A DNA stretch of 38,273 bases from Candidatus Latescibacterota bacterium (lineage in GTDB: Bacteria > Latescibacterota > UBA2968). Shown here piece by piece: positions 1 to 38,273 of this stretch. The notes beneath the pieces are model-generated. The model saw nothing but the letters and a program-made list of their open reading frames with translations. It searched no databases and had not been told where the DNA came from. The position numbers and the translations under genes are program-made. The stretch is taken from contig JAJEDY010000009.1 in NCBI GenBank assembly GCA_022821275.1, positions 1-38,273 of the forward strand, read 5' to 3'. Numbering within the stretch: position 1 is the stretch's first letter; every line of letters starts with the position of its first letter.

Positions 1-190
1 GCAAAGGCTGTGAATATCGCTATAATACTTTCCGGCAGAGGATGCATGGAAAACTCCTTGACTTGGATCGTTTGCATGGACAATCCAAGATAGAACTTTT
101 TGCGCTCCTCTGCTATCTTTATATGGACAAAGTCGAGTATAGCACACGTTACTACCACCAAAGACTACATCCAGATGGGCATCAAAGGAA

Positions 191-230
191 AATGGGTTAC
201 GCATCAATTTGCGTAACCCATTGTTTTTAA
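191..230 (-). terminator. Bidirectional Rho-independent terminator after tRNA-Val
   Basis: A perfect 13-bp inverted repeat (191-203 with 210-222) with a 6-nt loop is followed by a T-rich run on the plus strand (TTGTTTTTAA) and by TTTTCCTTT when read on the minus strand. It lies directly downstream of the minus-strand tRNA gene and should end its transcript. It may also end transcription entering from the left edge of the window. Confidence 0.85.
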
Positions 231-307
231 TGGTGGGCGATACTGGACTTGAACCAGTGACCTCTTGCATGTCAAGCAAGCACTCTAACCACCTGAGCTA
301 ATCGCCC
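231..307 (-). tRNA. tRNA-Val (anticodon GAC)
   Basis: Read on the minus strand, a full cloverleaf is visible. The 7-bp acceptor is GGGCGAT/ATCGCCC, the D-arm is GCTC/GAGT, and the anticodon arm is CTTGC-TTGACAT-GCAAG. The T-arm is ACTGG-TTCAAGT-CCAGT, with discriminator A and an encoded CCA (complement at 231-233). The 7-nt anticodon loop places GAC at positions 34-36, which reads GUC/GUU valine codons. Confidence 0.96.
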
Positions 308-345
308 ACTAATTTGAAAGAACACACGGCCTGGTATGAGCAGAA

Positions 346-372
346 ACTATATGGATACAAAAATGTTGTCAA
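346..372 (-). promoter_or_regulatory. Probable sigma-70 promoter of tRNA-Val
   Basis: On the minus strand a consensus -35 TTGACA (complement 367-372) is followed after 15 nt by TATAGT (complement 346-351). This predicts transcription starting about 30 nt before the mature tRNA. The spacer is short; TAGTTT one to two bases further gives 17 nt and is an alternative -10. Confidence 0.5.
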
Positions 373-495
373 GCAGATTTTCTGACCATTTATTTTTCTG
401 ACGTTACACAGCACCTCTGTATGATTTATTTTAAATGAGATATACAAGATATTGTGGCAAAATAGAGTATTTTTCTATAAACTGCGTAATATCAG

Positions 496-768
496 TTACT
501 TAAAAAGCAGTCCAACGACCGCGCAGCCCGCAATTACCGCCGCGATAATAAAAGACCATTGCCACCAGCGCAAGTTCCCCAATTCTTGAAAGCCTGCATC
601 CATTCGCGCTAACAGAGATTTGTTGTCCTCTCGCAACCCACTTATGGCTTCGGTTAATTCTTTCCGGGTGTTGTCTGATTCGGTTTGCATGCGGTCAACT
701 CGCTTGTCGAACTGAGTAAATTGCCCTTTCAATTCGGCTTGTTCTTTTTCAATGGTTTCAATCGCCAT
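496..768 (-). CDS. Small tail-anchored coiled-coil protein, function unknown
   Basis: The protein has 90 residues. Residues 1-65 are highly charged with heptad-like spacing (KEQAELKGQF, RVDRMQTESD, LREDNKSLLARM) and should form a coiled coil. Residues about 70-88 (WSFIIAAVIAGCAVVGLLF) form one membrane helix that ends the chain at a single lysine, so the protein should be anchored by its C-terminus with the coiled coil in the cytoplasm. The start is supported by AGGA 8 nt upstream. Similar small proteins are common and mostly uncharacterised, often annotated as DUF1640-like or hypothetical. No operon partner is visible. Confidence 0.8.
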   Translation of the reverse strand: MAIETIEKEQAELKGQFTQFDKRVDRMQTESDNTRKELTEAISGLREDNKSLLARMDAGFQELGNLRWWQWSFIIAAVIAGCAVVGLLFK

Positions 769-955
769 TGGTTTATTCCTGTAAAACGCCTATAAATGCC
801 ATTCGAGATTCCAATTCAGAAATTTCAAAAAAATATAGCGCATTGTCTGCCTTTGTGCAATAGGAATTGCCTTCAAATCAATAAACGCGATACACACGCG
901 CTTTGCAAAATTCCTTGTCTCTAACTATAACTGTCCATAAATTGCATGGCGTTGA

Positions 956-1051
956 TCTAATTATCTGACACATGAAGATATTCAAGCCTGCCTACTGTAT
1001 GCCCGAAAGGTGATTGGGCACGAGCGTGTTGAATTCGATTCGACCTGCTGA
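956..1051 (+). pseudogene. C-terminal remnant of a DUF433 antitoxin-like gene
   Basis: Within the 418-nt stretch between the coiled-coil gene and abiEi, one frame reads SNYLTHEDIQACLLYARK followed by VIGHERVEF, ending in TGA at 1049-1051. This matches the conserved C-terminal segment of DUF433 proteins (pattern 'P-x-LT-x-EDI-x-AAL-x-YA'), small antitoxins usually paired with PIN-type DUF5615 toxins. The frame is closed by a stop just upstream (953-955), and no N-terminal half or partner toxin was found nearby, so this is an eroded fragment. The rest of the stretch (769-950, 1052-1187) shows no gene. Confidence 0.5.
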
Positions 1052-1187
1052 TGCGGAAGTGTGACAAAAAGAGAGTCCCTCTACGGGATAAAGGTGTGTC
1101 GTATATTTGCTTTAAAGTATGGAAGTTTTGTCTAATAATGTATATATTTAAATATAAATATCGACAATTTGTAACATCAGGAAGGCT

Positions 1188-1790
1188 ATGGACAAATCAC
1201 AGAAACCCAGTGTTCTCGAGCTTGTAAAACAGGCGGGTATGCTCAGGCCGCGGGATCTGGACCAGTATGGGATCCCACGCGAATACCTCAGCAGACTCAG
1301 AAATCGGGGCATGCTGCGCCAGGTGGGACGGGGGCTTTACACTCTCCCCGATGCCGAGTGGACGGCGCATCACAGTCTGGCGGAAGCCTGTAAAAGGGTA
1401 CCCCAGGGCGTTATCTGTCTGCTTTCTGCGCTGCAGTTCCACGAACTGACCACGCAACTCCCGTTTCAAGTGTGGATGGCGATTCCAAACAGGGCACGTC
1501 AGCCCAAAGTAGATGGGCTACAGATGCGGTTTGCTCGTTTTTCAGGATCAGCCTTTGATGAGGGCATCGAAACACATACCATTGAACATATCCAGGTGCG
1601 GATTTACAATCCGGCCAAGACCGTGGCAGACTGCTTCAAATACCGAAACAAAATCGGCCTGGATGTGGCTATTGAGAGCCTGCGAGATTGCATTCGAGAA
1701 CGGAAAGCCACGATGGATGACCTCTGGCACTTCGCACAGATCTGTCGGATGACCAATGTGATGCGCCCCTATATGGAGGCAATGGTGTGA
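1188..1790 (+). CDS. abiEi: AbiEi-like antitoxin / transcriptional regulator (type IV TA)
   Basis: This 200-residue protein has the AbiEi layout. An N-terminal winged helix (residues about 8-60, with 'GMLRPRDLDQYGIPREYLSRL' followed by GRGLY) precedes a C-terminal domain with a conserved 'IYNPAKTVADCFKYRNKIG' stretch (about 138-160). In AbiE systems this protein binds the promoter and neutralises the nucleotidyltransferase toxin without stable toxin contact. A Shine-Dalgarno AGGAAGG sits 2 nt from the ATG. The stop overlaps the toxin start by 4 nt (GTGA), so translation is likely coupled. The upstream 60 nt are very AT-rich and should hold the autoregulated promoter. Confidence 0.88.
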   Translation: MDKSQKPSVLELVKQAGMLRPRDLDQYGIPREYLSRLRNRGMLRQVGRGLYTLPDAEWTAHHSLAEACKRVPQGVICLLSALQFHELTTQLPFQVWMAIPNRARQPKVDGLQMRFARFSGSAFDEGIETHTIEHIQVRIYNPAKTVADCFKYRNKIGLDVAIESLRDCIRERKATMDDLWHFAQICRMTNVMRPYMEAMV

Positions 1791-2722
1791 GTCCCCGAAA
1801 GAGAAAGTACCTGCCGGTCTCGGTACGCCAGCGCTTGCGAAATTTTAGAGATAAAACTGGAGAGGATTACCAGCTTCTGCTTATCACCTATGCCATAGAG
1901 CGGTTGCTCTACCGGCTTTCGCAGTCTGAATATGCAGATCAGTTTGTGCTCAAAGGCGCAATGCTTTTCGTTGCCTTAACGGGTAAGCCGCATCGAACGA
2001 CTCGGGATTTGGACTTGCTGGGTTATGGGGATGCATCAGCAGAACATATTGCACGGATTTTTCGGCAAGTCTCTACAATATCTGTTGAACCGGATGGGAT
2101 GGTATTCGATCCGAAAGGTATCACGGTTCAGGCGATTCGTGAGGATCAGATGTACGAAAGCCAGCGGGTACGTCTGATAGCTCGGCTTGATACGGCAGTG
2201 TTTCCGATTACAGTAGATATTGGGTTCGGAGACGCTGTCATACCAGAGGCGAAGCGTCTGACCTTCCCGAGCCTGCTGGATTTTCCGGAACCCCAGGTGC
2301 TTGCATACCCACCCGAAACAGTTGTGGCAGAAAAACTCCAGGCTCTGGTCTATCTGGGCATGCGAAACAGTCGGATGAAGGACTTCTACGATCTTTGGCT
2401 GATGGCCAGAACATTTTCATTTCAAGGATCGGTGCTCATTGAGGCCATTCGGGCGACGTTCGCACGACGAGAGACAAATCTGCCGACGGATCGACCTGTC
2501 GCATTGCGGGCGCAATTCGTCGAAGATCCCGTAAAAGAGACGCAATGGGAAGCGTTTCTGAACCGAAGCAGTCTGTCTGACGCTCCCCGGAAGCTTTCGA
2601 CAGTGGCTGAAACCTTGAGTATCTTTCTTATACCTTTACTGAGTGCGGCCGAAGAAGGCGGGGAATACAATCAGGTATGGCGAGACGGCGGTCCGTGGCA
2701 GCCCAGCGAAGTATTTGAATGA
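1787..2722 (+). CDS. abiEii: AbiEii-like nucleotidyltransferase toxin (type IV TA)
   Basis: The 311-residue protein starts with GTG overlapping the antitoxin stop. It carries the AbiEii/AbiGii nucleotidyltransferase signature: 'FVLKGAMLFVALTG' (about 54-67), then 'TTRDLDLLGYGD' with the paired Asp of the DNA polymerase beta-like active site (about 72-83), and the later 'VAEKLQALVYLGMRNSRMKD' with its catalytic-type Lys (about 180-199). Homologous toxins transfer nucleotides, in the MenT/AbiEii group onto tRNA acceptor stems, which arrests growth or aborts phage infection. The length is normal and all core motifs are intact, so the pair is probably functional. Confidence 0.88.
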   Translation: MSPRKRKYLPVSVRQRLRNFRDKTGEDYQLLLITYAIERLLYRLSQSEYADQFVLKGAMLFVALTGKPHRTTRDLDLLGYGDASAEHIARIFRQVSTISVEPDGMVFDPKGITVQAIREDQMYESQRVRLIARLDTAVFPITVDIGFGDAVIPEAKRLTFPSLLDFPEPQVLAYPPETVVAEKLQALVYLGMRNSRMKDFYDLWLMARTFSFQGSVLIEAIRATFARRETNLPTDRPVALRAQFVEDPVKETQWEAFLNRSSLSDAPRKLSTVAETLSIFLIPLLSAAEEGGEYNQVWRDGGPWQPSEVFE

Positions 2723-2775
2723 TGTGGTGAAACAGCGTCAGCGTAACCCGATAACCGACGAAAATTAAAATAATT

Positions 2776-2817
2776 GACGGGGAGACATCGATTTGGCGAT
2801 GCTCCCCGTTGATTTTT
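2776..2817 (+). terminator. Rho-independent terminator after abiEii
   Basis: A stem pairs ACGGGGAG...CATCG (2777-2790) with CGATGCTCCCCGT (2797-2809), with a small bulge and an ATTTGG loop. It is followed by GATTTTTAAT. It lies 55 nt after the toxin stop codon. Confidence 0.72.
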
Positions 2818-2890
2818 AATCATAGTATTGCAAGACCAGTACATTGCCGATAACTTTGAATTGGTTTGCTGGTTGGCAAAGGAGATAAAA

Positions 2891-3799
2891 ATGCAATATC
2901 GCAATCTTGGGCGCACTGGCATTAAAGTATCTGTTGTCGGTCTGGGAGGACACGAGTTCCATCCTGATTCGCGTGTCGCTGGTTTTGGGGATAACAAGGA
3001 CCTGGCAGTAACTCCTGGTCACATTTTCCCGGGCTTTGGTGGAGAGAACAGACTGCGGATTGTAGAGACAGCTCTGGAAGCTGGGGTCAACCTCTTTGAT
3101 CTGACAATCGATTCTGAGAAAGAGGCTATGGGCAGGATTCTGAGAGAGGTGGATGTCAAAGATGAGATCCTTATACAAACCCGGCCTGAGGGCATGGTCT
3201 ATACCTATGACCCGCACAACCGGAAGATGGCGGATTATAGCCTCTTGAGGGCTGAGGCGATCCGAGCTTTGAAGCTCATACAGCGGGAAGTGATAGACAT
3301 CTACAACTTTGCCTTCATGGCAGATGCCCTAAAACACGATCCAGACTACCTCGACAAGATTGCGGACAACATCCAGAAGCTCAAGGATGAGGGGCTGATC
3401 CGATTTGCTTCGGCAGATACATTTTCAGGTCCGGAGACGTATGCCAAACAGTATGACAAGGGTTGCTTTGATACAACTTTCATAAACTGCAATCCCCTCG
3501 AAAAAGCCAAATTTGGTGATACCATTGTGAAAGCGGAAAAGCAAGCGTTGGGCATCCTGGGGCGGGTGCTCTTTCAGAAAGCAAAGGTGTTTACAATCGC
3601 AGAAGAAAAAGGCTACGCCAACAGAGCGCAAGTTGCCAGGGCGCTGATCAAGTGGGCGGTCAAGGATAGCGGAGTTCACACCATCATGTTGGGTGTCTCC
3701 TCTCCGGAGCAATTGACAGAGAACTTGACTGCCTTAGAAGATCTAAATTATGATGGTGAAGAGAGCAGGATTATAGAGGCACTGAGCGAGGAATCCTGA
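2891..3799 (+). CDS. Aldo/keto-reductase-fold protein lacking the catalytic tetrad
   Basis: A 302-residue protein with an aldo/keto reductase N-terminus (YRNLGRTGIKVSVVGLGG, residues 3-20) and TIM-barrel spacing throughout. The start at 2891 is chosen because AAAGGAG lies 6 nt before it; the frame is open upstream but lacks a ribosome site. Asp70 of the usual D-Y-K-H tetrad is present (GVNLFD). The Tyr position falls in TIDSEKE, the Lys in 'LIQTRPEG' and the His in 'DIYNFAFMAD', so Tyr, Lys and His all appear replaced. The end resembles the NADP-binding part (ALIKWAVKDSGVHTIMLGVSS). It overlaps no gene, but its stop is 1 nt from the DUF1593 start, so the two are co-translated. It may be a non-reductase member that binds a sugar or cofactor. 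Confidence 0.83.
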   Translation: MQYRNLGRTGIKVSVVGLGGHEFHPDSRVAGFGDNKDLAVTPGHIFPGFGGENRLRIVETALEAGVNLFDLTIDSEKEAMGRILREVDVKDEILIQTRPEGMVYTYDPHNRKMADYSLLRAEAIRALKLIQREVIDIYNFAFMADALKHDPDYLDKIADNIQKLKDEGLIRFASADTFSGPETYAKQYDKGCFDTTFINCNPLEKAKFGDTIVKAEKQALGILGRVLFQKAKVFTIAEEKGYANRAQVARALIKWAVKDSGVHTIMLGVSSPEQLTENLTALEDLNYDGEESRIIEALSEES

Positions 3800-3800
3800 T

Positions 3801-5078
3801 ATGCAAATTTCAGATGGCAACGGTGCTCTTGACGGTCATCGTCATCGCGCCCTTATTTCAACAGATATCGGCGGAACCGATCCCGATGATTTCCAGTCGA
3901 TGGTACACCTGCTTCTGTATGCAGATGTTCTTGGCATTGAGGGCTTGCTTTCGTCGCCTTACGGCAAGGGCCGCAAGGAGGACATCCTCCGAGTGATCAC
4001 CTGTTATGAGAGTGATTACGAAAACCTTCAGACTTACTCTAAACACTACCCCACACCCGACGCATTGCGTGCCATCACTAAGCAGGGTGAGATCGAAATG
4101 GCTCCCTACGCAGGTGTTCGACGTTCAACAGAAGGATCTGAGTGGATCGTGCAGTGTGCGCGGCGCGACGATCCGCGTCCCCTGTATGTCCTGGTTTGGG
4201 GGGGTATCGAAGATATCGCGCAAGCCCTGTACGACGCGCCCGACATCCTGACAAAACTGCGTGTGTATTGGATTGGCGGGCCAAATAAAAAATGGAGTCC
4301 CGATGCCTACCAGTACATTGCCGACAACCATCCCGAACTGTGGATCATAGAAAACAATGCCACATATCGCGGTTGGTTCACCGGTGGCAACCAGTCGGGC
4401 GAATGGGGTAACGCGGCATTTGTGGCCAAATATATCGCTGGTCACGGTGCCCTCGGCGATTTTTTTAACGAACAACTCGGCGGCACGATAAAGATGGGCG
4501 ATACCCCATCCGTGGGCTGGCTGCTCAAAGGCACGCCCGAAGATCCATCGCAACCCGGATGGGGCGGACAATTTGTGCGTGCCTGGGAACGGCCACACAT
4601 CGTATTTAACCGGCTGACAACTTCTGCAGACCAGATTGAAGAATTCTGTATATTTGAATTGGTTTTGCCGGTTGGCTCAGAAACGCCAGCAAATCCCGAA
4701 GCTTCGATGCAAATCGAAAACCAGTTACTGGTGGGCGATTTTAACGCACAGGGCGTGGTGCGCTTCCGCTTTTCTCCAAAGAGTGCGCAAACCTGGAACT
4801 ACAAAATCCATAGCAACGTCCCGACACTCGATGGACAAACAGGCGAAATGGCATCCTACCTGCCTTCGCCCGATGCCGCAAAAAATCCATCCGCCCAGCA
4901 TCCAAACGGGTGGACAGATAATCCAGCACCAGAGTTCGCCGAAGGCGACCATATTGGTGCCAAAACAGTGAGCCAGTGGCGCGAAGATTTTCTGCGCGAC
5001 TTTGCAGAGCGCATGCAGCGTTGTCCTGCGCCCAGGATAGGAATGCCAAATACCGGCTCACATTCGTCTTCTATTTAA
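3801..5078 (+). CDS. DUF1593 / Sde182-type nucleoside hydrolase-like protein
   Basis: The protein has 425 residues. An N-terminal nucleoside hydrolase-like domain (about 15-300) opens with 'RALISTDIGGTDPDDFQS', which has the Asp-rich calcium-site pattern of inosine-uridine hydrolases, followed by 'LYVLVWGGIEDIAQAL' and 'LRVYWIGGPNKKWSPDAY'. The remaining 120 residues resemble the C-terminal domain of the cellulose-binding Sde182 family. No signal peptide is seen. The family occurs in polysaccharide-degradation clusters, but its reaction is not established. AGGA precedes the ATG by 8 nt. The neighbours are the aldo/keto-reductase-fold gene (1 nt upstream) and a pectate lyase (27 nt downstream), which supports a role in plant-type polysaccharide use. 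Confidence 0.82.
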   Translation: MQISDGNGALDGHRHRALISTDIGGTDPDDFQSMVHLLLYADVLGIEGLLSSPYGKGRKEDILRVITCYESDYENLQTYSKHYPTPDALRAITKQGEIEMAPYAGVRRSTEGSEWIVQCARRDDPRPLYVLVWGGIEDIAQALYDAPDILTKLRVYWIGGPNKKWSPDAYQYIADNHPELWIIENNATYRGWFTGGNQSGEWGNAAFVAKYIAGHGALGDFFNEQLGGTIKMGDTPSVGWLLKGTPEDPSQPGWGGQFVRAWERPHIVFNRLTTSADQIEEFCIFELVLPVGSETPANPEASMQIENQLLVGDFNAQGVVRFRFSPKSAQTWNYKIHSNVPTLDGQTGEMASYLPSPDAAKNPSAQHPNGWTDNPAPEFAEGDHIGAKTVSQWREDFLRDFAERMQRCPAPRIGMPNTGSHSSSI

Positions 5079-5105
5079 TTTTTTTACGAGGAAAGGACCT
5101 GTGCT

Positions 5106-6533
5106 ATGAAGCCTTCTATTTTTTTTACCATAGCTACTTTTGTATTCTCTACCGTTGGTGTGGCTCTGGGTGCCGAAGCTCCTGCTATCCCTGCGTTTCC
5201 CGGTGCCGAAGGAGCCGGTGCTCAAACCGTTGGTGGTCGAGGTGGTCGCGTCATTGAGGTTACCAATCTCAACGACAGTGGCTCTGGCAGCCTTCGCGCT
5301 GCCGTAGAAGCCTCTGGCCCCCGCACCGTTGTTTTCCGAGTCGGCGGCACAATTCGCCTCAAAAGCCCACTTAAGATCAGTGAACCGTATATTACCATTG
5401 CTGGCCAGACCGCGCCTGGCGGGGGCATCTGCCTGGCCGACTATCAGCTCAGCATTGATGCCGATGAGGTTATTGTGCGCTTCCTGCGCGTTCGCCTTGG
5501 GGATACTTCGGAAAAAGATATGGACGCCATCGGTGGCCGGTATCATAAGAATATCATCATCGACCACTGCTCGGCCAGTTGGAGTATAGATGAATGTGTC
5601 TCAGTCTATCGCGTAGAGGACGTCACCATTCAATGGTGCCTGATCTCAGAGAGCCTTCGAGAATCGACGCACATAAAAGGTGCCCATGGCTTCGGCGGCA
5701 TCTGGGGTGGCAAGCGCGTCAGCTACCATCACAACCTGCTGGCACACCACTCCAGCCGCAATCCGCGTATTGCAGGTGGTGATCCATTTGTCCAGCATGT
5801 CGATCTGCGAAATAACGTCATCTACAACTGGGGCTATAACTCCTGCTATGGCGGTGAGGGCGATGTTCGCATCAATCTGGTCAATAACGTTTACAAACCC
5901 GGCCCTGCAACTCGCGATAACGTGCGCGCTCGTCTCGCCAATCCCTATGAAGGTGATGAAGGTCCCGAAGGGTTGGAGCGTTGGTGGATTGCCGGTAATC
6001 TCGTTGTGGGTGCGCCTGACGTCACGGCTGACAATTGGCTTGGCGTCCATCCCGGTAATGATCTTCCTCTCAAGCACTTTCGTGCCGATGGTCCTTTCGA
6101 GATCGCACCGATACATACGGATTCCGCCGTACGCGCTTATCAACGCGTTCTGGAACACGTCGGGGCCATCCTGCCAAGTCGTGACACGCACGACAAACGC
6201 ATCGTCGCCGAGGTAGAATCCGGCACGGTCACTTACGGTGGTTCATATGGCGAAGGTTCAGGCATTATCGACTCCCAGAAGACGGTTGGTGGCTGGCCCG
6301 AATTGGCCTCTGGTCAACCACCTGCTGACACTGACCGCGATGGTATGCCCGATGACTGGGAGAAGCGTTATGCACTCAATCCGGCTGATCCTGCAGACGG
6401 TCCAAAAGACCGCGATAACGACGGCTACACCAATCTTGAGGAATATCTCAACGCTACAAACCCCACGGTTTATATTGATTATAGTGACCCGGCCAATAAT
6501 CGCTTTGGTTGGGACATTGAATCGATCGAGTGA
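5106..6533 (+). CDS. Secreted pectate lyase, polysaccharide lyase family 1
   Basis: A 475-residue protein with a signal peptide (MKPSIFFTIATFVFSTVGVA, cleavage near residue 22-24). The right-handed parallel beta-helix of PL1 follows: 'AIPAFPGAEGAGAQTVGGRG' at 27-46, 'NLNDSGSGSLRAAV' at 54-67, 'IIIDHCSASWSIDE' at 150-163 (calcium/active-site strand) and 'HHSSRNPRIAG' at 214-224, which carries the likely catalytic Arg. Such enzymes cleave polygalacturonate by beta-elimination outside the cell. The C-terminal segment (about 405-460: 'DTDRDGMPDDWEKRY', 'DRDNDGYTNLEEYLNATNP') holds Asp-rich thrombospondin type-3-like calcium loops. AAAGGA lies about 9 nt before the ATG. It ends a three-gene run. 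Confidence 0.92.
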   Translation: MKPSIFFTIATFVFSTVGVALGAEAPAIPAFPGAEGAGAQTVGGRGGRVIEVTNLNDSGSGSLRAAVEASGPRTVVFRVGGTIRLKSPLKISEPYITIAGQTAPGGGICLADYQLSIDADEVIVRFLRVRLGDTSEKDMDAIGGRYHKNIIIDHCSASWSIDECVSVYRVEDVTIQWCLISESLRESTHIKGAHGFGGIWGGKRVSYHHNLLAHHSSRNPRIAGGDPFVQHVDLRNNVIYNWGYNSCYGGEGDVRINLVNNVYKPGPATRDNVRARLANPYEGDEGPEGLERWWIAGNLVVGAPDVTADNWLGVHPGNDLPLKHFRADGPFEIAPIHTDSAVRAYQRVLEHVGAILPSRDTHDKRIVAEVESGTVTYGGSYGEGSGIIDSQKTVGGWPELASGQPPADTDRDGMPDDWEKRYALNPADPADGPKDRDNDGYTNLEEYLNATNPTVYIDYSDPANNRFGWDIESIE

Positions 6534-6629
6534 GCGTCTCAGTTCGAGCATGCGGAATCGGGAGAAGCTGGAGATCTATCAGGGGATACCGGCGAAGACG
6601 TATTCTCCACCGGGATAAGCATTCCATTA

Positions 6630-6748
6630 AAAGTAAGTTTGGACTTGACCCATTTGATTGGACAACGTATCTCTTTCAGGGAGATGCTTGGGATAAACTT
6701 ACTAAGCTATTCACTAAAACGAGGTAGCTCTACCAGTTCGGAGTTTTT
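6630..6748 (+). other. Hairpin-rich segment with a possible gene remnant upstream of the AlbA_2 gene
   Basis: A perfect 9-bp inverted repeat AGTAAGTTT (6632-6640) / AAACTTACT (6695-6703) encloses a second hairpin, ATCTC-TTTCAGG-GAGAT (6669-6685). A T7 run follows at about 6742-6748. One frame across it reads SKFGLDPFDWTTYLFQGDAW then DKLTKLFTK and stops at 6725-6727. That looks protein-like, so this may be the eroded 3' end of a gene. It could equally be a structured leader of the following gene. No family was recognised. Confidence 0.3.
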
Positions 6749-6760
6749 TTGAGAGGCCAC

Positions 6761-8407
6761 ATGACCGTTTCCATAGACATGCTCCAAACCTGGATGAACG
6801 CCAGGGAAGATGAACACCTGGAGTTCAAAGAGGCAAAGAAGAATTTCCACTTTGAGACCCTGGTAAAGTACTGCGTCGCCCTCGCCAATGAAGGCGGTGG
6901 AAGAATGATCCTGGGCGTAACGGATAAACTGCCGCGTAAAGTGGTTGGCAGCCAGGCTTTTAGCAATCTCGAACGGACAAAGGCCGGTCTGGTTGATCGA
7001 GTGAGGCTTCGTATTGATGTCGAGGAGATTCAGCATCCAGATGGCCGGGTTCTGGTTTTTCAGGTTCCCTCTCATCCAATCGGTATGCCTATGCAGTATA
7101 AAGGTGCATATTGGATGCGTGGTGGCGAAGCCCTTATTCCCATGACACCTGACTTGCTCCAACGCATTTTTGCCGAGTCCGGTCCCGATTTTTCGGCGGA
7201 GATTTGTACCTCTGCCCAATTGGACGATCTCGATCCAAATGCTGTAGAGGTTCTGCGTCAACTCTGGCAGCGCAAGTTATTGGATCAGGACATTTCGACC
7301 CGCTCTGTAGAACGACTCTTATCAGATGCCGAGTTGCTCGTTGATAATCAAGTGACGTACGCGGCATTGATTCTTCTTGGCAAACGGGAAGCCCTGGGCA
7401 AATATCTCGCTCAAGCGGAGGTCATCTTCGAGTACCGATCCAACGAAGTGCCGGGGCCAGCGGCGGAACGGCATGAATTTAGACAGGGTTTTCTTACTGT
7501 GCTTGACGAGATATGGCGACTTATCAACCAGCGCAATGACCTGCAACACTTTCAACAAGAATTTTTTATTTGGGATGTGCCCACTTTCAACGAGCGCGTG
7601 GTGCGCGAGGCTGTCTTGAATGCGGTGAGTCACCGCGATTACCGCCATGGAGGATCGGTCTTTATTCGCCAGTACCCTCGGCGCATCGAAATTGTCAGTC
7701 CCGGTGGCTTTCCACCCGGTATCACACCCGATAATATTCTCCGGCAACAAAATCCGCGCAATCGCCGTATCGCCGAAGTCCTTGGCAAGTGCGGATTGGT
7801 CGAACGAGCCGGACAAGGGTTTGACCGCATCTTCCGCGAGTGCATTCAGCAGAGCAAGCCATTGCCCGACTTTTCCCATACAGATACCTACTCCGTATGG
7901 CTCACGTTGCACGGTGAGATTCAAGACCCGGAGTTTCTGCGCTTTCTGGAGGAGATCGGTCAAGAACAAGTGGCTACATTTGGTCTTGACGATTTGTTGG
8001 TGGTCGATCTCATCCACCGCGAGCAGTCTGTTCCCGAAGACCTGCAATCAAGGGTTGATCATCTGCTGGAGCAGGGGATCATCGAGCGCGTGGGACGTGG
8101 GCGTGGCGTGCGGCTTATGCTCTCTCGACAGTTCTATCGGTATATTGGTAAGGCGGGTACTTATACGCGCAAGCGCGGATTGGACCGCGAGACGAGCAAG
8201 GCGTTATTACTGAAACACATTCGAGATAATCGGAAAGAAGGGAGTCCGTTGCGGGAACTAAGGCAGGTACTACCGGCACTTTCGCGCGATCAAGTGCAGA
8301 GTTTGCTTCGGGGTTTGAAGAGCGAGGGACGCATCTATAAAGTTGGAGCCACTAGAGCCGCTCGCTGGTATCCAGGGCGACCGCCATCTGGAATTGCGTC
8401 AAAATAA
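6761..8407 (+). CDS. Schlafen/AlbA_2 DNA-binding domain plus RecG-like ATPase protein
   Basis: The protein has 548 residues from the ATG at 6761, with GAGAGG 5 nt before it; a TTG at 6749 in the same frame is less likely. Residues about 5-130 form the AlbA_2 domain (EHLEFKEAKKNF, 'CVALANEGGGRMILGVTD', 'GAYWMRGGEALIPMTPDLL'). Residues about 270-375 form the GHKL-type ATPase-like domain of RecG-like regulators ('REAVLNAVSHRDYRHGGSV', 'IEIVSPGGFPPGITPDNIL', 'GQGFDRIF'). The last about 150 residues contain winged-helix-like segments and end in RAARWYPG...GIASK. Family members are predicted transcription regulators or defence-associated proteins. The 3' end carries a short-repeat system described separately. 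A truncated relative of its tail lies at 13046. Confidence 0.88.
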   Translation: MTVSIDMLQTWMNAREDEHLEFKEAKKNFHFETLVKYCVALANEGGGRMILGVTDKLPRKVVGSQAFSNLERTKAGLVDRVRLRIDVEEIQHPDGRVLVFQVPSHPIGMPMQYKGAYWMRGGEALIPMTPDLLQRIFAESGPDFSAEICTSAQLDDLDPNAVEVLRQLWQRKLLDQDISTRSVERLLSDAELLVDNQVTYAALILLGKREALGKYLAQAEVIFEYRSNEVPGPAAERHEFRQGFLTVLDEIWRLINQRNDLQHFQQEFFIWDVPTFNERVVREAVLNAVSHRDYRHGGSVFIRQYPRRIEIVSPGGFPPGITPDNILRQQNPRNRRIAEVLGKCGLVERAGQGFDRIFRECIQQSKPLPDFSHTDTYSVWLTLHGEIQDPEFLRFLEEIGQEQVATFGLDDLLVVDLIHREQSVPEDLQSRVDHLLEQGIIERVGRGRGVRLMLSRQFYRYIGKAGTYTRKRGLDRETSKALLLKHIRDNRKEGSPLRELRQVLPALSRDQVQSLLRGLKSEGRIYKVGATRAARWYPGRPPSGIASK

Positions 8408-8475
8408 AAAAATAAGCAAAAAAACGCAATTGATTACGCAATTAGACGCAATAAATTTTTTAAATATTTGTTTTA
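8338..8475 (+). repeat. 3' tail of the AlbA_2 gene with AATTGCGT / ACGCAATT repeats (copy 1)
   Basis: AATTGCGT (8392-8399) lies inside the last codons of the AlbA_2 gene. It is followed, after an A-rich spacer, by three direct copies of its reverse complement: ACGCAATT at 8424 and 8436 and ACGCAAT at 8446. Each downstream copy can pair with the upstream one, giving alternative hairpins. About 130 bp here are similar to 13046-13182, including the flanking GCCGCTCGCTGGTA and TATTTGTTTT stretches, but the short repeat itself differs. Confidence 0.75.
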
Positions 8476-8483
8476 TATATATA

Positions 8484-8512
8484 TTTATAAATGCGTATAA
8501 AATACGTATAAT
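8484..8512 (+). promoter_or_regulatory. Possible promoter of the SHGG/ThDP operon
   Basis: TATAAT at 8507-8512 has a weak TTTATA 17 nt upstream (8484-8489). The surrounding sequence is strongly AT-rich and includes TGCGTATAAAATACGTA, a near-palindrome that could be an operator. The predicted start site lies about 35 nt before the ATG at 8555. Confidence 0.4.
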
Positions 8513-8554
8513 AAAGTGAAAAAAATATATACAATAGTACAATTAGAGGCTATT

Positions 8555-9346
8555 ATGGATGCGATTCAGGTTGCCGATAGTATTACAAAGCTGGGTTCTC
8601 AGTTGCGGGGAACGGTTCTTGTTGCTGCTTCCCATGGAGGGCGGTTTTGCGGGTATCTCGCAGCATTGGCTGGTCTTCGAGGTGTTATTTTTAATGATGC
8701 GGGTGTTGGGAAGGACAATGCGGGGATTGGGTCGCTTGATTATTTGCAAGGTCTCGGACTCGCGGCTGCCGCGATTGCACATACGTCTGCGCGTATTGGC
8801 GATGGAGCAGATATGCTCAAGCGCGGGCGCATCAGTTTTTGCAATGAGATAGCCCGTGCGCTTGGATGTGAAGAGGGGCAGATGTGCCGAGAGGCGGCTG
8901 AGATTTTGTGTAATGGCAAGCCATTTGAAGGGGATGTTCCGGGCTACGAGGAATCGCGCTCTGTGTTGCAAGAGGTGCCTGTTCTTACGATTGCATGTGA
9001 TTCTGCATCACTCGTTACGCCTGAGGATGCAGGTGCGTTTATTATTACGGGGTCGCACGGTGGGGTGATTGCGGGCAGGCCCGATTATGGTATTGCAGCA
9101 GAGGCGAGGGGCGCGGTGTTTAACGATGCGGGGGTCGGTATTGATCGGGCAGGTGTTCGGCGTCTTGAGGTTCTGGATCGCGCCGGTATTCCCGCGGGGA
9201 CAGTGGATGCGATGACCGCCTGTATCGGCGATGCGGTTTCCGCATGGGAGAGCGGTGTTCTGTCGTATGTCAATTTACAGGCGGAAAGATGCGGTGTTAA
9301 AGTGGGGATGACGGTGCCGGAGTTTGGAGAGAGACTTAGTTTTTAA
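8555..9346 (+). CDS. Internally duplicated SHGG/FNDAGVG protein, unknown family
   Basis: A 263-residue soluble protein from the ATG at 8555 (AGAGG 5 nt before it; an in-frame GTG at 8516 lacks such a site). I do not recognise the family. Two halves repeat the same motif series: SHGG (26-29; 167-170), FNDAGVG (46-52; 189-195), D-N/R-AG a few residues on, IGD (81-83; 225-227), G-x-I/L-S, and an Asn (97; 240). The conserved His, Asp and Asn in each half suggest two equivalent ligand or catalytic sites made by gene duplication. No signal or membrane segment is seen. It is first in an operon with three ThDP-enzyme genes, with 14 nt to the next start, so a role with their substrate or product is likely. 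Confidence 0.8.
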   Translation: MDAIQVADSITKLGSQLRGTVLVAASHGGRFCGYLAALAGLRGVIFNDAGVGKDNAGIGSLDYLQGLGLAAAAIAHTSARIGDGADMLKRGRISFCNEIARALGCEEGQMCREAAEILCNGKPFEGDVPGYEESRSVLQEVPVLTIACDSASLVTPEDAGAFIITGSHGGVIAGRPDYGIAAEARGAVFNDAGVGIDRAGVRRLEVLDRAGIPAGTVDAMTACIGDAVSAWESGVLSYVNLQAERCGVKVGMTVPEFGERLSF

Positions 9347-9360
9347 TCCGTGGAGTTTCT

Positions 9361-11091
9361 ATGTCTTCAGTTGTACACATGAATGGCGGACAGGCGCTTG
9401 CTGAGATGTTTCGCCTTCACGATCCGGCGCCTATGTTCGGTATGGGAGGGTTTCAGCTTCTGCCTTTTTACGATGCGGTGCGCGAGTTGGGGCTTTCGCA
9501 TACGTTGATCAATGATGAGCGGTGTGGTATTTTTGCCGCCGATGCCTGGGCGCGCGTGACGGGGCGTCCCGGAATATGCGATGGTACGCTCGGTCCCGGG
9601 GCGACGAATCTGGTTACGGGCTTGGTGGAGTCTCTGAATGCGGGTGTTCCGCTGATTGTTGTTGTGGGCAATAGCAATCGCGAGCATTCGTGGAAGAATA
9701 TGACGCAGGAGGCGCGTCAGACGGAGATTCTGGCGCCTGCGGCTAAAGCGCTTATTCGGGTCGAGAGCGGCTATCGCATCCCCGAGCTTGTGCGACGCGC
9801 GTACGCTGTTGCCACATCCGGGCGACCAGGACCTGTTGTGCTGGATGTGCCCGAGGATATTGCTCATGGGGAGTACGATTATCTTAGGGCGGATTTTTTT
9901 GTGGATCCAGAAACGTTGCGTATTCCCGCACAGCGTTCGCGCCCGGGGCGAGATGCGGTTGCGCGCGCTGCAGAGCATCTGCGCGATGCCCGGCGGCCGA
10001 TTATTCTCGCTGGCGGTGGTGTCCATCTTTCTCGGGCGTATTGCGAGCTACAGAATTTTGCCGAGGCTTTTGGTATTCCGGTGGCGCAAACGCTGAGTGG
10101 CAAAGGTGCGATTCCCTGTATTCATCCGCTCAGCGTAGGGCTGTTCGGGCGCTGGTCGCGGATTGCCAATGATTTGATCGCGTCTGCAGATTGCATTCTG
10201 TCGGTTGGTTGCAAGATGGGCGAGATTGCCACGAAACGCTATGATTTGATTCCGCGCGGTGTGCCTTTTATTCATCTCGATATTGTGGCTGAAGAGATTG
10301 GGCGCACTACGCCTGCTACCGTTTCACTCTGGGGTGATGCGGCTGAAGGTTTGCGCGATCTTCAAGCGTGTTTGTCCTCGGATCGAGTGGCGATGCAGGA
10401 GATGCGCGCGGCTTATTTGACCGAGATTTCAGAACGGATGGCTGCCTGGCGAGCCGAGGCAGAGCCGCGTTATGCTTCTGACGAGAGCCCCGTCAATATG
10501 GCGCGGGTGGTGCGCGAGTTGCAAAACGCGATGCCCGAAGATGGTGTTCTGGTTGTGGATGGTGGGTTTGCCGCGCATTGGACGGGTTTGCTTTACGATT
10601 CTACCCGGTCTGGGCGCTCGTATATTGCCAATCGAGGATTTGCTTCTATTGGTTATGGGTTGCCGGGTACGATGGGCGCACAACTCGCTGCGGGCGATTC
10701 ACCCGTTGTTGGTCTGACGGGAGATGCGGGGTTTAATATGGTGCTGGGCGAACTGGAGACGGCCCGGCGTCTTGGGCTTGGGTTTACGCTCGCGATTGTG
10801 AATAATGCGGCTTCGGGTTATGTCAAAGCGCTTCAGCACAATATGTATGAAGGGCGCTATCAGTCGAGTGATCTGAGCGAGACGGATTATGCCGATACGG
10901 CCCGCGCGCTCGGCTGTCAGGGTATTCGCGTGGATGATCCTGGGGCATTGCAAGGTGCTTTTGCCGAGGGGATTGCCAATCGCGATATTCCTACGATTAT
11001 CGATGTTATTGTTACGAGAGATCCATCAAAAATGTTGCCGGGCGTTGATAGCCGAACAGCGCCGGTTAAAAAGGGCGATAGGCCCGCATAG
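9361..11091 (+). CDS. Acetolactate-synthase-like ThDP-dependent enzyme
   Basis: A 576-residue protein with the three-domain layout of the acetolactate synthase/benzoylformate decarboxylase family. The PYR domain carries the cofactor-activating Glu53 in 'LINDERCGIFAADAWARVTG'. A central Rossmann-like domain follows ('RRPIILAGGGVHLSRA'). The PP domain contains the ThDP motif 'LTGDAGFNMVLGELETA...NN', with GDA at about 454-456. It probably decarboxylates a 2-oxo acid and transfers the product. The exact substrate cannot be read from sequence, and candidates include acetolactate-type, sulfo- or phosphono-oxo-acid reactions. GGAG lies 5 nt before the ATG. It is the second gene of the operon, with a GGAG-led start for the E1 alpha gene following after 13 nt. 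Confidence 0.9.
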   Translation: MSSVVHMNGGQALAEMFRLHDPAPMFGMGGFQLLPFYDAVRELGLSHTLINDERCGIFAADAWARVTGRPGICDGTLGPGATNLVTGLVESLNAGVPLIVVVGNSNREHSWKNMTQEARQTEILAPAAKALIRVESGYRIPELVRRAYAVATSGRPGPVVLDVPEDIAHGEYDYLRADFFVDPETLRIPAQRSRPGRDAVARAAEHLRDARRPIILAGGGVHLSRAYCELQNFAEAFGIPVAQTLSGKGAIPCIHPLSVGLFGRWSRIANDLIASADCILSVGCKMGEIATKRYDLIPRGVPFIHLDIVAEEIGRTTPATVSLWGDAAEGLRDLQACLSSDRVAMQEMRAAYLTEISERMAAWRAEAEPRYASDESPVNMARVVRELQNAMPEDGVLVVDGGFAAHWTGLLYDSTRSGRSYIANRGFASIGYGLPGTMGAQLAAGDSPVVGLTGDAGFNMVLGELETARRLGLGFTLAIVNNAASGYVKALQHNMYEGRYQSSDLSETDYADTARALGCQGIRVDDPGALQGAFAEGIANRDIPTIIDVIVTRDPSKMLPGVDSRTAPVKKGDRPA

Positions 11092-11104
11092 TGGAGAATA
11101 TCGT

Positions 11105-12070
11105 ATGGCTCTTACACAGGAAAAGCAACTCGAGATGCTGCGGATTATGCAAACGATTCGGCGCTTTGAAGAGCGCGCGTCTGATGATTATCGCGCAGGG
11201 GATATTTACGGTGTGGTCCATTGCTATATCGGCGAGGAGGCCGTTGCCACAGGTGTCTGTGCCGCGCTCAATTCGGACGATCAGATTATCAGTACGCATC
11301 GGGGGCACGGGCATTGTATTGCCAAGGGGGCGGATTTGAAGCGTATGATGGCTGAGCTTTATGGGCGGGAGACGGGGTATTGTAAGGGCAAGGGGGGATC
11401 GATGCATATTGCCGATTTTAGTATTGGGATGCTCGGTGCGAATGGCATTGTGGCGGGTGGCATACCCATTGTTACGGGTGCTGGTCTGGCCGCGCAGCTC
11501 GAGGGCAAGGGGCGCGTTGCGGTTTCGTTTTTTGGCGATGGGGCGTCAAATGCAGGTCCTTTTCACGAGTCGATCAATATCGCTGCGGCGTGGAAGCTGC
11601 CCATGATCTATGTTTGCGAGAATAATCTCTACGCGGCGAGCACTCCGGCGGCGAGTACGCTGGCGCATAGCGATGTTGCTGCGCGTGCCGCGGGGTACGA
11701 TATCCCGGGCGTGGTTGTGGATGGGAATGATGTGATGGCGGTTTATGATGCGACGCAGGAGGCTGTTGCGCGCGCGCGCAATGGCGAGGGTCCTTCGCTG
11801 ATTGAGTGCAAGACTTATCGCTGGCGAGGGCATACGGAGAGGGTTGGCGCGGCTGATCCAAGGCCGCAGGGCGAGATCCGCGCATGGCAGGAGAGAGATC
11901 CGATTGAGCGGTTTGTCGCAGGTCTGATGGATCAGGGCTGTATTACCCAGGAGGCGTGGCAAGAGATGGATGAAGAAATTCTCGCGGAGATTGAAGAGGC
12001 GGTTCAATTTTCCAAAGAGAGTCCATTTCCAGATTTAGAAGCTGCAGTCGAAGATGTTTTTGCCGAGTGA
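11105..12070 (+). CDS. 2-oxo acid/acetoin dehydrogenase E1, alpha subunit
   Basis: The frame is open from further upstream, inside the previous gene. The ATG at 11105 is chosen because GGAG lies 8 nt before it and the E1 alpha homology (LEMLRIMQTIRRFEERA) begins there. The 321 residues include 'STHRGHGHCIAKGAD' (63-77) and the ThDP motif GDGASN (144-149), plus 'PMIYVCENNLYAAS'. It pairs with the E1 beta gene 15 nt downstream to form an alpha2beta2 enzyme that decarboxylates a 2-oxo acid or cleaves acetoin. No E2 or E3 gene is present in the window, so the acceptor is unclear. It resembles acetoin dehydrogenase (AcoA) and pyruvate dehydrogenase alpha about equally. Confidence 0.92.
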   Translation: MALTQEKQLEMLRIMQTIRRFEERASDDYRAGDIYGVVHCYIGEEAVATGVCAALNSDDQIISTHRGHGHCIAKGADLKRMMAELYGRETGYCKGKGGSMHIADFSIGMLGANGIVAGGIPIVTGAGLAAQLEGKGRVAVSFFGDGASNAGPFHESINIAAAWKLPMIYVCENNLYAASTPAASTLAHSDVAARAAGYDIPGVVVDGNDVMAVYDATQEAVARARNGEGPSLIECKTYRWRGHTERVGAADPRPQGEIRAWQERDPIERFVAGLMDQGCITQEAWQEMDEEILAEIEEAVQFSKESPFPDLEAAVEDVFAE

Positions 12071-12085
12071 GTCGAGGATAATACG

Positions 12086-13042
12086 ATGAGAAAAATCTCT
12101 TATGCACAGGCCGGGATGGAAGCTCTTGTAGAAGAAATGAGGCGCGATCCAACGACGTTTCATCTGTCAACCGATGCGCCCGATGCGCTCGTCGAAGAGT
12201 TTGGGTCTGAGCGCGTGCGCGCCACGCCCATTGCCGAGGGCGCGCTTACCGGAATTGCTGTTGGTGCTGCCGGTTCTGGATTCCGTCCGATTATCAACTG
12301 GAGTATGGTTACGTTTTCTTTTGTGGCGATGGACCAGATTGTGAATCAGGCAGCCAAGATCCACTATATGTTCGGGGGGCAGGTGAAATTCCCGATTACT
12401 TTCCGAACGTCTGTTGGAGGTGGCAGGCGGGTTGCGGCGCAACATTCGCAGAGTCCGTATTCGATGTTTATGAATCTCGCGGGATTGAAGATGATTTTGC
12501 CTTCAACGCCTTATGATATGAAGGGGCTTCTCAAAACGGTTATTCGGGATGATAATCCCGTCATTTCTTTTGAGTCCAATCGCCTCATGGGTGTTGCAGG
12601 TGAAGTCCCAGAAGAGCCTTATACCGTGCCTCTGGGCAAAGCGGATGTCAAGCGCGAGGGTTCGGATGTCACGATTGTCGCACTGGCCTGGCTGGTACAC
12701 GAAGCACTGGCGGCTGCTGATGTGCTGGATAAGGAGGGGGTTTCCGTTGAGGTGCTGGATCCGCGTACACTGGTTCCGCTCGATTGCGATGCTATTCGCG
12801 CGTCTGTGCAAAAGACCGGGCGGCTGGTTATTGCGGATGAGGCGGGTCCCACAGCGGGTGCCTCAGCCGAGATTGCTGCTGTGGCGACCGAAGATGTAGA
12901 GACGTTTGCTAAGATGAAGGCGCCCGTCAAACGCGTCTGCGCCCTCCATGTGCCCATTCCGTACACGCCCCAGTTAGAAGATCACGTTTTTCCAGATCGA
13001 GATAATATTGTTGCAGGTGTTAGAGAGGTGATGAATGTTTGA
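12086..13042 (+). CDS. 2-oxo acid/acetoin dehydrogenase E1, beta subunit
   Basis: A 318-residue E1 beta with the typical motifs: 'RATPIAEGALTGIAVGAAGS' (about 46-65), 'AMDQIVNQAAKIHYMFGGQ' (about 86-104), 'AAQHSQSPYSMF', 'LPSTPYDMKGLL' and the C-terminal transketolase domain ('VEVLDPRTLVPLDCDAI'). The Glu in PIAEG activates ThDP. GAGG lies 9 nt before the ATG. Only a few bases after its TGA, the truncated AlbA_2 tail begins, so it is the last gene of the operon and sits at a recombination boundary. Confidence 0.93.
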   Translation: MRKISYAQAGMEALVEEMRRDPTTFHLSTDAPDALVEEFGSERVRATPIAEGALTGIAVGAAGSGFRPIINWSMVTFSFVAMDQIVNQAAKIHYMFGGQVKFPITFRTSVGGGRRVAAQHSQSPYSMFMNLAGLKMILPSTPYDMKGLLKTVIRDDNPVISFESNRLMGVAGEVPEEPYTVPLGKADVKREGSDVTIVALAWLVHEALAAADVLDKEGVSVEVLDPRTLVPLDCDAIRASVQKTGRLVIADEAGPTAGASAEIAAVATEDVETFAKMKAPVKRVCALHVPIPYTPQLEDHVFPDRDNIVAGVREVMNV

Positions 13043-13045
13043 GGG

Positions 13046-13113
13046 AAAAAGTAGGGGACACTAACGCCGCTCGCTGGTACCCAGGAGACTCTTCATCTGG
13101 AATTATGCCAAAA
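13046..13113 (+). pseudogene. 3' end fragment of an AlbA_2/RecG-like gene paralogue
   Basis: In the frame read from about 13046 the codons give EKVGDTNAARWYPGDSSSG then IMPKNK and a stop. This matches the C-terminus of the 6761-8407 protein (KVGATRAARWYPGRPPSG then IASK). The fragment begins within a few bases of the E1 beta stop codon, so the rest of this second gene is missing. It was lost or displaced when the operon and this tail were joined. Confidence 0.75.
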
Positions 13114-13182
13114 AATAAATAATAGGACAAAAGGCATAATTTTGGCATAATTAGGCACAATTAATTTTATAAGTATTTGTTT
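13101..13182 (+). repeat. 3' tail repeats of the AlbA_2 remnant, AATTATGCC / GGCATAATT (copy 2)
   Basis: AATTATGCC (13101-13109) is followed, after an A-rich spacer, by its reverse complement GGCATAATT at 13133 and 13144 and by GGCACAATT at 13154. The order and spacing match copy 1 at 8392-8452: one inverted copy in the final codons, then three direct copies 10-12 nt apart. The motif itself is changed consistently in all members. Confidence 0.75.
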
Positions 13183-13236
13183 TTTCGTAGGTTTTTCTCC
13201 AGGTTAATATCATATATATAATATCTTCTATGCAAT

Positions 13237-13266
13237 AAAAACCACGTTCTTTGGGCGTGGTTTTTT
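13237..13266 (+). terminator. Rho-independent terminator before the glycosyltransferase
   Basis: A 10-bp stem, AAAAACCACG (13237-13246) with CGTGGTTTTT (13256-13265), has a 9-nt loop and ends in a T6 run. It closes the upstream operon/remnant. Its sequence is nearly the same as the terminator at 14419-14450. Confidence 0.88.
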
Positions 13267-13291
13267 GTTCCGTTTTCCCAGGAGGTGCCCT

Positions 13292-14299
13292 CTGACACGA
13301 AATCCAAAATTTTCAGTGATTATCCCAACATATAATCGCGCAAATTATGTTGCGGAGGCTGTTGAGAGCGTTTTGCGACAGACGTATCAGGGTTTTGAAC
13401 TCATTGTGGTGAATGATGGTTCTACGGATGATACGGCAGAGGTGATCAAGCGGTTTGGGGATCGGATTTGCTATGTTGAGAAGGCAAATGGCGGGAAGGC
13501 GTCTGCTGTGAATCTGGGGCTGAAATATGTGACGGGTGAGTATGTTTGGATTTTGGACGATGATGATATCGGGTTGCCGAATAAACTCGAGTTGCACGCG
13601 GCGCAGTTTGCAGAGGATCCGGATTTGAGATTTGTCTATACGGGCTATGAATTCATAGAGGAGGAGAGAAGCGATTTACCCGTGCGGTCTTTTGAAGCGC
13701 GGATGCCGCCTATAGACGATATGGTGATGTATTTGTTCGGGCGATTTGAGTTGTGCAGTCCGACCGTGGTTGCCCATCGGATGTGTTATGACAGGGGCGG
13801 CTGTTTTGACGAGCGTTTGATTCGCGGGCAGGATTACGATATGTGGATTCGCATTATACGCGCCGGGTTTAAGATAGGTGTGATTGAGCAACCCACGCTT
13901 CGGTGTCGCATGCATGAGGGAGATCGGGGTTCGGCGTCCGATCGCTTTGCTGCGGGCGATATTAGAGAAAAGAATCGGGAATACCTGGGGCTTATTGTGC
14001 AGAAGTTGTATTGGGAGTTGCCCCTGAAGGCTTTTTACAGTCGTTTGGCTCGAGATCCAGATGACCCGATTTTGATTATGAAGGCTCTGTTGCGGCGTTT
14101 GTGGATGATGCCACTGCCTGTGCTACAGGACGAGGTATTGCGCGATCTGGATATGCTGGAAACGCATGTCGAGCAGCATCACTTGTCGCTTGATGACTCT
14201 GCCCACCGTTTTTTGATAAGTCTAAAAAATACAACAGAACAAACTGCACCCCGTGTCGCAAAAAAGGTTGGCAAAATCCTGAACATTACACATGATTAA
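13292..14299 (+). CDS. Glycosyltransferase family 2, apparent CTG start
   Basis: A 335-residue protein with a GT-A fold. The nucleotide-sugar binding N-terminus FSVIIPTYNRANYVAEAVES (residues 6-25) is followed by 'VVNDGSTDDTAEVI' (about 39-52), the metal-binding 'WILDDDDIGLPNK' and an acceptor-side 'RGQDYDMWIRIIRAGF'. It should transfer a sugar onto a surface or secreted glycan, or onto another acceptor. No membrane helix is obvious. A strong AGGAGG (13280-13285) is 6 nt before CTG at 13292. The only other in-frame start, TTG 13265, lies in the T-run of the preceding terminator and has no ribosome site, so CTG is preferred. It stands alone between two near-identical terminators. Confidence 0.87.
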   Translation: MTRNPKFSVIIPTYNRANYVAEAVESVLRQTYQGFELIVVNDGSTDDTAEVIKRFGDRICYVEKANGGKASAVNLGLKYVTGEYVWILDDDDIGLPNKLELHAAQFAEDPDLRFVYTGYEFIEEERSDLPVRSFEARMPPIDDMVMYLFGRFELCSPTVVAHRMCYDRGGCFDERLIRGQDYDMWIRIIRAGFKIGVIEQPTLRCRMHEGDRGSASDRFAAGDIREKNREYLGLIVQKLYWELPLKAFYSRLARDPDDPILIMKALLRRLWMMPLPVLQDEVLRDLDMLETHVEQHHLSLDDSAHRFLISLKNTTEQTAPRVAKKVGKILNITHD

Positions 14300-14418
14300 C
14301 CATCGAATTAAAAGGGTCGAAACTTCGTTTGCATTGCGAAGAAACGGATAAAGGGAGATAACGAAAAGACCAGACCACAGAGGCTGCCGAAGAAAAGAAA
14401 AAGATGGGGTAGTCAAGT

Positions 14419-14450
14419 AAAAAACCACGTCCTTTGGGCGTGGTTTTTTG
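14419..14450 (+). terminator. Bidirectional terminator between glycosyltransferase and ThDP enzyme
   Basis: An 11-bp stem, AAAAAACCACG (14419-14429) with CGTGGTTTTTT (14439-14449), has the loop TCCTTTGGG. The A-run upstream and T-run downstream let it work in both directions. It serves the plus-strand glycosyltransferase and the minus-strand gene ending at 14479. Confidence 0.88.
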
Positions 14451-14478
14451 GTTTTTACTGCTGATGTTTCAACAGGGA

Positions 14479-16110
14479 TCAAAACCGCGATTGTTTGCTT
14501 TCCATACTGGTATGCACATCGATCAGCACGGTTTTGCCGTCGGCATTTAGTCGCTGTGCTTCTTGTAATGCAGGGCGCATTTCGCTCGCTTTTTTGACGG
14601 TGATGCCCACAGCGCCCATGCCTTCGGCTATTTGGGCGTAGTTGCCCTGCATATTGGAGACGCCATAGCGTTCGCGAGCCACGGGAAATCCGCCGGGGTA
14701 TGTCGCCATGCCCCCGTTGTTCAGAAGCACGGTTGTAATGGGGATACCTGCGCGAGCAGATGTTTCGATGTCCAGGCCGGACATGCCGAAGGCGCCATCT
14801 CCCATCATGTTGAGGCAGAATTTGTCGGGATGGGCGAGTTTGGCACCGATCATCAGTGGGATGCCGAAACCCAGGTGGGTTGTTTTGCCCCAGCCGATGT
14901 AACTGTGGGGTGTGGTTGCGGTATAAAATGGCACGATTGAGTCGCGGGGCGCACCGGCGTCGTGTGTGACAATGCTGTTTTCGCGGTCGAGTGTGTTGTT
15001 GATTTCGTTGATGACGCGATAGGGGTTGAGGGGTTCTTCATTTGAGGTCAACAGGGGGGTCCAGGTGTCGAGCCATTCTTTTTTGGCGTGTGCGATTTTA
15101 GCGGCGACGCGATCAGAATTTTTTGGTTCGCCAATTTGAGCTTTTACTTCGTCTATGATCGCTTGCAGGGTGAGTTTGACGTCGCCGATTAGCCCGATAT
15201 CCACGGCTTCGTCTTTGTTGATGTCCTCTGGATTATTGGTGTTTTGGATGAGTACTTTGGCGGGGGGGACGGATTGGGCATAAGGGGTGCGCGTTAAACT
15301 GGATCCGAGCGCGAGCAGTACGTCGCAGTTTTTGAGCCAGTGGTGTACGGGTCCCGTGGTCGCGCCGCTGCCAGCGCCGAGGGCGAGTGGGTGGCGTTCG
15401 TCAAAGGCCGATTTGCCGGGCATGGTGCAGAATACGGGTATGCCGGTTAGATCGACGAGTTCTTTTAGTTCATCTGTCGCACCGGCAAATACGACCCCGT
15501 GTCCCGCCCAGATTACGGGGTTTTTTGCGGCGAGCAGGGCTGTGACGGCATCTTTGATGTCTCCGGTCGAGGGCATCTGTTGCGTGCGTTTTGGCGAGTG
15601 ATAATTTTGTGCGTCGGCGGGTATTTCTTCTGCGCAGACGTCGGAGGTCATTTCGACTACGACGGGACCCGAAATGCCGTTGCGAAGCGCGTGGAATGCG
15701 CGGCGCATTACGGTGCCAACATCTTCTGGTCGATAGATTGCTTCAACGCGTTTGACCCATCCGCGATAGGTGTGGGTTGCGGAAAAATTGGGACGGACTG
15801 CGATTTGATTGAGTCTTACGCCGCCTGGGAGGACCAGAATAGGGATGTTGTCGGCATAAGCCTGGGCAATGCCACCCATTGCGTTTTCTGCACCGGCTTG
15901 TGCCTGTATTGCCACGACGCCAAATCGCTGTCGGTTGCTGGTGCGGCTAAAGCCGTCTGCGGCCATGACTGCGCCGCGTTCGTGGCGAAATGCGATTGGG
16001 CGAATGCTTTCCTGGGCTGCGGCTTCAATTAGAGGATTGCTGGGGTAACAGGAGAGCCATTCGACGCCTTCTTGTTTCAATATGCGAGCGATGTATTCAA
16101 TGCCGTTCAT
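14479..16110 (-). CDS. Acetolactate-synthase-like ThDP-dependent enzyme
   Basis: A 543-residue ThDP enzyme, distinct from the one at 9361. The PYR domain carries Glu44 in 'RPIAFRHERGAVMAADGFSR'. The central domain has 'KNPVIWAGHGVVFAGATDEL'. The PP domain has 'NMMGDGAFGMSGLDIETSA...LLNNGG', with GDG near 438, giving the full ThDP/Mg signature. These proteins are often annotated 'acetolactate synthase, large subunit'. No small subunit is present, so a catabolic 2-oxo acid decarboxylase or carboligase role is as likely. AAGGA lies 7 nt upstream of the ATG. The dienelactone hydrolase gene lies 190 nt upstream, separated by a palindromic repeat, so this gene may have its own promoter. Confidence 0.9.
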   Translation of the reverse strand: MNGIEYIARILKQEGVEWLSCYPSNPLIEAAAQESIRPIAFRHERGAVMAADGFSRTSNRQRFGVVAIQAQAGAENAMGGIAQAYADNIPILVLPGGVRLNQIAVRPNFSATHTYRGWVKRVEAIYRPEDVGTVMRRAFHALRNGISGPVVVEMTSDVCAEEIPADAQNYHSPKRTQQMPSTGDIKDAVTALLAAKNPVIWAGHGVVFAGATDELKELVDLTGIPVFCTMPGKSAFDERHPLALGAGSGATTGPVHHWLKNCDVLLALGSSLTRTPYAQSVPPAKVLIQNTNNPEDINKDEAVDIGLIGDVKLTLQAIIDEVKAQIGEPKNSDRVAAKIAHAKKEWLDTWTPLLTSNEEPLNPYRVINEINNTLDRENSIVTHDAGAPRDSIVPFYTATTPHSYIGWGKTTHLGFGIPLMIGAKLAHPDKFCLNMMGDGAFGMSGLDIETSARAGIPITTVLLNNGGMATYPGGFPVARERYGVSNMQGNYAQIAEGMGAVGITVKKASEMRPALQEAQRLNADGKTVLIDVHTSMESKQSRF

Positions 16111-16147
16111 GAAGATTCCTTGATAAAAAAGCTATCAGCTATCAGTT

Positions 16148-16212
16148 CTGGACGCCTGCTTAAGGCATGCAGAGCCTGCCCCTGCATGGTCTAAGCAGGG
16201 GCCGCGATCCAG
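16148..16212 (-). repeat. Dispersed palindromic intergenic repeat, copy A
   Basis: The element begins CTGGACGCCTGCTTAAGGCA and ends GCGATCCAG, so the outer CTGGA/TCCAG are inverted. An inner GCCCCTGC...GCAGGGGC pair forms a hairpin. The same outer sequence and the CGCCTGCTTAA block recur at 24886-24988. Short tandem duplications precede both copies (AGCTATCAGCTATCAGT here). The strand is arbitrary. Confidence 0.6.
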
Positions 16213-16299
16213 TAAGGTGAACTGCCATTCACATGGTGCCCTTTCACCTCTTAGTTTTATCGGTGTTCATCTGTGTTCATCTGTGGTTGCATCTTACCG

Positions 16300-17193
16300 C
16301 TATTCCTTCAATGTCTCATTAAAAAAGTCAATCGTGCGTTGCCATGCCAATTTTGCCGCAGCTTCGTCATAGCGCGGCGTTGTGTCGTTGTGAAATCCGT
16401 GGTTGGCGTTTTCGTATATATGAGTCGTGTAATTCACACCTGCTTCTTTGAGCGCGGCTTCATAAGCGGGCCAGCCCCGGTTGATGCGTCTGTCCAGTTC
16501 GGCATAGTGGATGAGCAATGCGCCTTTTATTTTTGGCACGTCTTCGACAGCGGGTTGGCGGCCGTAAAAGGGAACCGCGGCGGAGATGATGTCGGGGATG
16601 CGCACGGCAAGGGTGTTTGACATGCCGCCGCCAAAGCAGAAGCCTACGACGCCGACTTTTCCAGTGCATTTTTCGTGTGTGTGTAAATAACGCGCAGAGG
16701 CGATAAAGTCTTCTGTCATTTTATTGCGGTCTATCTCGCGCTGCATGAGTCGCCCTTCGTCATCTGTGCCGGGATATCCGCCGAGGGGCGCGAGCGCGTC
16801 GGGGGCAAGAGCCAGAAATCCAGCGGTTGCCACGCGCCGGGCAACGTCTTCTACGTAGGGGTTTAAGCCGCGATTTTCGTGGATGACGACGACGCCGGGG
16901 ATTTTGCCTTCTGCTTGTGCGGGGGCGACGAGGTATCCGCGCGTTTTGTCGTGTCCTTCTGGAGATGGATATTCGATATATTCGGCGCTGATGCGTTCGT
17001 CGTCTTTGGCGATTTGCTGTGCAAGCGCGTAATTGGGCTTCAGGCTGTCTAACAGCGCGGCAGCGGTTACGCCGCCGACTGCGAATTTCGCAGCGCGATT
17101 TAAGAAGCCCCGCCGGTCTGTTTGCCCGTGGACATATTCGTCGTAGAGGTCGAGGAGTTCCTGGTCAAAGTCAGTTGCTCGTTGGCGTTTCAT
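16300..17193 (-). CDS. Dienelactone hydrolase family protein, Tat-exported
   Basis: A 297-residue protein from the ATG at 17193, with AAAGGA 8 nt before it; the open frame above it lacks a site. A twin-arginine stretch [20 protein letters not shown] (26-45), followed by a hydrophobic stretch and AxA-like region ('YALAQQ' near 55-60), marks Tat export after folding. The alpha/beta hydrolase domain has the dienelactone hydrolase nucleophile Cys186 in GFCFGGG, Asp234 in 'YAELDRR' and His265 in 'NANHGFHND'. Typical members open lactones such as dienelactone; the real substrate is unknown. The PhyH gene ends 26 nt upstream, so the two are probably one transcript. Confidence 0.9.
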
Positions 17194-17219
17194 AATGGAG
17201 TTCCTTTCTGTGATTTGGT

Positions 17220-17999
17220 TTATACTGCGCCGACAGTCTCGCGAACGCCATCCCATTCGCGCCATATATCTGTGAATGCATCGACTCCAATTTCGTCGAT
17301 TTGGGTGTGTTTGGTCCTGAAGATCACGGCGTATCGAATGTCTGGCGAGGTGTTGGGGCAGCCGGTATGCACCATAGCGTGATGGGCAAAGATTACGTCT
17401 CCCGCTTCGCCAGTTACAAATACCGGGCCTTCGGGCAGATCGACATGGGGCATGTGGTCATCCAGTATTTGATGTCCGTGTTCTTTGAAGTAGTTTTCAA
17501 AGAAGTGATGCGATTTGGGCCATACGGTAAAGTTGCCGCCATTGGGAACAGGGACATCATCGAGATATACGACTGCGAAGGATGTAAAATTCCGGTTATA
17601 AGTTCCGTCTTCGCGCAACCCGCGCAACCGATCACCTACGGCTTTAATGCCGTCCAGATGCCCGCCACTTTTGCCCCATCCAATTTTTTCCGTCAATGTG
17701 CTTGTCGGCAGACTGCCCGGCGGGCGTGGAAAATTGAGTTTGATACTTCCCGTCTGACTGCGCTGCAAATTGCCTTCTCCCAATGCGGATTCGAGGAGTG
17801 AGAAGGCGGGTGTTTCGTTGAATAGGTCCGTAATTACGGGGGTGGCGTTGATTTCGGGAAATGGGTTGGTGTTTCCTTTGCCTATTTCGGCATTGATCGC
17901 TTGCCGCGCCGCATCTACCATCGCGCGGGGCACGGCACCCGAGACTTTGATATAGCCCTCTTCGTAAAAGAAGCGCTTTTGGCTTTCGGTTAGTTCCAT
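17220..17999 (-). CDS. Phytanoyl-CoA dioxygenase (PhyH) family protein
   Basis: A 259-residue Fe(II)/2-oxoglutarate dioxygenase. The ATG at 17999 is used because GAGGAG lies 8 nt upstream and family homology begins there ([20 protein letters not shown]). The metal ligands appear as His114-x-Asp116 ('GGHLDG') and distal His211 ('[20 protein letters not shown]'), with Arg222 for 2-oxoglutarate. The full triad is present, so an active hydroxylase is expected. The substrate is unknown, since the family includes many small-molecule hydroxylases. It is followed after 26 nt by the dienelactone hydrolase gene and is divergent from the dioxygenase gene at 18195. Confidence 0.9.
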
Positions 18000-18194
18000 T
18001 GCGGTCTCCTCGTGTTCGCGTTTCAATTTTACCTCGCCCAAAATTATACCAGTTTTTAAAAAAAGCAACATTTTTACTTTAGCAAAACGCTTGATAATTT
18101 TTTTGTTTCATGCCATAATTTCATTGGGAATGGGGAAAAGCAGATTTATCACCTTAAAATTGCCCCCAATTGGCACGGGGCGAAAGGAATGAAG

Positions 18195-19373
18195 ATGTCC
18201 AATTCTCAATCACCATCAACGGTTTATCGCGCTGCGGCTTTTGCCGATTTCAAACCGGAGCTTTCGGCGCCCGGGGCTACGCCAGAGCGATTGGCGCATC
18301 TGGAGGCGCACGGTTTTGTGATTATTAACGATTTTGTCGATAATCCCTGGATTCCCGTTCTCCGCGAGGCGGGACGCCGCGTTACTGAGGCGTGTGCGCC
18401 AGAGAATGAGTACAGCAAGATCGATTGCTCAAAGGGCTATGTACACCGCACGGGCAATGATGAGCCGTGGGCGATTCGGGGGCTTATCCATCCGGCTTTT
18501 GGAGAGCCGTGTTTTGCCGAGTTCCACGGGTCGCCAGATTTTCTGAATTTCGTTCATTCGTGGTGTAACGGAGGGCTGGAGCCAGAAGATACGGTGCTGG
18601 GGGGGTTGCTGCTGTGGTGCAATCCGCGGCAGAAGGAGAATAAGCTGAGCTGGCATCGGGATGTGACGTGGTGGGGCACGGGGGAGCGGTATTTTGCACA
18701 GCGGGATGAGCGGGGTAGTGATCCAGAGGCGTATTCCGAGGAGGTCGAGCGAAAGCGCTGGAAAGAGATTGTCGCAAATAATGCGAAGTCTTTGAAGGAG
18801 CGGAATGGCGTGAGTATGTTTTTGGCATTGGCGGACGATGAGTGTCACGAACTCATACCGGGAAGCCACAATCGGTGGCGTACGCCGTTTGAGCACGATG
18901 TGCTTTTGCCGAAGGCGGTGAAGGAGCAAGGGGTGCCGCATACGCCGAGTTGGAATGGCGAGGATCCATTGCCGGGACAGGTGGCGATTCGTCTCAAGGC
19001 CGGGGAAGCGCTTATCCGCAATGGGACGACGATCCATACGGGGCACACGGTTCCCGAGCGCGAGCGCAATACGTTGTCAATCGGTTGGTCGAGGTGGTCG
19101 GGACCATCTGACGAGGAGCCATCTGTGAGCGATGTGCGACATGCGTGGCAACTCGATCCGGCTGTGCGAGAAGCACTGCCACACGAGTGGATGAAGACGG
19201 CGTGGGATCGCTGGGCCGAGAGAACGAAACTCGGGGATACGCTCGAGGATCGGTATCCGGGATTTGACATTAAGCGCATCAAAGCTGGCGCAGTGGTCGG
19301 TTGGCGCGGTGAGCTGGAGCGGCAAGCTGCGGCGGCTGGCGAGGCGTGGGAGCGTTTCCAGACTTTGTCGTGA
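18195..19373 (+). CDS. Phytanoyl-CoA dioxygenase (PhyH) family protein, long form
   Basis: A 392-residue PhyH-type dioxygenase. Two ATGs (18189, 18195) share one AAAGGA site. The second is 6 nt away and is preferred, since the first abuts the site. The metal motif is His154-x-Asp156 in 'KLSWHRDVTWWG'. The distal His is in 'NGTTIHTGHTVPERERNTLS', which also carries the candidate 2-oxoglutarate Arg. It is longer than usual by an insertion of about 50 residues rich in charged positions ('GSDPEAYSEEVERKRWKEIV') and a C-terminal helical tail. It is a single-gene transcript with its own terminator, divergent from the PhyH/dienelactone hydrolase pair across 195 nt of AT-rich DNA. Confidence 0.88.
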   Translation: MSNSQSPSTVYRAAAFADFKPELSAPGATPERLAHLEAHGFVIINDFVDNPWIPVLREAGRRVTEACAPENEYSKIDCSKGYVHRTGNDEPWAIRGLIHPAFGEPCFAEFHGSPDFLNFVHSWCNGGLEPEDTVLGGLLLWCNPRQKENKLSWHRDVTWWGTGERYFAQRDERGSDPEAYSEEVERKRWKEIVANNAKSLKERNGVSMFLALADDECHELIPGSHNRWRTPFEHDVLLPKAVKEQGVPHTPSWNGEDPLPGQVAIRLKAGEALIRNGTTIHTGHTVPERERNTLSIGWSRWSGPSDEEPSVSDVRHAWQLDPAVREALPHEWMKTAWDRWAERTKLGDTLEDRYPGFDIKRIKAGAVVGWRGELERQAAAAGEAWERFQTLS

Positions 19374-19392
19374 GGATTGTGCGATAACAAGA

Positions 19393-19429
19393 AGCCCCCG
19401 GTGCGGTTATGCGTCGGGGGCTTTTTTTG
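19393..19429 (+). terminator. Rho-independent terminator (convergent genes)
   Basis: AGCCCCCG (19393-19400) pairs with CGGGGGCT (19415-19422), followed by a T8 run. It lies 19 nt after the plus-strand PhyH stop. The minus-strand GH32 gene ends at 19445, so that operon runs into the same hairpin. Confidence 0.88.
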
Positions 19430-19444
19430 TTGGTAGGATGTCTG

Positions 19445-20998
19445 TCAGGATGTGTAGATATTTTTCATCTGATAGGCGTCGAGAGACAGGAGTTCGCTGT
19501 CCTGTCCCTGTGAACGGAGGGAGACGCCAGTGCTGTCTTCGCGCCCGGGATAGACGCGCAGTGCCACGCATTGTTTGCCGTTTACAAATACTTCTACGAC
19601 GCTTTTATCGACGAATACGCGCAATTTTAAGGTTTCATCTGGCTCGATATAGACCGAACCGGTTTCTGGCGCGCGGGTGCGCACGTCGGGTAGGATTGAG
19701 GAACACGATGAGTCGATTGTGATCAGGCTCTTCTGTGTGTTGCGTTCTCGATTTCTGAATCCGCGGTCTTTGAAGAACATGATGCGCGTGACTTCTTCTT
19801 TGTTCGGCGACCGCAATACGTCCATTTCGACCAGGGGGGCGTTTTTGGTATCGATTTCGGCGACGATTTCCATTGCATTGCCCTGAATATTGTCGAGGAC
19901 GATCTCGCTATTGGCAGCGAGTGTCATGCGTCCTACATGCTGGTGATCGCGGCGCAGGGATTCCACATCGCCCGCTGGTTCTATGCGTATATCTTCTTTG
20001 CCGATGAGGGTCATTTTGCGGGGCAAGGTCATGATCTGGTTCCAGTTCTCTGTCGGTTTGCCCGGGTTCATGTTGAAGATGACGATGATATTGCCATTGC
20101 CATCCGGGGTTGCCGAAGGCGCGTGTACGCCACAGGGACCATAAGGCCCGAAGTTGCATTTGTCGTGCGCTGTCACCACAAATTTGTCGCGTTCTTTGTC
20201 GTAGTCGCCCAGCAGATATTGTCCCCCGCTCATGTGGCTGTAAAAGAGCAAGATATGGCGATCTCCAATGGGCCAGAAATAGGGACAGGCGCCATCGTCG
20301 CCAACGAGAGTGAAGAGGTCGTCTTCGACAAATGGATGCAAATACGTCCAGTTCGCCAGGTCGGGTGAGCGGAGCAAGAAGTTCGCGCGGGTGCGTTTGC
20401 CGCCAGGACCGGGCAGGGTGCCGCCCGAGAGGGAGTAGTAAAAATCGCCTTTTTTCCAGATGCACGGATCAAATACCCGATAGGGCGGTGTGGAGCCATC
20501 GGGATTTTGCATGGGGATTACGGCCTGTCCGGTTACTTTTTCCCAGTTTAAGAGCAGGGGATCGCTGGATACGGCGACCATGTTGCCGACCACGGTGCCG
20601 TGATACATGGCGATGACGCGGTCGTCTTCTACGAGTGTTGAACCGGAAAAACAGCAGCGTTCGGGATTGGGATATATCGCATAGGGCAAGTCTTCCCAGT
20701 GGATCAAGTCGTCGCTGATGGCGTGTCCCCAGTGCTGGCGCGGGTCTTCGGGGGGATATGCCTGGTAAAACAGATGCCATCGCCCCTGCCAGTAGCAGAG
20801 GCCGTTGGGATCGTTGAGCGTGTGTTCTGGATTTACGTAGTGGTAGATGGGTCTGTGGGGGTCGCCTTCATAACTTTTTCGCGCTTCATTCATCCGCTGT
20901 AAGAGTGGATTTGTGGCGAGGGCTTCGCGCTGTTCTTCAAGTGTGTCTGGATATGTGTAGTGCGGTACGAGTGATGTGTAATCTGGCGTGTCGCTCAT
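19445..20998 (-). CDS. Glycoside hydrolase family 32 (beta-fructosidase-like)
   Basis: A 517-residue GH32-like protein without a signal peptide. The five-bladed propeller carries the nucleophile motif NDPNG at 62-66 and 'YRVFDPCIW' at 173-181, corresponding to the RDP transition-state stabiliser. The usual E-C-P acid/base motif appears as DDGACPYFWP (234-243), so the general acid must be one of these Asp residues or another group. A C-terminal beta-sandwich follows ('RVFVDKSVVEVFVNGKQCVA', typical of GH32). It probably hydrolyses fructosides such as sucrose, inulin or levan oligosaccharides in the cytoplasm. AAAGGA precedes the ATG. It is last in the fucosidase-sulfatase operon, 20 nt after the sulfatase. 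Confidence 0.88.
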   Translation of the reverse strand: MSDTPDYTSLVPHYTYPDTLEEQREALATNPLLQRMNEARKSYEGDPHRPIYHYVNPEHTLNDPNGLCYWQGRWHLFYQAYPPEDPRQHWGHAISDDLIHWEDLPYAIYPNPERCCFSGSTLVEDDRVIAMYHGTVVGNMVAVSSDPLLLNWEKVTGQAVIPMQNPDGSTPPYRVFDPCIWKKGDFYYSLSGGTLPGPGGKRTRANFLLRSPDLANWTYLHPFVEDDLFTLVGDDGACPYFWPIGDRHILLFYSHMSGGQYLLGDYDKERDKFVVTAHDKCNFGPYGPCGVHAPSATPDGNGNIIVIFNMNPGKPTENWNQIMTLPRKMTLIGKEDIRIEPAGDVESLRRDHQHVGRMTLAANSEIVLDNIQGNAMEIVAEIDTKNAPLVEMDVLRSPNKEEVTRIMFFKDRGFRNRERNTQKSLITIDSSCSSILPDVRTRAPETGSVYIEPDETLKLRVFVDKSVVEVFVNGKQCVALRVYPGREDSTGVSLRSQGQDSELLSLDAYQMKNIYTS

Positions 20999-21018
20999 GG
21001 TGTTTTGTCCTTTCTGTT

Positions 21019-22468
21019 TTAGGGAATCCTCAGGGCTTCCAGTTCGGGATGTGCGTCCCAGTGCGCCCGAATTCGCTGTCCCCAGTTGCCGATTTGACGG
21101 GTGGGTCGCTCGTGTGTGATTTGCCGCCGTTCCAATCCCGCTTCAAAATTTAGCAGTGCCTGGCGGCATTGTGTCAATAATGCGCGTTTGTTTTCGTCGT
21201 AGGCGAGATTTTGCGTTTCTCCGGGATCGTTCCTGAGGTCAAAAATTTGCTCGAGGCCAATGCGTTCGGGATCGGGTCCGGGTGGGAGCAGGTCTTTTTT
21301 ATCTCCGTAGGGAATATACTCACAGACGTATTTATACCGGTCAAAAAGCAGGGCGCGTCCCCAGTAGTTGCTTTCTACGAAGCCAAAGTCGCGCCAGGGT
21401 ACGTCTCGCCCTTCAACGAGGGGGCGTACGCTCATTCCCCGCGCATGTTCGGGTGGGTCGATCCCGGCATAGTCGCATACGGTGGAGAGGAGATCGACGC
21501 CGGATACGAAGTGTTTGTGATCATACGCGCCTTTGGGGATGTTCAGGTTGTGTCCAAGTGATGAGACGATAAAGGGTACGCGAATGCTGGCTTCGTAGAG
21601 GGAAAATTTTTGGAACATCTGGTGCTGCCCGAAGGCTTCGCCGTGATCTACGCTGAAGATGATTACAGTGTTGTCCGCGAGGCCGCTTTGCTCAAGGGCG
21701 GTTAAGATCAGGCCGATTTCACCATCTACTTTTTCGACAAATCGGTGGTGATGCCATATAAATGTTCGCCATTGAAGTTCGTTCCATGTTTTCATGGCTC
21801 GCAAGATGGGCCAGTGTATCAGGCATTCGTCTATGCGCCTGCATACGCGGTGTAAGACGGTTTCGCGTGTCGTAGTTAAAATTTTCAGGGAGAGGGGGTA
21901 GTTCTTCTTCGCTGAGCATGCCCCGGCGTATGGCGTCGGGCATTTCTTTTGTTTCAAAGTTGTGGCCATATTCGCAGATGTCGTGCGGGTTGACGTACCA
22001 GACCTGGAGATAGAATGGGTCGGTTTTGTCGTAAGTGGTTAAAAAATCTACGACGGCATGGGTCATTGCCGCGTCGTAGTATTCGCCGCCGCCTGCACCG
22101 ATTCGCTGTTGACCGTAGTACAGGACGTCGAAGCTATCATATACGTTTCGGCCATCTACGTGCCATTTGCCGCAGTGGATTGCGCGATGATCGCTTTGTT
22201 GTAATATCTGGCCCAGGTCGGGTATGTCTTCGTGCAAATGGCCGCCGTTGAACGGGGTGCCAGCTTCTGAGGTGTATCGCCCAGTCATCCAGCTCGCTCG
22301 CGCAGGGGCGCAGACCGGGTCGCTGCTATAAGACCGCATGAATGAGATGCCGTTGTTGTGCAGGCGGTCGATGTGCGGCGTTTTTACGTGTGTGTTGCCG
22401 TAGGCGGATATGACGTCCCAGGTGTGCTGGTCGGTGTTGATGAAGAGGATATTGGGTCGGTCGCTCAT
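21019..22468 (-). pseudogene. Sulfatase interrupted by one frameshift
   Basis: Two overlapping minus-strand frames together make one sulfatase of about 480 residues. The first starts at 22468, overlapping the previous stop as ATGA. It contains the metal-binding 'PNILFINTDQH' and the formylglycine site Cys53-A-P-A-R in 'PVCAPARASWMTGRY', and stays sensible to about 'LPPLPENFNYDTRNR'. The second resumes at 'MKTWNELQWRTFIW', then 'VEKVDGEIGLILTALEQSG', 'IIFSVDHGEAFGQHQ' and a normal C-terminus to 21019. A +1-type shift (one extra base, or two missing) falls between about 21785 and 21890. Both halves are well conserved, so this is either a recent mutation or a sequencing error. No signal peptide is visible. 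Confidence 0.85.
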
Positions 22469-23244
22469 GCCGCGTCTCCCGTCAGTACGAAGGTCTGGAA
22501 TGTGGTTGATGCGATGATGACCTGTTCTTGCTGGTCCAGCCACCAGTACGAGGGTAGTGTCCCCGCGCCATAGACGAAGAAGCCGGAGAGTTTTCGTGTT
22601 CTGTCGCCGAGAGGTAGAGTACAGTCTTCCATATAGCCAATGTGTACGGGTTCGCGGACTTTTTCGAGGTCTTCCAATATGGCGAGGGAGATTTGTTCGC
22701 CGGAAGATTTTAGCTGGTGTGCGAGGTTTGGAATGACGTCGAATAGCGTCCAGTTGCAGGTGATGGGGTGGGTGTTGTCGATATGACCGACGGGTAAGGT
22801 TGTGTTGTTGACGACGAGCGAGACGCGCTGCTGGTCTCCCAGTGAGGTGATGTGTCCTTCGCAGGTGAATTGGCGATATTTATCCCCCGCACTGTTGGTC
22901 GCTGTTACGCGCCAGGTGTCCCGGAGGGTGCGGTAGTCGTCGTCTGTAGTATGAAAGTCGAGGTGCAGATTTTCGCCACTTGTGGTGTTGAGAAATCGGA
23001 TATCGTAATGCCAGTTTTTCGATGGTTCGCGCGTTCGGTTGATTATTACTTCGCCAATTGATAGGTCGCGCGGGGCTTCTCCACCACGTCCTTTATATCC
23101 TTTCCAGTAGTTCGGGAGGACGGTGTATTTTTTTTGAGACGTTGGCGCTGTTTGGCTCAGTATCTCGATCAACTGTTTGCCAAAATGCGGGGTCTGACTT
23201 CTGCCGTCGTACTGAAATGACCAGTGTATGTGATCGGATGTCAT
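22465..23244 (-). CDS. Protein of unknown function in the fucosidase-sulfatase operon
   Basis: A 259-residue protein from the ATG at 23244 (GAGG 7 nt before it; an upstream in-frame start would overlap the fucosidase gene and lacks a site). I recognise no family. The sequence is rich in beta-strand-like segments and aromatic residues ('HIHWSFQYDGRSQTPHFG', 'NWHYDIRFLNTTSGENLHLD', 'SYWWLDQQEQVIIASTTFQT'), suggesting a soluble beta-sandwich or lipocalin-like fold. There is no signal or membrane segment. It starts 8 nt after the fucosidase gene and its stop overlaps the sulfatase start by 4 nt, so it belongs to the same pathway. Confidence 0.8.
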   Translation of the reverse strand: MTSDHIHWSFQYDGRSQTPHFGKQLIEILSQTAPTSQKKYTVLPNYWKGYKGRGGEAPRDLSIGEVIINRTREPSKNWHYDIRFLNTTSGENLHLDFHTTDDDYRTLRDTWRVTATNSAGDKYRQFTCEGHITSLGDQQRVSLVVNNTTLPVGHIDNTHPITCNWTLFDVIPNLAHQLKSSGEQISLAILEDLEKVREPVHIGYMEDCTLPLGDRTRKLSGFFVYGAGTLPSYWWLDQQEQVIIASTTFQTFVLTGDAA

Positions 23245-23252
23245 TGGATGCC

Positions 23253-24668
23253 TCAATCGCTCACTGGCGTGATTTTTAGGACGAGTGCGTGTTCGCATGG
23301 TTTTTCTGCGGGCAACTGGACTTTTAATCCGCGCATTGTTTGTGACCATTTTAACGATCCTGCCCCTAAGAGTTCGACTTTGTCGATTGGTTTGGTCAGC
23401 AGACGCAGGGAAGAACCGAGCGATTGGATTGTTACTTCATTTTTTTCAGGTATTGCCAATACGGTTGCGTAGAGGATGTCTCCGCGCGTGGTGAAGCGGA
23501 TGTCGCGTTCGGTAAACATCTGTCGCTTTGTGTCGGTGAATGAACCTGTTGTGACTTCTGTTGGGCCTTCGCCAAATACTTTCCAGGTGCGCGAGTCGTA
23601 GATCGCTTCGCCGTTTATGTTTAACCATTTGCCGATTGCGAGTAGCAGTGCCTCTTCTTCTTCGGGGATCGTACCATCGGCGCGGGGGCCTACGTTGAGC
23701 AAGAGTGCGCCGTTTTTGCTTACGATATCTACAAGGTCGCCGATTAGTTGCGAGGTGCTTTTGTATCCCCGTTCATCTTCGATATATCCCCAGGATTTTC
23801 TCGCTACGCAGGTGTCGGTTTGCCAGAAGTGGGGGTTGATGTCGTCTAATTGCCCGCGTTCGATGTCGTAAACTGCGGCCTCTGGGGGAAAGGTCCCGTG
23901 TTTGTAATTGATCGCGACACCGCGATCCCATTCGGCACCGCGGTTGTAATAATAGGCTGCAAAACGCTGTACGTAAGACGAGAAAGCAGGTTCTTGTATC
24001 CACCAGTCAAACCACACGATTTGCGGGTGATATTTATCGACGAGTTCGCAGGTGCGCGCGAGCCAGTCGTCTAAGAATTCTTCGTTGGGCTGGCTATCCC
24101 TCGGTTGCGCGGGTCCGTATAAGCCCGCGTATTGTCCGTCCTGTACGTCTGAATCAAATTGCATCCCGCCATCCATGAACCACCAGTGTTCTGCGCGGTG
24201 CGTCGATACGCCAAATACCAGCCATTGTTTGCGGACTGCTTCGGCGAGTTCGCCAATTAGATCGCGTTTGGGTCCCATTTTGCTCGCGCACCAGTCCGAT
24301 AGTTCGGTGTCGTACATGGCAAATCCATCGTGGTGTTCGGCTACGGGAACGACAAAGCGGGCACCAGCTTTGCGGAATAAGTCTGCCCAGTGGTCGGGGT
24401 CGTATTTTTCCGCTCTGAACATGGGGATGAAGTCTTTGTATCCAAATTTTGTGTGTTCGCCATGGGTCGCTACGTGGTGCGCGAATTCTTTGGAGCCTTG
24501 TTGATACATGTTGCGGGGGTACCATTCGCTTCCATAAGCGGGTACTGAATACACGCCCCAGTGAATGAAGATGCCGAATTTGTCGTTCTGATACCAGTCG
24601 GGAACGCGATAATTTGAGAGTGAGTCCCAATTCGGTTTAAAAGGTCCTTCGGGTAGTTGTATTGCCAT
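23253..24668 (-). CDS. Alpha-L-fucosidase, glycoside hydrolase family 29
   Basis: A 471-residue enzyme. The ATG at 24668 follows AGGAG by 5 nt; the frame extends upstream through the repeat region but has no site. GH29 motifs are in order: 'FGIFIHWGVYSVPAYGSEWY' (31-50), 'VVPVAEHHDGFAMYDTELSD' (106-125), 'GPKRDLIGEL' (132-141) and the nucleophile region 'IVWFDWW' with Asp221, then 'LLLNVGPRADGTIPEEE'. It should remove terminal alpha-L-fucose. No signal peptide is visible, so it acts in the cytoplasm on imported oligosaccharides. It is the first gene of the operon fucosidase, unknown protein, sulfatase, GH32. Confidence 0.92.
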   Translation of the reverse strand: MAIQLPEGPFKPNWDSLSNYRVPDWYQNDKFGIFIHWGVYSVPAYGSEWYPRNMYQQGSKEFAHHVATHGEHTKFGYKDFIPMFRAEKYDPDHWADLFRKAGARFVVPVAEHHDGFAMYDTELSDWCASKMGPKRDLIGELAEAVRKQWLVFGVSTHRAEHWWFMDGGMQFDSDVQDGQYAGLYGPAQPRDSQPNEEFLDDWLARTCELVDKYHPQIVWFDWWIQEPAFSSYVQRFAAYYYNRGAEWDRGVAINYKHGTFPPEAAVYDIERGQLDDINPHFWQTDTCVARKSWGYIEDERGYKSTSQLIGDLVDIVSKNGALLLNVGPRADGTIPEEEEALLLAIGKWLNINGEAIYDSRTWKVFGEGPTEVTTGSFTDTKRQMFTERDIRFTTRGDILYATVLAIPEKNEVTIQSLGSSLRLLTKPIDKVELLGAGSLKWSQTMRGLKVQLPAEKPCEHALVLKITPVSD

Positions 24669-24750
24669 GGTTTCTCCTGTGGAAATTGGTGAATCAATGC
24701 GAATTAAAACTGACGTTACGCACAGACAGAATATAATGCATAATGCGCTT

Positions 24751-24835
24751 GTCATTCTGAGCCGTAACGTAGTGGAGGCGAAGAATCTCCTACCAACACA
24801 GGTGGAAAAGATGCTTCGGCTACGCTCAGCATGAC
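24751..24835. repeat. Imperfect inverted repeat in the fucosidase upstream region
   Basis: GTCATTCTGAGC...GAAGAATCT (24751-24787) is imperfectly inverted against AGATGCTTCGGCTACGCTCAGCATGAC (24809-24835). It would fold into a long hairpin with an AC-rich loop. Elements of this form (ATTCTGAG...GAAGAATC) are dispersed in many bacterial genomes. This belongs to the 341-nt gap (24669-25009), which has no gene. Confidence 0.6.
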
Positions 24836-24885
24836 AAAACGCCGGACATGCGTAACACCAGTTAAAAGTTAAAAGTAATCCTATC

Positions 24886-24988
24886 CTGGACGCCTGCTTA
24901 AAACATGCAGGCGTGACCCCGTATAAGAACATTACGGGGCAGGCTCCCAAGCGGTTGTCATTGCGGCATGCTTAAAGCCGCAATCCAG
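24886..24988. repeat. Dispersed palindromic intergenic repeat, copy B
   Basis: It begins CTGGACGCCTGCTTAAAACA and ends GCCGCAATCCAG, so the ends are inverted as in copy A at 16148-16212. It contains two extra hairpins, CCCCGTA...TACGGGG and TTGCGGC...GCCGCAA. It is preceded by the duplication GTTAAAAGTTAAAAGT, as copy A is preceded by a different short duplication. Confidence 0.6.
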
Positions 24989-25009
24989 AAGATTTTTGTT
25001 ACTTGATTA

Positions 25010-26149
25010 TCAAAATTCTACATAAGGCTCTGATTCTATGGGTGTAAATGATTTGGGGGGATGTTTTGCTATGACGTCTTCTTTCAAATCCACGCCCCAG
25101 CCAGGTCCTTCGGGTGGGACACAATGGCCGTCGATTACTTCGATGGGTTGTGTGAGGACTTCGTTGTAGAGGCCGATGGAGGATAGGAATATTTCCTGCA
25201 TTAAACTGTTGTGTATGCAGAGGTCCAGATGCAGGCTGGCGATGGTGGAGATCGGTCCGTTGGAGTTGTGCGGTGCGACGGTTACGTAATAGGTTTCGGC
25301 CATTGCTGCGATTTTTTTCAGTTCGGTGATGCCGCCCGCGTGGCAGATGTCCGGCTGGATGATGCCTACGGCGTTCAGTTCTAATAGGGATCGGAATCCC
25401 CAGCGGGTGTACAGTTGTTCGCCGGTTGCAATGGGTACGCGCACTTCATGGGCAAATTGTGCGAGGGCTTCGGGGTTGTCCCATAAGATGGGTTCTTCCA
25501 TCCATGCGATGTTGTACGGTTCGAGTGCTTGTGCGACCCGGCGCGCGCTCCAGATGTTTAACCGCGCGCGTATGTCAATGCCGATTTCGACCTGCGGTCC
25601 GGCGGTTTCTCGCGCGACTTCTACGAGTGCGACGCCGTGTTCTATGCGGTCGATTTTTGCGACTTGTTCGCCGCGAAAGGGATAGAATTTTAAGGCTGTA
25701 TAGCCCTGATCTACGACCTGTTTTACGCCTTCGGCAATGCTTTCGGGTGTGTATCCCTTTCTGAGCCAGCCGTTGGCGTACATGCGTATTTTGTCGTGGG
25801 ATTTGCCGCCGAGCAGTTCATATACGGGTACGCCGAGTGCCTTGCCTTTGATGTCCCATAGGGCGAGGTCAATGGCGCTGATGGCACTGGTGGTTACGGG
25901 CCCGCCAGACCAGGTGACGCGCCGATATAGCGAGGTCCATAGACGTTCGATTTCAAAGGGGTTTTTGCCGATTAAAAATCGCTTGAATGCCCCAAATTCC
26001 GCTATTAGTCCTTCGTCTTTGTATTGCAAACTGGCTTCGCCCAGTCCGTATATGCCGGCGTCGGTTTTGATTTTCACAAATGTCCAGTTTGTCCCTCCAC
26101 CCTTTCCCGGTGTGCCCATACGCATGACGTGTAGATCGGTGATTTTCAT
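25010..26149 (-). CDS. Mandelate racemase/muconate lactonizing enzyme family dehydratase-like protein
   Basis: A 379-residue enolase-superfamily enzyme. The capping domain (1-120) has 'GIYGLGEAS' and 'SAISAIDLALWDIKGKALG'. In the barrel, Lys154 ('ALKFYPF'), metal ligands Asp192 ('GIDIRARL'), Glu218 ('WMEEP') and Glu244 ('TGEQLYTR'), and His294 ('APHNSNGP') are visible. The layout is close to D-galactonate dehydratases, but where those have Asp-x-His this has Asp192-Ile-Arg194, so the usual acid His is missing and the specificity is open. It probably dehydrates a sugar acid. AAAGGAG precedes the ATG. It is the last gene of the large minus-strand operon, 10 nt after the propeller gene. Confidence 0.9.
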   Translation of the reverse strand: MKITDLHVMRMGTPGKGGGTNWTFVKIKTDAGIYGLGEASLQYKDEGLIAEFGAFKRFLIGKNPFEIERLWTSLYRRVTWSGGPVTTSAISAIDLALWDIKGKALGVPVYELLGGKSHDKIRMYANGWLRKGYTPESIAEGVKQVVDQGYTALKFYPFRGEQVAKIDRIEHGVALVEVARETAGPQVEIGIDIRARLNIWSARRVAQALEPYNIAWMEEPILWDNPEALAQFAHEVRVPIATGEQLYTRWGFRSLLELNAVGIIQPDICHAGGITELKKIAAMAETYYVTVAPHNSNGPISTIASLHLDLCIHNSLMQEIFLSSIGLYNEVLTQPIEVIDGHCVPPEGPGWGVDLKEDVIAKHPPKSFTPIESEPYVEF

Positions 26150-26159
26150 TCGTGCTCCT

Positions 26160-27425
26160 TTATTTTTTGACGGCGATAGCTTTTTCTTCTGGTTTGTCCA
26201 GTTGCGGAATCCACTCGTATGGCACGCGATAAGCGCGATAACACGTTTCGCGAGGGCTGATAAATTCCCAGACTATTTCAAGTTCGGGCGTTACTTCAAA
26301 AAGCCGACCACCTGCTCCTTCGCAAATCAGTGTATTGCCATTGGGCAAGCGCTGTGCAGAACTCCACGGACGGCTGTAAAAACGGTAGGCGCGGACCCGG
26401 TCGCCATCCGCCTTGAGCGCGGAATATTCCCACACGAGTTCCAGTGTTATTGGATCGAATTCTACCACACGAGAATAATCTCGTACCGCGTTCATCCGTC
26501 CGTTCGGCGCACCCGGATTCGGTGCACCATATCCAGCAGCACCGCCATTATCAAATACCAGGATATTTCCTTCACCGGGCAAGCCTTTTGGTATCATATG
26601 TGCGTGATGCAGCCCAATAATCCAGCCCAGTGCCCGTAGTTCGGATGTCAGTGAGTAATCCGGCCCGACTTTCCACGCGATTTCACCCGTCTCTTTGCCG
26701 ATTACTGCGATTGTGTTGGTATGTCGGCCATTCCAAATAAAATTGTCTGGATGAAATCGCTCATCGCCAGCATCATACCATTTGTTTGGTCCCAGGTAGG
26801 ATACACTGTTGGAGTGTACCCAGTCATAAGGATCTGCTCCGACACGCCCACCCCGGTAAATCGCATTTTTTGCTTCTTCGCTAAAGTCCATTTCATCAAA
26901 GTGATCCACACTTTGCCATTCCCACACGATGTCACCATCCCAGTTCACTTCCAGAATACAATCGCCATGTAGCACCCCGGGTGCGATATGTGGCCTTTCG
27001 ACTTCTTTTGCTGCGAGCACTATTGTATTTCCGCCTTCTATAATGGGATCTAAACCCGGCGCGTAATACCCGGTTGGGCTGCCTTCGCGCTCAAAATCGT
27101 GGTGTTGCTTGGCGGACCAGACTTTTTTCTTATCAATTTCGATTTGCTCAGTCTTGTTATAGTGCCAGACTTCATTTCCATCCCAATCGAACTGAACGAG
27201 TTCGCGCCCCCGTTCCATACGAGGACCGTTGTAACGCCGATCGCCGAGAATATGCCCCCCAGGCATTACTTTGCCCAGTTGTGATAGGTCAAAATGCTTT
27301 ACGAGGTTGCCGTTCATGTCAATTATCTCACCGCCAGCATAGACCGTATAGCCATTCCAGCTACGCTCGGGATCGTAAACAGATATACCTACGGGTCGGG
27401 GGACGCCCGTTACGCGTGATGCCAT
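26160..27425 (-). CDS. Arylsulfotransferase (ASST)-like beta-propeller protein
   Basis: A 421-residue protein with repeated propeller blades of the ASST type: 'YAGGEIIDMNGNLVKHFD', 'RELVQFDWDGNEVWHYNK', 'GDCILEVNWDGDIVWEWQ', 'TGEIAWKVGPDY' and 'RVVEFDPITLELVWEYS'. His-rich spots ('KQHHDFE', 'DWVHSNSV', 'GLHHAHMIPKG') could form the active site; ASST enzymes use a His that is sulfated during transfer. Unlike known ASSTs, no signal peptide is visible. The sulfotransferase reaction is therefore a guess; a plain propeller binding protein is possible. Its AGGAGGAG ribosome site lies within the last codons of the PIN gene, whose stop is 2 nt before the ATG. Confidence 0.78.
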   Translation of the reverse strand: MASRVTGVPRPVGISVYDPERSWNGYTVYAGGEIIDMNGNLVKHFDLSQLGKVMPGGHILGDRRYNGPRMERGRELVQFDWDGNEVWHYNKTEQIEIDKKKVWSAKQHHDFEREGSPTGYYAPGLDPIIEGGNTIVLAAKEVERPHIAPGVLHGDCILEVNWDGDIVWEWQSVDHFDEMDFSEEAKNAIYRGGRVGADPYDWVHSNSVSYLGPNKWYDAGDERFHPDNFIWNGRHTNTIAVIGKETGEIAWKVGPDYSLTSELRALGWIIGLHHAHMIPKGLPGEGNILVFDNGGAAGYGAPNPGAPNGRMNAVRDYSRVVEFDPITLELVWEYSALKADGDRVRAYRFYSRPWSSAQRLPNGNTLICEGAGGRLFEVTPELEIVWEFISPRETCYRAYRVPYEWIPQLDKPEEKAIAVKK

Positions 27426-27427
27426 TT

Positions 27428-27874
27428 CTAAACTCCTCCTGTATCCACTTCTTCTGCGTCGCGCAAATCTATTAATGCATTCAAATCATCTGGAGAATAA
27501 ACAGGTATCTCGGCTTTTTCAAAATCAGATGCATTGCGCGTGACAATAAACTCAGCACCAACACGGCGAGCAGATTCATATAAAACACCATCTTCAAAAT
27601 CTGAAAAGCTGCCGTCAACAGCCATTGACAACACAGAACGGTTGACCAATGCAATCTCAAAAATATCGAGCAATTCTCGAATGCGATTCAGAGCAACAGC
27701 TTTGCCAACTCTGGGCCTTGCGATATAATAAATATTCGTTATCGTCGTTGCACAAAGATATCCATGAATCGCTTTTTGTTCTGCGTGATCAAACAAAAGT
27801 AGCGCAGCTTCGACGAAAGGTGTGCGATCTAGCAAAACATCCAAAACCACATCTGTATCAAAAAGGACAATCAT
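27428..27874 (-). CDS. PIN-domain toxin (VapC-like ribonuclease)
   Basis: A 148-residue PIN domain. The N-terminal acidic motif 'IVLFDTDVVLDVLLDR' (2-17), central 'TITNIYYIARPRVGK' and C-terminal 'DFEDGVLYESARRVGAEFIV' plus 'TRNASDF' carry the expected acidic residues for a Mg-dependent RNase. The start overlaps the antitoxin stop as ATGA. Unusually, the toxin gene is joined 2 nt upstream of a metabolic gene in a long catabolic operon. Confidence 0.88.
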   Translation of the reverse strand: MIVLFDTDVVLDVLLDRTPFVEAALLLFDHAEQKAIHGYLCATTITNIYYIARPRVGKAVALNRIRELLDIFEIALVNRSVLSMAVDGSFSDFEDGVLYESARRVGAEFIVTRNASDFEKAEIPVYSPDDLNALIDLRDAEEVDTGGV

Positions 27875-28128
27875 CGATATTTTTCCTCAAGATAGCGATA
27901 ATAGTCCTCTTCATCTACTTTTGCATCTTTCAATGCACCCTTCAAAGACTCTGTGATCGGCCCGTATTTTTTTTTCGATGGCGGCTCCTGTTTGCTCTTT
28001 TCCAGGCTATCCAAAAATTTGATATAGTCTGCAACGAGCTTTGAAACCGACTTTCCGCGTTTCTTTGCATGTGCTTTGGCCAGTGCAACCAATTTATCAT
28101 CCATCTGCAATGTGAGTCTGGTCTGCAT
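27871..28128 (-). CDS. Ribbon-helix-helix-type antitoxin (DUF6364-like)
   Basis: An 85-residue protein. Residues 1-45 (QTRLTLQMDDKLVALAKAHA, 'KKRGKSVSKLVADYI') have the strand-helix-helix pattern of RHH DNA-binding antitoxins, and the charged C-terminal tail ('EEDYYRYLEEKYR') should wrap the PIN toxin. AAAGGAG lies about 6 nt before the ATG. The pair sits between a sulfatase gene (64 nt upstream) and the ASST-like gene. The 64-nt gap can hold its own autoregulated promoter. Confidence 0.86.
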   Translation of the reverse strand: MQTRLTLQMDDKLVALAKAHAKKRGKSVSKLVADYIKFLDSLEKSKQEPPSKKKYGPITESLKGALKDAKVDEEDYYRYLEEKYR

Positions 28129-28192
28129 TATGATCTCCTTTCTCGATATATAAACCTTGAAAAGCGAGATGTGATTGTGTAGTCCCAGGTGG

Positions 28193-29935
28193 CTAAGCGG
28201 GACTGATTCTCTTCACATAAACATAGTAGGCACCAGGTGGCTCGTCAATGCCATCGTCAAAATAGGTCTGTACACGGGTTGAGCCTTTTTTGAGTGATAA
28301 TTGAAAGGTGACGCCTTTGTCTTCTTCGCCAACTGCTTTTTGTTGGACGATATCGCCTACTTGCAATTTTGCCGTTTTAATGGCGAGTGCTTCTCCCGGT
28401 AGTAGATCATCTACATAAGGTACGCCGGTTCTGCCCGGTAGGGCAGCGCAGATCGGTGTGTCGATTTCAATGGGCCAGCGGCGAAGTTCGAATTCGTATT
28501 CTCCGTCTTGTTCGATGTCGATGGCCCAGTATCCGTTGTCTCGCTCTTTTTGGCGCACATGCCGCTGGCTGTATATGCCTTCTTTTCCGTGCCAACTGTG
28601 CGCGGTTAGTGTTGTGGGGTTTTCATGGTTGGATCCGATTGGGATTTCGCTGTATTCGCCAAATCGCCGGGAGATGTCTGTCCACCAGGTTTCATAATCT
28701 TCGCGCAGTGTTTGCACGATGTCGGGATGGTGTTCTGCTATGTCGTATTTTTGCTCGGGGTCGCGTTTGTGGTCGTATAGTTCATTTTGTGGCTCGCGCC
28801 AGACTCCCGTGTGTACGAGTCGCCAGCGGTCGGTCATGGCGGCGAAGTCTTTGTATTTTTTGGGGTGATCAATTTGTTGCTGGTGTACGAATAGGGTGCG
28901 CGCGGGCCAGTTGTTGGGGGCGTTGTTCAATAGGGGTGTGAGGCTGGTGCCGTCGAGTTTTGCGTCTGGTGGTGAGAGTTCGCAGAGGTCGATCAGTGTG
29001 GGTAATATGTCGATGTGTGCGGTTAGATGATGGACATCGCGTCCGCCTGTCAGTTTTCCGGCGGGCCAGTGTATGAAACACGCGTTGCGATGGCCTCCGT
29101 CATAGACCCACGTTTTTTTGCCGCGCATGCCCGCGTTATATCCATCTGTTGGATATCCCTCCGCGGTTATTCCGGTTCCCTGGGCTGTGCCGTTGTCTCC
29201 CATGAAGATCAGTATGGTGTTTTCTGTCAGGTTATTGTCCGCGAGCCATTGGCGGAGGCGTCCGATGTTTTCGTCGATGTTTGCGATCATGCCGTAGAAT
29301 CGCGCGCGCTGTTTCGGTATGCCCTGTTGCAAATACGGCGCGCTGTATTTTTCGTGTACGTTGAATGGGCCATGGGGGGCGTTGGTGGAGATGTAACAGA
29401 AGAATGGGGTTTCATCCGCCGCCATAAATTGCATGGCTTCGTTAAACCATACGTCTGTGCAATAGCAGGCGTGTTGTTCGGGTGCGCCGTTTCGGAGATA
29501 GGTTGCGGTAAAGTTGTCGTTGTCCCAGTGGTCCGGGATTTCTCCAACTACGCCGCCGCCGAAACTCAGGGATTCTCGAAATCCCCGGTCAAAAGGGCGA
29601 TAGGGATAGTTGTCGCCCAGATGCCATTTGCCAAAGATGCCGGTGCGATAGCCCGAGTCCGAAAATAAGTCGGCGATGGTGATTTCGTCCCGGCGCATGA
29701 TATATCGCCCGCGCAAGGTGCTCCATACGCCGGTGCGCGCAGCATATCGCCCGGTCATGAGCGCGGCTCTTGTGGGCGAACACATGGCATCTACATGGTA
29801 ATCGGTCAAGCGCACGCTCTGGTCGTATAATTGATCCAGATGTGGCGTTTGCAATACGGGATTGCCCGTGCAGCTTAGATCCCCATATCCCTGATCGTCG
29901 GTTAAGATCAGGATTATATTGGGGCGTTCTGTCAT
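28193..29935 (-). CDS. Sulfatase with C-terminal extension
   Basis: A 580-residue type I sulfatase of the alkaline phosphatase fold. It shows the calcium-site start '[19 protein letters not shown]', the formylglycine motif Cys52-S-P-T-R in '[19 protein letters not shown]', '[11 protein letters not shown]' (Lys/His) and '[16 protein letters not shown]' (Asp/Asn). The last about 140 residues ('[20 protein letters not shown]') form a beta-sandwich of the kind found in carbohydrate-acting sulfatases. There is no signal peptide. The Cys must be oxidised to formylglycine by a maturase not encoded here. It lies 12 nt downstream of a PhyH gene in the large operon. Confidence 0.93.
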
Positions 29936-29947
29936 AGGCGATGTTCC

Positions 29948-30898
29948 TTAATAGTATGGGCTGAGGTCCATTTCTGGGTAGGCGTTTTTAATGAGGTGAA
30001 GCGTTTCTGGTGTGTAAAAATCGTCGCCGGGGTTGGGCCAGCCAAAGAGACTGCGTACTCTTGCGGTGGTTTTTGTCAGGAAGGGGCGCAGGCGTCCGCG
30101 TTCTTGTATGTCTCGTTTTTCCGTGAGTGTCCAGGTGCTGGTGTCTCTGCGGCCCACTGCGTAGAAGAGGACTGCGCGTTGTTTTCTGGGGTTGGTGAAT
30201 GCCTGGGCTGAATGGGGCGTGTGTGAGCTGTAAAAGAGTACGGTTCCGGTTTTTCCCGTGGCGGTGACGGGTTCGAATTTGAAGGGGAGTTTGCGGATGT
30301 CGTCAAAGCGATAAGATGCGTGTTCTGTGCCTATTGGGTCGCGGATGAGTTTGTTCATTTTGCTGTGTGCGCCGGGCAATACGCGGACCGGGGCGCAGTC
30401 TGCGTCGTTGTCGGTTAGATAAACCCAGGCCTGGATGTGGCCGTAGCGTTGCCATTCCGGGTGTGGAGGTAGCAGGGGTTTTGCCCAGTCGATGTGGAAG
30501 CCCTGCCAGGGTTCTTTAGGGGTTCCCCGGTCCAGGCGTCCGCTGCGGGCATAGACAAAGCCGTGGTGGTAGTGCATGTCAGGTGTGTCTAAGAGTTGGG
30601 ATAGGGCGTCTAAAAATGGTTCGTGTTCAAGGGTGCGGTCAATGGCGTCAAGACCCGTTGGGATGTCGTGAAATTGCGCGCGGGGTCCGCCAAAGCTGCG
30701 GCGGCCTTTTGGTCTGATGAGTGTTTCTGCGATTTCGGGATGGGCGTCTATTTCGGCGTTGAATGCTTCGTGAGATTTGCCGTAGGCATTTTGTTCTGCG
30801 ACTTCGAGCGCGGGTGCCAATTGCTCTTTTGAGAAGAGGTCGGGGACTAAGAGATAGCCATTGCGCTGGTATGATTCGCATTGTTCAGGGGTCAACAT
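29948..30898 (-). CDS. Phytanoyl-CoA dioxygenase (PhyH) family protein
   Basis: A 316-residue Fe(II)/2-oxoglutarate dioxygenase with N-terminal 'MLTPEQCESYQRNGYLLVPD'. The metal motif is His135-x-Asp137 ('GFHIDWAKP'); the distal His lies in 'SSHTPHSAQAFTNPRKQRAV', where Arg is the likely 2-oxoglutarate anchor. 'VRVLPGAHSKMNKL' matches the family's PGSHK segment. The catalytic set is complete. It is 12 nt downstream of another PhyH gene and 12 nt upstream of the sulfatase. Oxidative removal of a substituent from a sulfated or methylated sugar is one possibility, but nothing in the sequence sets the substrate. Confidence 0.9.
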   Translation of the reverse strand: MLTPEQCESYQRNGYLLVPDLFSKEQLAPALEVAEQNAYGKSHEAFNAEIDAHPEIAETLIRPKGRRSFGGPRAQFHDIPTGLDAIDRTLEHEPFLDALSQLLDTPDMHYHHGFVYARSGRLDRGTPKEPWQGFHIDWAKPLLPPHPEWQRYGHIQAWVYLTDNDADCAPVRVLPGAHSKMNKLIRDPIGTEHASYRFDDIRKLPFKFEPVTATGKTGTVLFYSSHTPHSAQAFTNPRKQRAVLFYAVGRRDTSTWTLTEKRDIQERGRLRPFLTKTTARVRSLFGWPNPGDDFYTPETLHLIKNAYPEMDLSPYY

Positions 30899-30910
30899 TT
30901 TTGGCCTCCT

Positions 30911-31711
30911 TTATTCTGCGATTACGGGATGCAGGGGGTGATCCCAGGGTTTGCCGATTTCCATTTCGTCTTGTGCGCCCGCTGCGTCATTTTTGCCGGT
31001 GAATAGGACGTAGTCGGGGATGTAGATGATGGCGAATGCGCGGCGGGGTTTGTCGCTGAGGTTGGGTCCCGCATAGTGGAAATTGCATCCGTGGTGGAAG
31101 GTGACGCCGCCGGCTGGCAGTTCTATGGTTTCCGGTTCGGCGACTTTGTGTCCGCGTTCTTTCATTTTTTGGACGATGCTTTCGCCCTGAGTGGTCAGGC
31201 TCACGCTTTCTTGTTTGCCGAATTTGTGGCTTCCGGGGACGAAGTGCATGCAGCCGTTTTTGACATAGACATCATCGATGGCGATCCAGGCGGAGAGTGC
31301 GCCCGAGCGGTCCATGCCAGACCAGTACGGGAAGTCCTGGTGCCAGTTGGTTTCCCGGCTTTTGGTGCCGGGTGGTTTTATGAGTGCGTGGTCGTGATAG
31401 ATGCGGATTTGTTTGGCTTGTGATAGTCGGCGAGCGGATTCTGCGAGGCGTTTGTTCAGGGCAATTTTTCGCGCGCCTGCATAGTCGGTCCAGAGGTTGA
31501 CCATTTGGTTAAATACGAGTTCGTATTCGGGTCTGCCTCGTCCCGCGTTTTCTGCGCCTTTGATTCTGGCGCGGTTGATTTCTACGGCGTGGTCGAGCGC
31601 GTCTGCCAGTTCCCGGAGGTCTTCGGGAGAGAAGAAGTTGGGATAGCTGATGAATCCCTTTTTTTGATATTGCGCGATGTCTTCAGGGGTTGTGGGGCAA
31701 TCTGCGGTCAT
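30911..31711 (-). CDS. Phytanoyl-CoA dioxygenase (PhyH) family protein
   Basis: A 266-residue dioxygenase with a complete metal site: His124-x-Asp126 in 'ETNWHQDFPYWSG', a distal His in 'VTFHHGCNFHYAGPN', and Arg in 'KPRRAFAIIYIPD'. 'GCMHFVPGSHKFG' is the typical central segment. It is the closest of the set to the well-studied hydroxylase pattern. It follows the Gfo/Idh/MocA gene by 16 nt. Confidence 0.92.
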   Translation of the reverse strand: MTADCPTTPEDIAQYQKKGFISYPNFFSPEDLRELADALDHAVEINRARIKGAENAGRGRPEYELVFNQMVNLWTDYAGARKIALNKRLAESARRLSQAKQIRIYHDHALIKPPGTKSRETNWHQDFPYWSGMDRSGALSAWIAIDDVYVKNGCMHFVPGSHKFGKQESVSLTTQGESIVQKMKERGHKVAEPETIELPAGGVTFHHGCNFHYAGPNLSDKPRRAFAIIYIPDYVLFTGKNDAAGAQDEMEIGKPWDHPLHPVIAE

Positions 31712-31727
31712 TGCTGTTCCTCCAGTA

Positions 31728-32747
31728 TTATTTTATTTCCGCTACTTCTACCATTTGTCCGCCGCGTTGTGCCGATAGATAGGCCGCATCGACAATTTGC
31801 ATGGTGTATAAATTTCCTCGCCCACTGTGCATGGGTTCTGTGCCGCGCCGCGCTGAGTCCATCAGGTGGTTCATGCTTTCACCCATTGCGTGTGTGAATG
31901 CCCCTTCGCGGTGGAATTCGCGTGTTTCCTTTTTTCCGTTCAGGGGATGGATATGCAGTGTGGCTGTGTCGTCAAGTACGACTTTTTTGACGGATAAGAC
32001 CGATCCTTTTGTGGCATCTACGCGCAATCGACATTCTGACAGGGTTAAGCCATGCCAGTTGGATACCATGGTGCCGACGATGCCATTTTCAAATTGTACT
32101 GTCAGGCTGGTAAAGGTTTCGCCTTTGACGTCTGGATTCCAATGGCGCGTTACGGCTGATACGTTTTGGGGAGGGCTGCCCGCCAATGTGCGGATGCGGT
32201 CGATGAGGTGGATGCTAAAGATACTGATTTCCAGGCGTTGTTCCAGGCTTCGCCACCCGCGTACTCGCGTCCGGTTTTTTAGTTCGTCGTGCGATATATA
32301 ACGTATGTCGCCAATATCACCCGAGTTGATGATATCGCGCATTGCGACGATGTCTTCCATGAATCCCAATTGGTGGTTTACTGCCAGGGTTACGCCTGCT
32401 TTTTCCGCGGCTTCGACAAAGGATACTGCATCGCACAATGTTTCGCCGAATGGTTTTTCGACGAGGAGATGGATGCCTTTTTCAATTGCGGGGAAGATTA
32501 CGTCATGGCGCACAGCAGGGGGTGTTAACAGGCTGATGACATCGACTTCACCCGATGCGATCATGTCTGCCGCATTTGTAAAGCGATTGGGTATGTCGTA
32601 TTGGTCGCAATATCCATTCAGTTGCTCTTTGTCTATGTCGCATCCTGCGACGACTTCTCCCAGGTCGTGCGCGACTTTCCGATATCCCGCAATGTGCCGA
32701 TGCGCTATTCCACCGCATCCTACAATTCCAATTCGATATCCGTTCAT
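31728..32747 (-). CDS. Gfo/Idh/MocA family oxidoreductase
   Basis: A 339-residue NAD(P)-dependent sugar dehydrogenase-like protein. The Rossmann start 'RIGIVGCGGIAHRHIAGY' (5-22) is followed by 'LLVEKPFGETLCDAVSF', where EKP holds the catalytic Lys, and the C-terminal beta-sheet domain with 'ISIFSIHLIDRIRTLAG' carrying the usual His. These enzymes oxidise or epimerise sugars, inositols or sugar acids. Between a sulfatase (12 nt upstream) and two PhyH genes, it most likely oxidises a released monosaccharide. Confidence 0.93.
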   Translation of the reverse strand: MNGYRIGIVGCGGIAHRHIAGYRKVAHDLGEVVAGCDIDKEQLNGYCDQYDIPNRFTNAADMIASGEVDVISLLTPPAVRHDVIFPAIEKGIHLLVEKPFGETLCDAVSFVEAAEKAGVTLAVNHQLGFMEDIVAMRDIINSGDIGDIRYISHDELKNRTRVRGWRSLEQRLEISIFSIHLIDRIRTLAGSPPQNVSAVTRHWNPDVKGETFTSLTVQFENGIVGTMVSNWHGLTLSECRLRVDATKGSVLSVKKVVLDDTATLHIHPLNGKKETREFHREGAFTHAMGESMNHLMDSARRGTEPMHSGRGNLYTMQIVDAAYLSAQRGGQMVEVAEIK

Positions 32748-32759
32748 ATACGAGGTTCC

Positions 32760-34148
32760 TCATAATTCAGGTGCGCCGTGGTTCCACGCGATATAAGACC
32801 GCTGGCTCAATTCAATCAGTTTATCCAGCAAGCGTTTTTGCAATTTGGATTTTAACGCTGCTATGTCCTGGCGGTCCCACAGGTTTTCCTTTTCCCACGG
32901 GTCGTTTTGCAGGTCGTAGAGTTCGCCATAGGGTTTGTTCCAATAATGCCCGATTTTCCAGCGTCGGGTGCGCAAGCACCGAATGCCCGATGCTTCCATG
33001 TATAACTCCTCCCGGTCGTCCAGGTCTTCTGCATGGGACCAGTAATGCGATAGATCGCGTGACGCCATGTGCTCGGGTACTTCTGCGCCAGCGACCGTTA
33101 AACTGGTGGCTGCAATATCGATTGCGGAGATGAGAGATGATTCTACTTTTCCGCGTGCGCCACCTTTGGGCGGTTTGATTATGAAGGGGATGCGCATGAG
33201 TACTTCCATTATGTTTTGCCCTTTTGCCATGAGTTGGAAGTCGCCCATGAAATCGCCGTGGTCGCTGGTGAAGAATATGAGGGTGTTGTCATAGGTGCCG
33301 CTATTTTTTAACGCCTGTACGATTGCGCCGATTTTTTCATCTATGAGCGTTACGTTTGCGTAATAAGCATGCCTGAGTTTGCGAATTTCATCGTTTGTAA
33401 AAGGCTGTTGGCGCTCAGGTCCGCCTCGCAATGAATTGTGCGGGGGTTTTTGTGCCAGCATTTCAAAATTTGTCTCTGGCATGTCAATTTCAGCCGGGTC
33501 GTACAGGTCGGCCTGGGGAAGATTGCCACAGTCGATTGGTCCGTGGGGACCTGGGAATGAGATCCAGCAAAACCAGGGGGGGTCTTCGGGCATGCCGCTT
33601 TCGATCCATTCGCGGCCCCGGTCGCCCACGTAGTGATCGACGTGGTATTTTGGATCTGCCTTCCATTCCGAATATCTTCTGATGTCGGGATTGCCCTGTA
33701 TCAGTTCGTTGCGGTGCTTAAATCCAGAGTCCCATAGCCACTGGTTATAGGAGTTGCGATTTGGATTCTGAGGCGCGGGGCTGTGGCTGTCGATTATGTC
33801 TTCGTAGTCATAACCCCGTTCAATTTTCGATTCGCCAAAGTGTTGTTTGCCAATTACTGCCGTGTAATATCCCGCTTCCTGCAAATAACTCATGAATGTC
33901 TTTTCGTGCGCTGGCAGATAGGTGATAAAGGTGGGTGCCGCGCACTGGTGGGGATATTTTCCGGTGAAGATTCCCGCTCGCGCAGGTACGCACGATGGAT
34001 TGGGTGTGTATGCCCGGCTGAATAGGACGCCGTCATTTGCCAGGGCATCCAGGTGTGGTGTTTTTACCGCGGGGTTTACACTTCCCAGGTGGTCAAATCG
34101 CTGCTCATCGGTCATTATGAACAGGATATTTGGTCGGTTCTGGTCCAT
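32760..34148 (-). CDS. Sulfatase
   Basis: A 462-residue type I sulfatase. 'RPNILFIMTDEQRFDHLG' (5-22) provides the metal ligands. The formylglycine motif is Cys53-V-P-A-R in 'NPSCVPARAGIFTGKYPH'. 'TAVIGKQHFG' and 'TLIFFTSDHGDFMGDFQLM' complete the site. The sequence is close to choline-sulfatase/N-sulfoglucosamine sulfohydrolase-type proteins, but the substrate is not certain. No signal peptide is visible. It lies 6 nt from the preceding PhyH-like gene, so translation is probably coupled. Confidence 0.93.
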   Translation of the reverse strand: MDQNRPNILFIMTDEQRFDHLGSVNPAVKTPHLDALANDGVLFSRAYTPNPSCVPARAGIFTGKYPHQCAAPTFITYLPAHEKTFMSYLQEAGYYTAVIGKQHFGESKIERGYDYEDIIDSHSPAPQNPNRNSYNQWLWDSGFKHRNELIQGNPDIRRYSEWKADPKYHVDHYVGDRGREWIESGMPEDPPWFCWISFPGPHGPIDCGNLPQADLYDPAEIDMPETNFEMLAQKPPHNSLRGGPERQQPFTNDEIRKLRHAYYANVTLIDEKIGAIVQALKNSGTYDNTLIFFTSDHGDFMGDFQLMAKGQNIMEVLMRIPFIIKPPKGGARGKVESSLISAIDIAATSLTVAGAEVPEHMASRDLSHYWSHAEDLDDREELYMEASGIRCLRTRRWKIGHYWNKPYGELYDLQNDPWEKENLWDRQDIAALKSKLQKRLLDKLIELSQRSYIAWNHGAPEL

Positions 34149-34154
34149 GGGTTC

Positions 34155-35054
34155 TCACCTGACGACATTTTGGCCGGCAAATCGCTCTCTGAACAAGGTC
34201 TGGCGAATTGGGGGCATAGTTTCTAGAATACGAGGGTCTGGTCGCAATAGTCTGGCGTGGCCGCCATCTACGAAGTTGTAGAGGTTGGCAATGGCAATGC
34301 GGTCGTTTTCTTCATTGATCCACGGATACGCGCTGTGTGTGGTTGCTTCTGCAAAGAACAGGACTGAGCCTGCCGGACATGAATAGGTGGTCCAGATGTT
34401 GGAGTCGGGGTCTTGAATTTCGTCGGGCGCGGTGTACACGGCTTTGTGGCTGCCCGTTACGAGGAGTGTGCCGCCCTGTTTGTGTTTTACGGGGTTCAAT
34501 TCCCAGATCACGCGGGTATGCGGGCTGTTGGCTTTGCCGGGGAAGGCGTTGTAATAGTGCGCGTCGCCGGGCAGGCGATATAGTCCATTGCCGTTGTGTG
34601 GGCTGAATTGACGGGCTTCTCTTTTGCCTTCATTTCGTCGGGTGGGTGCGGTTCTATACCAGAGTCCATTGGCGGCCAGACTGAATCCATAACAGTTGGG
34701 GCTTGATAGGCGGGGATTGGCCATAAATTCATTCAGCATGCCGATTACCAGAGGATGATCTATTAATTTCTGTGTGGGACCCGCCAGCGGGGTGCGTTCG
34801 TGTTCGGGGAGCGATTGGGGATCGAGATGCAGTTGGATACAAAATTCCCGCATTTCTTTGATGTCCTGTTCGCTCAATACACCTGGGACCAATAACCATC
34901 CGTCTTTGTCGAACCGGTATTTCTGCTCTGCGGTCGGTTCAATGATGTCTAATCCGTCGCCGTTCTTTTTTGGCAATACGTCTGAGTAGTCGTCCATGGG
35001 ACTGCCCAGATTTTTGTCGATGATATAAGGTGTTACTGTTCCGTTGTCGCTCAT
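34155..35054 (-). CDS. PhyH-like protein with HNG in place of HxD (paralogue 2)
   Basis: A 299-residue protein from the ATG at 35054 (AAAGGAG about 8 nt before it; the frame is open for 95 codons upstream but inside the neighbour gene). It is a PhyH-family protein by 'RFDKDGWLLVPGVLSEQDIK' and 'TLLVTGSHKAVY'. The first metal motif appears as His153-Asn154-Gly155 ('FSPHNGNGLYRLP'), with no Asp two residues on. The distal His240 ('ATTHSAYPW') and Arg252 are kept. It may be a halogenase-type or inactive member. It is the tandem paralogue of the next gene upstream (17 nt apart), sharing the order of motifs and the unusual HNGNGL stretch. Confidence 0.85.
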   Translation of the reverse strand: MSDNGTVTPYIIDKNLGSPMDDYSDVLPKKNGDGLDIIEPTAEQKYRFDKDGWLLVPGVLSEQDIKEMREFCIQLHLDPQSLPEHERTPLAGPTQKLIDHPLVIGMLNEFMANPRLSSPNCYGFSLAANGLWYRTAPTRRNEGKREARQFSPHNGNGLYRLPGDAHYYNAFPGKANSPHTRVIWELNPVKHKQGGTLLVTGSHKAVYTAPDEIQDPDSNIWTTYSCPAGSVLFFAEATTHSAYPWINEENDRIAIANLYNFVDGGHARLLRPDPRILETMPPIRQTLFRERFAGQNVVR

Positions 35055-35071
35055 GTCTGTCTCCTTTTCAG

Positions 35072-35983
35072 TTATCCGTCCATATACGCCGTTGTGCGCG
35101 GGAAGAATGTATCCACTTTTTCGTTGTACGGTTCGCTGAAGAGCGTTTGCCTGAGGGGTGGCATGGCCTCGATGAGTTTTTCGGGGGGCAACCACGAGTG
35201 CCATCGGCTCGCGACGATGTTGTAGAGGTTGAATACGGCGAGGCGATTGTTTTCGGTATTGGTCCAGGGATGTGCGCTGTGTGTGATTGCCTCGGTGAAG
35301 AATAGCAGCGATCCGGGTGGACAGTCGTAGGTTTCCCACATGGTTGATTCGGGGTCGCGGACGGTTTCGGGCGCTGGATAAGCGGCTTTGTGGCTGCCGC
35401 TTACAAATAATGTGCTGCCCTGGCCTTTTTTGACGGGGTTAAATTCCCATACGACGCGCGTTAGACCGCTCCACGCTTTGCCGGGGATGCACCGGTAAAA
35501 GTGGGAGTCCCAGGGCATGCGAAACAGGCCGTTGCCGTTATGCGGGCTAAATTTTCCGGGTGTTTCGGCATCGCGGTAGAACAGATTAGATGTTTCCAGT
35601 CTGAATCCATATCGCTCGTCGTTGGCGAGGGGAGGATATGCCACGAATTCGTTCATAAATCCGACGACGACGGGGTGGTCGGCCAGTTTTTGCAATGGTC
35701 CGCCAAGTGGACAGCGTTCGTGTTCGGGAATGCTTTCGGGGTCTTTGGCCAATCGCTCGGCAAAGGTCCGCATTTCGTCGCATTCGTCTTTTGAGAGGAC
35801 GCCGGGTATTAAGAGCCACCCATTGCGATCAAAGTCGTATTTTTGTTTTTCCGTTGGCAAGACTACCGGGAGACCGTCTGCATTTTTGGGCGTTAGATCT
35901 CGGGTGGATATCGCCATCGGACTGCCCATGTTTTTGTTGATTACAAAGGGTTCTGACCGGACGATTTTTTTTGTTTCTGCCAT
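35072..35983 (-). CDS. PhyH-like protein with HNG in place of HxD (paralogue 1)
   Basis: A 303-residue protein from the ATG at 35983 (AGGAGG 7 nt before it). It shares 'NKNMGSP', 'DFDRNGWLLIPGVLSKDE', 'STLFVSGSHKAAYPAPE' and 'PPLRQTLF' with its neighbour, so the two arose by tandem duplication. Here too the metal motif reads His148-Asn149-Gly150 ('FSPHNGNGLFRMPWDSHFY'), while His235 ('ITHSAHPW') and Arg247 are present. Asp159 in 'WDSHFY' is the nearest acidic residue and could replace the ligand. The PhyH fold is clear; whether it is catalytic is not. Confidence 0.86.
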   Translation of the reverse strand: MAETKKIVRSEPFVINKNMGSPMAISTRDLTPKNADGLPVVLPTEKQKYDFDRNGWLLIPGVLSKDECDEMRTFAERLAKDPESIPEHERCPLGGPLQKLADHPVVVGFMNEFVAYPPLANDERYGFRLETSNLFYRDAETPGKFSPHNGNGLFRMPWDSHFYRCIPGKAWSGLTRVVWEFNPVKKGQGSTLFVSGSHKAAYPAPETVRDPESTMWETYDCPPGSLLFFTEAITHSAHPWTNTENNRLAVFNLYNIVASRWHSWLPPEKLIEAMPPLRQTLFSEPYNEKVDTFFPRTTAYMDG

Positions 35984-35999
35984 GAGGTACCTCCTTTTT

Positions 36000-37300
36000 T
36001 TATTCAATTACTACGATCTGATTCATTTCGACCTTTGGCACGGTAAATAACACGCGCCCGTTCGCTACTGCAAATTCAATGTCCTCATTTTCGGGGGCGA
36101 GATATACGCGAGATATGTCGCGGTCCGTTTTTAATGAGACCGGAATATCGTATAATGGAATAATGTCTTCAATTACGTTTGTGTCGCCCCGTTTGATGGG
36201 GTTGGCGTACATGAGGTGCAGGATTAGCCGATTTCCTTCCTGGGGTTGGCGGGTTAGATTTACGCGGCCGCACGATGGCAGGCCGACCTGCAATAAGGGG
36301 TCGTCGTAGAGCAGGTCGATACAATTTTTTATCAAGTCGCGATGCAGTTGCATGCCCTGATCGTCATAGACTCTGAAGATGGGTTGTGCGATGTGGATGA
36401 TGTTGCCTTTGCGTATGACAGAGGGCCAACCCGCGTCGCCTTCATACGGGGTGTTTCGGTGGGAGCAGAATTTTCCATAAGTGCGGTTAAAATACGGCTT
36501 CCACGCGGCTGCGAGGATTTCGCCGTCTGTCACTTTTGTCGTTACGCCAGATTCATAGACGAGGAATGGGGTGCGTACCATGTTTTTGGCGATGGTGTCT
36601 CCGACGACTACGTATTCTATGTCATTGGGCGAGGGTCCGGTGTATTCTGCGCCGATGTCATACGCAAAACCATTTCCCGCAGGGTCCAGGCCGCTTTCGC
36701 CTGATGATAGGAGTTTGCCGCCACCTGCGAGAAAGATATCGATTTTTGCTTTTAGTGCGTCGTCCACGCGCACGCTGTCGGGTAGAATGAGTAGTTGATA
36801 GGGAGATAGGTCCATTGTTTCGTCGAGCATTAAGAACGGGATGTGGTTTTCCATGAGCATGAGTCCGGCGCCGACTTCGCTGTCTTCCAACTCTCTGTCT
36901 TTGTGTACGCCCGAGGGTGCGAGGACCGCCACATCTACTACGTGTTCGGCACCTTCCAGCCATGGTTCGCGCTCTTCAACGCGTTTGTACGCTTCGCCTA
37001 TGATGCGATAGGTTTCTTCGTCCATTTCACCTTCTGGATGGAGTTGATCGCCGACCATACAGCGGCAATTTAATGAGATGATTTGTCCCACTTCGTATTC
37101 CAATGCGACTGGATTTTTAAAGCCGCCAAATTCGCCCCACATGCGATGGAATTTGCCCGTTTGTGCGATTGCGTTGCAGTCGGGCAGGTTTGTGAAGTAG
37201 CGCGCGTTTGTCGGGAAGTGGTTGTATCCCCACATGCCGGTTGGCAGGGATTCGATTTCGTGGTGCGACCAGTAGGGGTAGAGGTCGTGCCTACCCCATG
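36000..37300 (-). pseudogene. Glycosyl hydrolase with beta-galactosidase trimerisation domain, 5' part cut off by an IS
   Basis: About 430 residues remain of a larger glycosidase. Coding continues upstream of the first Met (37235) as 'HDLYPYWSHHEIESLPTG', then meets non-homologous DNA and a stop at 37304-37306. The middle part ('YQLLILPDSVRVDDALKAKI', 'FLAGGGKLLSSGE') is a GATase-like beta-galactosidase trimerisation domain, and the C-terminus is a beta-sandwich. This arrangement fits hypothetical glycosyl hydrolase family 6 / GH42-like proteins. The catalytic barrel would have lain in the missing 5' part. The IS4-type element that starts here has removed it or separated it, so the gene is probably dead. 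Confidence 0.8.
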
Positions 37301-38273
37301 TGCATCAAGTTAAGGGTTGAGAAGAGGCAAACCGTGAAGTATCATGCTGTTAAGTGGACAGTTATGAACTTCACAGGAGTTGCCTCTCATGAATAAGATA
37401 CCTCAAATTGCCGAAGCGATCCAAACAGTTTTAACGACAAAGGCGGATAAAATCGCTCAAAAAACAGGCTTTACCCAGCGTCAATCCAAATTGACAGGCT
37501 CTGCCTTCGTTCAAACACTCGTCTTAAGCTGGCTATCCGATCCTGCGGCCAGTTTAGACAATTTGACCAGTATGGCTGCCCAATTAGGCGTCCCGATCTC
37601 TGCACAAGGGTTAGATCAACGCTTTAGTGCTCATAGTGCCGCCTGTCTGCATCAGGTCTTAGACGCTGCCGTTTCTCAGGTCATCGGTGGCGAAGCGGTC
37701 GCTATCCCGGTGTTGAAAAGGTTTTCTGCTGTGTATGTGCAAGATAGCACAACCATCGGTTTACCCCCTGACTTTGCTCACCTCTGGCCTGGGGGTGGAC
37801 GAGAAGCCGCTGTCTGCTTGCAAGTGCGGATAGATTACCTGCACGGCACACTTTTCGGCCCCTTTCTCCAAGCAGCCAAAAGGCATGACCGTGCCAGTAT
37901 CGTGCAAAAAATGCCGATAACACAAGGTGCCATCAGGCTGGCAGACTTGGGCTACTTCTCTTTGGACTGTCTCAATCAGATCAACAAAGATGGCGGCTTT
38001 TATCTGTCTCGCATACAAGCCCAAACGCATCTCTTCACACGTAAGGGCATCCGTTTAGACCTGCCTAAGTGGTTGAAAAATCAGCACACAGACGAAATAG
38101 ACATGCCCATTCTCTTAGGCCAGACACAGCGCATAAAAACACGCCTGATCGCCTGGCGTATGCCAGAACCTGTCGCACAAGAACGTCGCCGAAAGCTCCT
38201 TTGGCAGGCCAAACGCAAAGGACAAAAACCCTCAAAAGCACGATTGGCACTTTGTGATTGGACGCTTATGCTA
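37294..38273 (+). mobile_element. IS4-family insertion sequence, left part
   Basis: Coding homology of the glycosidase ends near 37290-37300, about 90 nt before a plus-strand transposase start. The element is cut by the right edge of the window, so its inverted repeats and target duplication cannot be paired. GGGGTAG...CTACCCC (37275-37297) flanks the junction as a small inverted repeat. The left edge is uncertain by about 10 nt. Confidence 0.75.
37389..38273 (+). CDS. IS4-family transposase, partial (runs off the window)
   Basis: 295 codons are open from the ATG at 37389 to the window end, with AGGAG 9 nt before the start. The N-terminal helical region (MNKIPQIAEAIQTVLTTKAD) and 'SLDNLTSMAAQLGVPISAQG' are typical. 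The RNase H-type DDE core shows 'YVQDSTTIGLP' with the first Asp (residue about 121) and 'RLADLGYFSLDCLNQINKDG' with the second Asp (about 190). The Y-R-E signature lies beyond the window. The enzyme moves the element by cut-and-paste DDE chemistry. No stop or frameshift is seen in the visible part, so the copy may be active. Confidence 0.9.
   Translation, partial: MNKIPQIAEAIQTVLTTKADKIAQKTGFTQRQSKLTGSAFVQTLVLSWLSDPAASLDNLTSMAAQLGVPISAQGLDQRFSAHSAACLHQVLDAAVSQVIGGEAVAIPVLKRFSAVYVQDSTTIGLPPDFAHLWPGGGREAAVCLQVRIDYLHGTLFGPFLQAAKRHDRASIVQKMPITQGAIRLADLGYFSLDCLNQINKDGGFYLSRIQAQTHLFTRKGIRLDLPKWLKNQHTDEIDMPILLGQTQRIKTRLIAWRMPEPVAQERRRKLLWQAKRKGQKPSKARLALCDWTLML

Follow-up and report, generated by a model that had tools for sequence, protein, structure and literature searches.

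Phased repeats at the 3' end of a prokaryotic Schlafen gene: a probable binding array exchanged together with the gene's last winged helix

The window, by which we mean the whole stretch of 38,273 nucleotides analyzed here, contains an SLFN_AlbA_2/HATPase_c_4 gene with the following features:

6761..8407, + strand: SLFN_AlbA_2/HATPase_c_4 gene with two C-terminal winged-helix domains; 548 aa from the ATG at 6761
6806..7138, + strand: SLFN_AlbA_2 domain (Pfam PF04326, 7e-13)
7649..7906, + strand: HATPase_c_4 (GHKL-type ATPase) domain (Pfam PF13749, 2e-18)
7928..8125, + strand: first winged helix, wHTH1 (AlphaFold2 model, residues 390-455)
8153..8380, + strand: second winged helix, wHTH2 (AlphaFold2 model, residues 465-540)

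The reading frame can be extended upstream to a TTG at 6749, and the ATG start is common to the relatives in genomes G006, G042 and G044. Both Pfam matches exceed the Pfam cut-offs; for the HATPase_c_4 region, weak Foldseek matches to histidine kinases and PDK were also obtained. The AlphaFold2 model, computed from an alignment of 36 relatives (mean pLDDT 85.9), has the helix/strand pattern of two winged helices, and winged-helix matches were found with Foldseek too. The top Foldseek match was the family structure 3lmm, followed by human SLFN14 (2e-4), SLFN11 (4e-4), SLFN13 (3e-3) and SLFN5. The SLFN_AlbA_2 domain has conserved ExxxxEFK and LGVxD motifs in alignments, on which E16, E21 and D55 would be the Schlafen-like acidic residues. 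By its domains, fold and acidic residues, the window protein belongs to the prokaryotic Schlafens (SLFN_AlbA_2/GHKL/wHTH, COG2865-like), a family that is already known; the RNase and anti-phage activities described in the prokaryotic Schlafen literature are those of members other than the window protein.

PADLOC gave only weak partial matches (AlbA-like parts of pAgo systems, and the winged helices of SoFic and CARF proteins). Members of the family have defence genes as neighbors: HsdS upstream or HsdR downstream (L112, L129, L133, L154, L182, L072), MmeI-like methylase and/or helicase genes (L156, L178), BrxC of a BREX system before the gene (L158), or a NERD-kinase gene after it (L180). Locus L182 had no DNA-level match in E. 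coli, and matches in plasmids were all below 60% identity.

The window holds other elements as well. Adjacent genes for an AbiEi-like antitoxin and an AbiEii-type toxin occupy 1188-2722, and two small adjacent ORFs on the - strand (27428-28128) look, by eye, like a PIN-type toxin and its antitoxin. A terminator-like hairpin of ~31 bp (ACCACG...CGTGGT) is present at 13234-13268 and 14420-14450, and recurs at many places in the genus with 85-97% identity.

The end of the Schlafen gene and the DNA that follows it carry an array of short repeats (tail 1, sites at 8392-8453):

8392..8399, - strand: site 1, inverted (AATTGCGT on the + strand), within the last codons
8424..8431, + strand: site 2, ACGCAATT
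8436..8443, + strand: site 3, ACGCAATT
8446..8453, + strand: site 4, ACGCAATA, 7 of 8 = ACGCAAT(A)
8459..8474, + strand: end motif TTTAAATATTTGTTTT (consensus TATAARTATTTGTTTT), independent of array type

The direct sites are spaced by 12 and 10 bp, and none of 2000 shuffles, which keep dinucleotides only approximately, reached four copies of one 7-mer in this tail. An earlier note on this DNA had described an inverted site followed by three copies of its complement; two of these are exact copies of ACGCAATT, and the third (ACGCAATA) agrees at 7 of 8 positions. Similarity to unlinked copies of the tail ends at 8480 (G044) and 8488 (G037). A search of the window's own genome found the ACGCAATT pair only at this gene, so that no genomic regulon was seen. 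The TATAARTATTTGTTTT end motif, of which the same genome has only five copies at <=1 mismatch, joins arrays of different types (window 8459-8474 and 13168-13183, L336, L345 and L348).

A second tail lies further along the window:

13048..13183, + strand: solo type-B tail, array and the ~20 last codons of an AlbA_2 gene that was lost or never complete
13101..13109, - strand: site 1, inverted (AATTATGCC on the + strand)
13133..13141, + strand: site 2, GGCATAATT
13144..13152, + strand: site 3, GGCATAATT
13154..13162, + strand: site 4, GGCACAATT
13168..13183, + strand: end motif TATAAGTATTTGTTTT

The layout that the earlier note had given for it, AATTATGCC followed by two exact GGCATAATT and one GGCACAATT, was confirmed at these positions. 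This tail is not the 3' end of an AlbA_2 gene: it consists of no more than ~20 end codons with their array, flanked by an unrelated gene that stops at 13042 and by a glycosyltransferase gene. Direct sites are spaced by 11 and 10 bp, an 8-mer present three times was matched by 5 of 2000 shuffles, and the two tails are 75% identical overall. Wherever arrays occur, the copies in one tail resemble each other without being exactly the same, the pattern to be expected from degenerate protein sites.

Are such arrays a general property of the family? Distant homologues (25-60% identity) have gene-specific repeats at or directly after the stop codon, among them ACGGATGTAA x5, TTGCGTCAGAT x3, TCTCGCA x5 at 11 bp, CTATGAG x7 at 10 bp, GGTTATA x4 and GCGTTAA x10. 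The collection scans used alignment A2, alignment A1 being too diverse, and many of the genomes are metagenome assemblies. The best repeated 7-mer was significant (p <= 0.05) in 36% of the 3' ends of 96 homologues, in 5.4% of 846 neighboring gene ends and in 6.2% of own 5' ends. Lags between direct 8-mer pairs peak at 10-12 and 20-22, more weakly at 30-32, and are near background elsewhere. Array spacings of 10-12 or 20-22 bp correspond to whole helical turns of DNA, and this geometry is the same for different unit sequences. Over all sets, in-phase repeats were found at 44 of 96 target 3' ends and at 62 of 850 neighbor ends (7%). In the previously uninspected set L138-L179 they occurred at 20 of 40 target and 34 of 396 neighbor 3' ends (OR 10.6, p 5e-10), out-of-phase lags at only 1 of 40. 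The 7-mer, lag and in-phase tests are free of chosen motifs. In-phase pairs were present at 10 of 97 own 5' ends (10%), slightly above neighbors. A sample from other genomes gave in-phase repeats for 16 of 23 genes matching the full-length profile and for 6 of 19 partial matches; phyla with arrays include Nitrospirota, Chloroflexota, Armatimonadota, Planctomycetota, Acidobacteriota, Bacteroidota, Bacillota, Spirochaetota and Pseudomonadota, as well as others.

Related tails that lack the repeats, which the earlier note had named as an observation against a constraint, do exist, although 44 of 96 homologues carry arrays: the strict test found no in-phase repeat in the other 52. No arrays were seen in sister AlbA_2 subfamilies with another C-terminus, nor in sets R and S, and phased 3' repeats were found in none of 29 Fic genes that match the SoFic profile and have a related C-terminal winged helix; a connection of the arrays with the Fic winged helix was rejected on this count. 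One sister AlbA_2 gene, L227 (G017:C37), has a 12-nt repeat of coding type (CACCGCACAAGT, peptide VTAQ) with DNA spacing like that of the 3' arrays.

The position of the sites bears on what they could control. With motifs chosen by hand, as they also were for the close-pair and partial-correlation tests, density was 13.1/kb in the 3' zone, a circular figure since one motif per locus was picked from that zone; the same motifs reached 0.08/kb in the own 5' zone and 0.20/kb across the rest of about 10 kb. Close motif pairs were found at the 3' end of 31 of 32 loci, and elsewhere in 1 of 32. A classical promoter autorepressor was rejected on these densities, the own 5' zone lying under the background. 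The array might instead serve the downstream gene or defence operon as an operator, acting on read-through or on a promoter behind the gene, for example that of hsdR. Several loci do lie in defence operons (with HsdS/HsdR, MmeI-like, BrxC or NERD-kinase neighbors), and three direct repeats in the promoter of a type I restriction island are the target of the unrelated repressor RptR (PMC12255303). However, 36 of 89 loci have a convergent gene as their nearest downstream neighbor, as do 10 of the 27 loci with arrays; stand-alone genes beside unrelated genes have the same arrays; and similarity stops at the array end while the downstream genes differ. Because the sites are off the 5' ends and the neighbor is often convergent, the array would be neither a promoter autorepressor site nor, in general, a next-gene operator. 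We rejected the latter as a general function and, for the array as such, regard it as unlikely.

Two RNA readings had been offered in the earlier note as well, a small repeat RNA and alternative hairpins at the mRNA end. A function at the RNA level, for instance as the RNA of a type III-like toxin-antitoxin system, would account for the inverted arms seen in the window and in about half of the loci, for the strong palindromes of L103 and L142 (folding z -7.3 and -5.5), and for the arms of set Q, where inverted and direct copies change together. Yet the inverted copy is absent from about half of the arrays, the two window tails fold with z of only -1.1 and -0.9 against shuffles, direct-only arrays (L113, L117, L156, L166, L178) fold at or above the shuffle mean, the spacing follows the DNA helix, and Rfam gave no match over 6500-13400. 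With many arrays consisting of direct copies alone and folding no better than shuffles, pairing in RNA is not what constrains the arrays in general; a single protein with its sites at all copies would equally lead to the paired arm changes of the window tails and set Q. As a general function, hairpins or a small RNA thus had to be dropped, and we consider an RNA role of the array very improbable. A type III toxin-antitoxin of the ToxIN kind was rejected on the 3' location of the repeats, the folding of most direct-only arrays, no better than shuffles, and the lack of an Rfam match.

The array is exchanged together with part of the protein. In two clear cases and a weaker one, the helix-turn-helix (HTH) and wing of wHTH2 change with the array, and the rest of the protein is 91-98% identical. 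The window protein and that of G006 are 97% identical over AlbA_2+GHKL and 65% in HTH + wing, with different arrays; G044 and G042 likewise give 91% and 65%, and the BREX-linked Marinobacter-group loci L164 and L162 give 98% and 51%, again with different arrays. The window and G044, which share an array type, show 87% and 90%. The exchanged part of wHTH2 comprises residues 501-540 (8261-8380); wHTH1 is conserved across array types (84-100% identity between compared alleles). Loci L158 and L164 have wHTH2 and array in common, being 98-100% identical from -180 to +60, compared with 85-95% upstream and 55% beyond the array. Quartet-informative sites in group 2 go from 0/3/16 (-749..-200) to 59/1/0 (last 199 nt plus 60 nt of array). 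The quartet of the window's own group, with 6/7/4 sites, is uninformative because three array types are present, and the cassette claim there therefore rests on identity profiles. Over 35 loci, motif similarity tracks C-terminal similarity at given body similarity (partial r 0.20, permutation p 0.001), a weak correlation on hand-picked motifs; the converse, motif against body similarity at given C-terminal similarity, gave partial r 0.03 (p 0.28). A joint change of C-terminus and array is expected of a DNA-binding domain with its own site, and not of selection for RNA pairing.

Arrays also occur without a gene. Solo arrays were found at window 13048, at L345 and L348, and in G001, G003, G009, G010 and G015, the last a similar solo tail in another family. 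Within the window's genus, the gene was lost and the array kept in G001 and G003 (junction 6674|8329), in G009 and on two G010 contigs, and G007 has an internal deletion of the gene. The solo type-B tail of the window is an insertion relative to five genus relatives (L337, L327, L329, L339, L341), in which a gap of 35-53 bp separates the flanking matches; no clear target duplication was seen in this comparison. The beginning of the solo tail is similar to the empty site, AAAGTGGGGTAACTCC. The own-genome solo tails L348 and L345 (C72, near 72534 and 74590) are of another type, TTTAGTAAAGG / ATTAAAGG, and in L348 a Macro-domain (DarG-like) gene seems to run at its end into the last codons of the tail. 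G010 has the exact G001/G003 deletion junction with a type-B-like array, not type A (L322 = G010:C353, L321 = G010:C472, L043, L047), its two contigs being two deletion variants; because the junction is shared and the array type differs, the type may have changed after gene loss.

It is conceivable that the array ends a mobile unit and serves it as a site of attachment or transposition; solo arrays would then be by-products. The module's similarity does end at the array, solo arrays are common, and the window's solo tail is an insertion. No linked recombinase was found, however, and neither a target-site duplication nor a terminal inverted repeat is evident; the deletions appear to have joined at short homologies that arose by chance (ATCT, CGAGG), and helical phasing and the match between array and wHTH2 type would be left unexplained, so that we hold a recombination or mobility site to be highly unlikely. 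Integron attC and CRISPR-like readings were likewise put aside, on informal grounds. Variation was also counted within the array core: 0 of 29 positions vary among five genus genomes, against 34 of 103 around it (p 5e-5), and in three solo tails alone 0 of 29 against 25 of 102 (p 9e-4); limited to the non-coding part, conservation is weak (p 0.04 and 0.15, respectively). Slippage is generally known to make tandem repeats, and 3' flanks hitchhike in recombination, so the repeats could be neutral by-products at gene ends, carried along when 3' halves recombine. Against this stand the neighbor genes in the same DNA, whose ends lack repeats, the enrichment of helical lags only, the same geometry despite different unit sequences and, with the limit just given, the invariant core; we give neutrality hardly any credence.

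With a probability of about 0.75, we thus take the array to be the DNA that the gene's own C-terminal domain recognizes and binds, the two being inherited together as a specificity cassette, because the array is general, lies off the own 5' ends and is exchanged jointly with HTH + wing. Sequence comparison is enough to establish these properties, namely the generality of the array, its position, its phasing, its absence from the own 5' region and its joint exchange. That the window protein binds the array via wHTH2 is what we infer from them. Among the earlier note's guesses, an operator set bound by the AlbA_2 protein is hence the favored one, in view of the helical phasing, the absence from promoters and the way in which the HTH and wing of wHTH2 are replaced along with the array. 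On the repeats, protomers would line up head to tail along one face of the DNA helix, each bound through its last winged helix, and recognition domain and array would move and recombine together in a cassette of about 200-250 bp; moving as a unit, the cassette would always provide the protein with its own sites in cis. The effect of binding would most likely be local self-control of the defence-associated Schlafen RNase. The nucleoprotein complex at the gene end would limit what the gene itself produces, a road-block at the stop codon being one way, and/or would keep RNase and ATPase parked until infection disturbs the array complex; on either point, restraint of output or parking, we are less certain than on binding.

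A bolder version, which we regard as speculative and rather doubtful, makes the array a DNA 'antitoxin' or licence, the Schlafen RNase being held inactive as an oligomer on its own 3' array. In infection, the RNase would then be set free when host DNA is damaged, replicated or degraded, and the 3' cassette would keep nuclease and licence inseparable in horizontal transfer. For the cognate-array reading itself, the persistence of solo arrays is the main observation left uncovered: arrays kept after gene loss are not predicted by a purely gene-dependent role, and either the genes were lost recently or the arrays are still of use in their absence. The 3'-end position is, moreover, unusual for an operator. 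If the cognate-array reading is correct, a widespread defence-linked Schlafen family carries a DNA address at each gene's end, a binding site is predicted for every member, and nuclease, ATPase and DNA recognition are joined in one model. The natural cassette-swap pairs L158/L164 vs L162/L168 would then lend themselves to work on a winged-helix recognition code, and the family would offer a neat case of a DNA-binding domain co-inherited with its target.

The literature open to full-text search, mostly non-subscription journal papers, has no report of the 3' array or of the cassette swap. In the parts of the prokaryotic Schlafen literature available, the proteins (SLFN_AlbA_2 + GHKL/HATPase_c_4 + wHTH, PDB 3lmm being a member) have the same domain order and links to defence operons, and those parts make no mention of a 3' binding array or an array/wHTH cassette. 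The TAACTGA repeats of Beggiatoaceae (PMC4679880) were rejected as a parallel, as they lie upstream of start codons and have no link to the Schlafen family. RptR represses type I restriction islands and, similarly, binds at short direct repeats within restriction loci; unlike the window protein, it is a small, unrelated dimeric repressor, and its repeats are in the promoter, not at a gene's 3' end (PMC12255303).

The presumed Schlafen system shares several traits with better known ones. ToxIN-type III toxin-antitoxin loci place an RNase gene beside cognate tandem repeats, as the putative RNase gene is placed here, but ToxIN repeats are longer, lie upstream and act as RNA, whereas here units of 7-12 bp with DNA-helix spacing lie downstream. 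Plasmid iterons and parC repeats are head-to-tail repeats that carry rows of DNA-binding protomers. BldC-type binding to direct repeats is described as cooperative (PMC5859096). The Schlafen array resembles all three in its head-to-tail repeats under a row of protomers, here predicted; BldC sites, iterons and parC are promoters, origins or centromeres, whereas the Schlafen array abuts the stop codon of its presumed binder and, unlike them, is exchanged with the recognition domain. In HsdS, target-recognition domains are swapped. There, as in the Schlafen cassette, a specificity module is replaced and the rest of the gene kept; the difference is that in the Schlafen cassette the DNA target itself is swapped too.
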